A stretch of 45,769 nt of DNA. It comes from Zoogloea sp. Lineage in GTDB: Bacteria > Pseudomonadota > Gammaproteobacteria > Burkholderiales > Rhodocyclaceae. Both the position numbers and the translations under genes were made by a program. The stretch lies in contig NZ_JAQVCN010000036.1 of assembly GCF_028689785.1 (NCBI RefSeq), positions 1 through 45,769 of the forward strand, given 5' to 3'. Below the pieces are notes generated by a model. It was not told where the DNA came from. It was given only the letters and a program-made list of their open reading frames with translations, and did no database searches. Shown piece by piece: positions 1 through 45,769 of this stretch (its first letter is position 1; the number at the start of each line of letters is the position of its first letter).

Positions 1-16
1 TGTGCTCTTCCGATCT
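1..16. other. Untrimmed Illumina adapter sequence
   Basis: The first 16 bases, TGTGCTCTTCCGATCT, are identical to the 3' end of the TruSeq read-2 adapter. The following base starts sequence that recurs 312 bases further on, inside a protein repeat. The 16 bases are therefore library artefact, not genome, and the residues they would encode at the C-terminal edge of the giant protein should be ignored. Confidence 0.93.
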
Positions 17-1290
17 CGTCACGGCAATCGCCTGGGTGTCGGTGCTGCCCTGATTGTCGGAGACCTGGACGATCACGTCGTAGACGTTGTTGCCGCCGGC
101 ATCGGTGGGCGCTTCGAAATCGGGGGCGACGAGGAAGCTGAGGGCGCCGGTTGCGCTGTCGATCTGGAAGTGGGCGGCATCGGCACCGCCGATGATGCTG
201 TAGGTCAAGGTCTGTGCAGGCTGATCGGCATCGGTTGCCGTCACGGTCATTACGGCCGTGGTGTTCTCGGCGACGCTGGCCGTGTTGCCGCTGGTGATGA
301 CCGGGGCGCTGTCATTGACCGATGTGACCGTCACGGCAATCGCCTGGGTGTCGGTGCTGCCCTGATTGTCGGAGACCTGGACGATCACGTCGTAGACGTT
401 GTTGCCGCCGGCATCGGTGGGCGCTTCGAAGTCAGGGGCGACGAGGAAGCTGAGCACGCCCGTGCTGGTGTTGATCTGGAAGTGGGCGGCATCGGCACCG
501 CCGATGATGCTGTAGGTCAAGGTCTGTGCAGGCTGGTCGGCATCCGTGGCGGTGACTGTCGTTACGGTCGTGGTGTTCTCCATGACGCTGATCGATGCGG
601 TGCTGCCACCGCCATTGCTGGTGATCTCGGGGGCGTTGTCGTTGGCCGGGGTGATGGTGACGGAGAGGCTCTGGGTGCTGGTGAGGCCGGCCCCGTCGGC
701 AACCTGCACGGTGACTTCGTAGGTGTTGTCGGCATTGGCGTCGGCCGGTGCTTCGAAGTCGGGTGGGGTGTCAAAGCTCAGCACGCCGCTCCCGGCGTCA
801 ATGTTGAAAAGTGCGCCATCGGCACCGCCGACGATGGCGTAGCTGAGGGTCTGGACGGGCTGGTCGGCGTCGGTGGCGGTCACCGTAGTGACTACGAGCG
901 TGTTTTCGGCGTGGTTGATGGCGGCTGTCATGCCTCCGCCGTTGCTGGTGATCTGCGGCGCGTTGTCGTTGGCCGGGGTGACGCTGACGGACAGTGCCTG
1001 GGTGTCCACGCCACCGCTGCCATCCGACACCTGGACGATCACCTCATAGACATTGTTGCCGTCTGCATCCGTGGGGGCCTCGAAGTCGGGTGCGCTGAGA
1101 AAACGCAGTACGCCGGTATTGCTGTCGATGGTGAATTTTCCGCTGTCGCTGCCCCCGGCAATACTGAACACGGCCACCGGTCCGTCGGGGTCGGAGGCGG
1201 TGACGGTGGTGACGACAATCGCGTTTTCTTCCACGCTCTGGGTCGCCGTGGCGCCGCCGCCATTGGAGGTGATCAGGGGGGCATCATTCG
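17..1290 (-). repeat. Four tandem cadherin-like repeats, 312-bp period
   Basis: These units of about 104 codons carry the pattern ITSNGGG...AENTTVVTTVTATD...YSIIGGADAAHF...APDFEAPTDAGGNNVYDVIVQVSD. The two units nearest the contig end are identical for about 100 bases (19-118 against 331-430) and close to identical beyond that. Such long identical stretches defeat short-read assembly and explain why the contig ends here. The same repeat family recurs at about 5950-5000, 4165-3855 and 2090-1780. Confidence 0.85.
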
Positions 1291-4200
1291 CCGGTATGAG
1301 GGTGATCGTTCCGCCTGTGATGGCACTGCTGCCGCCGTCGCCGTCCTCGACATAGGCAAGCAGATGGCGGACGACCTCCGAGGGTGCATCGGAGACGTTC
1401 TGGTAGGTGATGTTGCGTGCTACAGACTGGACCGCGGCTTGGGTGGCGTTGGCGTTGAAGCTCACGACGAAGGGCACCGAGCCGTTCTGCCCTCCGCTCC
1501 AGCTGCCGATCTGTACGCCGCCGAAGCTCACAGTGTTACCGCTCACCCCGATCTGCCCTGTGCCGTTGCCTTCATTGCGCAGGGCAATGCGGTCTTCCAT
1601 CTGCCCGCCGGAAGCGAAGTACACCACCAGCCGGCCGCCATCGAAGTCGGCAGAGTCGGGGTCGGTCACACTTGCCGTAGGTGCGACGATCACCGCGCCC
1701 GCATTCTCGGCGTAGTCCAGATTGCCGGACAGGAAGTTGAAGGACGGGTCGTCGTTGACGTTGGTCACACTGACGCTGATGGCCTGGCTGTCAGTGCCGC
1801 CAAAGCCATCGCTGGCGCGCACGATTACCTCGTAGAGGTTGTCGCCATTGGCGTCGCCCGGGTTTTCGAAATCGGGTGCAGCAGCAAACTCAAGCAAGCC
1901 GGAACTGGCGTTGATGGTGAAGAGGCCGGCATCGTTGCCACCAACAATGCTGTAGGTGATGGGCTGGGCCACCCCGTCGGGGTCAATGGCTGTCACCGTC
2001 GTCACCACCGTCGTGCCCTCGGCTACGGCGACCACTGCGCTGCTGCCCCCGCCGTCGCTGACGATCACTGGCGGATTGGTGGGAATGCTGGCGGAGAACT
2101 CCGAGGTTTCGATGAAATTGCTCGACGCGTCCAGGCGGGTGGCCGTGGATGAGATCCAGTACTGGCTTCCCGCCGGCAGAGCGCCGGCGTAGGTCGGGCT
2201 GAAGGTGGCGTTGCCGCTGGCATCGGTCAGTACGTCGACGAAACCGATGTAGCTGCGCCCTTCCCCGTAACCAGAGGCATGGGGGCTGGGATTGGCGAAG
2301 AACTCGATGCGGAAGCGGGTATTGGCCAGGCTGTTGAGGGTGCCGGACAAGGCGATGTCGCTGCCAGTGAGCAGCGCCGACACCAGCTCGGGCGTGTTTT
2401 GCAGGTTGTTTGCACCTACGTCCGCATCGCCCGGATCGTTGGCAGTGACCCAATCGCCCTCCAGATCGATGCCCAGGGAGCTGCTGCCGTAGATGGAATT
2501 GCCGATGATGACGACGCCGGTAGCACCATCAGACAGGCTCACTCCGGGGTGGAGCGGCCCGGAGTTGGCGATGATGTTGCCCTCACCCGGGTTGGATCCC
2601 CCGATCATCACTGTGGAGGCCTGGGAGACATGGATGCCCTGCCTACCGTTGCCCTGAGCGGTCACACCATCAGCAGCCACGCCGATCCAGTTACCGCGCA
2701 CCACGGTTCCGGTTACGGTGGAGCCGTAGATTCCGATACCCTGCAGTGTGTTGCCGGAGATGATGTTGCGGCCCCCGGGCGTGGCATCTCCAATGACGGT
2801 ATTGGTCGCCCCATCCCACACCTGGATGCCTTCCTCTCCGTTGGCGACGATGGTGTTGCCGTAAATTAAGGTGCCGTCGCTCGCCGTTTCCACCAGCACG
2901 CCATCACCGGCATTCCCGGAGATCAGATTGCCCCCACCGGTGCTCAGGCTGCCGATGGTGTTGCCCGACACACCCGCCAGCACTACGCCGCTTCCCCCAT
3001 TGCCGATGTTGGCCGTGCCGGCTGCATTGGTGCCGATGTAGTTACCCGAGACCGTATTGAAGGCGGTGGTGGTGCTGTAGATCCGCACGCCAGCGCCGGC
3101 GTTGCCGGAGATGACATTACGCTCGGCAGGGGTAGTGCCACCGATCAGGTTATTCCTTGCCGATCCTGCAATCGATACCCCGTCACCGCCGTTGCCGAGG
3201 TCAACGCTGCCGGTATGGTCCAGGCCGACGTAGTTGCCCTGGATGATGTTGTTGGTGGCGATTGCGCCGCTCACCTCCAGGCCCTTGCCGGTATTGCCGG
3301 AGATGATGTTGCGATCCGCTGCCGAGGTGCCGCCGACGAGGTTGTTGCCCGACTCCAAGATGAACAGGCCGATGCCATTGCCCGCTGCGCTTCCTCCGCT
3401 CAGGTCGGTGCCCAGGTAGTTGCCGGCTATCGTGATGGAAGAAACCTGGTTGACGTGAATGCCGTACAGGCTGAAGTTGCCGATGACCAGCCCTCGTACA
3501 CTGCTGCCGCTGCTTCCCAGCTTGAACTCCAGGCCCGTAGCGCCAGCGCCGGTTGCAGCACCATCGAGCATTACCAAGGGCGTACCGGCATAGCCTGTCT
3601 GGGAAGTGCCCTCGATGTGGATGACGGAATTGATTGCGGGCAGCACGCTGCTCAGGTGAATGATCTGCGGCCCGGAATCGATGGCGAAGGTGATGGTGTC
3701 GGCGCCAGCCGAGTTGTTGGCGGCGAGAATGGCCTCACGCAGCGAAATCTTGCCGTCGCCCCCCATGTCGGCGAGCAGTGCGGTGATGCTGGAAGTGTCG
3801 CCGTCGGCGATGTCGACGGCGGTGGTGACGACCAGCTCGTTGACCACGTCGTTGACGGTGACCGTGAGGGTCTGCGTGTCTGTCAGGCTGCCATCACTGA
3901 CCTGGACGACAACCTGGTAGACATTGTTGGCATCGGCGTCGAGGGGGGTTTCGTAGTCGGCTGCCGAGATGAACTGCAGTACGCCAGTGTTCGGATTGAT
4001 CGCAAAGAGGGCTGCGTCGGCGCCGCCAATGATGCTGTAAGTCAGGGGGCTGAAGGGAATGTCGCTGTCGGTGGCCGTCACCGTGGTCACTGCAGTGCTG
4101 TTCTCTGGTATGGAGATCGAGGCGCTGCTTCCGCCGCCATTGCTGGTGATCACTGGTGCGTTGTCGTTGACCCCGGTGATGGTGATGGCGAAGCTCGCGG

Positions 4201-7200
4201 CCGAGGCGCTGCCCGCTCCATCATCCACGGTGAAGGAGAAGCTGTCGGCGGTGTTCTCGCCGCCGCCATGGGTGTAAGTGAGCAGCTTGTTGTCCACGTC
4301 GGCCTGGGTGAACGTGCCGCCGGCGCCCAGTGCCACGCCGTTGCGGTACAGCGTGCCCACCGTGGGTGTGCTGCCCAGGGTGTAGACCAGCTGGGCGGCG
4401 GTGTTGTCCACGTCGGTGGTACGCAGCATGGCGTTGGTGATGATGTTGCCCACCGAGCCTTCGGCAAAGGTGGCGCCGGTATTGGTGACGAGGGTCTGCT
4501 CATCATTGACGGCGGTAACGGTCAGGGCGGCGGTATCGGTAGCGCTCGAAAAGGCGGTGGAGCCGCCATTGGTACTGGTGTTGGCCAACCCGCCGTTACT
4601 GCCGATGGTCCTGTCCCAGGCCCGGAAGCTCAGGGCGTTGGCAATGCTGCCGTTGAAGTTGCTGGCGGGAGCGAAGTACACCCGGGTCTGGGTGTCGGCG
4701 GCGAGCAGACGCGCACTGGCCGTAGAGGGCGTCCCCAGAGCGTTCCAAGTGCTCCCGCCATTGATCGTGTAATACCAGGTGCCGGAGGCGGCATTGGCGC
4801 CGATCACCGCCATGCCGGTGCTGGCACCGGCATCGGGGTCGGAAACATTGTCCCAGCCGCCGCCACCCGTAAAGTCCACGAGCGCCGAGACCAGGGTACC
4901 GACGGCCCCCACCGGTGCGCCGGCGTCTTCGGCAACCGGTGCCAGGACGACCGCCGGCGTGGCGTTGAGGATGGGGGCTTCATTGACGTTGGTGACGGTA
5001 ACGGCAATGGCCTGGGTGGTGGAGAAGGTGCCGTCCGAGACCTGGACGATTAGCTCGTAGATATTGTTGGCGTCGACGTCGCCCGGCGCTTCGAAGTTGG
5101 GGGGAGCGATAAAACCGAGTACACCGCTGCTGCTGTCAATCGAGAAGCGCGCGGCATCATTCCCCCCGGAGATGCTGTAGCTCAATGTCTGGGCGGGCAG
5201 ATCGGCATCGCTGGCGGTGACGGTGGTGACCGCAGTGGTGTTCTCCGCAATGCTGATATTTGCTGTTGCGCCGCCACCGTTGCTGGTGATCACCGGGGTG
5301 TTGTCATTGACCGGGGTGATGGTGACGGAAATCGCCTGGGTGTCGGTATTGCTGCCATCCGACACCTGTACGGTTACCTCATAGACATTGTTGGCCCCGG
5401 CGTCGGTGGGTGATTCATAGTTGGGGGCTGTTACGAAACTGAGCTGCCCGGTGCTGCTGTTGAGGGAGAAGCGGGCCGAATCCGCGCCGCCAATGATGGT
5501 GTAGGTAAGTGCGGGTGCGGGCAGGTCCGCGTCGGTGGCGCTTACCGTGGTGACGACGAGGGTGTTCTCGGCCAGGCTGATGGCCGCTGTTGCGCCGCCA
5601 CCATCGCTGGTGATCACCGGTGTGTTGTCATTCACCGGGGTTACCGAGACGGCGATGGCCTGGGTGTCGCTCAGGAAGCCGTCGCTGACCTGCACAATCA
5701 CGTCGTAGACGTTATTGGTGCCCGTATCGGTGGGCGCTTCGTAGTTGGGGGCGGTAATGAAACGCAGGGCGCCGGTGGTAGCGTTGATGCTGAATTTGGC
5801 CGAATCCGCGCCCCCCACGATGCTGTAACTCAACTCTGCGGCGGGGCTGTCCACGTCGGTTGCAGTGACTGTGGTCACCGCCGTGCTGTTCTCTGCGACG
5901 TTGACGCTGGCGGTGGCGCCGCCACCGTTGCTGGTGATGGTCGGTGCAACTGGCGCGGTGTACGAAATGATCAGATAGGGGCGCAGGCTGACCGTGGCGT
6001 ATTCCGATGACGCGAAGGTCCAGTTGTCGGCGCCAGGGCTGGCCGAGGCCATCAGCCAACCCTGGTTGGCGCCGTTATCGGCCCACACCTGCACCGAGCT
6101 GGCCAGCCCGTTGATGGTGTTCCAGCCGGATACGCCGGCACTGAAGGTGGTCAGGGGCGAGCTGGCGGCCTCGCTGCCGTTCATCTGCACGCCAGAACCC
6201 AGGCTGCTCCAGGTTGAAGCCTCCGACCATGCCCCGAACATGGTGTACAGGGACACGGTGTCTGCAGCGTCCCGGTTGGTAACGTAGAAAGACAGGGATG
6301 CCGAGTTGATGGTGGCGCCGAAAGGGATCTGCCCTGCCCCGTTGCCAAACATGCTGTCGAAGCGGAGTAGCGCCTGGTTGACCGGCGAACCGTCGTCCAC
6401 GATCACGGTGGTGGCGTTGCCGAAGCTGGTGCCGGTGGCCCCGTCGCTGACATAGGTGTCGACGGTGCCGGTGTAGCCGGCCACATCCTGCTGGAAGCGC
6501 ACTGCACCTACCTGGATGGCGATGCTGTCGTTGGCGCTGAGGGCCCCACCGTTACCCGTGTTGCCCAGATCGCTGGTGGTGATGCTGAGGCTGGCTGCGC
6601 CGTTATAGCCCGCGGTGGGCGCATACGTCAGGCCTTCCAGGGCCGCGTTGATGTTGGCCAGACTGCCGGTGAAGGTCATCGTGCCGTCTGCCGTTCCGTC
6701 GCCGACGGTGAAACCCAGGCCGGTGACACGGCTCAGACTGAGCCTGCCGTTGGTGACGCTCAGGCTGACCTGCAGGTTGCTGCTGCCCGCGTCCACGTCG
6801 CTGATCGAGATGGGGTTGCCGTTGGCCGATGAGAAGATCAGGGATGTGCTGATGGGGGTGCTCTGGGGGCCCGGAACAGTGTGGATGGGGGCATCGTTCT
6901 GGGCCACGACGGCGATGGTGATGGTGGCTGGGTCGCTGGTCCAGCCGGTGCCGTCGGAGAGGGTCAGGCTCAGGGTTCGGCTGAGGGTTGACGGTGCTTC
7001 ACTGGTATCGCGGTAGGTCACCGCCCTCACCAGGGCCTGGGTGGCGGCCACGCTGGCGTTGGCATTGAGGGTCACGGTGAGGGGCGTGCTCCCATTGCCG
7101 AACACCCCGCTGAAGGTGCCGATGAGCACTCCGCCGTAGGTGACGTTGGCCCCGGAAACGCCGATCTGCCCGGCGCCGACGCCATCGTTGCGGATGCCCA

Positions 7201-9199
7201 GCTCATCTGTTGCCGTGCCGTTGGTGGTGAGCTGAACGATCAGCTGGCCACCGTTGAAAACTGTGGTGTTGGGGTCGGTCACCGTGGCACTGGTGTCAGA
7301 CAGGGGGGCAGCGTTCTCCACATAGGTGGCGCTGCCGGTGGACAGGGTCAGTACCGGCGGGAAGCCATAGGTGTAGCGCTGCATGAATACGCCGTCACCA
7401 TCTCCGCTGCCGTTGCCCTGCCAGGCGATCACCATGCGGCCGTTCTGGTTGGAGATGATGCTGGGCGAATGCTGGTCACCTGTGGTGGTGGTGTTGACCT
7501 GCGTTTCGGCTGTCACGGGGTTTCCTGATGCATCGTAAAGACGCATGTAGACCCCCTCCAGGTTGCCGTCCTGGGCGGTGCTCTGCCAGGTGACCGCAAA
7601 GCTGCCGCCGCCTGTCATTGTCACCACCGGGTTCTGCTGGGCATTGGCGGTGGTGGTGTTGATCCGGAACTCGCCTCCCTGGGCGCCGCCGCTGCTGTCG
7701 TAGCGCTGGCCGTAGATCCCCTGGAGGCTGCCATCCTGGGCATAGCTTTCCCAGGTAATGACGAAGTTGCCGCTGCTGTCCATAGCAACGGTGGGCAGGT
7801 TCTGGTTGTCCGCCGTGGTGGTGTTGACATGGAACTCGCCACCCTGGGCCACGCCGCTGGCGTTGTAGCGCTGGGCGTAGATGCCGTCGCTGGGGCCCTC
7901 CTGGCCGTAGCTCTGCCAGGTGATGACGAAGTTGCCCGCCGAGTCCATGGCGACGCTGGGGGCTATCTGGTCGTAAGCGAGGGTCGTGTTGACCACGAAC
8001 TCGGCGCCCTGGGCTACGCCGTTTGCGTTGTAGCGTGTGGCGAGCACCCCCCAGCTGTTGTTGCCCGAGGCCCAGGCCTGGTAAGTGACCACGAAGTTGC
8101 CGTTGGCATCCATGGCCACAGCAGGTGCACGCTGGTCATCTGTGGTCAGCGTATTGACGCGGAACTCGCTGCCCTGGGCCACCCCACTGGCGTTGTAGCG
8201 CTGGGCATAGATGCCGTAGTTGCTGCCGTCCTGCCCCATGCTCTCCCAGACCACGACGAAGTTGCCGTTGGCTGCCATGGCCACCTGGGGGTTGCGCTGG
8301 TTGTCAAAGGTGTAGGTATTGACCCGGAAAGCGTTGCCCAGGGCTGCTCCGCTTACGTCGTAACGCCGGGCGTAAATGCCCTGGCCGCTGCCATCGGCGC
8401 CGGAACCGTCGATCCAGACGACGACATAATTGCCGCTGCTGTCCATGCCCACAGTCTTGCCGGACCAGTGGTTGCCCTGGCTGCCGGTGGTGTTCTGGTT
8501 GACCAGGGTTTCGCTGCCCTGGGTGACGACACCGAGTACGCCCTTCCACTCGGCTTGCAGGCTGGCAGAGGCGAACGGCTGGGCTTCGATGCCGCCGGTC
8601 TGGCGTTCCAGGTCCCAGTCGCCGCCAAGCAGCGTACTGCCGGTGGCGTCGATACTGGCAGCCACGTCGGCTCCGGTCAGCTGGCTGAGGGTGGTGACGA
8701 GGGCCTCTCCGTTGCTCCCTGCGGCCACCTCACAGCCATAGAGGAGCAGGTCGCCGCTGTCCACGAGGGCGTCTCCCCAGCCGGCAATCTGGTCGGCCCG
8801 CTGCAGCAGCACGCCCATGTCCAGCCGGCTCGCGCCGAGCTCGATCAGGCCCTCGCTGCCGTGCCCCACCAGGTGCACCGCGGCCACGTCGTGATGCCCG
8901 GCCAGCGTGTCGGAGATCTTGGTGATCCCGTCCTCGTTCTGGTCGATGACGATGACTTCCAGGTCCCTACCCGCCTGGCGTTGGGCTTCCAGGTCATCGA
9001 GCAGGAGTTGCAGGTCAGGGGTCCGGGTATCCACGAACACCAGCTCGACACCGCTCCCCTCTGTGGTGCCGCCGTCACTGCCCTGCTCAAACCCCACCAG
9101 GGCCGAGACAAGCGCAGGGGACGGAAGCGGGTCCGCAGAATAGAGAATGCGCTGTTCGAAGGTTTCGATCAGCGCCCGGTGTCGATGATGGCTGTCCAT
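17..9199 (-). CDS. Giant DUF4347/cadherin-repeat adhesin-like protein, 3'-truncated by contig end
   Basis: This gene is open from the ATG at 9199 to the contig edge, giving 3061 residues without a C-terminus. The codon phase was checked at several points (340, 5008, 7846, 8278) and is constant. The N-terminus has no classical signal peptide but has the FEQRILYSA motif common in DUF4347 proteins. Approximate layout: DUF4347 47-214; seven repeats of 55-60 residues (GIYAQRYNASGVAQG type) 220-610; Ig-like segments 614-887; DNRLRE-like domain 892-1082; three cadherin-like repeats of about 104 residues 1084-1400; further Ig/cadherin-like segments to 1782; a CSLREA-like ISLREAI motif followed by a right-handed beta-helix 1784-2317; cadherin-like 2370-2474; an Ig-like segment; four more cadherin-like repeats to the edge. 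DUF4347 proteins are very large surface or secreted proteins. It starts 4 bases after the adaptor gene and is inferred to be the cargo of the upstream operon. No strong ribosome site precedes the ATG, so translational coupling is likely. Confidence 0.88.
7370..8540 (-). repeat. Seven tandem 55-60-residue repeats in the giant protein
   Basis: Matching codons fall at 8521, 8341, 8176, 8011, 7846, 7681 and about 7516. That is one spacing of 180 bases and then 165-base steps. Each unit reads roughly VAMDSSGNFVVTWQS, then QDGS.GIYAQRYNASGVAQG, then EFRVNTTT. The regular beta-rich units suggest a propeller or stacked fold. Repeats of this kind occur in other bacterial giant surface proteins. Confidence 0.8.
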
Positions 9200-9203
9200 G
9201 GTA

Positions 9204-10109
9204 TCAGGGGCGCGGCTTTGGTCGCACCGTACTGAGCGTGGACTCCAGGCGCAGGCCACCCTGCAGGCGGCGTTCGGCGGCAGGCACGGATGGGGTCGGC
9301 TCGGCAAATGTGATCCTGCAACGCAGGCCGGCCGGCAGCCGGTTGTTGGGGTTGGGCAAATGCAGGCGCACCCGGAAGGTATTGCTGGCTGCATCAACCA
9401 CCTTGTCTACCAGGGTCACTGCAGCTTCTTGGGGCGGGGTGTTGGGCAGGTCCGGCGCCACGCTGGCCAGATCGCCGGCCCGGATGCTGCCGAAGCGCGC
9501 GGCGGGAACAATCACCTCGACCCGCAGCGGGTCGATACGGGCGATCTTGAAGATCGGCTTTTCCTCGACGCGCTCGCCCTGGGCGAGGTAGCGCTCCACC
9601 ACCACCCCATCGAAGGGGCTGCGGATGCTGCGCAGCCCGACCTGGGCCTGGGCTACGCCCAGTTCGCGCCCCCACACCCGCTGCTGCTCCCGGGCCTGCT
9701 GGAATTTCTGCTCACTGACCTGCAACTCGGTGCGAGCCTGATCAAGGGCCTGCTGGGCCAGGAAATTGCGCGCTACCAGGTCTTCGGCCCGCTTCAGCTT
9801 CTGCCGGGCAAAGTCCCGGTTGGCTTCGGCCGAGTTGAGATCCGCCTCGGCCATGGCGCGTGTCCGAGCCACTTCCGCAGTGGCGCGTTCCACGTCGCTG
9901 CGCAGCACGGCCAGCACCTGGCCCTTGCGCACCACATCGCCCCGGTCGACACGCAAGCCGTCGAGCACGCCAATGACAGGGCTGCCCAAATCAGCCACCC
10001 GGTCTGGCTCGACCAGGCACCCGAGGGCCGGTGCCGCGGGGCTGGACGGCGCGGCGCCAGCCAGCCCCGCGCAGCTCCACATCACCCAGGCCACAAACCA
10101 TCTGTTCAT
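9204..10109 (-). CDS. HlyD/RND-type periplasmic adaptor protein
   Basis: This 301-residue protein begins at the ATG at 10109, chosen for the signal peptide it yields (MNRWFVAWVMWSCAGLAGA) and the GGAG site 9 bases upstream. A longer open frame to 10235 only overlaps the previous gene. After the signal come a split lipoyl/barrel-sandwich domain, a coiled-coil hairpin rich in A, E, R and Q (about 75-150), the SIRSPFDGVVVERYLAQGERV lipoyl half split here as SIRSPFDGVVV and ERYLAQGERV, and a beta-barrel. Adaptors of this type bridge an inner-membrane pump and an outer-membrane channel. No RND pump or TolC gene is in the window. It follows the SecA-like gene by 4 bases and precedes the giant gene by 4, so it probably serves the export of that protein. 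Confidence 0.85.
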   Translation of the reverse strand: MNRWFVAWVMWSCAGLAGAAPSSPAAPALGCLVEPDRVADLGSPVIGVLDGLRVDRGDVVRKGQVLAVLRSDVERATAEVARTRAMAEADLNSAEANRDFARQKLKRAEDLVARNFLAQQALDQARTELQVSEQKFQQAREQQRVWGRELGVAQAQVGLRSIRSPFDGVVVERYLAQGERVEEKPIFKIARIDPLRVEVIVPAARFGSIRAGDLASVAPDLPNTPPQEAAVTLVDKVVDAASNTFRVRLHLPNPNNRLPAGLRCRITFAEPTPSVPAAERRLQGGLRLESTLSTVRPKPRP

Positions 10110-10113
10110 AATT

Positions 10114-12060
10114 TCATTCTCCGGGACCGCCGAAGGAGAGTCCCCGCTCCCATTCACGATCCGCCTCCAAAAGCGCACGGCGAGCCCGCCTTTCCCGGCG
10201 GCCCTGCCTCCATTGGCCCAGGCCCAGCAGCGCATCCAGCAGCCACGGCCTCAGCCTGATTCGTCCGTCCCCCCCCTGCCCTGCCCAGCGGGTCAGGGCC
10301 TGCAGCCCGGACGCTTCGCTAACCCGCGACATGTCCAGGCTGATCCAGTGTTCCGTACTCCCCGGGTCACCCTGCCTGGCGCTGCGCCCCTCCAGCTGGC
10401 GGTCAATGCGCCGGGATGCGGTGAGCTGGCAGTTCAGGACATGCAAGCCCCCTGCGGCGGCCACACCAGCGGCCAGGGGAATATCTGTTCCGCGCCCCGC
10501 CATGTTGGTGGCCACGGTGACCTGCCCGGGCTCACCGGCGCATGCCACGATGGCAGCCTCACTGGCGTCGAGGCGGGCATTTAGCAAGGTGTGCGGAATC
10601 CCCGCCGCTGCCAGGCGGGCAGACAGGTTCTCGGATTCGGCGACCGAACTCGTCCCTATCAGCACCGGACGACCTGACGCACGACATTCGGATACCCGTT
10701 CGGTGACGGCACCCCACAAGGCATGACGATCGTCATATATACGGCAGGCAAGGGTCTTCCTTGAATTCGGCCGTCGTGATGGAACACACACCACATCCAG
10801 TCCGTAGATTTCTCGCAGCTCTCCCCGCGCCTCACGCAGCGTTCCACTCATGCCGCCGAGGCGGTGATAGCGGGGAAAGAAGCGCTGATAGGTGATCTGG
10901 GCCAGGGTTTCGGTATCCGGGGTGGGGCGGCATCCCTCTTTTAGCTCCACGAAGGTGTGCAAGCCCCGAGACCACACGCGCCCGGGCGCGGCGCGGCCGC
11001 TCACCTCGTCTACGATCTCCACCTGGCCGTCCCGGACCAGGTAGTGCACGTCCCGGCGGTAGACATGCCGGGCGGCCAGGGCGGTACACACCACCTCCTC
11101 GCGCAGGCGGCGGGAGCGCCAGCGGCCGTCCAGGGCTGCGCTCAGGGCCGTCAGCCGGGCGCTGCCCTCGGGGGTCAGGGTGACGCGCATGGCGGTAGCC
11201 ACAGGGGTGAAATCCAGCCCCGCCACGAGTTCGCCGGCCAGGGCCCAGGCCTGCCAGGTGAGCGCCCGGGCCGGGCCGCTGCGCACCTGTCGGGAGAGGA
11301 TCAGGGGCGTCATCGCTTCGTCGATCAACAGGCTGTCCGCTTCATCAACCAGGGCCATGCACAGGCCTCGCAGCAGGGCTTCACTGTGCCCCTGGGACGT
11401 GTTGCGGCGTTGCAGGTCGGCCCTTGCGAAGCCTCGGCGCTGCCCGTCCCGCAGGTAATCGAAGACGACTTCCCGGGCGGTTACATAGCAGATCGGTGCA
11501 GCATAGGCGTTGCGGCGCTCGGCCTCGCCCATCGGGCCGGTGACGAAGCCGGCATGCAGGCCGAGGCAGCTATAGAAGGGCGCCAGCCGGGTGGCGTCGC
11601 GCTCCACCAGGTAGTCGTTTGCCGTGAGCACGTGCACGGGCGTTCCGGCCAGAGCGCCCACGCTGGCTGCCAGGGCTGCGGCCAGGGTTTTGCCCTCACC
11701 TGTGGCCATCTCGGCCAGACGATTGTCGAGCATGATCAAGGCAGCGTGGATCTGTGTATCGTAGGCCTGCAGGCCAAGCCCCCGGTGGGCTGCCTCGACC
11801 GCCGCCGCCAGGGCTTCAACGCTCCGTTGGGGCGTCAGACCGTCACGGCCGATATGAGCCCGAAGCGTACGCAGTCGGGTGGCGAAGGCCCTGTCATCAA
11901 GGCTCACCCAGTCGCCGATAGCCTGGCGTACGGCGGTGATCTGGCGCGAATAGGGGGCGCGGGCCCAGGGCCAACGGATCTGTGGCGCTTCCCGTCGTTC
12001 CGGATAGCTTCCCCAGACCAAGCCCGGCAAAGGCATGCGTGAGCTCAGAGGGAGATTCAT
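10114..12060 (-). CDS. SecA-like preprotein translocase ATPase, short form
   Basis: This 648-residue protein is clearly related to SecA. It has Walker A ATGEGKT (119-125), TANDYL (147-152), the DEAD-type box VDEADSLLIDEA (238-249), a region matching the preprotein cross-linking domain, YQRFFPRYHRLGGMSGT (391-407), TNMAGRGTDI (518-527) and GRSARQGDPGS (558-568). Housekeeping SecA is about 850-920 residues. This protein stops soon after the second nucleotide-binding fold, so most of the helical scaffold/wing region and the zinc-binding tail are missing. It overlaps the M50 gene by 4 bases (ATGA), which suggests translational coupling. I infer a specialised motor for the giant protein encoded two genes downstream, not the cell's main SecA. 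Confidence 0.87.
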   Translation of the reverse strand: MNLPLSSRMPLPGLVWGSYPERREAPQIRWPWARAPYSRQITAVRQAIGDWVSLDDRAFATRLRTLRAHIGRDGLTPQRSVEALAAAVEAAHRGLGLQAYDTQIHAALIMLDNRLAEMATGEGKTLAAALAASVGALAGTPVHVLTANDYLVERDATRLAPFYSCLGLHAGFVTGPMGEAERRNAYAAPICYVTAREVVFDYLRDGQRRGFARADLQRRNTSQGHSEALLRGLCMALVDEADSLLIDEAMTPLILSRQVRSGPARALTWQAWALAGELVAGLDFTPVATAMRVTLTPEGSARLTALSAALDGRWRSRRLREEVVCTALAARHVYRRDVHYLVRDGQVEIVDEVSGRAAPGRVWSRGLHTFVELKEGCRPTPDTETLAQITYQRFFPRYHRLGGMSGTLREARGELREIYGLDVVCVPSRRPNSRKTLACRIYDDRHALWGAVTERVSECRASGRPVLIGTSSVAESENLSARLAAAGIPHTLLNARLDASEAAIVACAGEPGQVTVATNMAGRGTDIPLAAGVAAAGGLHVLNCQLTASRRIDRQLEGRSARQGDPGSTEHWISLDMSRVSEASGLQALTRWAGQGGDGRIRLRPWLLDALLGLGQWRQGRRERRARRALLEADREWERGLSFGGPGE

Positions 12061-14204
12061 GGGCCGGGGCTAAACTGCCGCAGGAAGAGCTGCTTGAGCC
12101 GCCGCCCCCATTGCAGGGCGAGGGGCGCCCACTCATGCTCGAAGCGTACCCATGCCCTGCCCCCGGCCCGTTCGAGCACGATGTCATTGACGCCGACGTC
12201 GAAGATGAAGACCGGAGCAATGGCCTGCTGATGATCCTTGTCTGCCGGATCGACGGCGATGTCGCCACCGGCGTGCTCGCCAAGGGCGGCGCTAGGCAGT
12301 TTTTCGGTGGCCGCAGGCACGGCCCGCAGCAGACGCCCGGCATGGGATTCACCCGGTGCCTCGGCCAGCCGCACTGATACGGCCCGGGTTTCGCTGCGGA
12401 CCAGGGCGGCTTCGTCCTGCTCCACCGCCACCCGCACCGTCGCCGCCTCGCCCGTGAGAATGTGGCCGAGCAAGGTGCCGCGAGGCACGAAGGCGCCTTG
12501 CACGTCGGCCTGCCTGGGCATCACCAGGCGCCCGGAGACGCCAGCGCGCAGCACCAGCTGGCCTTGCAGATCGTCGACACGGCGCAGCTGGGCGCGGAGG
12601 CGTGCCATCTCCTCCTCCACATTCCGGGCCTTGGCCGGGTCTCGCAGCATGGCCTGGTAAAGGTCCACGTCGAGGGCTTCGAGCTGACTGCGCAGCTTGG
12701 CCGCCTCGGCCACCAGCCGGCTGTCTGACATGCGGACCAGGATCTGGCCATCCACCACCTGTTCGCCGTTGCCTGCATCCAGGTGCTCGATGAAACCGTC
12801 GGTGCCGGTGCGCAATTGTGCCTGTTCGGGCACCCACACCACGCCGCGGCCCACCGTGGAAAACGGCATCGGCACCAGGCACAGCAGGGCCAGGGCGCCG
12901 ATGCTCAGGGCCATTGCCCCCCGCACGGCACGCTGGCGCCCCGACGTTGGCAAGGCCATGGCGAGCAGACGGCGCCAGAAACGAAAAACCGGCCAAACCA
13001 GCATAGTGAAGGCGAGGCCGGCGCCGGCCATCAGCCCGAGGGGCATCGACCAGCTGCCGATCCACGTCACGATAGCGATCGACAGGCCCAGCCGGTAGAT
13101 GGCCGAAGCCGGGGCGTAGAGGTAGAGCCATAAGCGCTCGCCACGCCCTGGTTCCGGCGACGCGAACTCGGCCAGACCGAGGCGTCGGTTGAAGATCACA
13201 TAGCGCCACCAGGCCTGGCTGCGCGAGGCCAGGTTAGGCAGATCAAGCACATCGCAGAGCACGTAATAGCCGTCGAAACGCAGCAGCGGATTGCCGTTGA
13301 AGGCCAGCGTCGAGACGCCGCAGATGAAGGCCACGACCAAGGCCAGATCGCGAACCACGCCGGGCTCAACGAGCACCCACAAGATGACGGCCAGAGCCGC
13401 AACGACCAGCTCCACCAGGATTCCCATCCCGCTGACCATCAGGCGTTGGCTGGCGTAGCGGAAGGCTGACGCCGCCGAGGCATCGACGAAAGGCGCCGGC
13501 ATCAGCAGCAACAGGCTCACCCCCATCTGATGGACCTCGCCGCCCAGGCGCCGGATGGCCAGGCCGTGGCCCAACTCGTGGACCGCCTTGATGACCGGGT
13601 AGAGCAGCCAGGCCATCAGCAGGAAGCGCGGCGTGCCCATCCAGGTGCGGACCTGCAGGGACAGCTCGGAGAAATTCATCGCCGCGGTGGTCAGGCCCAC
13701 CAGGATCAGCACCATCCAGAGGATCAGCACCGGCCAGGAGAACATCGGGCGCAGCCACGGATCAAAACGCTGCAGCAAAGCCGTGGGGTTGCCCAGCCGG
13801 ACCCGGAAAGACAAGGGGTTGATCGCCAGCCGCCGTTGTTGGCGCTGGGCCTGCTCCTCCCGATGGAAGATGGCCTCCACATCCGGGGTCAGCTCGCACT
13901 GGATCAAACCCCGCTGATTGAGCTGGACCAGCAGGCGCACGATCTCGTCCTGGGTCAGCGCCGAATCGGGATCGTGGGCCAGCAGCGCCTCGCTGATCTG
14001 CTCGGACGTATGTTGCCCGTCACAACGCCCGATAAAGGCGTAAGCCGCTGCATTCAGGCGATGAAATCGCCCGCTCACCGGATCGGCCAGCACATGCCAG
14101 ACCTCGTTGCGGTAGATCTGGCGCGTTACCCGCACCTGAGCCCGCAGCCGAGGGTGGAGGCCGGCGACCCGTTACCACTGGCTGCTGAAGACGCTACCGC
14201 TCAT
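12057..14204 (-). CDS. PqqD-like/M50 site-2 protease/HlyD fusion, interrupted by a stop at codon 11
   Basis: A GTG at 14135 gives 692 uninterrupted residues, but the homologous reading starts earlier. From the ATG at 14204, one base after the upstream stop, the frame reads MSGSVFSSQW, then TAA (14174-14172), then RVAGLHPRLRAQVRV into the known sequence. GTG-based numbering: PqqD-like domain about 1-85; membrane helices from about 133; the zinc motif HELGH (186-190); the second M50 motif NPLLRFDGYY (282-291); more helices to about 420; a HlyD-like lipoyl and barrel region about 440-640. M50 proteases cut within membranes. The fusion to an adaptor half suggests a membrane scaffold for export. 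The stop may be a real mutation, bypassed by re-initiation at GTG 14135, or a base-call error. Confidence 0.8.
14172..14174 (-). other. In-frame TAA stop at codon 11 of the M50 fusion gene
   Basis: The codon lies between TGG (W) and CGG (R). From memory of related M50 proteins the expected sequence here is W-Y-R-V-A, so one base change (TAC or TAT to TAA) would explain it. The frame is the same on both sides, so this is a substitution and not a frameshift. Confidence 0.7.
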
Positions 14205-14205
14205 G

Positions 14206-15672
14206 CTAGCTGCCCCACAGACCCCAGGCTTTGAGGCGCAGCCAGTCGGTCAGGCGGTGGGTCCAGGACCATAGCAATGGTGCTTCGCCTACCGAGATGC
14301 GAGCCACACCGCGTAGCCCCGGGCGCAGGCTGTCGGGCTGGTTTTCCAGGGTGGCCTCTACCTCGAAGACGTTCTTGCCCTCCACCGGGCTGGCCAGCGG
14401 GGTAATCCGCGCTATCCGCAGGGGCAGCGTGTCCCAGGGCAGGGCCGACAGGGCCAGGCTGCCCTGCTGCGCCACCCTGATCCGGGCGATATCCCGCTCA
14501 TCCACTTCAATGATGACCCGGAAGCGATCCTTCGGAGCAATGGTCAGCAGCACATCGCCCCGCTGCACCGGCGCCCCCAGAGACTGGCTCAGATCGCCGC
14601 GGATCACTACTCCGTCAAAGGGGGCTTCCAGGCGGATGCGGCCCAGCTGCTCATCCACCAGGGCCAGCTGCGCCCGTGCTTCGTCGGCGCGGGCCTGGCT
14701 GATCACCAGCTGCGTCCGGTCGGCACGGGCCATCGCAGCGGCATAGCTGTTCTCGTGCTGGGCAAGCTCGCTGCTCCACTTGTTGCGTTCGAGCTGCAGA
14801 TCCTGTTCGGCCAGCTCGGCAAGCACCTGCCCGGCCTTGACCGGATCCCCCGGCCTGACATGGTTATGGCGGATGAAGCCGTCGGCTGGCGCCACCAGAA
14901 CGCGCTGGATGGCACCCTCCACGCGGGCGTTTCCGCCAACCCTATACTCCATGGGAACAGCCACCAGAATCCCAAGCGCCAGCAGCAGCCCGGCCAGGCC
15001 GAGCCGCAAGCGCCCGTTGTCGGGGGCACGCAGGTCTGCCCGGATGCGTCGTGCGCGGTCACGCAGGCGCTCCCGCCACGGCCGTTCGCTGCGCCGCATG
15101 AAATGCAGCACCGGCCCCAGCAGGGCCACGGCGTGTTCCCAGTCGGCGAGTTGCTCGGGCAGTACCGGCCCCACCTGGCGGAACTGGAGTTGTACGGCCC
15201 CCACCAACTGGCGTTTCACCACCAGCGGCAAGGTGCAAACCATCCCGCCATCGCGGCGCAGAAGTTCTTCGTGAGCGAGCACGATCTGCGGCACATGGCC
15301 CGGAGGGGCCGGTAGCACGACAGTAGCGGCCTGCTCAATGGACTCATCCATCGCCGCGCCGATCACCCGCAACATTTCGGTGCCGTTCGCGATGGCGCCG
15401 TGGGACAAGGCCACCACCCGGCTGAAGCGATCCTCGACAAAACCCACGGAAACGCGTTCGCAGCCGAGACGGGTTGCCAGTTCGGAGGCAAACGCTGTCG
15501 CTGACTCCGCCAGGCGGTTGTGGGACACCATCGCCGCCTGCAGGGCAAGCACGTCGAGCCTCATCGTTTCCGCTGCGGCGAGGGAGGGTGGTGCGTTCAG
15601 AGCTTCAGTCCTGAAAGAATGTCGTCCTCGTATTGACGACGCATTCCCGGGAAACTTTAAGCTTGCCGGCAT
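14206..15672 (-). CDS. GAF domain-HlyD membrane fusion protein
   Basis: The longest reading gives 488 residues. An N-terminal GAF-like domain (about 45-190, ATRLGCERVSVGFVE then LPLVVKRQLVGAVQLQF) is followed by a basic stretch, one membrane helix (221-241), and a HlyD-type half: lipoyl (VLVAPADGFIRHNHVRPGDPV), coiled coil, second lipoyl (LEAPFDGVVIRGDL) and barrel. The GAF part would face the cytoplasm and the HlyD part the periplasm. This suggests a ligand-sensing or docking adaptor. It is the first gene of the export operon and ends one base before the ATG of the M50 gene. The start is uncertain: ATG 15672 is longest and an internal ATG at 15564 is also possible; neither has a strong ribosome site. 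Confidence 0.82.
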   Translation of the reverse strand: MPASLKFPGNASSIRGRHSFRTEALNAPPSLAAAETMRLDVLALQAAMVSHNRLAESATAFASELATRLGCERVSVGFVEDRFSRVVALSHGAIANGTEMLRVIGAAMDESIEQAATVVLPAPPGHVPQIVLAHEELLRRDGGMVCTLPLVVKRQLVGAVQLQFRQVGPVLPEQLADWEHAVALLGPVLHFMRRSERPWRERLRDRARRIRADLRAPDNGRLRLGLAGLLLALGILVAVPMEYRVGGNARVEGAIQRVLVAPADGFIRHNHVRPGDPVKAGQVLAELAEQDLQLERNKWSSELAQHENSYAAAMARADRTQLVISQARADEARAQLALVDEQLGRIRLEAPFDGVVIRGDLSQSLGAPVQRGDVLLTIAPKDRFRVIIEVDERDIARIRVAQQGSLALSALPWDTLPLRIARITPLASPVEGKNVFEVEATLENQPDSLRPGLRGVARISVGEAPLLWSWTHRLTDWLRLKAWGLWGS

Positions 15673-15756
15673 GGGACTGTGTCATACGACACACTTGCCG
15701 ATGGCTTCGTCCTGCGAAAGGGGACTCGATAGGGGAAGAACTGGAAAGCACGGAAA

Positions 15757-15798
15757 AGCAAAAAACAAGGGGACTGTGTTTCCACAGTCCCCTTGTTT
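15757..15798 (-). terminator. Rho-independent terminator after the tRNA-Arg pair
   Basis: A perfect stem of about 15 base pairs (ACAAGGGGACTGTG with its complement around a four-base loop) is followed on the minus strand by a T-run (GTTTTTTGC). It lies just downstream of the two tRNA genes and separates them from the export operon. Confidence 0.85.
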
Positions 15799-15805
15799 CC
15801 GTATC

Positions 15806-15882
15806 TGGCGCGCCCGGCAGGATTCGAACCCACGACCCCTTGGTTCGTAGCCAAGTACTCTATCCAACTGAGCTACGGGCGC
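15806..15882 (-). tRNA. tRNA-Arg (anticodon ACG), copy 2
   Basis: This 77-base gene includes an encoded CCA. The acceptor stem is GCGCCCG/CGGGCGC with discriminator G. The anticodon stem-loop is CTTGG-CTACGAA-CCAAG, giving anticodon ACG. The T-arm carries GGTTCGAATCC. It is identical to the copy at 15969-16045. Confidence 0.97.
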
Positions 15883-15968
15883 ATCTTCCCAACATTCAAC
15901 TCCCGCCAACGCGGAGGAGAAAAACTCTCCTGAGTTGATAAGAGCTGCAAAAACAGCTCTGGTAAAAC

Positions 15969-16045
15969 TGGCGCGCCCGGCAGGATTCGAACCCACGACC
16001 CCTTGGTTCGTAGCCAAGTACTCTATCCAACTGAGCTACGGGCGC
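15969..16045 (-). tRNA. tRNA-Arg (anticodon ACG), copy 1
   Basis: This gene is identical over all 77 bases to the copy at 15806-15882, with encoded CCA and anticodon ACG. The copies are 86 bases apart in the same direction and probably share one transcript ending at the terminator near 15757. Confidence 0.97.
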
Positions 16046-16206
16046 ACTTGAGAGACCGAGATTATACACACGCTCGAAGAAATTGGAAGCCTTTCGTTGA
16101 AGATAGTTGTTTTTATCGTGGGGACCGTATTTTTGCCCCCGGACGCCGGGCACATTACGGGGCCGTACCCCCACCCTCCCCCACGCTACTAAGCAGGAGT
16201 CCCTCC

Positions 16207-17187
16207 ATGCGCGCCTACATATGCAATGCCTTCGGCTCCCTCGACACCCATGGTCCCGGCGATCTGCCAGAGCCCCAGCCGGCAGAGGACGAGGTGATCA
16301 TCGACGTGGTCGCCGCTGGTGTTAATTACTACGACACACTCATCGTGCAGGGTCGATATCAGATCCGTCCGAGCTTGCCCTTCTCCCCTGGAGGCGAGTT
16401 CGCGGGCACCATCGCCGCCCTGGGCGCCAAGGTGCAGGGGTTTCAGTCGGGGCAGCGCGTTCTGGCTTTCAATTCCTTCGGCGGCTATGCCGAAAGGGCT
16501 CGCGCCCGAGCTAGTCAGGTCTTCCCCTTGCCGGATGCAGTCTCCTTCGATCAGGCAGCGGCAGCCTTGGTGGCTTACGCCACAGCCTGGTTTGCCCTGT
16601 ACGACCGGGGCCGCCTGAAGGCCGGCGAGACAGTGCTGGTGCTCGGCGCAGCGGGTGGCGTCGGCCTCGCTGCCGTTCAGATCGCCCGGGCTGCGGGTTG
16701 CAGGGTGATTGCAGCGGCCAGCACCGTCGACAAGCTCGCCCTGTGCCAGCAGGCGGGGGCCGCTGTCGGAATCAACTATCGCGAAACAGACCTGAAGGAT
16801 GCTGTGAAAGCAGCCACCGCAGGCCGCGGTGCCGACGTAGTGATCGACGTGGTGGGCGGAGTCTTCACCGAGGCCGCGGTACGGGCGACTGCTTGGCGCG
16901 GCCGGGTGCTGGTGATTGGCTTTGCCGCCGGCGACATTCCGCGGGTGCCTGCCAACCTGCTCCTGCTCAAGGGCTGTGAGCTGTCCGGCGTGTTCTGGGA
17001 TGAATTTCTGCGCCGCGAGCCGGAAGCCTGCCGTGCCCAGGTTGCCGCCATTCTGGCGGGCATTGCCGATGGCAGCCTGGTTCCACCCATCCACGGCCGC
17101 TACGCCATCGAACAGGCGGGGGATGCGTTGAAGGTGCTCGCCGAACGCCGGGTGACGGGCAAGCTCCTGATCACCCCCTGCGACTGA
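16207..17187 (+). CDS. NADPH:quinone oxidoreductase, zinc-free MDR family
   Basis: This 326-residue protein belongs to the medium-chain dehydrogenase/reductase superfamily, quinone oxidoreductase type. It has an N-terminal GroES-like fold with AAGVNYYDTLIVQGRY (36-51) and SPGGEFAGTI (60-69). The Rossmann nucleotide site is LGAAGGVGLAAVQIA (146-160). The catalytic zinc-ligand cysteines of alcohol dehydrogenases are absent. Family members reduce quinones or enones with NADPH in the cytoplasm; the substrate here cannot be told. AGGAG lies 8 bases before the ATG. It stands alone, facing away from the tRNA pair. Confidence 0.9.
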   Translation: MRAYICNAFGSLDTHGPGDLPEPQPAEDEVIIDVVAAGVNYYDTLIVQGRYQIRPSLPFSPGGEFAGTIAALGAKVQGFQSGQRVLAFNSFGGYAERARARASQVFPLPDAVSFDQAAAALVAYATAWFALYDRGRLKAGETVLVLGAAGGVGLAAVQIARAAGCRVIAAASTVDKLALCQQAGAAVGINYRETDLKDAVKAATAGRGADVVIDVVGGVFTEAAVRATAWRGRVLVIGFAAGDIPRVPANLLLLKGCELSGVFWDEFLRREPEACRAQVAAILAGIADGSLVPPIHGRYAIEQAGDALKVLAERRVTGKLLITPCD

Positions 17188-17365
17188 GCAGGCCGCGGGG
17201 CACGCTGTGCAGCGAACTGATCGCCCAATTGCGCCTCCCCCACAAGGCGCGAATGCCCCGCACACGGGCCAGGACAGGCGCGGCACGTTGCCGAACATAT
17301 CTCCCAACGCCACCTGAACGCAATGGCCCGACAATTAAACAACCGTCCGCGCAAATGCCTCGCCT

Positions 17366-17746
17366 TTGAAACTCCAACAGAAGTCTTTGCGCGTAAAATC
17401 ATGGACTTTTGACCTGGTGTTGCACGAGAGCTGGAAGGTTTCCGTCATCGCCATGAACGGTATGGTCTTCGACCTGCCCTCTCCGCATGGCCGGATGCTG
17501 GCGACGTATCTCTCCGGCATTCCCGAGGCCGAGCGTGATCTGATCAGCAACCGGGTCAAGTCTGGCCTCGCCGCCGCGAAGGCACACGGCCGGAAACTGG
17601 GCCGCAAGCGTGGCGAACGCCCAAAATCGGATCGGTTTGCCCCGAAAGTCATGGCATTGGTGATGGAAGGTCGCAGCCACCGCTGGATCGCTCGTGACCT
17701 CGCTATCAGCAAGAATACTGTCGCAGAAATAGCGCGGCGAGACTGA
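17366..17746 (+). pseudogene. Serine recombinase/resolvase remnant, N-terminus lost
   Basis: From about 17459 the frame reads GMVFDLPSPHGRMLATYLSG, then PEAERDLISNRVKSGLAAAK, then a C-terminal helix-turn-helix (HRWIARDLAISKNTVAEIARR). This is the back half of a resolvase/invertase-type serine recombinase. The catalytic domain start, with the active-site serine and the arginine cluster, is missing. The first 30 or so residues of the open frame do not look like the family. It is probably a fragment of an old mobile element; together with the lower-GC gene that follows it marks an acquired patch near the tRNA genes. Confidence 0.78.
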
Positions 17747-17784
17747 TTGGCGAGCAAAAGCAAATAACGAAACGCTGTGCAATC

Positions 17785-18723
17785 TTGCCATTGAAAGGAA
17801 CGGATATTTCGAGGCGCAGTGCACTTTTCGCGATGATAGCGGCTGTGATTGCCCCGTCAAAACACGCGGCGGCTGCCGAAGGAGACACAATGCAAGCACA
17901 TGCTAGTAGTAGCCATCCCGTTGGTCGTTCCATTTGGAGTGTGCCAGTCTATCTGCCGTATCTCCAACCGAACTTAAGTGACGCAGCTATCGCCGAGGTA
18001 GAAAGCCGGCTGCATGTAAAGCTTCCAGAGAGCTATCTGGCTATTCTACGCCAACAGAATGGCGGCCCCACGCGCTGGACCCACCCAGAAACACCAAGTC
18101 GAGATATATGGGGTATCGGTCCGCATGGCCCTCATATTGGCGACGATGATTGCTGGCGTGAAACGACTCATCCAGACATATGGAGACCGGCGAATTTTCA
18201 AAAACTCATTCCGTTCGACAGCGACGGCAATTGGTACGTCTGTTTCGACTACCGCCACGACGCAGAGCCGTGCGTTACCTACGTTGATCTGGAAACTATG
18301 GAAGATCGACTGATCGCGCCAAACTTTACCGCATTTCTCTCGGCGCTTGAGCCTGATAAGGACGAGTTTGTCGGACTTGTGGGCATATCCGGCGAAACGG
18401 ACATCAACGAATCCAGGGCGCGGCTTAACCAGCTCTTCAACACAAGCGCAAAAGAAGGTCAAGGCGTCGCTGATCTGGGCTATCCGACCTATTTTTGGCC
18501 CCATATAGCCAGTATTTCGCCTAACAGTGTCCCGCGCGGCTTTGTGCGCCCGGATGATCCCCGCTACGCAGAACTCAACAATCTCTTGCCGGGAGAAGCC
18601 CTTCGCTATCCCGAATTTCCCGACGTCAAGATACTGTTGAAACTGGTCTCAGACAATGCTGCCGACAAGGTCATGATCGCTGCTCGGGCAGTTGGCTTGA
18701 ATTTGCGAAGGCTAAGTCTGTAG
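17785..18723 (+). CDS. SMI1/KNR4 (SUKH) family protein, possibly Tat-exported
   Basis: The core (about 65-190: LSDAAIAEVESRLHVKLPES, then YLAILRQQNGG, then WYVCFDYRHD and VTYVDLETMED) is a SUKH-1 domain. This family includes immunity proteins for polymorphic toxins and general binding modules. Two starts compete. ATG 17890 has a strong ribosome site (AAGGAG, 5-base spacing) and gives a cytoplasmic protein. The in-frame sequence upstream, from TTG 17785, reads ISRRSALFAMIAAVIAPSKHAAAAEG, split here as ISRRSALFAMIAA and VIAPSKHAAAAEG, which resembles a Tat signal with an AxA cleavage site but has no ribosome site. GC content is visibly lower than in the flanks and a recombinase remnant is adjacent, so transfer is likely. 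No toxin gene is next to it. Confidence 0.75.
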   Translation: MPLKGTDISRRSALFAMIAAVIAPSKHAAAAEGDTMQAHASSSHPVGRSIWSVPVYLPYLQPNLSDAAIAEVESRLHVKLPESYLAILRQQNGGPTRWTHPETPSRDIWGIGPHGPHIGDDDCWRETTHPDIWRPANFQKLIPFDSDGNWYVCFDYRHDAEPCVTYVDLETMEDRLIAPNFTAFLSALEPDKDEFVGLVGISGETDINESRARLNQLFNTSAKEGQGVADLGYPTYFWPHIASISPNSVPRGFVRPDDPRYAELNNLLPGEALRYPEFPDVKILLKLVSDNAADKVMIAARAVGLNLRRLSL

Positions 18724-19118
18724 TTCTATCAGTTTGGCCGAAGGTGCTCAGAGGGCACCTCGAGAGCCCCTGTTTCCACCGAAATCACTGTTGTAAGTTG
18801 TTGATTTAACGATGCCAGGTGTTCATAAAGTGAGGTTTTTTGAGGTGCCCTGAAGTGTATTTTCGCCCCCGGCCGGAACCGATTCCATGAAGATCGGGCA
18901 TCGAATCAAAGACTCCAGGGAGCGCACTGCAGGAATCTCGCAGCGAATACCGGGTCGAGCGGGAACTGCCCGCCGATGAGCTACAGTTCCAGGCGGTGTC
19001 TATCGCAAGTTCACGCCCGCCCGCCGGGAAGCCCTGCTCACGTTTCTGCAGCATTGGTGATGAGCGCTTGTATACAGCGGCGCTGCACCAGCCCTTCCCC
19101 TCACCCGCCCGCCTGACC
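18724..19118. other. 395-base intergenic stretch without a convincing gene
   Basis: No RNA gene, strong terminator or insertion sequence was seen. A short plus-strand frame ending at the TGA near 19060 reads VYRKFTPARREALLTFLQHW before its stop, which may be the tail of a decayed gene, but a stop codon cuts it off upstream. The region should hold the promoter of the LysR gene; I could not pick it with confidence. Confidence 0.4.
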
Positions 19119-20027
19119 ATGATTACCCGCAAGTATCTCTATCTCATCGCCCTTGCCCGGGAGAAGCACTTCGGTCGTGCCGCCGAGGCTTGCCATGTTT
19201 CAGCATCCACCCTGTCGGCGGCCATCCGCGACATCGAATCGGAGCTGGGGGTCACCATCGTGGAGCGGGGCCAGCAGTTTTCCGGGCTGACCGCCGAGGG
19301 CGAGCGCGTGCTTGAGTGCGCCCGCCAGATGGCTGCCCGGGCCGAAGGTTTGCGCCAGGAGCTCGCCCAAATGCAGGACGGCCTTACCGGTCGTCTGCGC
19401 CTTGGGGTGATCCCCACTGGCCTCACCGCGGTTGCCACCCTGACTGCAGCGTTTTCCCGCCGGCACCCACAGGTGAACGTGGAGGTGTCATCCCTGAGCA
19501 CGCAGCAGATCTTGGCCGGGCTGCGCAACTTCGAACTGGATGGCGGCATCGCCTACCTGGAATCCACGAGCCCGGACTTGGACGCGTACCCGCTGTGGTG
19601 CGAGAACCATGTGCTGCTGACTCCCCAGAGCGGCCCGTTTGAAGGGCGCGACTGCGTTACCTGGCAAGAGGCGGCGCAGATTCCGCTGGGCCTGCTCACT
19701 GCCAACATGCACAACCGTCAGACCATCGATGCGGTTTTTGCCAGCCTGGGGCAGAAGCCGCAGCCCACCCTCGAGACTGATTCGATCATCAGCATCCTGG
19801 CCCATGTCAGTGCCGGCCACTGGTCGAGCATCGTCCCCCGGGCAGTGCTGGATCTGATTGGCGTCCCCACCGGCACCCGGGTCTTCGACCTGCGCGAGCC
19901 GGTTGTCGAATGGGCGACCGGCCTGCTTGTCCTCAACCGGCAACCCCGCTCGCCGATGGTGGACGCCCTGATGAATGAAGCGCGCGCCCTTGGCCATGGC
20001 ATGCAGAACGGTACCCGCACCGGATGA
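19119..20027 (+). CDS. LysR-family transcriptional regulator
   Basis: This 302-residue protein starts at ATG 19119, which places the winged helix-turn-helix at the N-terminus (YLYLIALAREKHFGRAAEAC, then HVSASTLSAAIRDIESELG). It is followed by the linker helix and a periplasmic-binding-like effector domain (GRLRLGVIPTGL, LETDSIISILAHVSAG). A longer frame back to 18996 adds only unrelated residues. It is transcribed in the same direction as the formate dehydrogenase cluster, with the hybrid kinase between. LysR regulators beside fds genes (FdsR) control formate dehydrogenase in other betaproteobacteria, so that role is plausible here but is inferred from position. Confidence 0.88.
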   Translation: MITRKYLYLIALAREKHFGRAAEACHVSASTLSAAIRDIESELGVTIVERGQQFSGLTAEGERVLECARQMAARAEGLRQELAQMQDGLTGRLRLGVIPTGLTAVATLTAAFSRRHPQVNVEVSSLSTQQILAGLRNFELDGGIAYLESTSPDLDAYPLWCENHVLLTPQSGPFEGRDCVTWQEAAQIPLGLLTANMHNRQTIDAVFASLGQKPQPTLETDSIISILAHVSAGHWSSIVPRAVLDLIGVPTGTRVFDLREPVVEWATGLLVLNRQPRSPMVDALMNEARALGHGMQNGTRTG

Positions 20028-20116
20028 CGCCTCTCCGGCGCCATTCGGGCGGTGGCCCCAATCTGGCGCAGATGCAAATGGCAAAACAGCCAAACACGGC
20101 AAAAACATGGACTGGC

Positions 20117-20132
20117 GCACTGTGTTGGTGCA
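20117..20132. promoter_or_regulatory. NtrC-like operator (GCAC-N5-TGGTGCA)
   Basis: GCACTGTGTTGGTGCA matches the classical NtrC-binding pattern GCAC-N5-TGGTGC. It lies about 110 bases before the kinase gene. No convincing sigma-54 -24/-12 pair was found between it and the GTG start, so its function is uncertain. Confidence 0.35.
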
Positions 20133-20243
20133 GAATTGCGGCCTTATACCTCTTTGTTAATAGATCTGGTTTGCAGGCCGTTACCCACACCTGTTCTCCG
20201 GCTCTAAGCCGTATTTCCCCTTGCATTCAGTGATCAAGCTCCA

Positions 20244-23200
20244 GTGGTGAAGGAACCCGGACTCCAGTCGACCGGGGCTCCGGCGAAGGCATCCAGGCAA
20301 TGGCTGCGTTTCGTGTTTCCCCTGATCGTCCTCTCCGTGCTGATCGGCATGATCGGCAGCGTGGGCTACCGCTACCTGAGTGAGGAAATCCGCCGCGAGA
20401 CCCACCGGACCCTGGCGGTCATCGCCGAGCAGAAACGACAGCAGATCGAAGTTGCGCTTGGGGCCACCCGCATTGACGCCGGACTTTACTTCTCCCGGCA
20501 TTCACAGCTCGAGATGCTCTACGGCCAGTGGCTGGACGGAGGTCGTCGCAACGCTGCGATCCTTGAGCGCATGCAGTTCCTGATGGCCGAACTGTTACGG
20601 GTTCGAGGCTGGAGCGGGCTGGCGGTGCTCGATGGGGACGGCAAGCCGTCCCTGGTCGTTGGCGAAGCTGATTTTCGCGACCACGCTGACCAGGTCCGCA
20701 GCATCCTGCAGCAACCCCGCATCGAGCTCGTGGATCTGCATCGGGACAGCCATGGCCAGGTGATCTACGGCATTCTCGCCCCCATCGGGGGGGCGGGGAG
20801 CACTCCGCGGGGGGTTGTCTATCTTGCCTGGCGGGCCGACAAGGCGCTGTACCCGCTGGTCGAATCCTGGCCGGTCCCCACTCGCACCGCCGAGACCTAC
20901 CTTGTCCGGCGTGACGGCGAGGGGGTGCGCTTTCTGACGCCCTTGCGGCATCGCCATGATGCGGCCCTCACCCTGACCCGCCCCCTTGATGCCCCTAACC
21001 TGCCTGCCGCGCGGGCGGTAAAGGGGGAGCACGGCATCCTCGAAGGCGGACGTGACTACCGTGCCGTGCCGGTGCTGGCTTACGCCGCCGCGGTAGCTGG
21101 CACGCCCTGGCTGATGCTCGCCGAAATCGACGAAACCGAAGCCTACGCCGGCATCCGCACCATGGCCTGGGCCACCGCCCTGGTGGTCGGCTTCGGCCTG
21201 CTGTTGGTCTATTCGGCGAGCTACCTGCTGTGGCGCCGCAACCGGGAGCGCCAGGAGTTTGTTGCGCTGAAGGCCCAGCGGGCCGCCGAAGCACGCTTCC
21301 GGGTCATCTTCGAGCAGGCTCCCCTGGGGGTGGCGCTGCTCGACTCGCGCAGCGGCTGCATCACCGAGACCAATTCGCGCTACGCCGAGATCGTCGGACG
21401 CCCGCCAGAGGTACTGCCCGGCCTCGATCCGGTGCGTCTGACCCACCAGGACGACATCAACGAGACCCTGGAGCAGATCGCCCGCCTGGGGCGCAAGGAG
21501 ATCAGCGGCTACCGTCAGAACAAGCGCTATCTGCGCCCGGACGGCTCGGTGGTATGGGCCAGCGTCACCTGTGCCCCCGTGCAGGTGGACACCGAGGAAG
21601 CCCCCCGCTACCTGGCCATTGTCGAGGACATCACCGCCCGGCGCATGATGGAAGAGCGCTTGCGCATCAGCGAGGAGCGTCACCGCCTGCTCGCCGACAA
21701 CGCCATCGACGTGATCCTCACCATGGACCTGGACGGGCGTTACGCCTATGTCAGCCCCTCGGTCGAGAAGCTGCGCGGTTTCACCACCGAAGAGGTCATG
21801 GCGCAATCCATGGAGGACGCCCTTACCCCTGAATCCCTTGGCGTTGCCCGGGCCTACTTTGCCCGGCTGCATGCCAACTTGGCCGCCGGGCTGCCGCCGG
21901 AGCTCTTCCGGGGCGAGCTGGAGCACCGCTGCAAGGACGGCTCGACGGTGTGGACCGACGTGACTGCCAGCCCGCTGCTGGGCACCGACGGGCATTTCGT
22001 GGAAATCCTCGGGGTGATCCGCGATATCAGCGAGCGCAAGCGCTACGAACACGAGCTGCGTCAGGTCTATGACGCCGCCGAGGCCGCCAACTCGGCCAAG
22101 AGCGAATTCCTGGCCCACATGAGCCACGAGATCCGCACCCCCATGAACGCCGTGCTCGGCCTGGCCCAGGTGCTCGAACGCGAACCCCTCGCCGACAACC
22201 AGCGCGATATGGTCGAGCGCATCCGCAGCGCTGGCCAGTCGTTGCTCGCCATCCTCAACGACATCCTCGACCTGTCCAAGATCGAGGCCGGTCAGCTGCG
22301 CATCGAATCGCGCCCCTTCGACCTGGCCGCCCTGCTCGCCAATCTGGACAGCCTGATGGGCCAGGTGGCCCGGAGCAAGGGCTTGTCCCTGCGCCTCGAA
22401 GCCCCCTCCAACCGCCTCGGCCCCCTGCTCGGCGACGGGCTGCGCCTGGAGCAGGTGCTGTTCAACCTCACCGGCAACGCCATCAAGTTCACCGAGCAGG
22501 GCGAGGTGGCGGTTCACATCAATACCCTGGAGAGCAGCGCCAGCGAACTGCGCCTGCGCTTCGAGGTACGCGACACCGGCATCGGCATTGCCCCCGATGC
22601 CCTGGCCCGCCTGTTTGCCCCCTTTGCCCAGGCCGACGCCGGCATCAGCCGCCGCTTTGGCGGCACCGGACTGGGCCTGTCCATCTGCAAGCGCCTGGTG
22701 GAGCTCATGGGCGGGGCCATCGGCGCTGAAAGCCAGATAGGCCAGGGCAGCAGCTTCTGGTTCGAGCTCCCCTTCACCCGTGGCTGTGAAAGCGAAACCA
22801 GCACGCTGGCCGACGCTGCACCGCGCCCGCCCGCCGGTCCGCGGCTGGTGGGGGCCCACCTGCTGGTTGTGGACGACAGCGCCATGAACCGGGATCTGGT
22901 GGAGCGCGCCCTGCACCTGGAAGGTGCCACCGCCACCCTGGCCGCCGACGGCCTGCAGGCGGTGCAACTGCTCCAGACCCGCCCCGAGCGCTTCGACGCG
23001 GTGCTGATGGACGTTCAGATGCCGGTCATGGATGGTCTGGCCGCCACCCGCATGATCCGTGGTCAGCTCGGCATGATCGAGCTGCCCATCATCGCCTTCA
23101 CCGCCGGCGTGCGTGATGACCAGCAGGCCGCGGCCCGGGCTGCCGGTGCCGACGATGTGCTGGCCAAACCCATGGACCTGGAGCAGATGGCCTTGCTGCT

Positions 23201-23609
23201 GTCGAAGTGGATTCAGCCCCGCCAAGCCGTCTCCCTGCCCGAGGCCCGGGTCGAAGAAGCCGTCGAAGCTTTTCCGGAGATCCCGGGTATGGACAGCGAG
23301 CGTGCCAGCCAGCGCCTGAGCCGTGATCGGGACATGTTCATCGGTCTGCTGGAACTCTTCGTCCATGACAACGCCAACGCGGGGGCCGAAACCCGCGAAG
23401 CTCTGGCCGCGGGCGACCGGGAAGCTGCTGCCCGACGCATGCATACCCTGGGCAGCAACGCCGGCTTCCTCTGCGCCCTCGACCTGATGGCGGCGGCGCG
23501 AGCCCTCGAACAGGCCATTGATCAGGGCGAAACGGCGCTGGATGAACGCCTCGATGCCCTCGAAGAAGGCATCGCCGATCTGGTGGCCGCCAGCGCCCCC
23601 TGGCGCTGA
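20244..23609 (+). CDS. PAS-containing hybrid sensor histidine kinase with Hpt domain
   Basis: This 1121-residue membrane sensor starts at GTG 20244. Order: membrane helix about 25-45; periplasmic sensor region to about 305; second helix 308-330; two PAS/PAC units about 350-480 and 480-605; HisKA with [14 protein letters not shown], phosphorylated His 628; HATPase with [19 protein letters not shown] and [15 protein letters not shown]; receiver domain with [12 protein letters not shown], phosphorylated Asp 923; C-terminal Hpt domain with [12 protein letters not shown], His 1067. All four phosphorelay residues are present. It lies between the LysR gene and the formate dehydrogenase genes, with no cognate response regulator nearby. 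The signal is unknown; its setting hints at respiration or carbon use. Confidence 0.92.
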
Positions 23610-23737
23610 CGGGGCGGCGCCTTCGCCCCAGCCGAACACCTCTTCGATATTTCCTGATTCCCCCACCCCGGGCGGGGGCATACCATCCTTGACGAATCCG
23701 CAGCGCGCCCTGCCTGCTGCTCTGATCAAGGAATGCC

Positions 23738-25825
23738 ATGCCCCAGGCCACCGCCACCTTTTCCCCCCTGAGCGACAACGCACGCGAAGCGATCCAGCGC
23801 GCAATTGATAGCCACGCGTCCCGCCCCGGTGCGCTGCTGCCCATCCTCCACGCCATTCAGGACGCCATCGGTTGGGTACCGGCGCAGGCCGTGCCCCAGA
23901 TCGCCACCGCCCTCAACCAGAGTCGGGCCGAGATCCACGGGGTGATCAGCTTCTATCACCACTTCCGCAGCACGCCCCCGGGGCAGACGGTGGTGCAGGT
24001 ATGCCGTGCCGAATCCTGTCAGGCCAGGGGAGGCCTGGCCCTCGAAGAACACGCCAAGCGCAGTCTGGGCATAGACTGGCATGAGACCACTGCCGACGGT
24101 GCGATCAGCCTGGAGCCGGTATATTGCCTGGGCAACTGCGCCTGTTCGCCGTCGATCCGCATCGGAGACGAAGTCCTGGGGCGAGTCAGCTGCCAGGGCT
24201 TCGATGGCCTCGTTGATGAACTGAGGGCCGGCCGGCCCAACCCGGCGGACGCACCGCAGGCGGCATGTACCTCCGGTGGCATCCGCGTCTTTGTACCCCT
24301 CGATTCCGGTGCCCTGGCCGTAGGCGCTGATGACGTCGCCCAGGCCATCGCCCACGAGGCCGCCGCCCGGGGCATCGACGTGGAGCTGATCCGCAACGGC
24401 TCTCGCGGGCTGTACTGGCTGGAGCCCCTGGTGGAGGTGGAGACCCCCGCCGGCCGGCTCGCCTATGGCCCGGTGAAGGCTGCCGACGTCCCTGCCCTCT
24501 TCGACGCCGGTTTTCACACCGGCGGCATGCACCGCCTGGGGCACGGCCTGACCGAGCACATTCCCTTCCTGGCCGGCCAGGAACGGCTCACCTTTCGGAG
24601 GGTCGGCCTTACGGCGCCCCTGTCCCTGGACGATTACCTGGCCCACGGCGGCTTCCAGGGCCTCAAGAAGGCCGTGGCTCTGGAAGGCGCCGCCATCGTC
24701 AAGGAAGTCACCGACTCCGGCCTGCGCGGCCGTGGTGGCGCGGCCTTTCCCACTGGCATCAAGTGGAACACCGTGCTCCACGCTGCCGGACCGACCAAGT
24801 ACGTGGTGTGCAACGCCGACGAGGGTGACTCCGGCACCTTCTCCGACCGCATGCTGATGGAGGGCGACCCCTACTGTCTGATCGAGGGCATGACCATCGC
24901 CGGCCTGGCGGTGGGCGCCACCCAGGGCTACATCTACCTCCGCTCCGAATACCCCCACGCTTTCCATACCCTGCAGAAGGCCATCGACCTGGCCCGGACT
25001 GCCGGCTGGCTGGGCTCCGACGTGGCCTGTTCCGGCCGGGCCTTCGAGCTGGAAGTGCGCCTCGGTGCCGGCGCCTACGTGTGCGGTGAAGAGACAGCCA
25101 TGCTCGAAAGCCTGGAAGGCAAACGCGGCATCGTGCGCTTCAAACCGCCGCTGCCAGCCATCCAGGGCCTGTTCGGTCGGCCTACCGTCATCAACAACGT
25201 GATGAGCCTGGCCGCGGTGCCGCTGATCCTGGCCCGGGGTGCCGCCTATTACCGGGACTACGGCATGGGCCGCTCCCACGGCACCCTGCCCTTCCAGCTG
25301 GCCGGCAACCTGCGCCACCCTGGGCTGGTGGAGAAGGCCTTCGGCATCACCCTGCGCGAGCTGCTGCTGGATTACGGCGGCGGCTCTGCCAGCGGCCGGC
25401 CGATCCGCGCCGTGCAGGTGGGCGGCCCCCTGGGCGCTTTCGTACCCGAGAGCCAGTTCGACGTGCCCCTCGACTACGAGACCTACGCCGCCATGGGCGC
25501 CATGATCGGCCACGGCGGGCTGGTGGCCTTTGACGACAGCGCCGACATGGCGCAGCTGGCCCGCTACGCCATGGAGTTCTGCGCCACCGAGTCCTGCGGC
25601 AAGTGCACGCCCTGCCGCATCGGCTCCACCCGGGGCGTCGAGGTGATCGACCGGATCATCGCCGGCGAGGCCCGCGACGCCAACCTCGCCCTGCTCGACT
25701 CCCTCTGCGACACCATGCTCCACGGCTCCCTGTGCGCCCTCGGCGGCATGGCTCCGTATCCGGTGAAGTCCGCCTTGACCCATTTCCCGCAGGATTTCGG
25801 CATCACGCCGGTCACTGCCGAGTAA
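23738..25825 (+). CDS. fdsB: Formate dehydrogenase gamma-beta fusion (FdsG-FdsB)
   Basis: This 695-residue protein joins two subunits usually encoded separately. Residues 1 to about 175 are FdsG/NuoE-like, with a thioredoxin-fold [2Fe-2S] site using cysteines of VCRAESC and YCLGNC. From about 190, after a short linker, [20 protein letters not shown] begins an FdsB/NuoF-like part: [10 protein letters not shown] (NADH site), [20 protein letters not shown] (FMN site), [16 protein letters not shown], and [12 protein letters not shown] with a later cysteine for a [4Fe-4S] cluster. It passes electrons from formate to NAD+. AAGGA precedes the ATG. It is first in the operon with fdsA, which begins 9 bases later. 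No start codon with a ribosome site was seen at the domain junction. Confidence 0.93.
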
Positions 25826-25834
25826 GGAAGCCCC

Positions 25835-28687
25835 ATGTCCCTGCCCCGCGATACCGACTACGGCACCCCGGCCTGTGATTCCGCGCAGTCCGTCAGCCTG
25901 CTCATCGACGGCCAGCCCGTGTGCGTGCCCGCCGGCACCAGCATCATGCGTGCCGCCGGCCAGAGCGGCTGTGCCATCCCCAAGCTGTGCGCCACCGACA
26001 GCCTGGAACCCTTTGGCTCCTGCCGCCTGTGTCTCGTCGAGGTGGACGGCCGCAAGGGCTTTCCGGCGTCCTGCACCACGCCGGTGGAGGCCGGCATGGT
26101 GGTACGCACCCAGACCCCGAAGCTCGCCGAGCTGCGCCGCAACGTAATGGAGCTGTACATCTCCGACCACCCCCTGGACTGCCTTACCTGCCCCACCAAC
26201 GGCAACTGCGAGCTGCAGGACATGGCCGGCGTGGTTGGCCTGCGCGAGGTGCGCTACGGCTTCAAGGGCGAGAACCACTTTGAATGCAGCCAGAAGGACG
26301 AGTCCAACCCCTATTTCAGCTACGACCCTGCCAAGTGCATCGTCTGCAACCGCTGCGTGCGGGCCTGTGAGGAGACCCAGGGCACCTTCGCCCTCACCAT
26401 CTCCGGCCGAGGCTTCGATTCCCGCGTGTCGCCGGGGCAGAACGAATCCTTCATGGACTCGGAGTGCGTGTCCTGCGGCGCCTGCGTCAATGCCTGCCCT
26501 ACGGCCACCCTCACGGAAAAATCGGTGATCCAGCTCGGCCAGGCCGAGCGCAGCGTCACCACCACCTGCGCCTATTGCGGCGTCGGTTGTTCATTCAAGG
26601 CCGAGGTGAAGGGCAACCAGGTGGTGCGCATGGTGCCAGCCAAAGATGGCGGCGCCAACGCCGGCCACGCCTGTGTCAAGGGCCGCTTTGCCTGGGGCTA
26701 CGCCACCCACGCTGACCGCATCACCACCCCGATGATCCGCCCGAGCGTGGACGCACCCTGGCAGAAGGTCAGCTGGGACGAGGCCCTGGCCTACGCCGCC
26801 GGTGAATTCAAGCGCATCCAGGCAAAATACGGCCGCGGCGCGGTGGGTGGCATCACCTCCAGCCGCTGCACCAACGAAGAGACCTATCTCGTCCAGAAGC
26901 TGGTGCGAGCCGCCTTTGGCAACAACAATGTGGACACCTGTGCCCGGGTCTGCCATTCGCCCACCGGCTACGGCCTCAAGCAGACCCTTGGGGAATCCGC
27001 CGGCACCCAGGATTTCGCCTCGGTGCTCAAGGCTGACGTGATCGTGGTGATCGGCGCCAACCCCACCGACGGGCACCCGGTCTTCGGCTCGCTCCTCAAG
27101 AAGCGTATCCGCCAGGGGGCAAAGCTGATCGTCGTCGATCCCCGCGCCATCGATCTGGTGCGCTCGCCCCATGTGGCCGCGGCCCATCACCTCAAGCTGC
27201 TGCCCGGCACCAACGTGGCCATGGTCAACGCCCTGGCCCACACAATCGTCACCGAAGGCCTGGTGGCCGAAGCCTACGTGGCCGAACGCTGTGAAGGCCC
27301 CGCCTTCGAGGCCTGGCGCGAGTTCGTGTCGCGCCCCGAGAATTCGCCGGAAGCGGCCGAGGCCATCACCGGTGTGCCGGCGGCCGAGATCCGAGCCGCC
27401 GCCCGTCTGTATGCCACCGCCGGCAACGGCGCCATCTACTACGGCCTGGGTGTCACCGAGCACAGCCAGGGCTCCACCACCGTGATGGGCATCGCCAACC
27501 TGGCCATGGTCACCGGCAACGTAGGCCGCCCGGGTGTGGGCGTGAACCCCCTGCGTGGACAGAACAACGTGCAGGGCAGCTGCGACATGGGCTCCTTCCC
27601 CCACGAGCTGCCCGGCTACCGCCACGTCTCCGACACCACCACCCGCGCCCTCTTCGAGTCGGCCTGGAATGTCAGCATCGACCCGGAACCGGGCCTGCGC
27701 ATTCCCAACATGTTCGAGGCGGCGCTGGACGGCAGCTTCAAGGGCATCTACATCCAGGGCGAGGACATCGTCCAGTCCGACCCCAATACCCAGCACGTGG
27801 AAGCCGCCATGGCGCAGATGGAGTGCGTGGTGGTGCAGGACCTGTTCCTCAACGAAACCGCGAAGTGGGCTCACGTGTTTTTGCCCGGTTCCAGCTTCCT
27901 GGAGAAGGACGGCACCTTCACCAATGCCGAGCGGCGCATCTCGCGGGTGCGCAAGGTGATGCCGCCCGTGGCCGGCAAGGCCGACTGGGAAGCCACCCTG
28001 GCCCTGGCTGACGCCCTCGGCTACCCGATGAGCTACGGCCACCCGTCCGAAATCATGGACGAGATTGCCCGCCTCACCCCGAGCTTCCATGGGGTGAACT
28101 ACGATCTGCTCGAAAAGAAAGGCAGCATCCAGTGGCCGTGCAACGAGGCCGCGCCGGAGGGCACGCCGACCATGCATGTGGGCGGTTTCATCCGCGGCAA
28201 GGGGCGCTTCATGCTCACGCCCTTCGTGCCCACTACTGAAAAGATCACCCGTCGCTTCCCGCTGATCCTCACCACCGGACGCATCCTCAGCCAGTACAAC
28301 GTGGGCGCCCAGACCCGGCGTACCGCCAACGTGGCCTGGCACGACGAAGACCGGCTGGAGATCCACCCGGTGGATGCCGAAGACCGGGGCATAAAGGACG
28401 GTGATTGGGTCGGCATCGCCAGCCGGGCCGGAGAGACGGTGCTGCGCGCCACGGTGACGGAGCGGGTCCAGCCGGGCGTGGTGTACACCACCTTCCACTT
28501 CCCGGAATCCGGTGCCAACGTGATCACCACCGACAACTCCGACTGGGCCACCAATTGCCCCGAGTACAAGGTGACGGCGGTACAGGTGACCCTGTGCGCC
28601 CAACCCTCGGAATGGCAGCAGCGCTTTGCCGCCCGCCGCGAGCAGCAGCAGGGCTTCCTCAAACCCGCCACCACCGACGCAGGCTGA
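25835..28687 (+). CDS. fdsA: NAD-dependent formate dehydrogenase, catalytic alpha subunit
   Basis: This 950-residue protein oxidises formate to CO2. An N-terminal NuoG-like part carries a [2Fe-2S] site (CAIPKLC, CRLC), a histidine-containing cluster site (DHPLDCLTC), and two [4Fe-4S] motifs (CIVCNRCVRAC, CVSCGACVNACP). The bis-MGD domain starts at CAYCGVGC. The catalytic pair is Cys 373-His 374 in CARVCHSPTGYG, cysteine and not selenocysteine. The molybdopterin-dinucleotide domain is at the C-terminus (TTGRILSQYNVGAQTRR). The length fits FdsA of Cupriavidus and Rhodobacter. The complex is cytoplasmic; together with the fused FdsG-FdsB it forms the NADH-producing enzyme. Confidence 0.95.
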   Translation: MSLPRDTDYGTPACDSAQSVSLLIDGQPVCVPAGTSIMRAAGQSGCAIPKLCATDSLEPFGSCRLCLVEVDGRKGFPASCTTPVEAGMVVRTQTPKLAELRRNVMELYISDHPLDCLTCPTNGNCELQDMAGVVGLREVRYGFKGENHFECSQKDESNPYFSYDPAKCIVCNRCVRACEETQGTFALTISGRGFDSRVSPGQNESFMDSECVSCGACVNACPTATLTEKSVIQLGQAERSVTTTCAYCGVGCSFKAEVKGNQVVRMVPAKDGGANAGHACVKGRFAWGYATHADRITTPMIRPSVDAPWQKVSWDEALAYAAGEFKRIQAKYGRGAVGGITSSRCTNEETYLVQKLVRAAFGNNNVDTCARVCHSPTGYGLKQTLGESAGTQDFASVLKADVIVVIGANPTDGHPVFGSLLKKRIRQGAKLIVVDPRAIDLVRSPHVAAAHHLKLLPGTNVAMVNALAHTIVTEGLVAEAYVAERCEGPAFEAWREFVSRPENSPEAAEAITGVPAAEIRAAARLYATAGNGAIYYGLGVTEHSQGSTTVMGIANLAMVTGNVGRPGVGVNPLRGQNNVQGSCDMGSFPHELPGYRHVSDTTTRALFESAWNVSIDPEPGLRIPNMFEAALDGSFKGIYIQGEDIVQSDPNTQHVEAAMAQMECVVVQDLFLNETAKWAHVFLPGSSFLEKDGTFTNAERRISRVRKVMPPVAGKADWEATLALADALGYPMSYGHPSEIMDEIARLTPSFHGVNYDLLEKKGSIQWPCNEAAPEGTPTMHVGGFIRGKGRFMLTPFVPTTEKITRRFPLILTTGRILSQYNVGAQTRRTANVAWHDEDRLEIHPVDAEDRGIKDGDWVGIASRAGETVLRATVTERVQPGVVYTTFHFPESGANVITTDNSDWATNCPEYKVTAVQVTLCAQPSEWQQRFAARREQQQGFLKPATTDAG

Positions 28688-28694
28688 GAGCGCC

Positions 28695-28919
28695 ATGAAT
28701 ACCGACTACGTACTGCGCATGGCCAACCAGATCGGCGACGCGCTGGGCATCAATCCCGATCAGGAGCAGGCCGTCCGCGACCTGGCCGAGCATCTCAAAC
28801 GCTTCTGGGAGCCACGCATGCGTGGTGCCTTGCTGACCCTGGCCGACACACCAGACGGAGCGGCGCGCCTCTCGCCGCTGGTGTGCCAGGCCGTGGCGGT
28901 TCTGCGGCCACCGCCCTGA
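28695..28919 (+). CDS. fdsD: Formate dehydrogenase delta subunit
   Basis: This 74-residue protein (NTDYVLRMANQIGDALG, then EHLKRFWEPRMRGALL) has the conserved FW.PRM core of FdsD, a small subunit needed for full assembly or activity of soluble NAD-dependent formate dehydrogenases. The ATG lies 7 bases after the fdsA stop. In many relatives fdsC (fdhD, sulfur transfer to the Mo cofactor) sits between fdsA and fdsD; here it is absent, so an FdhD should be encoded elsewhere. Confidence 0.9.
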   Translation: MNTDYVLRMANQIGDALGINPDQEQAVRDLAEHLKRFWEPRMRGALLTLADTPDGAARLSPLVCQAVAVLRPPP

Positions 28920-29015
28920 TGCGGGCTTTCCGGGCTGGTCCGGTGCCGGGCCCTCGCCCTATACTTGCGGGCCGGGCCACTGCGAAGGGCCCCGCGACCT
29001 GCCTGAACACCGCCG

Positions 29016-29441
29016 ATGCCTCTGCCGGAAGACTCCCCAGCCACCGTTGAAACTGCGTTGTCCCCCGGCTTGTCCCGTGTGCAGCGCATCCTGCTGACTG
29101 CCGCTGGGCTGCTTGCCCTGTTCCTGGGCGTGCTCGGGATTGTTCTGCCCGGCCTCCCCACGACCCCCTTCGTTCTCCTCTCCGCCGCCTGCCTTGCCCG
29201 CTCGTCACCCCGTCTGCACCACAAGCTCGTCACCAACCGGCATCTCGGGCCACTGGTGCGTGACTGGGAGGCCAATCGCTCCCTGCCTTTGAAGATCAAG
29301 TGGCTGTCCACGTCTATCATGAGTGGCATGGTCGCCTTGTCAGCCTGGCAGTTCAGCGGGCGTCCGGGCTTGCAGGCCCTGGTGCTGGCCCTCGGTGTCG
29401 TGGGTTGTATCGTGGTCTGGCGAATTCCAACCCGGCGCTGA
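29016..29441 (+). CDS. DUF454 (YbaN) family inner-membrane protein
   Basis: This protein of 141 residues has the family signature GVLGIVLPGLPTTPFVLLSA, then CLARSSPRLHHKLV, and further on WLSTSIMSG. There are three to four hydrophobic segments. DUF454 proteins are small inner-membrane proteins of unknown function. It lies about 100 bases after fdsD on the same strand and may be cotranscribed, but nothing links it to formate metabolism. Confidence 0.88.
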   Translation: MPLPEDSPATVETALSPGLSRVQRILLTAAGLLALFLGVLGIVLPGLPTTPFVLLSAACLARSSPRLHHKLVTNRHLGPLVRDWEANRSLPLKIKWLSTSIMSGMVALSAWQFSGRPGLQALVLALGVVGCIVVWRIPTRR

Positions 29442-29498
29442 GTGGGCCCCGCTACAGTGCCTTCAGCGCGCCCACTCGCTTTCTGCAAGACCTCCACC

Positions 29499-30200
29499 AT
29501 GATTCCAGGACATCGCCACCACGAACACCATCGCAGCGACCGCATAGGCTGGCTGCGTGCCGCCGTGCTGGGGGCCAACGACGGCATCGTGTCCACCGCC
29601 AGCCTGGTTGTGGGCGTGGCGGCTGCCAGTTCCGACCATGCCGCTGTCCTGCTCACCGGGGTTGCCGGGTTGGTGGCCGGTGCCATGTCCATGGCGGCGG
29701 GCGAGTATGTCTCGGTGCACTCCCAGGCCGACACCGAAAAAGCTGATTTGTCGCGGGAAAAGGTCGAGCTCGAAAACACGCCTGAAGCTGAACTGCGGGA
29801 GCTGGCCGGGATTTACGTCGGGCGCGGGCTCGACCCGGAGCTGGCCCGGCAGGTGGCTCAGCAACTCACCCGCCATGACGCCCTCGGCGCCCATGCCCGG
29901 GATGAGCTGGGTATCTCTGACGCCCTTTCAGCGCGCCCGGTGCAGGCTGCGCTGGCCTCTGCTGCCAGCTTCGCCGTCGGCGCCGCCCTACCCCTGGCCG
30001 TGACCGCTTTGATGCCCGGTGAATGCCTGATCCCCTCTGTCTCCGTCACCAGCCTGCTCTTCCTCGGGCTGCTGGGTGCCATAGCGGCGAAGGCCGGTGG
30101 AGCACGGCCGTGGATCGGCGCCGTCCGGGTCGGCTTCTGGGGGGCGCTTGCCATGGCCATCACGGCAGGGGTGGGGCGTGCATTCGGTACGGTGATCTGA
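29499..30200 (+). CDS. VIT1/CCC1-family transporter
   Basis: This 233-residue membrane protein has the family hallmarks: a histidine-rich start (HRHHEHHRSDRIGWLRAAV), GANDGIVSTASLVVGVAAAS, GAMSMAAGEYVSVHSQADTE, then a cytoplasmic acidic/Glu-rich region and three C-terminal helices. Plant and yeast members move Fe2+/Mn2+ into the vacuole; bacterial members are thought to export iron or manganese. ATG 29499 is preferred over upstream in-frame starts because the family begins at this point. It is followed by the terminator near 30332. Confidence 0.9.
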   Translation: MIPGHRHHEHHRSDRIGWLRAAVLGANDGIVSTASLVVGVAAASSDHAAVLLTGVAGLVAGAMSMAAGEYVSVHSQADTEKADLSREKVELENTPEAELRELAGIYVGRGLDPELARQVAQQLTRHDALGAHARDELGISDALSARPVQAALASAASFAVGAALPLAVTALMPGECLIPSVSVTSLLFLGLLGAIAAKAGGARPWIGAVRVGFWGALAMAITAGVGRAFGTVI

Positions 30201-30296
30201 GGCGGGGCTCAACGAGAGTGTGAAGATTTTCACGTTGGAGACGTTGGCGAAAAAATAATTGCTGCATTGCACAATATTTTCGTCTAATATCTGAAT

Positions 30297-30364
30297 CGTC
30301 TCCTCCACCCTCCTCCTTTGGTGTGGATTTCAACCCGAGCGCCCCGCGGCCCTCGGGTTTTTTT
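30297..30364 (+). ncRNA. Candidate small RNA with CCUCC motifs
   Basis: A -10-like TAATAT (30285-30290) precedes a short stretch with two anti-Shine-Dalgarno motifs (TCTCCTCC and CCTCCTCC) and then a Rho-independent terminator. There is no good -35 box. It could instead be just the 3' end of the upstream transcript. The layout recalls short sRNAs that carry CCUCC motifs in single-stranded loops. Confidence 0.28.
30332..30364 (+). terminator. Rho-independent terminator
   Basis: AACCCGAG and CTCGGGTT form an 8-bp stem around a GC-rich loop, with a run of seven T at the end. It ends the VIT1/CCC1 gene transcript or the candidate small RNA. Confidence 0.8.
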
Positions 30365-30624
30365 CTGGGCGCAGCGTGTGAAGCGTGCCCTCTCCGCGGC
30401 TGAAACGACGGCACGCGCACATCGATTCAGGTCAGGCATGGGCGCGGTGAGACACAGCATCCGGCAACCATTCACTCAATAGTCTGCCGGCCTCGGTCGC
30501 TGCATGGAGGGAGCCAGCTCGAAGTGGTTGGAGCGACTCGGATGGCTCAGCACGGTGTTGATCCTGGACTGCAGATCGAACATGGGGCAGCCCCGCCGAC
30601 GGTGAAGCCTATGACGGCGAACCG

Positions 30625-31242
30625 CTAGGTGCGATAGCGACTGACGAAGCGATCCCGCGAGTGGGGCAGGAAGAAGGGGTTTCTGCGGCGCTCCTCGCCG
30701 ATGGTGGACACCGTGCGGCCATGGAAGTCATGCCCCGGAAACACCAGCGTCTCGTCGGGCAGCATGAAAAGCTGGTTCAACACCGAATCGTAGAGGCGCC
30801 CCGGGTCGCAGTCGCTGTCCCCGGCCTGACTGCAACCACCCAGTTCGAGGGCATCACCACAGAAAACCCGGTCCTGCCACAGGTAGCTGACGCTGCAAGC
30901 GGTATGGCCCGGGGTGGCGATCACCCGAATCCACTCCTGCCCGACCGGCAACTGCTCTCCGTGCGTCACGGCGCGCTGGCCGGGCAGGCTCCGCCCTCCC
31001 CTACCGACAATCACCTGGGCTCCCGGATAGAGGTCGGGGAGGCTGTTGCCGGGGTCTGTATGGGCATGGGTCAGCAGGATGAAGCCCAGGTCGAAGCCGC
31101 GTTCTGCCAGCAGTGCGCTCAGCAGCAGGGCTTGGCAAGGATCGGGACGGGGATCGATGGCCACCGCTTGGCCGGTGGCAGTATCCGCGAGCAGGTAGCT
31201 CATGGCTGCGTGGTCGGGCTCGAAGAACTGGCGAAAGTACAT
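30625..31242 (-). CDS. ETHE1-like persulfide dioxygenase, MBL fold
   Basis: This 205-residue metallo-beta-lactamase-fold protein has ETHE1 hallmarks: CGDALELGGCSQAGDSDCD (128-146) with Asp 130, LYDSV, and FPGHDFHGRTVSTIGEERRR (168-187). Metal-type residues His 59, His 113, Asp 130 and His 171 are present. The usual THxHxDH reads THAHTDP here, with Pro 64 in place of the last His. ETHE1 uses one iron (first His, middle His, Asp), so activity may survive. The enzyme converts glutathione persulfide to sulfite. It is last in the Rieske operon, 9 bases after the YbgE-like gene. Confidence 0.85.
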   Translation of the reverse strand: MYFRQFFEPDHAAMSYLLADTATGQAVAIDPRPDPCQALLLSALLAERGFDLGFILLTHAHTDPGNSLPDLYPGAQVIVGRGGRSLPGQRAVTHGEQLPVGQEWIRVIATPGHTACSVSYLWQDRVFCGDALELGGCSQAGDSDCDPGRLYDSVLNQLFMLPDETLVFPGHDFHGRTVSTIGEERRRNPFFLPHSRDRFVSRYRT

Positions 31243-31251
31243 GGCGGGCTT

Positions 31252-31572
31252 TCAGTGGCCTGCGATCTGGAACATGGCGAGCACAAGGGCTCCCAGGCAG
31301 GCAGGGCTGGACAGGAACATCCGGGCGATACGAGGCAGCCGGGCCCCAAGGCCCAGGCCGCTGGCAAAGCCGGCACCCATGGACCACAGCAACAGGATGG
31401 CGGCAAGGGGATCGGCTGCGCCCCAACGATCCTGGCTGACATGGGGAGCGAAGAGCAGCAGACCGGCCACCACAAGGCCTGTCAGTACCGACAGGATGCG
31501 GACGCCCAGGTCTTGGCTCGTGCCGCCTCCGCTGGCACGTCCGTCTGCAGACGAATCATCAGGCGGAGCCAT
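31252..31572 (-). CDS. YbgE-like small membrane protein
   Basis: This 106-residue protein has about three hydrophobic segments: LSVLTGLVVAGLLLFAPHV, then PLAAILLLWSMGAGFASGLG, then LGALVLAMFQIAG. The pattern fits small YbgE-like proteins of cytochrome bd operons, in which an AGF.xGxG turn joins the helices. It overlaps the Rieske gene by 14 bases, so translation is probably coupled. Function is unknown; assembly or regulation of an oxidase is inferred. Identification rests on pattern and context only. Confidence 0.6.
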   Translation of the reverse strand: MAPPDDSSADGRASGGGTSQDLGVRILSVLTGLVVAGLLLFAPHVSQDRWGAADPLAAILLLWSMGAGFASGLGLGARLPRIARMFLSSPACLGALVLAMFQIAGH

Positions 31573-32188
31573 TGTCTTCGCCAATGCGCAGACGCGCGTC
31601 GCTGAGGTAGGTGTAGGGCGGCACTTCCAGATTGGTGGGGGCCGGCTTGTTCTTGAAGACCCGACCGGCAAAGTCGAAGGTGGAGCCATGACAGGGGCAC
31701 AGGAAGCCACCCGGCCAGTCGGCACCCAGGGCCGGGTTGCCAGGCTGGAAGGCTGACGAAGGCGAGCAGCCCAGGTGGGTGCAGATCCCCACCGCCACAA
31801 AAATCTCCGGACGCCGCGACCGGTGCGGGTTGTGGGCGTACTCCGGTTGCTGGGATTCCACCGCAGACCCCGGATCGGCGAGGTCTCCCTCGGCCGTGGC
31901 GAGGGCGGCGAGCATCTCCGGGGTGCGATGCAGGATCCACACAGGCTTGCCACGCCATTCAACCACCATCATTTCACCCGGTGCGAGCTTGTCGATATCC
32001 ACCTCTACTGGTGCGCCTGCTGCCATTGCCCGCTCGGACGGGGTGAGGCTGGCTACGAAGGGAACGGCGGTTGCGGCGGCCAGTACGCCTCCCACGCCCG
32101 CCGTCGCGATCAGCAACTGGCGTCGGCCAGGGCTGCATGGGCTTGAGATGTGGGGGCTTCCGAGCGTGGAGGCGGGGGTGCTTGCCAT
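31559..32188 (-). CDS. Rieske iron-sulfur protein (PetA-like), orphan
   Basis: This 209-residue protein has a twin-arginine-like anchor (GRRQLLIATAGVGGVL, 21-36) and a Rieske domain with CTHLGC (136-141) and CPCHGS (164-169). These supply the two Cys and two His ligands of a high-potential [2Fe-2S] cluster plus the disulfide. The bc1 form normally sits with cytochrome b and c1 genes; neither is here. AGGAG lies 8 bases before ATG 32188. The neighbours are a YbgE-like protein and a persulfide dioxygenase. A sigma-54-type promoter lies 59 bases upstream. Confidence 0.9.
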   Translation of the reverse strand: MASTPASTLGSPHISSPCSPGRRQLLIATAGVGGVLAAATAVPFVASLTPSERAMAAGAPVEVDIDKLAPGEMMVVEWRGKPVWILHRTPEMLAALATAEGDLADPGSAVESQQPEYAHNPHRSRRPEIFVAVGICTHLGCSPSSAFQPGNPALGADWPGGFLCPCHGSTFDFAGRVFKNKPAPTNLEVPPYTYLSDARLRIGEDNGSA

Positions 32189-32246
32189 GAGGTTTCTCCT
32201 GGGGACTGGGGTGCCGGGGTCGGACACCAAACATAAGCGAGTGCTT

Positions 32247-32262
32247 ATCAAGTCCTGTGCCA
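32247..32262 (-). promoter_or_regulatory. Sigma-54-type promoter of the Rieske operon
   Basis: On the minus strand the sequence reads TGGCACAGGACTTGAT. The -24 box is perfect and the 12-base offset to the -12 box is correct; the -12 box is TTGA instead of TTGC. The predicted start is near 32236. Confidence 0.6.
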
Positions 32263-32345
32263 GAATTCTCCTCCAGGGGAAATCCATTTGTTTACAGATG
32301 CCTGGAACTTCAGAGTGCTGCCGAAACCCGGGAGCGATACGGCAG

Positions 32346-32367
32346 TGGCAGTGCTTTGGCAGCAAAG
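32346..32367. promoter_or_regulatory. Activator-site repeats upstream of the Rieske promoter
   Basis: TGGCAG (32346-32351) is followed by TTTGGCAGCAAAG (32355-32367), about 85-107 bases upstream of the -24 box. The block TTTGGCAGCAAA occurs again before the sigma-54 activator gene at 39252-39263. Confidence 0.5.
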
Positions 32368-32496
32368 ATGTCTTGTCTCTGACAGTCGTGGCAGCCCTGC
32401 CCCCTTCTTCGTCGATATGATTGACGGTCCCTTACGCAAGAGCTCTTCAATCTGCCCCCATGGCCGAATGTGTCGTGATACCTGTCCGTGACGGGT

Positions 32497-32979
32497 TCAT
32501 TTGAGCCCGATGGCCTGCATCAGCTGGCCGGCGTTGTGGGCGTACTCGATGGCGGTGACCTTTCCATCGGCCACGCGCAGGATGGTCGCAGCCCCTTTCT
32601 GACGAGGTAGGTCGGCAAGCTGCGCGGCGTCCCGCCCAAGCCCGACTGCAAAGGGCATCTCCCGCAGTGCAGGCAGGGCAAACATCCGGGTGACAAGCGC
32701 CGGCATGGCGCTGATGTCGGCAAAGTAGACTGCCTTGAGGGTGGCGAGTACCCCTTCAGGCTGTGCCGCCAGTACTTCATTGATCAGATCACTGCCAGCC
32801 TTGTCAGCGGCGAAAAGGACGGTCCGCGTGTCGGCGCGGGTCGATACCAGCTTGCCGTGCTGGTCCTCGAGACTCAGCGCAGGCAAGGGGTTGCCGGGCA
32901 GTACAGGCGCAGCGCCGGCCACCAGAGGCAGCGCCAAGCCAACGAGTAGCAGCGATCTGAGTGTTCTCCTGAATTTCAT
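32497..32979 (-). CDS. Periplasmic protein of unknown function, possible thioredoxin-like fold
   Basis: This 160-residue protein has a clear signal peptide (MKFRRTLRSLLLVGLALPLV, then AGAAP). The mature part reads PLPALSLEDQHGKLVSTRAD, then TRTVLFAADKAGSDLINEVL. That resembles the start of peroxiredoxin/thioredoxin-like domains, but no cysteine pair is present, so it is not a normal redox enzyme. AGGAAG lies 4 bases before the ATG. It is 142 bases downstream of the YbgE-like gene and could share its promoter. Function unknown. Confidence 0.75.
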   Translation of the reverse strand: MKFRRTLRSLLLVGLALPLVAGAAPVLPGNPLPALSLEDQHGKLVSTRADTRTVLFAADKAGSDLINEVLAAQPEGVLATLKAVYFADISAMPALVTRMFALPALREMPFAVGLGRDAAQLADLPRQKGAATILRVADGKVTAIEYAHNAGQLMQAIGLK

Positions 32980-33121
32980 GGTTCTTCCTTTCCTCTCTGT
33001 TGTTGAAACCCATGGCCTTTTCGGCAGGAACCCGTTGCAGTCATGCACGGACAAACCAGGGTGTTATGAACAGTGGATGGCGCCAAGGTTTCATGGGCGC
33101 CCGCCGGTTTAGGTACTCGGA

Positions 33122-33430
33122 TCAAGCATGGAGCTTGAGAACCGTGGCAAGGAGCAGCGCCAGGAGACAGGTCCAACCCGAAAACAGCCATCGCCAGACC
33201 GGCTGGACAGGAATGAACCCCACTCCGCGTACGAAACCGGCGGTCATGGCCATGAACAGCGCCAGGGCCAGTCCGTGATCAGCTTGCGCCTTTGAGTCGG
33301 TCATCAGCGAGGGGTAGAGGGTAGCCGCGAGCATGATCGTCAAGGCAACCATCAGGCTGGGTAGGTGGATCCTGCCGGTGGGTGTCCTGTCAGGGAGTTC
33401 CGGTTCATCTCTGGGCTTCATATTCGGCAT
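33122..33430 (-). CDS. YbgE-like cyd-associated membrane protein
   Basis: This protein of about 102 residues has three helices; the end reads LALFMAMTAGFVRGVGFIPV, then WRWLFSGWTCLLALLLATVL, a strong match to YbgE proteins of cytochrome bd operons (AxFVxGVGFxP). The longest frame begins at 33457, but the predicted sigma-54 start point near 33446 favours ATG 33430 (or 33421). It is separated from cydPABX by katG, so it is a displaced member of that gene set. Confidence 0.78.
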   Translation of the reverse strand: MPNMKPRDEPELPDRTPTGRIHLPSLMVALTIMLAATLYPSLMTDSKAQADHGLALALFMAMTAGFVRGVGFIPVQPVWRWLFSGWTCLLALLLATVLKLHA

Positions 33431-33456
33431 GACAAGGAAAAAACCAGATTTTGCCA

Positions 33457-33472
33457 ATCAATCATCGTGCCA
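33457..33472 (-). promoter_or_regulatory. Sigma-54-type promoter of the YbgE-like gene
   Basis: The minus strand reads TGGCACGATGATTGAT, with a perfect -24 box, the right spacing and TTGA at -12, as in the other two promoters of this group. The predicted start is near 33446. Confidence 0.62.
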
Positions 33473-33544
33473 ATTTTTATGCTGGGAACGGAGTCAATGA
33501 AATCAAGCAGCTGGAGATCTTTACTGGCAATCAAGGCGGGCATT

Positions 33545-33593
33545 TCTGCCATCTTGGCAGATGTTTCACTGCCAGAATCCGGCTATTGGCAGA
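33545..33593. promoter_or_regulatory. Activator-site inverted repeats upstream of the YbgE-like promoter
   Basis: TCTGCCA-TCT-TGGCAGA (33545-33561) is a perfect inverted repeat. A second pair, CTGCCAG (33569-33575) and TTGGCAGA (33586-33593), follows. They lie 75-123 bases upstream of the -24 box, a typical distance for an NtrC-type activator. Confidence 0.55.
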
Positions 33594-33640
33594 ACCTGAA
33601 TCCACATAGGCAGAGGCGATCCAGAGCATCAATTGAATTA

Positions 33641-33652
33641 ATTAGCGCTAAT
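33641..33652. promoter_or_regulatory. Perfect palindrome ATTAGCGCTAAT upstream of katG
   Basis: This 12-base perfect palindrome sits in an AT-rich stretch about 170 bases before katG, between a possible -35 (TTGAAT) and -10 (TATGCT). It may be an operator. The pattern is not one I can assign to a known regulator. Confidence 0.35.
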
Positions 33653-33700
33653 GTATGCTGTTTCAACGGTCGGGACGTCTGCTGAATCGGGTGTCTCTGA

Positions 33701-35995
<2,295 letters not shown>

Positions 35996-36010
35996 TCCCG
36001 ACCGTCCGGC

Positions 36011-36052
36011 AAAAGGCCCCACGCCATGTTTTTGCCTGGCGTGGGGCCTTTT
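36011..36052 (+). terminator. Bidirectional terminator between katG and cydX
   Basis: AAAGGCCCCACGCCA pairs with TGGCGTGGGGCCTTT around a 10-base loop. A T-run follows on the plus strand and an A-run precedes it, so it can end both katG and the opposing cyd operon. Confidence 0.85.
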
Positions 36053-36072
36053 ACGTGCAGTGGCAGCAGCGC

Positions 36073-36189
36073 TCACTGCTCCTTTTTCGAGACGTTGTTG
36101 CGGCCGTCTGCGTGTTCTGCCCACAGGGCATTGAGAATGGCCAGGAAGACGGCAAAGCCGATGCCCAGAATCCAGGTGAAGTACCACAT
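36073..36189 (-). CDS. cydX: Cytochrome bd oxidase small subunit CydX
   Basis: This 38-residue single-helix protein starts MWYFTWILGIGFAVFLAILN and continues with ALWAE, the conserved CydX pattern (E. coli CydX has 37 residues). CydX stabilises the heme groups of the CydAB complex in the inner membrane. It begins 24 bases after the cydB stop and ends the operon before the hairpin. Confidence 0.93.
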   Translation of the reverse strand: MWYFTWILGIGFAVFLAILNALWAEHADGRNNVSKKEQ

Positions 36190-36213
36190 GTGATTGACTC
36201 CTTGGAAAGCGGC

Positions 36214-37353
36214 TTAATAAGCCGAGTGGCTGTTCTCGCGCACGTAGGCGGCGGTGACCTTGCCCCCCATCACCCGGTAAGCCCAGCTCGTGTACAGGAT
36301 GATGATCGGCATGAAGATCAGCGTGGCCCACAGCATGATGCTGAGGGTCAGCTGACTGGATACGCTGTCCCACACTGTCAGGCTGGCACGCGGGTCGAGG
36401 GACGACGGCATGATGAAGGGGAACAGGGCTGCCCCGGCGGTACCGATGACGCCAACGATGGCCAGCGCCGACGCCCAGAAAGCGGCCATGCTGCGGCCCG
36501 AACGCGCCAGCGCCTGGGCGGCAAACACACCCACGATGCCGAAGGCGGGCAGCAGCAAGGTCGCAGGATAGATCCGATAGTTGGCAAACCAGGCGCCCGC
36601 CTCCCGGACCACCGTCTTGGCCAGGGGGTTGGGCAGCGCCCCGCCCTCCACCGCCGACTGGATGACATAGCCGGGAATCCCCATCCACAGCCACACGCCC
36701 GCCGCGACAAAGCTCAGCACCATCAGCCCGCCAAAGAAACCGGCAGCCCGCAATGCCCGCCACTGGATCTCGCCCTGGGTACGGTGCACCAGATAGATGG
36801 CGCCATGGAAGGTGATCATGGCCGTGGACACGACCCCGCAGAGCAGCGCAAAGGGGTTGAGCAAGGCCCAGAAACTGCCGGAGTAGGTGGACACCAGGTG
36901 GTCATCGAAGCTGAAGGGCACGCCCTGGAACAGGTTGCCGAAGGCCACGCCGAAGATCAGCGGCGGCACCGCTCCACCCACGAACAGGCCCCAGTCCCAG
37001 GTCTTGCGCCAGGTGGGCTTGCTGATCTTGCTGCGGTAATCGAACCCCACCGGGCGGAAGAACAGCGCCCACAGCACGGCCAGCATGGCCCAGTAGAAAC
37101 CCGAAAAGGCGGTGGCATAGACCAGCGGCCAGGCGGCAAAGATGGCCCCGCCGCCGGTGATGAACCACACCTGGTTGCCGTCCCAGTGGGGGCCGACGGT
37201 GTTGATGACCACCCGCCTCTCCGTGTCGTCCTTGCCGACAAAGGGCAGCAGCGTGCCAACGCCCATGTCGTGACCATCCATGATGGCGAAGCCCACCAGC
37301 AGCACGCCGACGAGCAGCCACCAGATCAGTTTGAGGGATTCATAGTCGAGCAT
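36214..37353 (-). CDS. cydB: Cytochrome bd ubiquinol oxidase subunit II
   Basis: This 379-residue membrane protein is the same length as E. coli CydB. It has MLDYESLKLIWWLLVGVLLV at the start, then GFAIMDGHDMGVGTLLPFVG, then TVGPHWDGNQVWFITGGGAI, all family hallmarks. The start at 37353 has GAGG nearby. CydB pairs with CydA to form the quinol oxidase that reduces O2 with high affinity. It lies 16 bases after cydA. Confidence 0.96.
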   Translation of the reverse strand: MLDYESLKLIWWLLVGVLLVGFAIMDGHDMGVGTLLPFVGKDDTERRVVINTVGPHWDGNQVWFITGGGAIFAAWPLVYATAFSGFYWAMLAVLWALFFRPVGFDYRSKISKPTWRKTWDWGLFVGGAVPPLIFGVAFGNLFQGVPFSFDDHLVSTYSGSFWALLNPFALLCGVVSTAMITFHGAIYLVHRTQGEIQWRALRAAGFFGGLMVLSFVAAGVWLWMGIPGYVIQSAVEGGALPNPLAKTVVREAGAWFANYRIYPATLLLPAFGIVGVFAAQALARSGRSMAAFWASALAIVGVIGTAGAALFPFIMPSSLDPRASLTVWDSVSSQLTLSIMLWATLIFMPIIILYTSWAYRVMGGKVTAAYVRENSHSAY

Positions 37354-37369
37354 TTTGCGTGTCCTCGGT

Positions 37370-38923
37370 TCAGGCGTGGGCCTCGTTGGCGTAGCGGCCG
37401 GTGCCCAGGCTGCCCGGGCCCTGCTTGGCAAACTTGATCATCAGGTACATCTCCACCACCAGCAGCACGGTGTAGAAGCCAACGAAACCGGCCAGGGAGC
37501 CGTAGAGACTCTCGACGCTGAGGGTGGAGACAGAGAGATGGGTGGGCAGCACGCCATAGATGGTCCAGGGCTGGCGCCCGTACTCCGCGACGAACCAGCC
37601 GACCTCGCAGGCGATCCACGGCATGGGCAGGGAATACAGGGCCGCGCGCAGCAACCAGGGCTTGTCGGCAAAGTCACCCTTCACCGAATGCCACAGGGCC
37701 AGCCCGAAAAGCAGCAGCATCGCAAAGCCCAGGGCCACCATCAGGCGGAAGCTCCAGAACATAGGCGCGACGCGGGGAACGGTGTCATTCACGGCCTTCT
37801 CGATGATCTCGGGCGTGAGCTGGTCGAAGTGGCTGACGTACTTCTTCAGCAACAGACCGAAGCCCAGGTCCGCCTTGTGGGCCTCGAACCCGCGGCGGGC
37901 GGCTGCGTCGTTCTGGTCGCGGCGCAAGGCATCAAGGGCCGTCACCGCCTCGATACCTGAGACGATGCGTTCCCGGTTCCTGGCCTTGATCTCCTTGATT
38001 CCGGGAATCTGCTTGTCCAGGGAGCGGGTGCCGATGATCCCCATCACCCACGGGATTTCGATGGCGAAGTCGTTCTTCATCTCCGCTTCGTTGGGGATGG
38101 CGATGAGGTTGAAGGGTGCGGGGGCCGGTTCGGTCTCCCACATGGCCTCCATGGCGGCCAGCTTGGTCTGCTGGGCCTCGCCCACCGTGTAGCCCGATTC
38201 GTCGCCAAGAACGATCACCGAGCACACGGACGCAAAGCCGAAAGCCGCGGCGATGCCGAAGCTGCGCTTGGCAAATTCCACGTCGCGACGACGCAGCAGG
38301 TACCAGGACGAGATCGACAGCACGAACATGGCACCGGTGACATAGCCAGCCGATACCGTATGCACAAACTTGGCCTGGGCGTCCGGATTGAAGACCACAG
38401 CCCAGAAGTCGGTCATCTCCATGCGCATGGTGACGTAGCTGAACTCGGCACCCACCGGGTTCTGCATCCAGCCATTGGCAATCAGGATCCACAGGGCCGA
38501 AAGGTTGGTCCCCACCGCCATCAGCACCGTGACCAGCAGGTGTTGGCGGCGGGAAAGGCGATCCCAGCCAAAAAAGAACAGGCCGATCATGGTTGATTCG
38601 AGGAAGAAGGCCATCAGCCCCTCGATGGCCAGGGGCGCACCGAAGATGTCCCCCACGTAGTGGGAGTAGTAGGCCCAGTTGGTGCCGAACTGGAACTCCA
38701 GGGTGATGCCGGTGGTGACACCCAGGGCAAAGTTGATGCCGAAGAGCTTGCCCCAGAAGCGGGTCATGTCCTTGTAGAGGGGCTTGCCGGTCATCACATA
38801 CACCGACTCCATGATCACCAGCATCCACACCATGCCGATGGTCAGGGGAACAAACAGGAAGTGGTACAGGGCGGTGGCGGCAAACTGCAGCCGGGAGAGG
38901 TCGACCAGTTGTTCACTGACCAT
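37370..38923 (-). CDS. cydA: Cytochrome bd ubiquinol oxidase subunit I
   Basis: This 517-residue membrane protein holds the three hemes. The b595/d axial His 21 is in [29 protein letters not shown] and [12 protein letters not shown] are typical. The periplasmic Q-loop region (about 250-390) is long, as in the E. coli-type L-form. The start overlaps the end of cydP by 11 bases. The enzyme oxidises quinol without pumping protons, resists sulfide and cyanide, and works at low O2. Confidence 0.96.
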
Positions 38924-39095
38924 GGGGGGCTCCTTGGACGACAGGGTTCGGGGCGAACTGCCTGGACAGCGCTGCCGGATCAAGCTGCGTGCCCTTGTCG
39001 CGCACGAAGAACCACCACAGCAGCAACAGGGCGAAGAACTTGATGACAAGCACCCAGCCCAAATGGCGTCGCAGGACAGAATCGGATGAAGTCAT
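38913..39095 (-). CDS. cydP: Cytochrome oxidase putative small subunit CydP
   Basis: This 60-residue protein has one helix ([20 protein letters not shown]) followed by VRDKG, as in CydP proteins found before cydA in beta- and gammaproteobacteria. Function is unproven; a role in assembly of the bd oxidase is assumed from position. It overlaps cydA by 11 bases and is the first gene after the sigma-54-type promoter. Confidence 0.85.
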
Positions 39096-39131
39096 GGCAT
39101 TGGCAGTCCGATGAAGTATCGTTTATTGCTA

Positions 39132-39147
39132 ATCAAGAGCCGTGCCA
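39132..39147 (-). promoter_or_regulatory. Sigma-54-type promoter of cydPABX
   Basis: The minus strand reads TGGCACGGCTCTTGAT: a perfect -24 box with TTGA at -12, the same form as before the Rieske and YbgE-like genes. The downstream TTGATTAGCAATAA also faintly resembles an FNR/Anr box. The predicted start is near 39121. Confidence 0.62.
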
Positions 39148-39243
39148 CTCTCTCGTTTTAAGAAAATTCCTTTATTTACCAATGTCGTGATTGAAAATTG
39201 GGCGGAGCTTCGAGGGTGCCGGTTTGACCGCCAAATACCGCCA

Positions 39244-39270
39244 TGGCAGTATTTGGCAGCAAAACTGCCA
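39244..39270. promoter_or_regulatory. Activator-site repeats between cydP and the sigma-54 activator gene
   Basis: TGGCAG (39244-39249), TTTGGCAGCAAA (39252-39263) and CTGCCA (39265-39270) form an inverted repeat TGGCAG-CAAAA-CTGCCA. The cluster is 99-125 bases upstream of the cydP -24 box and 12 bases before the activator's ATG, so the activator could also control its own gene. Confidence 0.55.
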
Positions 39271-39281
39271 GCCTCTCCCCC

Positions 39282-40613
39282 ATGACAAATCGGCTCCGCC
39301 CTCTACCGGAACTGGTCTCCTTCCTGGAGACCCTGCCCGAGCCCCACATCCTGTGCGACCGCAGCTACCGTATCCTGGCCGCCAATGCCGCCTACAGGGC
39401 CAATTGCGGGCGGCCGGACGACCTGATCGGACGCAAGTGCTTCGAGGTATCCCATCACTATCCCGTGCCCTGCGACCAGGCCGGCGAGTCCTGCCCGTTG
39501 GCCCACAGCCTGAAGTCCGGACAGCGGGAACGGGTGGTGCATTTGCATCACACCTCGGCAGGGGAGCGTTACGAGAACATCGAGCTGTCTCCGATCCGCG
39601 ACAGCAGCGGGGAGATCGCCTACTTCATCGAGAAGCTCGAACCCTTGCCCGTGGCCCGGGGACTGGCCGGCACCCAGGGACTGATCGGGCGTGCATCGAC
39701 CTTTCGGACCATGCTGGAGCTGGTGGCCCGGGTGGCCCCCTCGGAGGCCACCGTGCTGTTGCAAGGCGAGTCGGGCACGGGCAAGGAGCTGGTGGCCCAG
39801 GCCATCCACGACGCCAGCCGGCGCCGGGACGGGCCCTTTGTGGCCGTGGACTGTTCGGGCCTCACCGAAACCCTGTTCGAGAGCGAGCTCTTTGGCCATG
39901 AACGGGGGGCCTTCACCGGCGCCAGTGCCCGCAAGACCGGGCTTGTCGAAGCCGCCAGTGGCGGCACCCTGTTTCTCGACGAGATGGGGGACATTCCCCT
40001 GAGCATGCAGGTCAAGCTGCTGCGCCTGCTGGAAACCGGCACCTATCGACGGGTGGGCAGTACGGAGCTCATGCGTGCCGACATCCGCCTCATCTCGGCC
40101 ACCCATCGCCCTCTGAAGAGCCTGGTCGAAAATGGCCAGTTCCGCCAGGACCTGTACTACCGCATCAACACTTTTCCGATCTGTCTTCCGCCCCTGCGTC
40201 AGCGCCAGGACGACATCCCCTTGCTGGCCGAAGCCCTGCTTGAGCGCGTCGCACCGGACCGCAAGCTGCGCATTGCCGCCGACACCCTGGCCTGCCTGCG
40301 CACTTACGGCTACCCGGGCAATATCCGGGAGCTGCGCAACATCCTCGAACGGGCGAGCCTGCTGTGTGATGGCGATACGCTGCAGCGGCGGCATCTGCCC
40401 GACGAGCTGCAGCATCCGCAGGGCCCCTCCTCCGCCCTGTCCGAAGCCATGCTCGCCGCTTCCGCTGCCCATGAACGTTCGCTCGACCAGCCCGAACCCG
40501 ACGACGTGGATCTGGCCGCCGCGCTGCGCAGCCACAGGGGCTCCCGCAAGGCCCTCGCAGCCAAGCTCGGCCTCAGTGAGCGGACCTTGTACCGCCGGCT
40601 GAAGAACCTGTGA
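39282..40613 (+). CDS. Sigma-54-dependent activator with a cysteine-rich PAS domain
   Basis: This 443-residue protein starts at ATG 39282. Order: PAS domain about 12-118 with Cys 25, 42, 53, 64 and 71; AAA+ domain with Walker A GESGTGKE (162-169), GAFTGA (209-214), the sigma-54 contact, and Walker [11 protein letters not shown] (227-236); C-terminal Fis-type helix-turn-helix ([20 protein letters not shown]). There is no receiver domain, so the PAS domain probably senses the signal directly. The cysteines ([17 protein letters not shown]) could bind a metal or act as thiol switches. It diverges from cydPABX, which has a sigma-54-type promoter, and is the likely activator. Confidence 0.93.
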
Positions 40614-41332
40614 TGGTCAGCGCCCCACCCTGGTGCGTCACCACTGCATACGGGAGGGCCGCGTGTCTTTCGATGGCCTCGGCGCTGGTCGCCCTTACCC
40701 TGGGCTCATCTAGCGACGCGACCGCTGCCGACCGCTGCGATCAGCTGCCCAGCCCCTCGGTGATACTGAAACGCCACGAGGAGCCTATCACCCTGGACAC
40801 CCGCAGCAGCTATCGCACCCTCACCCTGATCGGCCCGCGCAACCTGCCGGCGACCAGGCAGGTATTGGGGCTTACCCGCGGCGTGGCCACGGTGCGCTTC
40901 GAGTCCCGCATCACCGCCTATACCGACCCCGGCGGCCGCTGGGAATGCGCCAGCCCCCAGCTCAAGGTGACCTACGGCTTCAGCCCCATGACGGTTTACG
41001 TGGCCAGGGAATTCCCCCCGGGCAGCTGTGCATACAAGGAGATCCACGAACATGAGCTCCGCCACGTGCGCGCTTACCAGGCGCATTTGCTGAGGATCGA
41101 ACAGGAGCTTGCCGACACCCTCAAGCGCCGCTTCGTCACTGACGGCCCCTGGCGCGGCCCCGTCGGACAGGCCCGTGCGCGCATCCAGCAAGAGCTGGAG
41201 GAGCGCTGGGCACCCTACATCCGGCGAGAGCTGAACAAGGTAGATGCCGCCCAGGCCCTCATCGACACCCCCGAGGAGTACGCTCGGGTGACCGCAAGCT
41301 GCGGTGGCGAGGTGAAGCGGCTGACACGATGA
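40613..41332 (+). CDS. Secreted protein with HExxH motif (DUF922-like metalloprotease)
   Basis: This 239-residue protein has an N-terminal hydrophobic export signal (about 10-38, ending near ATAAD). The mature part has YKEIHEHELRHVRAYQAHLL, in which HELRH fits HExxH and the following helix is typical of DUF922-like zinc peptidases. The ATG overlaps the stop of the activator (TGATG), so the two may be cotranslated. There are few cysteines. Substrate unknown; activity is not certain. Confidence 0.72.
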   Translation: MVSAPPWCVTTAYGRAACLSMASALVALTLGSSSDATAADRCDQLPSPSVILKRHEEPITLDTRSSYRTLTLIGPRNLPATRQVLGLTRGVATVRFESRITAYTDPGGRWECASPQLKVTYGFSPMTVYVAREFPPGSCAYKEIHEHELRHVRAYQAHLLRIEQELADTLKRRFVTDGPWRGPVGQARARIQQELEERWAPYIRRELNKVDAAQALIDTPEEYARVTASCGGEVKRLTR

Positions 41333-41350
41333 GGGCGGCGAGCATCCTCA

Positions 41351-42247
41351 TCAGTCGGCCCGGAGCGCACCCAGCGCAATGTCCCGGACGAGCGTGCCGA
41401 TACCCGCAATGACGGCCTCCCGGGCCGGAAGGTCTGCGCTACTCTCCGCCAGGTAGGCCGCAACGACGAGAGGGGCTCGACCGGGGGGCCAGACGACGCC
41501 GATGTCGTTGAGGTCGGCTTTGTAAGTGCCGGTTTTCTCTCCGATCTTCCAGCTGCCGGGAAGCCCTGCGCGAAGGCGCTTCAGGCCTGTGGTGTTGTCG
41601 ATCATCCAGCGCGCCAGCAGATAACGTGAGCGGGCCGACAAGGCATCGCCCAGGAGCAGCGTGCGCAGGGTTGTGACCATGGCCCGTGGCGAAGTTGTGT
41701 CCAGCGGCGCGTCCGGATGCCGGACGTTGAGATCCGGTTCGATGCGATCCAGGCGGGTGACCGGATCACCCAGCTGGCGCAGGTAGGCGGTCAGGGCGGC
41801 CGGCCCGCCATAGCTGGCCAGGATGAGGTTGGCGGCGGTGTTGTCGCTGGTCGTGATGGCCGCCTCGCAAAGCTGGGCCAGGCTCAGACCACCTTGCTCC
41901 ACATGACGCTCGGTGATGGGTGACCAGGGGATCAGCTCATCCCTGGCAAAGCTCACGCGCCGCTCCAGTGACTCCAGTCCCTGATCCACCCGATGCAGCA
42001 CAAGGGCACTGGCCAGCGTTTTGAACGAGCTGAGCATCAGAAAGCGCTCATCAGCACGATGGCCGTACTCGACCCCGGTAGCGGTATCCAGGATATGGAC
42101 GCCAAGGCGCCCCTGCGACACCGCTTCGAGGGCCTGAACACGCAAGAGGAAATCACTTGATGGCCCGGCCGCCAGGCTCGGCACAGGGCTGCCGCCACCG
42201 AGCAGCACGAGCGCAGGGATCAGCGCGATGACATCACGTCGCTTCAT
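41351..42247 (-). CDS. Class A beta-lactamase
   Basis: This 298-residue protein has a signal peptide (MKRRDVIALIPALVLLGGGS) with possible Tat character. All active-site motifs are present: SSFK (73-76, catalytic Ser 73), SDN (134-136), EPDLN (170-174, the deacylating Glu) and KTG (238-240). It hydrolyses beta-lactams in the periplasm. The substrate range cannot be told from sequence alone. No mobile element flanks it and the GC looks like the surroundings, so it appears to be a resident chromosomal gene. GGAG precedes the ATG. It lies 16 bases after the helicase gene. Confidence 0.93.
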   Translation of the reverse strand: MKRRDVIALIPALVLLGGGSPVPSLAAGPSSDFLLRVQALEAVSQGRLGVHILDTATGVEYGHRADERFLMLSSFKTLASALVLHRVDQGLESLERRVSFARDELIPWSPITERHVEQGGLSLAQLCEAAITTSDNTAANLILASYGGPAALTAYLRQLGDPVTRLDRIEPDLNVRHPDAPLDTTSPRAMVTTLRTLLLGDALSARSRYLLARWMIDNTTGLKRLRAGLPGSWKIGEKTGTYKADLNDIGVVWPPGRAPLVVAAYLAESSADLPAREAVIAGIGTLVRDIALGALRAD

Positions 42248-42263
42248 GGAGTATCTCCGCCTC

Positions 42264-44216
42264 TCAATGCCGCACCGGCCAGTACCAGCTGGGTATGCCC
42301 TTGCGACCACCGCCGACACCTTGCCGGTAGCGGCTGCGCAGATGGCCGTCCACCACCGAGATCCATGGGGCCAGGTGCATGTCGGCCAGTTCCAGGTCGA
42401 CAAACAGCTCGGGCAGACGGTAGGCGAACCAGCGATAGGCCGCCAGCAGGCGGACCGTGGTCTCGGCCTCTTCAAGGGACGCCCGCCGCGGCGAGTCGGG
42501 CAGGAAGTCCAGCCGGATGGACTTGCCCTGGTTGGCCGCATAGGCCCAGCCCCGCCACACCCCGTCGATGGTCTCGTTCTGGGCGGCCATGGGTGCCATG
42601 GAAAAGACATGTTTGAGGTGCAGTGACAGCTTCTTCATCCTGTCCAGCTGCCCTGCCCTGGCCAGCTGCTCTTCCGGAACATGGGGCCGGAAGAAGCCGT
42701 CGCCGCAATCGGCATGGAGCTGGAACAGGGACAGCAGGGCTTCAAGGCGGGTGTCACCAGACATGGCGGCCAGCTGTTCCAGGTAGGCGCTGCCCGGCGT
42801 GATCTGGAAGCCCATGGTCTCCAGCGGGGGTTGCGGCGCCTTCATCAGCGAGGTCACCACCTTGTGCTCGGCGGGGGTCAGGCCGGCCACCAGGCCTTCT
42901 TCTTCCTGGTGCCCGAAGCGTCCGGCCCGGCCGCCGATCTGCTGAAGCAGCGACGGAGACAGGGTGCCGCGGGTGGTGCCGTCGTACTTCTGGACAGCGG
43001 TGAACACCACGCGCTGGATGGGGAGATTCAGGCCCATGCCGATGGCGTCGGTAGCCACGAGAATGTCGGCATCGCCCCCGGCGAAGCGGTGCGCCTCGCG
43101 CTCACGCACCTCGGGCGACAGGGCACCGTAGATGCAGGCCACGGATTTGCCCAGGGCCAGCAGGTCGTCGCGCAGATTGAGGGCGTCACGCCGGGAGAAC
43201 ACGATGAAGGCGTCCCCCGGCCGGGCCCGGCGCAGAGCCCCCGCCGCATCATTGGCCAGGGGCTGGCCGACGGACAGCGGATGCTTGCGTGCCTTGCGCC
43301 GGATTTCCAGGGGCAGGCCCAGACGTGCGGCCAGGGCAATGATCGCCGGCTCGGCCGACAGCGCGCCGACCAGCCACACCTCACGGGCGTTGGCACCGAC
43401 GACGGCCTGAGTCCATGCCCAGCCCCGGTCCGGGTCGCTGAGCATCTGGATCTCATCGATGACGGCCACCTCGATCTCGGTACCCGGATCAAGCATCTCG
43501 ATGGTGGACGCAGTCACCCGGCTGCCTTCGACGATGCGGCGCTCCTCGCCGGTGATCAGTGAGGCGCTGACACCGAACTCCTCGTTGAGGCGGGTAAAGG
43601 CCTCCAGGGCCAGCAGGCGCAGTGGCCCCAAGTACACGCCGGATGATGCGGTAACCAAACGCTCAAAGGCATCGTGGGTCTTGCCTGAGTTGGTGGGCCC
43701 GAGTACGGCGATCAACTTGCGGGCCCGGCGCCGCACCGGAAAGGTGTCGGGATAGTCGGAGAGCTTGAGGCTGCGCCCGATCTGCTCGGCCAGATCCCGG
43801 TGGCGCTGCTTGGCGCGCAGGTCATTGAGGGACTGGGCCAGGCCCTTGCCGACCGCGCCCAGGTCCAGATCGCCACAGGACCAGAATTCCCGAAGCTTGC
43901 GCAGATTGGGCTCCAGCCCTTCGGCCTTGCAGGCCTCGAGATAGCCGGTGATGTCGACAATCGCCGCCTCCAGGGCCTGCTCCAGCCGGGCGCCTTGATC
44001 TTGCAGCATGCGCTGTTCCAGGGCATCCCGAACCTCACCGGTCCGGCGCCGCCAGTGGGCCTCCTGCCCCAGGCACGAATCCGTGATGTAGCCGAAGATT
44101 CGGTATTCGTCGTCGAGGATCACAACCCGCCGCCCCGCAGCCAGCCACACACGGTGGCCGCTGATGGTCCGGGAAAAGCGCAGAGCCTGTCGGGATGAGC
44201 TTTGTTGATCGTTCAT
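42264..44216 (-). CDS. Suv3-like DEAD-type RNA helicase
   Basis: This 650-residue protein has Walker A GPTNSGKT (173-180), the DEIQ box (254-257), a long helicase C region (DAIGMGLNLPIQRVVF, QIGGRAGRFG) and the C-terminal Suv3-type part (WFAYRLPELF). Suv3 is a mitochondrial degradosome helicase; related bacterial proteins occur in alpha- and some betaproteobacteria. ATG 44216 has AGGA 5 bases before it. A role in RNA turnover is inferred. It is followed by the beta-lactamase gene. Confidence 0.9.
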   Translation of the reverse strand: MNDQQSSSRQALRFSRTISGHRVWLAAGRRVVILDDEYRIFGYITDSCLGQEAHWRRRTGEVRDALEQRMLQDQGARLEQALEAAIVDITGYLEACKAEGLEPNLRKLREFWSCGDLDLGAVGKGLAQSLNDLRAKQRHRDLAEQIGRSLKLSDYPDTFPVRRRARKLIAVLGPTNSGKTHDAFERLVTASSGVYLGPLRLLALEAFTRLNEEFGVSASLITGEERRIVEGSRVTASTIEMLDPGTEIEVAVIDEIQMLSDPDRGWAWTQAVVGANAREVWLVGALSAEPAIIALAARLGLPLEIRRKARKHPLSVGQPLANDAAGALRRARPGDAFIVFSRRDALNLRDDLLALGKSVACIYGALSPEVREREAHRFAGGDADILVATDAIGMGLNLPIQRVVFTAVQKYDGTTRGTLSPSLLQQIGGRAGRFGHQEEEGLVAGLTPAEHKVVTSLMKAPQPPLETMGFQITPGSAYLEQLAAMSGDTRLEALLSLFQLHADCGDGFFRPHVPEEQLARAGQLDRMKKLSLHLKHVFSMAPMAAQNETIDGVWRGWAYAANQGKSIRLDFLPDSPRRASLEEAETTVRLLAAYRWFAYRLPELFVDLELADMHLAPWISVVDGHLRSRYRQGVGGGRKGIPSWYWPVRH

Positions 44217-44336
44217 GAAAATCCTGAGTGATGACACGCCCGGGGATGACGCCATGCGTTTACTCTGCATGTCTGCATTGGCCCGGAGCAAGGACGCCGT
44301 GGGCGATTATCGACGACGGGGAGATCTCTGCCGTAC

Positions 44337-44368
44337 AAAAGCAAAAAGCCCTGATTTCTCAGGGCTTT
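44337..44368 (-). terminator. Rho-independent terminator of tRNA-Ser
   Basis: A 10-bp stem (AAAGCCCTGA/TCAGGGCTTT, 4-base loop) is followed on the minus strand by TTTTTGCTTTT. It lies 18 bases after the tRNA. Confidence 0.9.
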
Positions 44369-44386
44369 ACGCTTACTGCAGGTTCT

Positions 44387-44480
44387 TGGCGGAGAGTGAG
44401 GGATTCGAACCCTCGATGCAAGTTTTGGCTCGCATGCTCCCTTAGCAGGGGAGTGCCTTCGACCTCTCGGCCAACTCTCC
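44387..44480 (-). tRNA. tRNA-Ser (anticodon GCT)
   Basis: This 94-base gene includes CCA. The acceptor stem is GGAGAGT/ACTCTCC. The anticodon arm is CTCCC-CTGCTAA-GGGAG, giving GCT. There is a long variable arm, as expected for serine, and the T-arm has GGTTCGAATCC. It lies 46 bases after lysC. Confidence 0.97.
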
Positions 44481-44526
44481 TCCGCAAGAGCTGCGCATTA
44501 TAGACATGCTGCAGCTCCTCGTCAAA

Positions 44527-45756
44527 TCAAGCTGTAGCTTGATCCAGACCGAAGGCGCGATGCAGCACGCGCACGGCCAGCTCCAGGTATTTCTCGTCGA
44601 TGGCGACGGAAATCTTGATTTCGGAAGTGGAGATCATCTGAAGGTTGATGCCTTCTTCAGCCAGGGTGCGGAACATGCGGGAGGCCACGCCCGGATGGGA
44701 GCGCATGCCGACCCCAACGATGGAGACCTTGGCCATGGTGCGATCACCCTGGATCTGGCGGGCGCCGATGTGGGCCTGCACACCTTCGAGGATCTTCATC
44801 GCCTTGTCGTAATCGGGGCGATTGACCGTGAAGGAGAAGTCGGTGGTGCCGTCATGGCCGACGTTCTGGATGATCATGTCCACGTCTACATTGGCATCAG
44901 CCACAGGGCCGAGGATCTGGTAGGCGATGCCCGGCTTGTCGGGGACGCCCAGCACGGTGATCTTGGCTTCGTCACGGTTGAAGGCAATGCCGGAGATGAT
45001 CGGCTGTTCCATGTTCTTGTCTTCCTCTACGGTAATCAGGGTGCCCTCGCCTTCCTCCTGGAAGCTGGAGAGAACGCGGAGCTTCACTTTGTACTTGCCG
45101 GCAAATTCCACGGAGCGGATCTGCAGCACCTTGGAGCCGAGGCTGGCCATTTCCAGCATCTCTTCAAAAGTGATGGTGTCCAGCTTGCGGGCTTCCGGAA
45201 CGACGCGGGGGTCGGTGGTGTACACGCCGTCCACGTCGGTGTAGATCTGGCACTCGTCGGCCTTGATGGCCGCCGCCAGGGCAACGCCCGTGGTGTCGGA
45301 GCCGCCACGGCCGAGGGTGGTGATGTTGCCGGCTTCGTCGACACCCTGGAAACCCGCCACCACGACCACGGCGCCGGCGTCGAGATCGCGGCGGATGTTG
45401 TCGCCGTCGATGTCGAGGATGCGGGCCTTGGTGAAGGAGTCATCGGTGAGGATGCGCACCTGGCCGCCGGTGTAGCTGCGGGCCTTGACGCCCATTTCCT
45501 CGAGGGCCATGCAGAGCAGGCCGATGGTGACCTGTTCGCCGGTGGAGATCACCACGTCGAGTTCACGGGGGCTGGGGTTGGGGCTGATTTCCTTGGCCAG
45601 GGCGATCAGGCGATTGGTCTCGCCGCTCATCGCGGAGAGGACGATCACCATCTGATCTCCCTTGGCGTGGGACTTCGCGACCCGCCTGGCCACGTTCTTG
45701 ATCCGTTCGGGGTTTCCGACGGAGGTGCCGCCATATTTCTGAACTATGAGCGCCAT
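44527..45756 (-). CDS. lysC: Aspartate kinase
   Basis: This 409-residue enzyme phosphorylates aspartate, the first step to lysine, threonine, methionine and diaminopimelate. It has KYGGTSVG (7-14), the kinase motif GRGGSDTTGVALAAAI, YTDVDGVYTTDPR, and two C-terminal ACT domains (about 265-400) for feedback control. Many such genes have an internal start for a small beta subunit; this was not checked. The start at 45756 lies 13 bases from the contig end, so the promoter is outside the window. The pair lysC/tRNA-Ser is a common betaproteobacterial arrangement. Confidence 0.97.
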   Translation of the reverse strand: MALIVQKYGGTSVGNPERIKNVARRVAKSHAKGDQMVIVLSAMSGETNRLIALAKEISPNPSPRELDVVISTGEQVTIGLLCMALEEMGVKARSYTGGQVRILTDDSFTKARILDIDGDNIRRDLDAGAVVVVAGFQGVDEAGNITTLGRGGSDTTGVALAAAIKADECQIYTDVDGVYTTDPRVVPEARKLDTITFEEMLEMASLGSKVLQIRSVEFAGKYKVKLRVLSSFQEEGEGTLITVEEDKNMEQPIISGIAFNRDEAKITVLGVPDKPGIAYQILGPVADANVDVDMIIQNVGHDGTTDFSFTVNRPDYDKAMKILEGVQAHIGARQIQGDRTMAKVSIVGVGMRSHPGVASRMFRTLAEEGINLQMISTSEIKISVAIDEKYLELAVRVLHRAFGLDQATA

Positions 45757-45769
45757 CTTGACTTCTAAG

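Follow-up and report, generated by a model that had tools for sequence, protein, structure and literature searches.

The window, i.e., the whole stretch of 45,769 nucleotides analysed here, raises the question of whether one operon could encode the export route of a giant protein. Bacteria encode proteins between 5,000 and almost 20,000 residues long, and the way in which such chains pass two membranes is, to our knowledge, largely unexplained. Five minus-strand genes run through the window from position 15672 to position 2, with spacings of +1, -4, +4 and +4 bases for the starts ATG 14204, ATG 12060, ATG 10109 and ATG 9199; in gene number, strand and spacing this agreed with the five-gene coupled operon of the preliminary description. 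The adapter-like bases at the contig end (1..16, no strand assigned) look like a sequencing remnant, presumably Illumina adapter, and would not be genomic. We consider it fairly probable that the operon would specify a dedicated trans-envelope export system for giants carrying an N-terminal LEPR-XLL tag.

The first gene (P0001, 14206..15672, minus strand) codes for an HlyD/MFP-type adaptor (HlyD_3, 5.5e-23); its N-terminal region is GAF-like, and inspection by eye suggested a single membrane span. It had been described as a GAF-HlyD gene; the HlyD part was called by Pfam, whereas GAF was called in orthologues (5.1e-13 in L083 and 1.8e-5 in L057) and not, at E 1e-3, in P0001 itself.

The second gene (P0002, 12057..14204, minus strand, 692 aa from GTG 14135) was recovered as the fusion of PqqD, M50 and HlyD domains that had been proposed. 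Pfam matched PqqD (PF05402, 32.5 bits versus a gathering score of 23.4), HlyD_D23 and HlyD_3, while the HELGH and NPLLRFDGY motifs were readable in the sequence. The residues H186, E187, H190 and D288 of these motifs (HE..H and NPLLRFD) were invariant in alignments of 12 and of 31 rows, i.e., P0002 has the HExxH motif and the downstream aspartate in membrane helices that define M50 site-2 proteases; the Pfam M50 match itself was sub-threshold and was seen in an orthologue. The predicted model (mean pLDDT 83.5, pTM 0.57) showed an N-terminal domain, a block of helices long enough to span a membrane, and an MFP domain whose matches were MexA/MacA. By analogy with RiPP systems, the RRE-like PqqD domain, placed ahead of a membrane protease, may bind a leader. 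In this assembly, the M50 frame with the +1 spacing has an in-frame TAA at 14174-14172 (14172..14174, minus strand, codon 11 from ATG 14204 onwards), and GTG 14135 was used as the next in-frame start. A close relative of the M50 gene was found in 14 genomes of the same genus; in 13 of these its frame had at least 730 aa and was open across the TAA codon, and in the 14th (G004) it was cut by a contig edge. Therefore, the TAA of the window would be either a local nonsense mutation or a fault of the assembly.

The third gene (P0003, 10114..12060, minus strand) codes for a short SecA-like ATPase of 648 aa, as had been recognised from the start. Its Pfam matches were SecA_DEAD, SecA_PP_bind and P-loop_SecA, and the nucleotide-binding residues that mark the SecA superfamily (GEGK, DEADS/DEVDS-IDEA and QLxGR) were invariant or nearly so in the alignment of short SecAs. 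The short-SecA profile aligned to residues 15-606 of B. subtilis SecA (BsSecA) and ended there; NBD1, PPXD and NBD2 were covered, while the wing and the remainder of the helical scaffold, about 230 C-terminal residues of the full SecA domain set, were missing. P0003 ends just inside the helical scaffold, near BsSecA 606, with a family-specific C-terminus whose last residue is glutamate. This terminus often reads F-S/T-G-x-x-E, with glutamate last in 82 of 111 frames, near-copies and edge-cut frames included.

In a tree of 60 rows, P0003 among them, a branch with SH-aLRT 100 split 44 short SecAs from 16 housekeeping SecAs. The short rows were a random draw of 46 of the 111 short frames. The very long row L183 was left out, and L169, a member of the draw, was counted as housekeeping; it was ‘short’ only through the locus edge and is the 927-aa housekeeping SecA of G100. 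An earlier tree without P0003 gave the same clade picture apart from the mislabelled L169. In four RefSeq plasmid records the short SecA was mislabelled as ‘prepilin peptidase’ or ‘DEAD/DEAH box helicase’. For E. coli SecA, PMC5456053 reports that the ATPase activity of N-terminal fragments was highest around N619-N632, and that N643-N669 were critical for work with SecYEG-SecDF-YajC. By this E. coli yardstick, the short SecA would have kept the motor and shed much of the part that engages SecYEG.

The fourth gene (P0004, 9204..10109, minus strand, from ATG 10109) codes for an HlyD/MFP adaptor, matched by Pfam, with a signal-peptide-like start. Thus, instead of the two adaptor halves counted before, three modules of the HlyD type known from type I secretion are present: P0001, the C-terminal domain of P0002, and P0004. 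A Pfam scan of the five operon genes found neither an ABC protein nor a SecY gene, and the operon has no inner-membrane channel gene. No TolC-type gene was found among the five genes either; a TolC gene adjoins the cassette in L083 and in several of the type B cassettes described below, and the window’s own genome has 59 OEP matches.

The fifth gene (P0005, 2..9199, minus strand) is cut by the contig end and codes for the giant cargo candidate, with DUF4347 and cadherin repeats matched by Pfam, Ig repeats and a beta-helix-like stretch. Its closest relative, in G010, has an open frame of 4104 aa. The giant had been said to exceed 3000 residues and to have no standard signal peptide; no classical long hydrophobic core was seen in the giant starts compared, and the length refers to a frame cut by the contig. 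The start carries the tag ALIETFEQRILYSADP (9172-9110, i.e., 9110..9172, minus strand), which scored 24.2 and 30.7 bits against NF012209, over the curated cut-off of 17. A match of this kind near the N-terminus of a large protein identifies a LEPR-XLL protein; the model covers the domain only and not any machinery. LEPR-like tags also occur in Planctomycetota. In orthologous giants of the genus the tag reads, e.g., ALIETFESRILYSADPGP, and in giants of a sister cassette, e.g., ALEPRLMFDGAA. In the window’s clade a short, weakly hydrophobic stretch lies behind it. The longest LEPR-XLL frame listed had 19,427 residues (G166:C115). The tag had gone unmentioned in the preliminary description.

Among 100 relatives, the window’s genome included, 22 had a short SecA above 440 bits, and the identical 22 had an M50 fusion above 440 bits, both cuts having been set after the lists were seen. 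DUF4347 was found in 21 of these 22 cassette genomes versus 14 of the 78 others (Fisher p 2e-11, kinship not corrected), so that the co-occurrence of DUF4347 with the SecA-like and M50 proteins, proposed earlier as a check, was borne out. We also scanned a GTDB-based collection with a PqqD-M50-HlyD profile and considered the best 80 of at least 579 loci, which came from Alpha-, Beta-, Gamma- and ‘Deltaproteobacteria’ and from one Omnitrophota MAG. Within these best 80 loci, short SecA was the next gene downstream of M50 in 68 of the 74 testable ones (cut 40 bits; three of the 68, in L100, L152 and L154, were diverged or broken, with 78-231 bits), an HlyD gene lay upstream of M50 in 74 of 74, and a second HlyD gene was present somewhere in 53 of the 60 loci with at least 4 kb downstream. 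Had the families rarely been neighbours elsewhere, the proposal would have failed; the order HlyD-M50-SecA-HlyD was, however, kept across proteobacterial classes. The five-gene grouping is not due to chance. A frequent occurrence of the system in Omnitrophota was considered and dropped, as one of 14 genomes of the MAG’s assigned phylum had it, namely the MAG itself.

The gene order varied around this arrangement. The window represents type A, HlyD-M50-SecA-HlyD-giant. A Pontibrevibacter plasmid has the order giant-DUF3467-HlyD-M50-SecA-HlyD, a Methylosinus plasmid the same order followed by TolC, a Pseudosulfitobacter plasmid giant-HlyD-M50-SapC-SecA-HlyD, and a Mesorhizobium plasmid giant-DUF3467-HlyD-HlyD-M50-SecA; in Rhodobacteraceae M382 we observed HlyD-M50-SecA with no giant in view. 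The giants of the plasmid cassettes have 8.8 to 12.9 thousand residues, and two of them are annotated as LEPR-XLL; neither an ABC gene nor SecY is annotated in these cassettes. Isolates with the cassette include Pseudosulfitobacter sp. DSM 107133 and Methylomonas sp. LW13 (L160). DUF3467, the product of a small gene beside many cassettes, was considered as a SecB-like chaperone and dropped after a fold and PDB search: its predicted fold (mean pLDDT 77.8) had a weak Sub1 match as the best in PDB and none at E ≤0.001.

Type B cassettes have no SecA. For example, contig C70 of the window’s own genome has the order giant-TolC-HlyD-HlyD-M50. Six of the 74 loci had no adjacent SecA (L103, L115, L118, L151, L157 and L161); L103 and L115 come from genomes with a short SecA at another place, and the other four from genomes that showed only SecA of housekeeping length. 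SecA-less cassettes stood beside DUF4347 giants in L118, L151, L157, L161, G288 and L071, and beside a large frame in G432. These cassettes, C70 included, indicate that the SecA-like gene is not essential in every version, and they speak most strongly against SecA as the essential motor; the M50 fusion with the adaptors looks like the shared core, and SecA like a feature of one large branch.

The SecA-less cassettes also bear on a reading in which the giant would cross through SecYEG. The short SecA would be, like SecA2, a specialised paralogue, delivering the giant or cooperating with the housekeeping SecA, and the M50 and HlyD proteins would act on the periplasmic side only. Housekeeping SecA could then do the same job where the short one is missing; the ATPase core retained in the short SecA and the weakly hydrophobic stretch behind the tag in the window’s clade fit as well. 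The likeness to accessory Sec (SecA2, SecA2/SecY2) lies in a second SecA paralogue and a very large cargo, since SecA2/SecY2 serves very large cargo of the surface type. The short SecA, on the other hand, ends about 230 residues before BsSecA does, scores far under the SecA2 cut-offs and adjoins HlyD adaptors in an operon without SecY, which is not annotated in the plasmid cassettes either. What it is missing belongs to the part that E. coli SecA needs with SecYEG, according to PMC5456053, and it was always accompanied by the M50 fusion (35 of 35 genomes in the set below). Taken together, we regard passage through SecYEG as rather unlikely.

The cassettes of Alphaproteobacteria adjoin giants annotated as LEPR-XLL, Ig-like or LamG-like instead of the DUF4347 giant that had been named as the cargo. 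The common feature of the cargo is the N-terminal LEPR-XLL tag and not DUF4347. We compared tag and machinery in 398 Pseudomonadota genomes, counting the M50 fusion at E ≤1e-20, a threshold that also takes in SecA-less types; 91 genomes had it. With the short-SecA profile 38 genomes passed 1e-175. G155, G161 and G252 were dropped from the 38 because their frames were of housekeeping length, and a G040 fragment with two TAG was not counted as short SecA; all 35 genomes with a short SecA had the M50 fusion. Of the 43 short-SecA genes, 39 lay downstream of a listed M50 at a distance of at most 1.5 kb; three of the other four (L188, L190 and L194) adjoined an M50 frame on inspection, and the fourth was G190:C86. 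Conversely, nine M50 genes of at least 380 bits had no listed SecA on their contig: six had a diverged, split or edge-cut SecA-like neighbour, one lay at a contig edge, and those of G288 and G432 had none.

A LEPR-XLL match over the curated cut-off on a frame of at least 2000 residues was found in 52 of the 398 genomes, 51 of which had the M50 fusion (Fisher p 5.5e-38, kinship not corrected). At 1000 residues or more the fusion was present in 59 of 62 genomes (Fisher p 5.4e-43, again with kinship not corrected). The genome without it was G314, joined at the 1000-residue threshold by G133 and G291. All 31 genera with LEPR giants contain the M50 fusion, and in 30 of these genera tag and fusion occur together in one genome. 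The association was much less where LEPR matches fell on frames below 700 residues only (7 of 18 genomes with the fusion). Among the matches listed, to about E 0.115, 40 of the 91 M50 genomes had no LEPR frame of at least 2000 aa. As for distance, 33 of 70 LEPR giants lay within 10 kb of a listed M50, in assemblies that were fragmented and with at most two M50 candidates scored per genome. Most of the remaining giants were on other contigs of fragmented assemblies; in two cases the nearest listed M50 was 610 kb (G124, a giant of 12.2 kaa) and 1.2 Mb (G111) away. Giants so placed suggest that the machine may serve cargos in trans.

This association weighs against the idea that the PqqD-M50 protein matures a small peptide and has the giant as an incidental neighbour. 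The closest NCBIfam models for the M50 fusion are the daptide and epipeptide RiPP proteases, all below cut-offs, and the fusion resembles these PqqD/RRE and HExxH proteases in its sub-threshold membership of the same protease family and in its PqqD domain. It differs from them in being fused to an MFP adaptor domain and in having an apparent substrate of thousands of residues in place of a short peptide. LEPR-XLL giants track the fusion across 31 genera, and a non-systematic look at the loci revealed no conserved small precursor. Peptide maturation is thus, in our opinion, very improbable.

The giants of the window’s subtype have two further features, one at each end. Directly behind the tag lies DUF4347 (8534..9043, minus strand, PF14252 175.7 bits), a putative C80-like cysteine peptidase domain of clan CD. 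In 35 distinct genes, counted after duplicate loci had been removed, His106 (HLVGHGS) and Cys149 (LLYGC) were invariant, and Peptidase_C80 matched weakly in 5 of the 35, with a best E of 4.3e-4. A PDB search with a single DUF4347 sequence gave no significant match, and one with the 35-row profile matched only another DUF4347 entry, 9qpe (E 1.9e-4). Judging from the invariant pair and the weak C80 matches, DUF4347 may be an autoprocessing peptidase. At the other end, eight giants, one of which (L198) has a broken frame, terminate in a hydrophobic hairpin, behind which stands DPLPVLG or a slightly altered form of it. The one hairpin end scanned had no meaningful Pfam or NCBIfam match, and inspection by eye of 18 giant C-termini from other cassettes showed no such hairpin. 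The hairpin in the window’s clade argues against plain release. In L198 and L200 a PAS-GGDEF gene directly follows the giant.

The hairpin and the PAS-GGDEF genes would suit a maturation or surveillance set, in which a giant exported otherwise and anchored by the hairpin is sensed and then cleaved by the M50 protein and the adaptors for release or a signal; M50 site-2 proteases are, moreover, mostly regulators. Such a set leaves unexplained why three HlyD modules and a SecA motor share one operon. The hairpin, missing from the 18 C-termini of other cassettes, also has a narrower range than the widely shared LEPR-XLL tag. We therefore consider maturation or surveillance quite improbable.

Under the reading favoured here, dedicated export of LEPR-XLL giants, the M50 fusion would bind the tag in the cytosol through its PqqD-like (RRE-type) domain, by analogy with RiPP systems, and the short SecA-like ATPase would thread the chain. 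The M50 active site would trim the tag or its membrane-inserted leader; in the window’s subtype DUF4347 may in addition cleave itself off just behind the tag. A periplasmic conduit to a TolC-type channel would be formed by the three HlyD-type modules, namely the adaptor in the inner membrane, the C-terminal domain of the fusion protein and the periplasmic adaptor; the channel is encoded beside some cassettes and elsewhere assumed to be a shared TolC. Against this reading stand the SecA-less cassettes, the operon without an inner-membrane channel gene, the 40 M50 genomes with no listed LEPR frame of at least 2000 aa, the finding that no more than 33 of 70 LEPR giants were near a listed M50, the hairpin of the window’s clade and the early TAA in the M50 frame. 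A more specific version, which we put forward as possible if doubtful, is a new Gram-negative secretion type: a dedicated SecA paralogue that has shed much of its SecY-engaging part, in place of an ABC, RND or MFS pump, would energise an HlyD-TolC conduit and drive LEPR-XLL giants, bound by the RRE-site-2-protease-MFP fusion as receptor, out of the cytosol to the exterior.

Secretion of giant adhesins by type I systems (LapA, RTX adhesins) uses an ABC transporter, an HlyD/LapC-type adaptor and TolC. The present system is similar in its giant cargo of repeats that has no classical signal peptide, in its HlyD-type adaptors, in the TolC gene beside some cassettes and in the diguanylate cyclase gene downstream in two relatives. 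It differs in having a SecA-type ATPase and no ABC protein among the five genes, an N-terminal LEPR-XLL tag, and a membrane protease that bears PqqD. According to a review (PMC8277102), the energised parts are transporters of the ABC, RND and MFS types. The claim of a dedicated route that differs from type I and from plain Sec agrees with the data, since no ABC protein is among the five genes and the SecA is without its C-terminal quarter; DUF4347 as the defining cargo and SecA as an essential part did not hold, and the surface location that had been proposed is putative, the giants of this clade ending in a hydrophobic hairpin. On the whole, the preliminary description was largely right in kind, although the weight now lies on LEPR-XLL instead of DUF4347 and on the M50 fusion instead of SecA.

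Sorting by exosortase/PEP-CTERM and by sortase pairs a short tag with one dedicated membrane enzyme. Here, too, a short tag is tracked by one membrane enzyme, and cargo is seemingly served in trans; unlike in those systems, the tag is N-terminal, the enzyme is an M50 metalloprotease, and motor and conduit genes are linked to it. A literature search of mainly open-access journal papers found no description of the system, in line with the earlier remark that no experimental account of this combination was known; LEPR-XLL itself is mentioned in two papers, once in each. The relevant passages of two papers on Omnitrophota and on huge proteins (PMC10066038 and PMC11573180) describe no exporter, and neither text contains the words ‘SecA’ and ‘HlyD’. 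The system is seemingly widespread in bacteria and undescribed.

The finding provides a candidate export machine for giant proteins together with a tag predicting its cargo. It ties many giant genes that had no explanation to a single pathway and opens the LEPR-XLL tag to direct tests. Annotations of the motor gene prove misleading, and, as a motor, the short SecA may be an exception to the rule of SecA working through SecYEG.

The genome from which the window comes also holds a second cassette, on contig C70 (7242-22023; loci L003/L004), which has no SecA; its LEPR-type/DUF4347 giant of 2988 aa is accompanied by TolC, two HlyD genes and a diverged M50 fusion. Among the matches listed, the sole LEPR-XLL giant of at least 2000 aa whose genome shows no detected M50 fusion was found in G314:C126 (L193), a MAG that is 86% complete, and a SapC gene adjoins this giant.

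Many cassettes (L096, L110, L132, L155 and others) have SapC genes or DUF3467 genes next to them; for DUF3467, a fold comparison gave no significant match. In L198 and L200, a gene for a PAS-GGDEF diguanylate cyclase lies directly downstream of the giant and overlaps its end, followed in L200 by a gene for an HD-domain response regulator. Immediately upstream of the window operon are two tRNA-Arg (acg) genes (15806-16045), a possible integration site.

In four RefSeq plasmid records (L081, 8854-10815; L082, 8716-10740; L083, 8758-10674; L084, 8689-10674), the short SecA goes under the name 'prepilin peptidase' or 'DEAD/DEAH box helicase'. Codon 11 of the M50 frame is an in-frame TAA in this assembly (window 14172-14174), a position that is open in 13 of the 14 same-genus relatives compared. 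Bases 1-16 at the contig start, which we take to be Illumina adapter, encode the final residues of the giant frame in the window.

Elsewhere, in the giants of L197-L201, L203, L071 and L093, a C-terminal hydrophobic hairpin and a DPLPVLG-type tail are conserved; one copy of this end, when scanned, had no meaningful match in Pfam or NCBIfam. In DUF4347 (window 8534-9043), a His and a Cys are invariant across the window copy and 34 relatives. The domain looks like a cysteine peptidase of the clan CD / C80 type.
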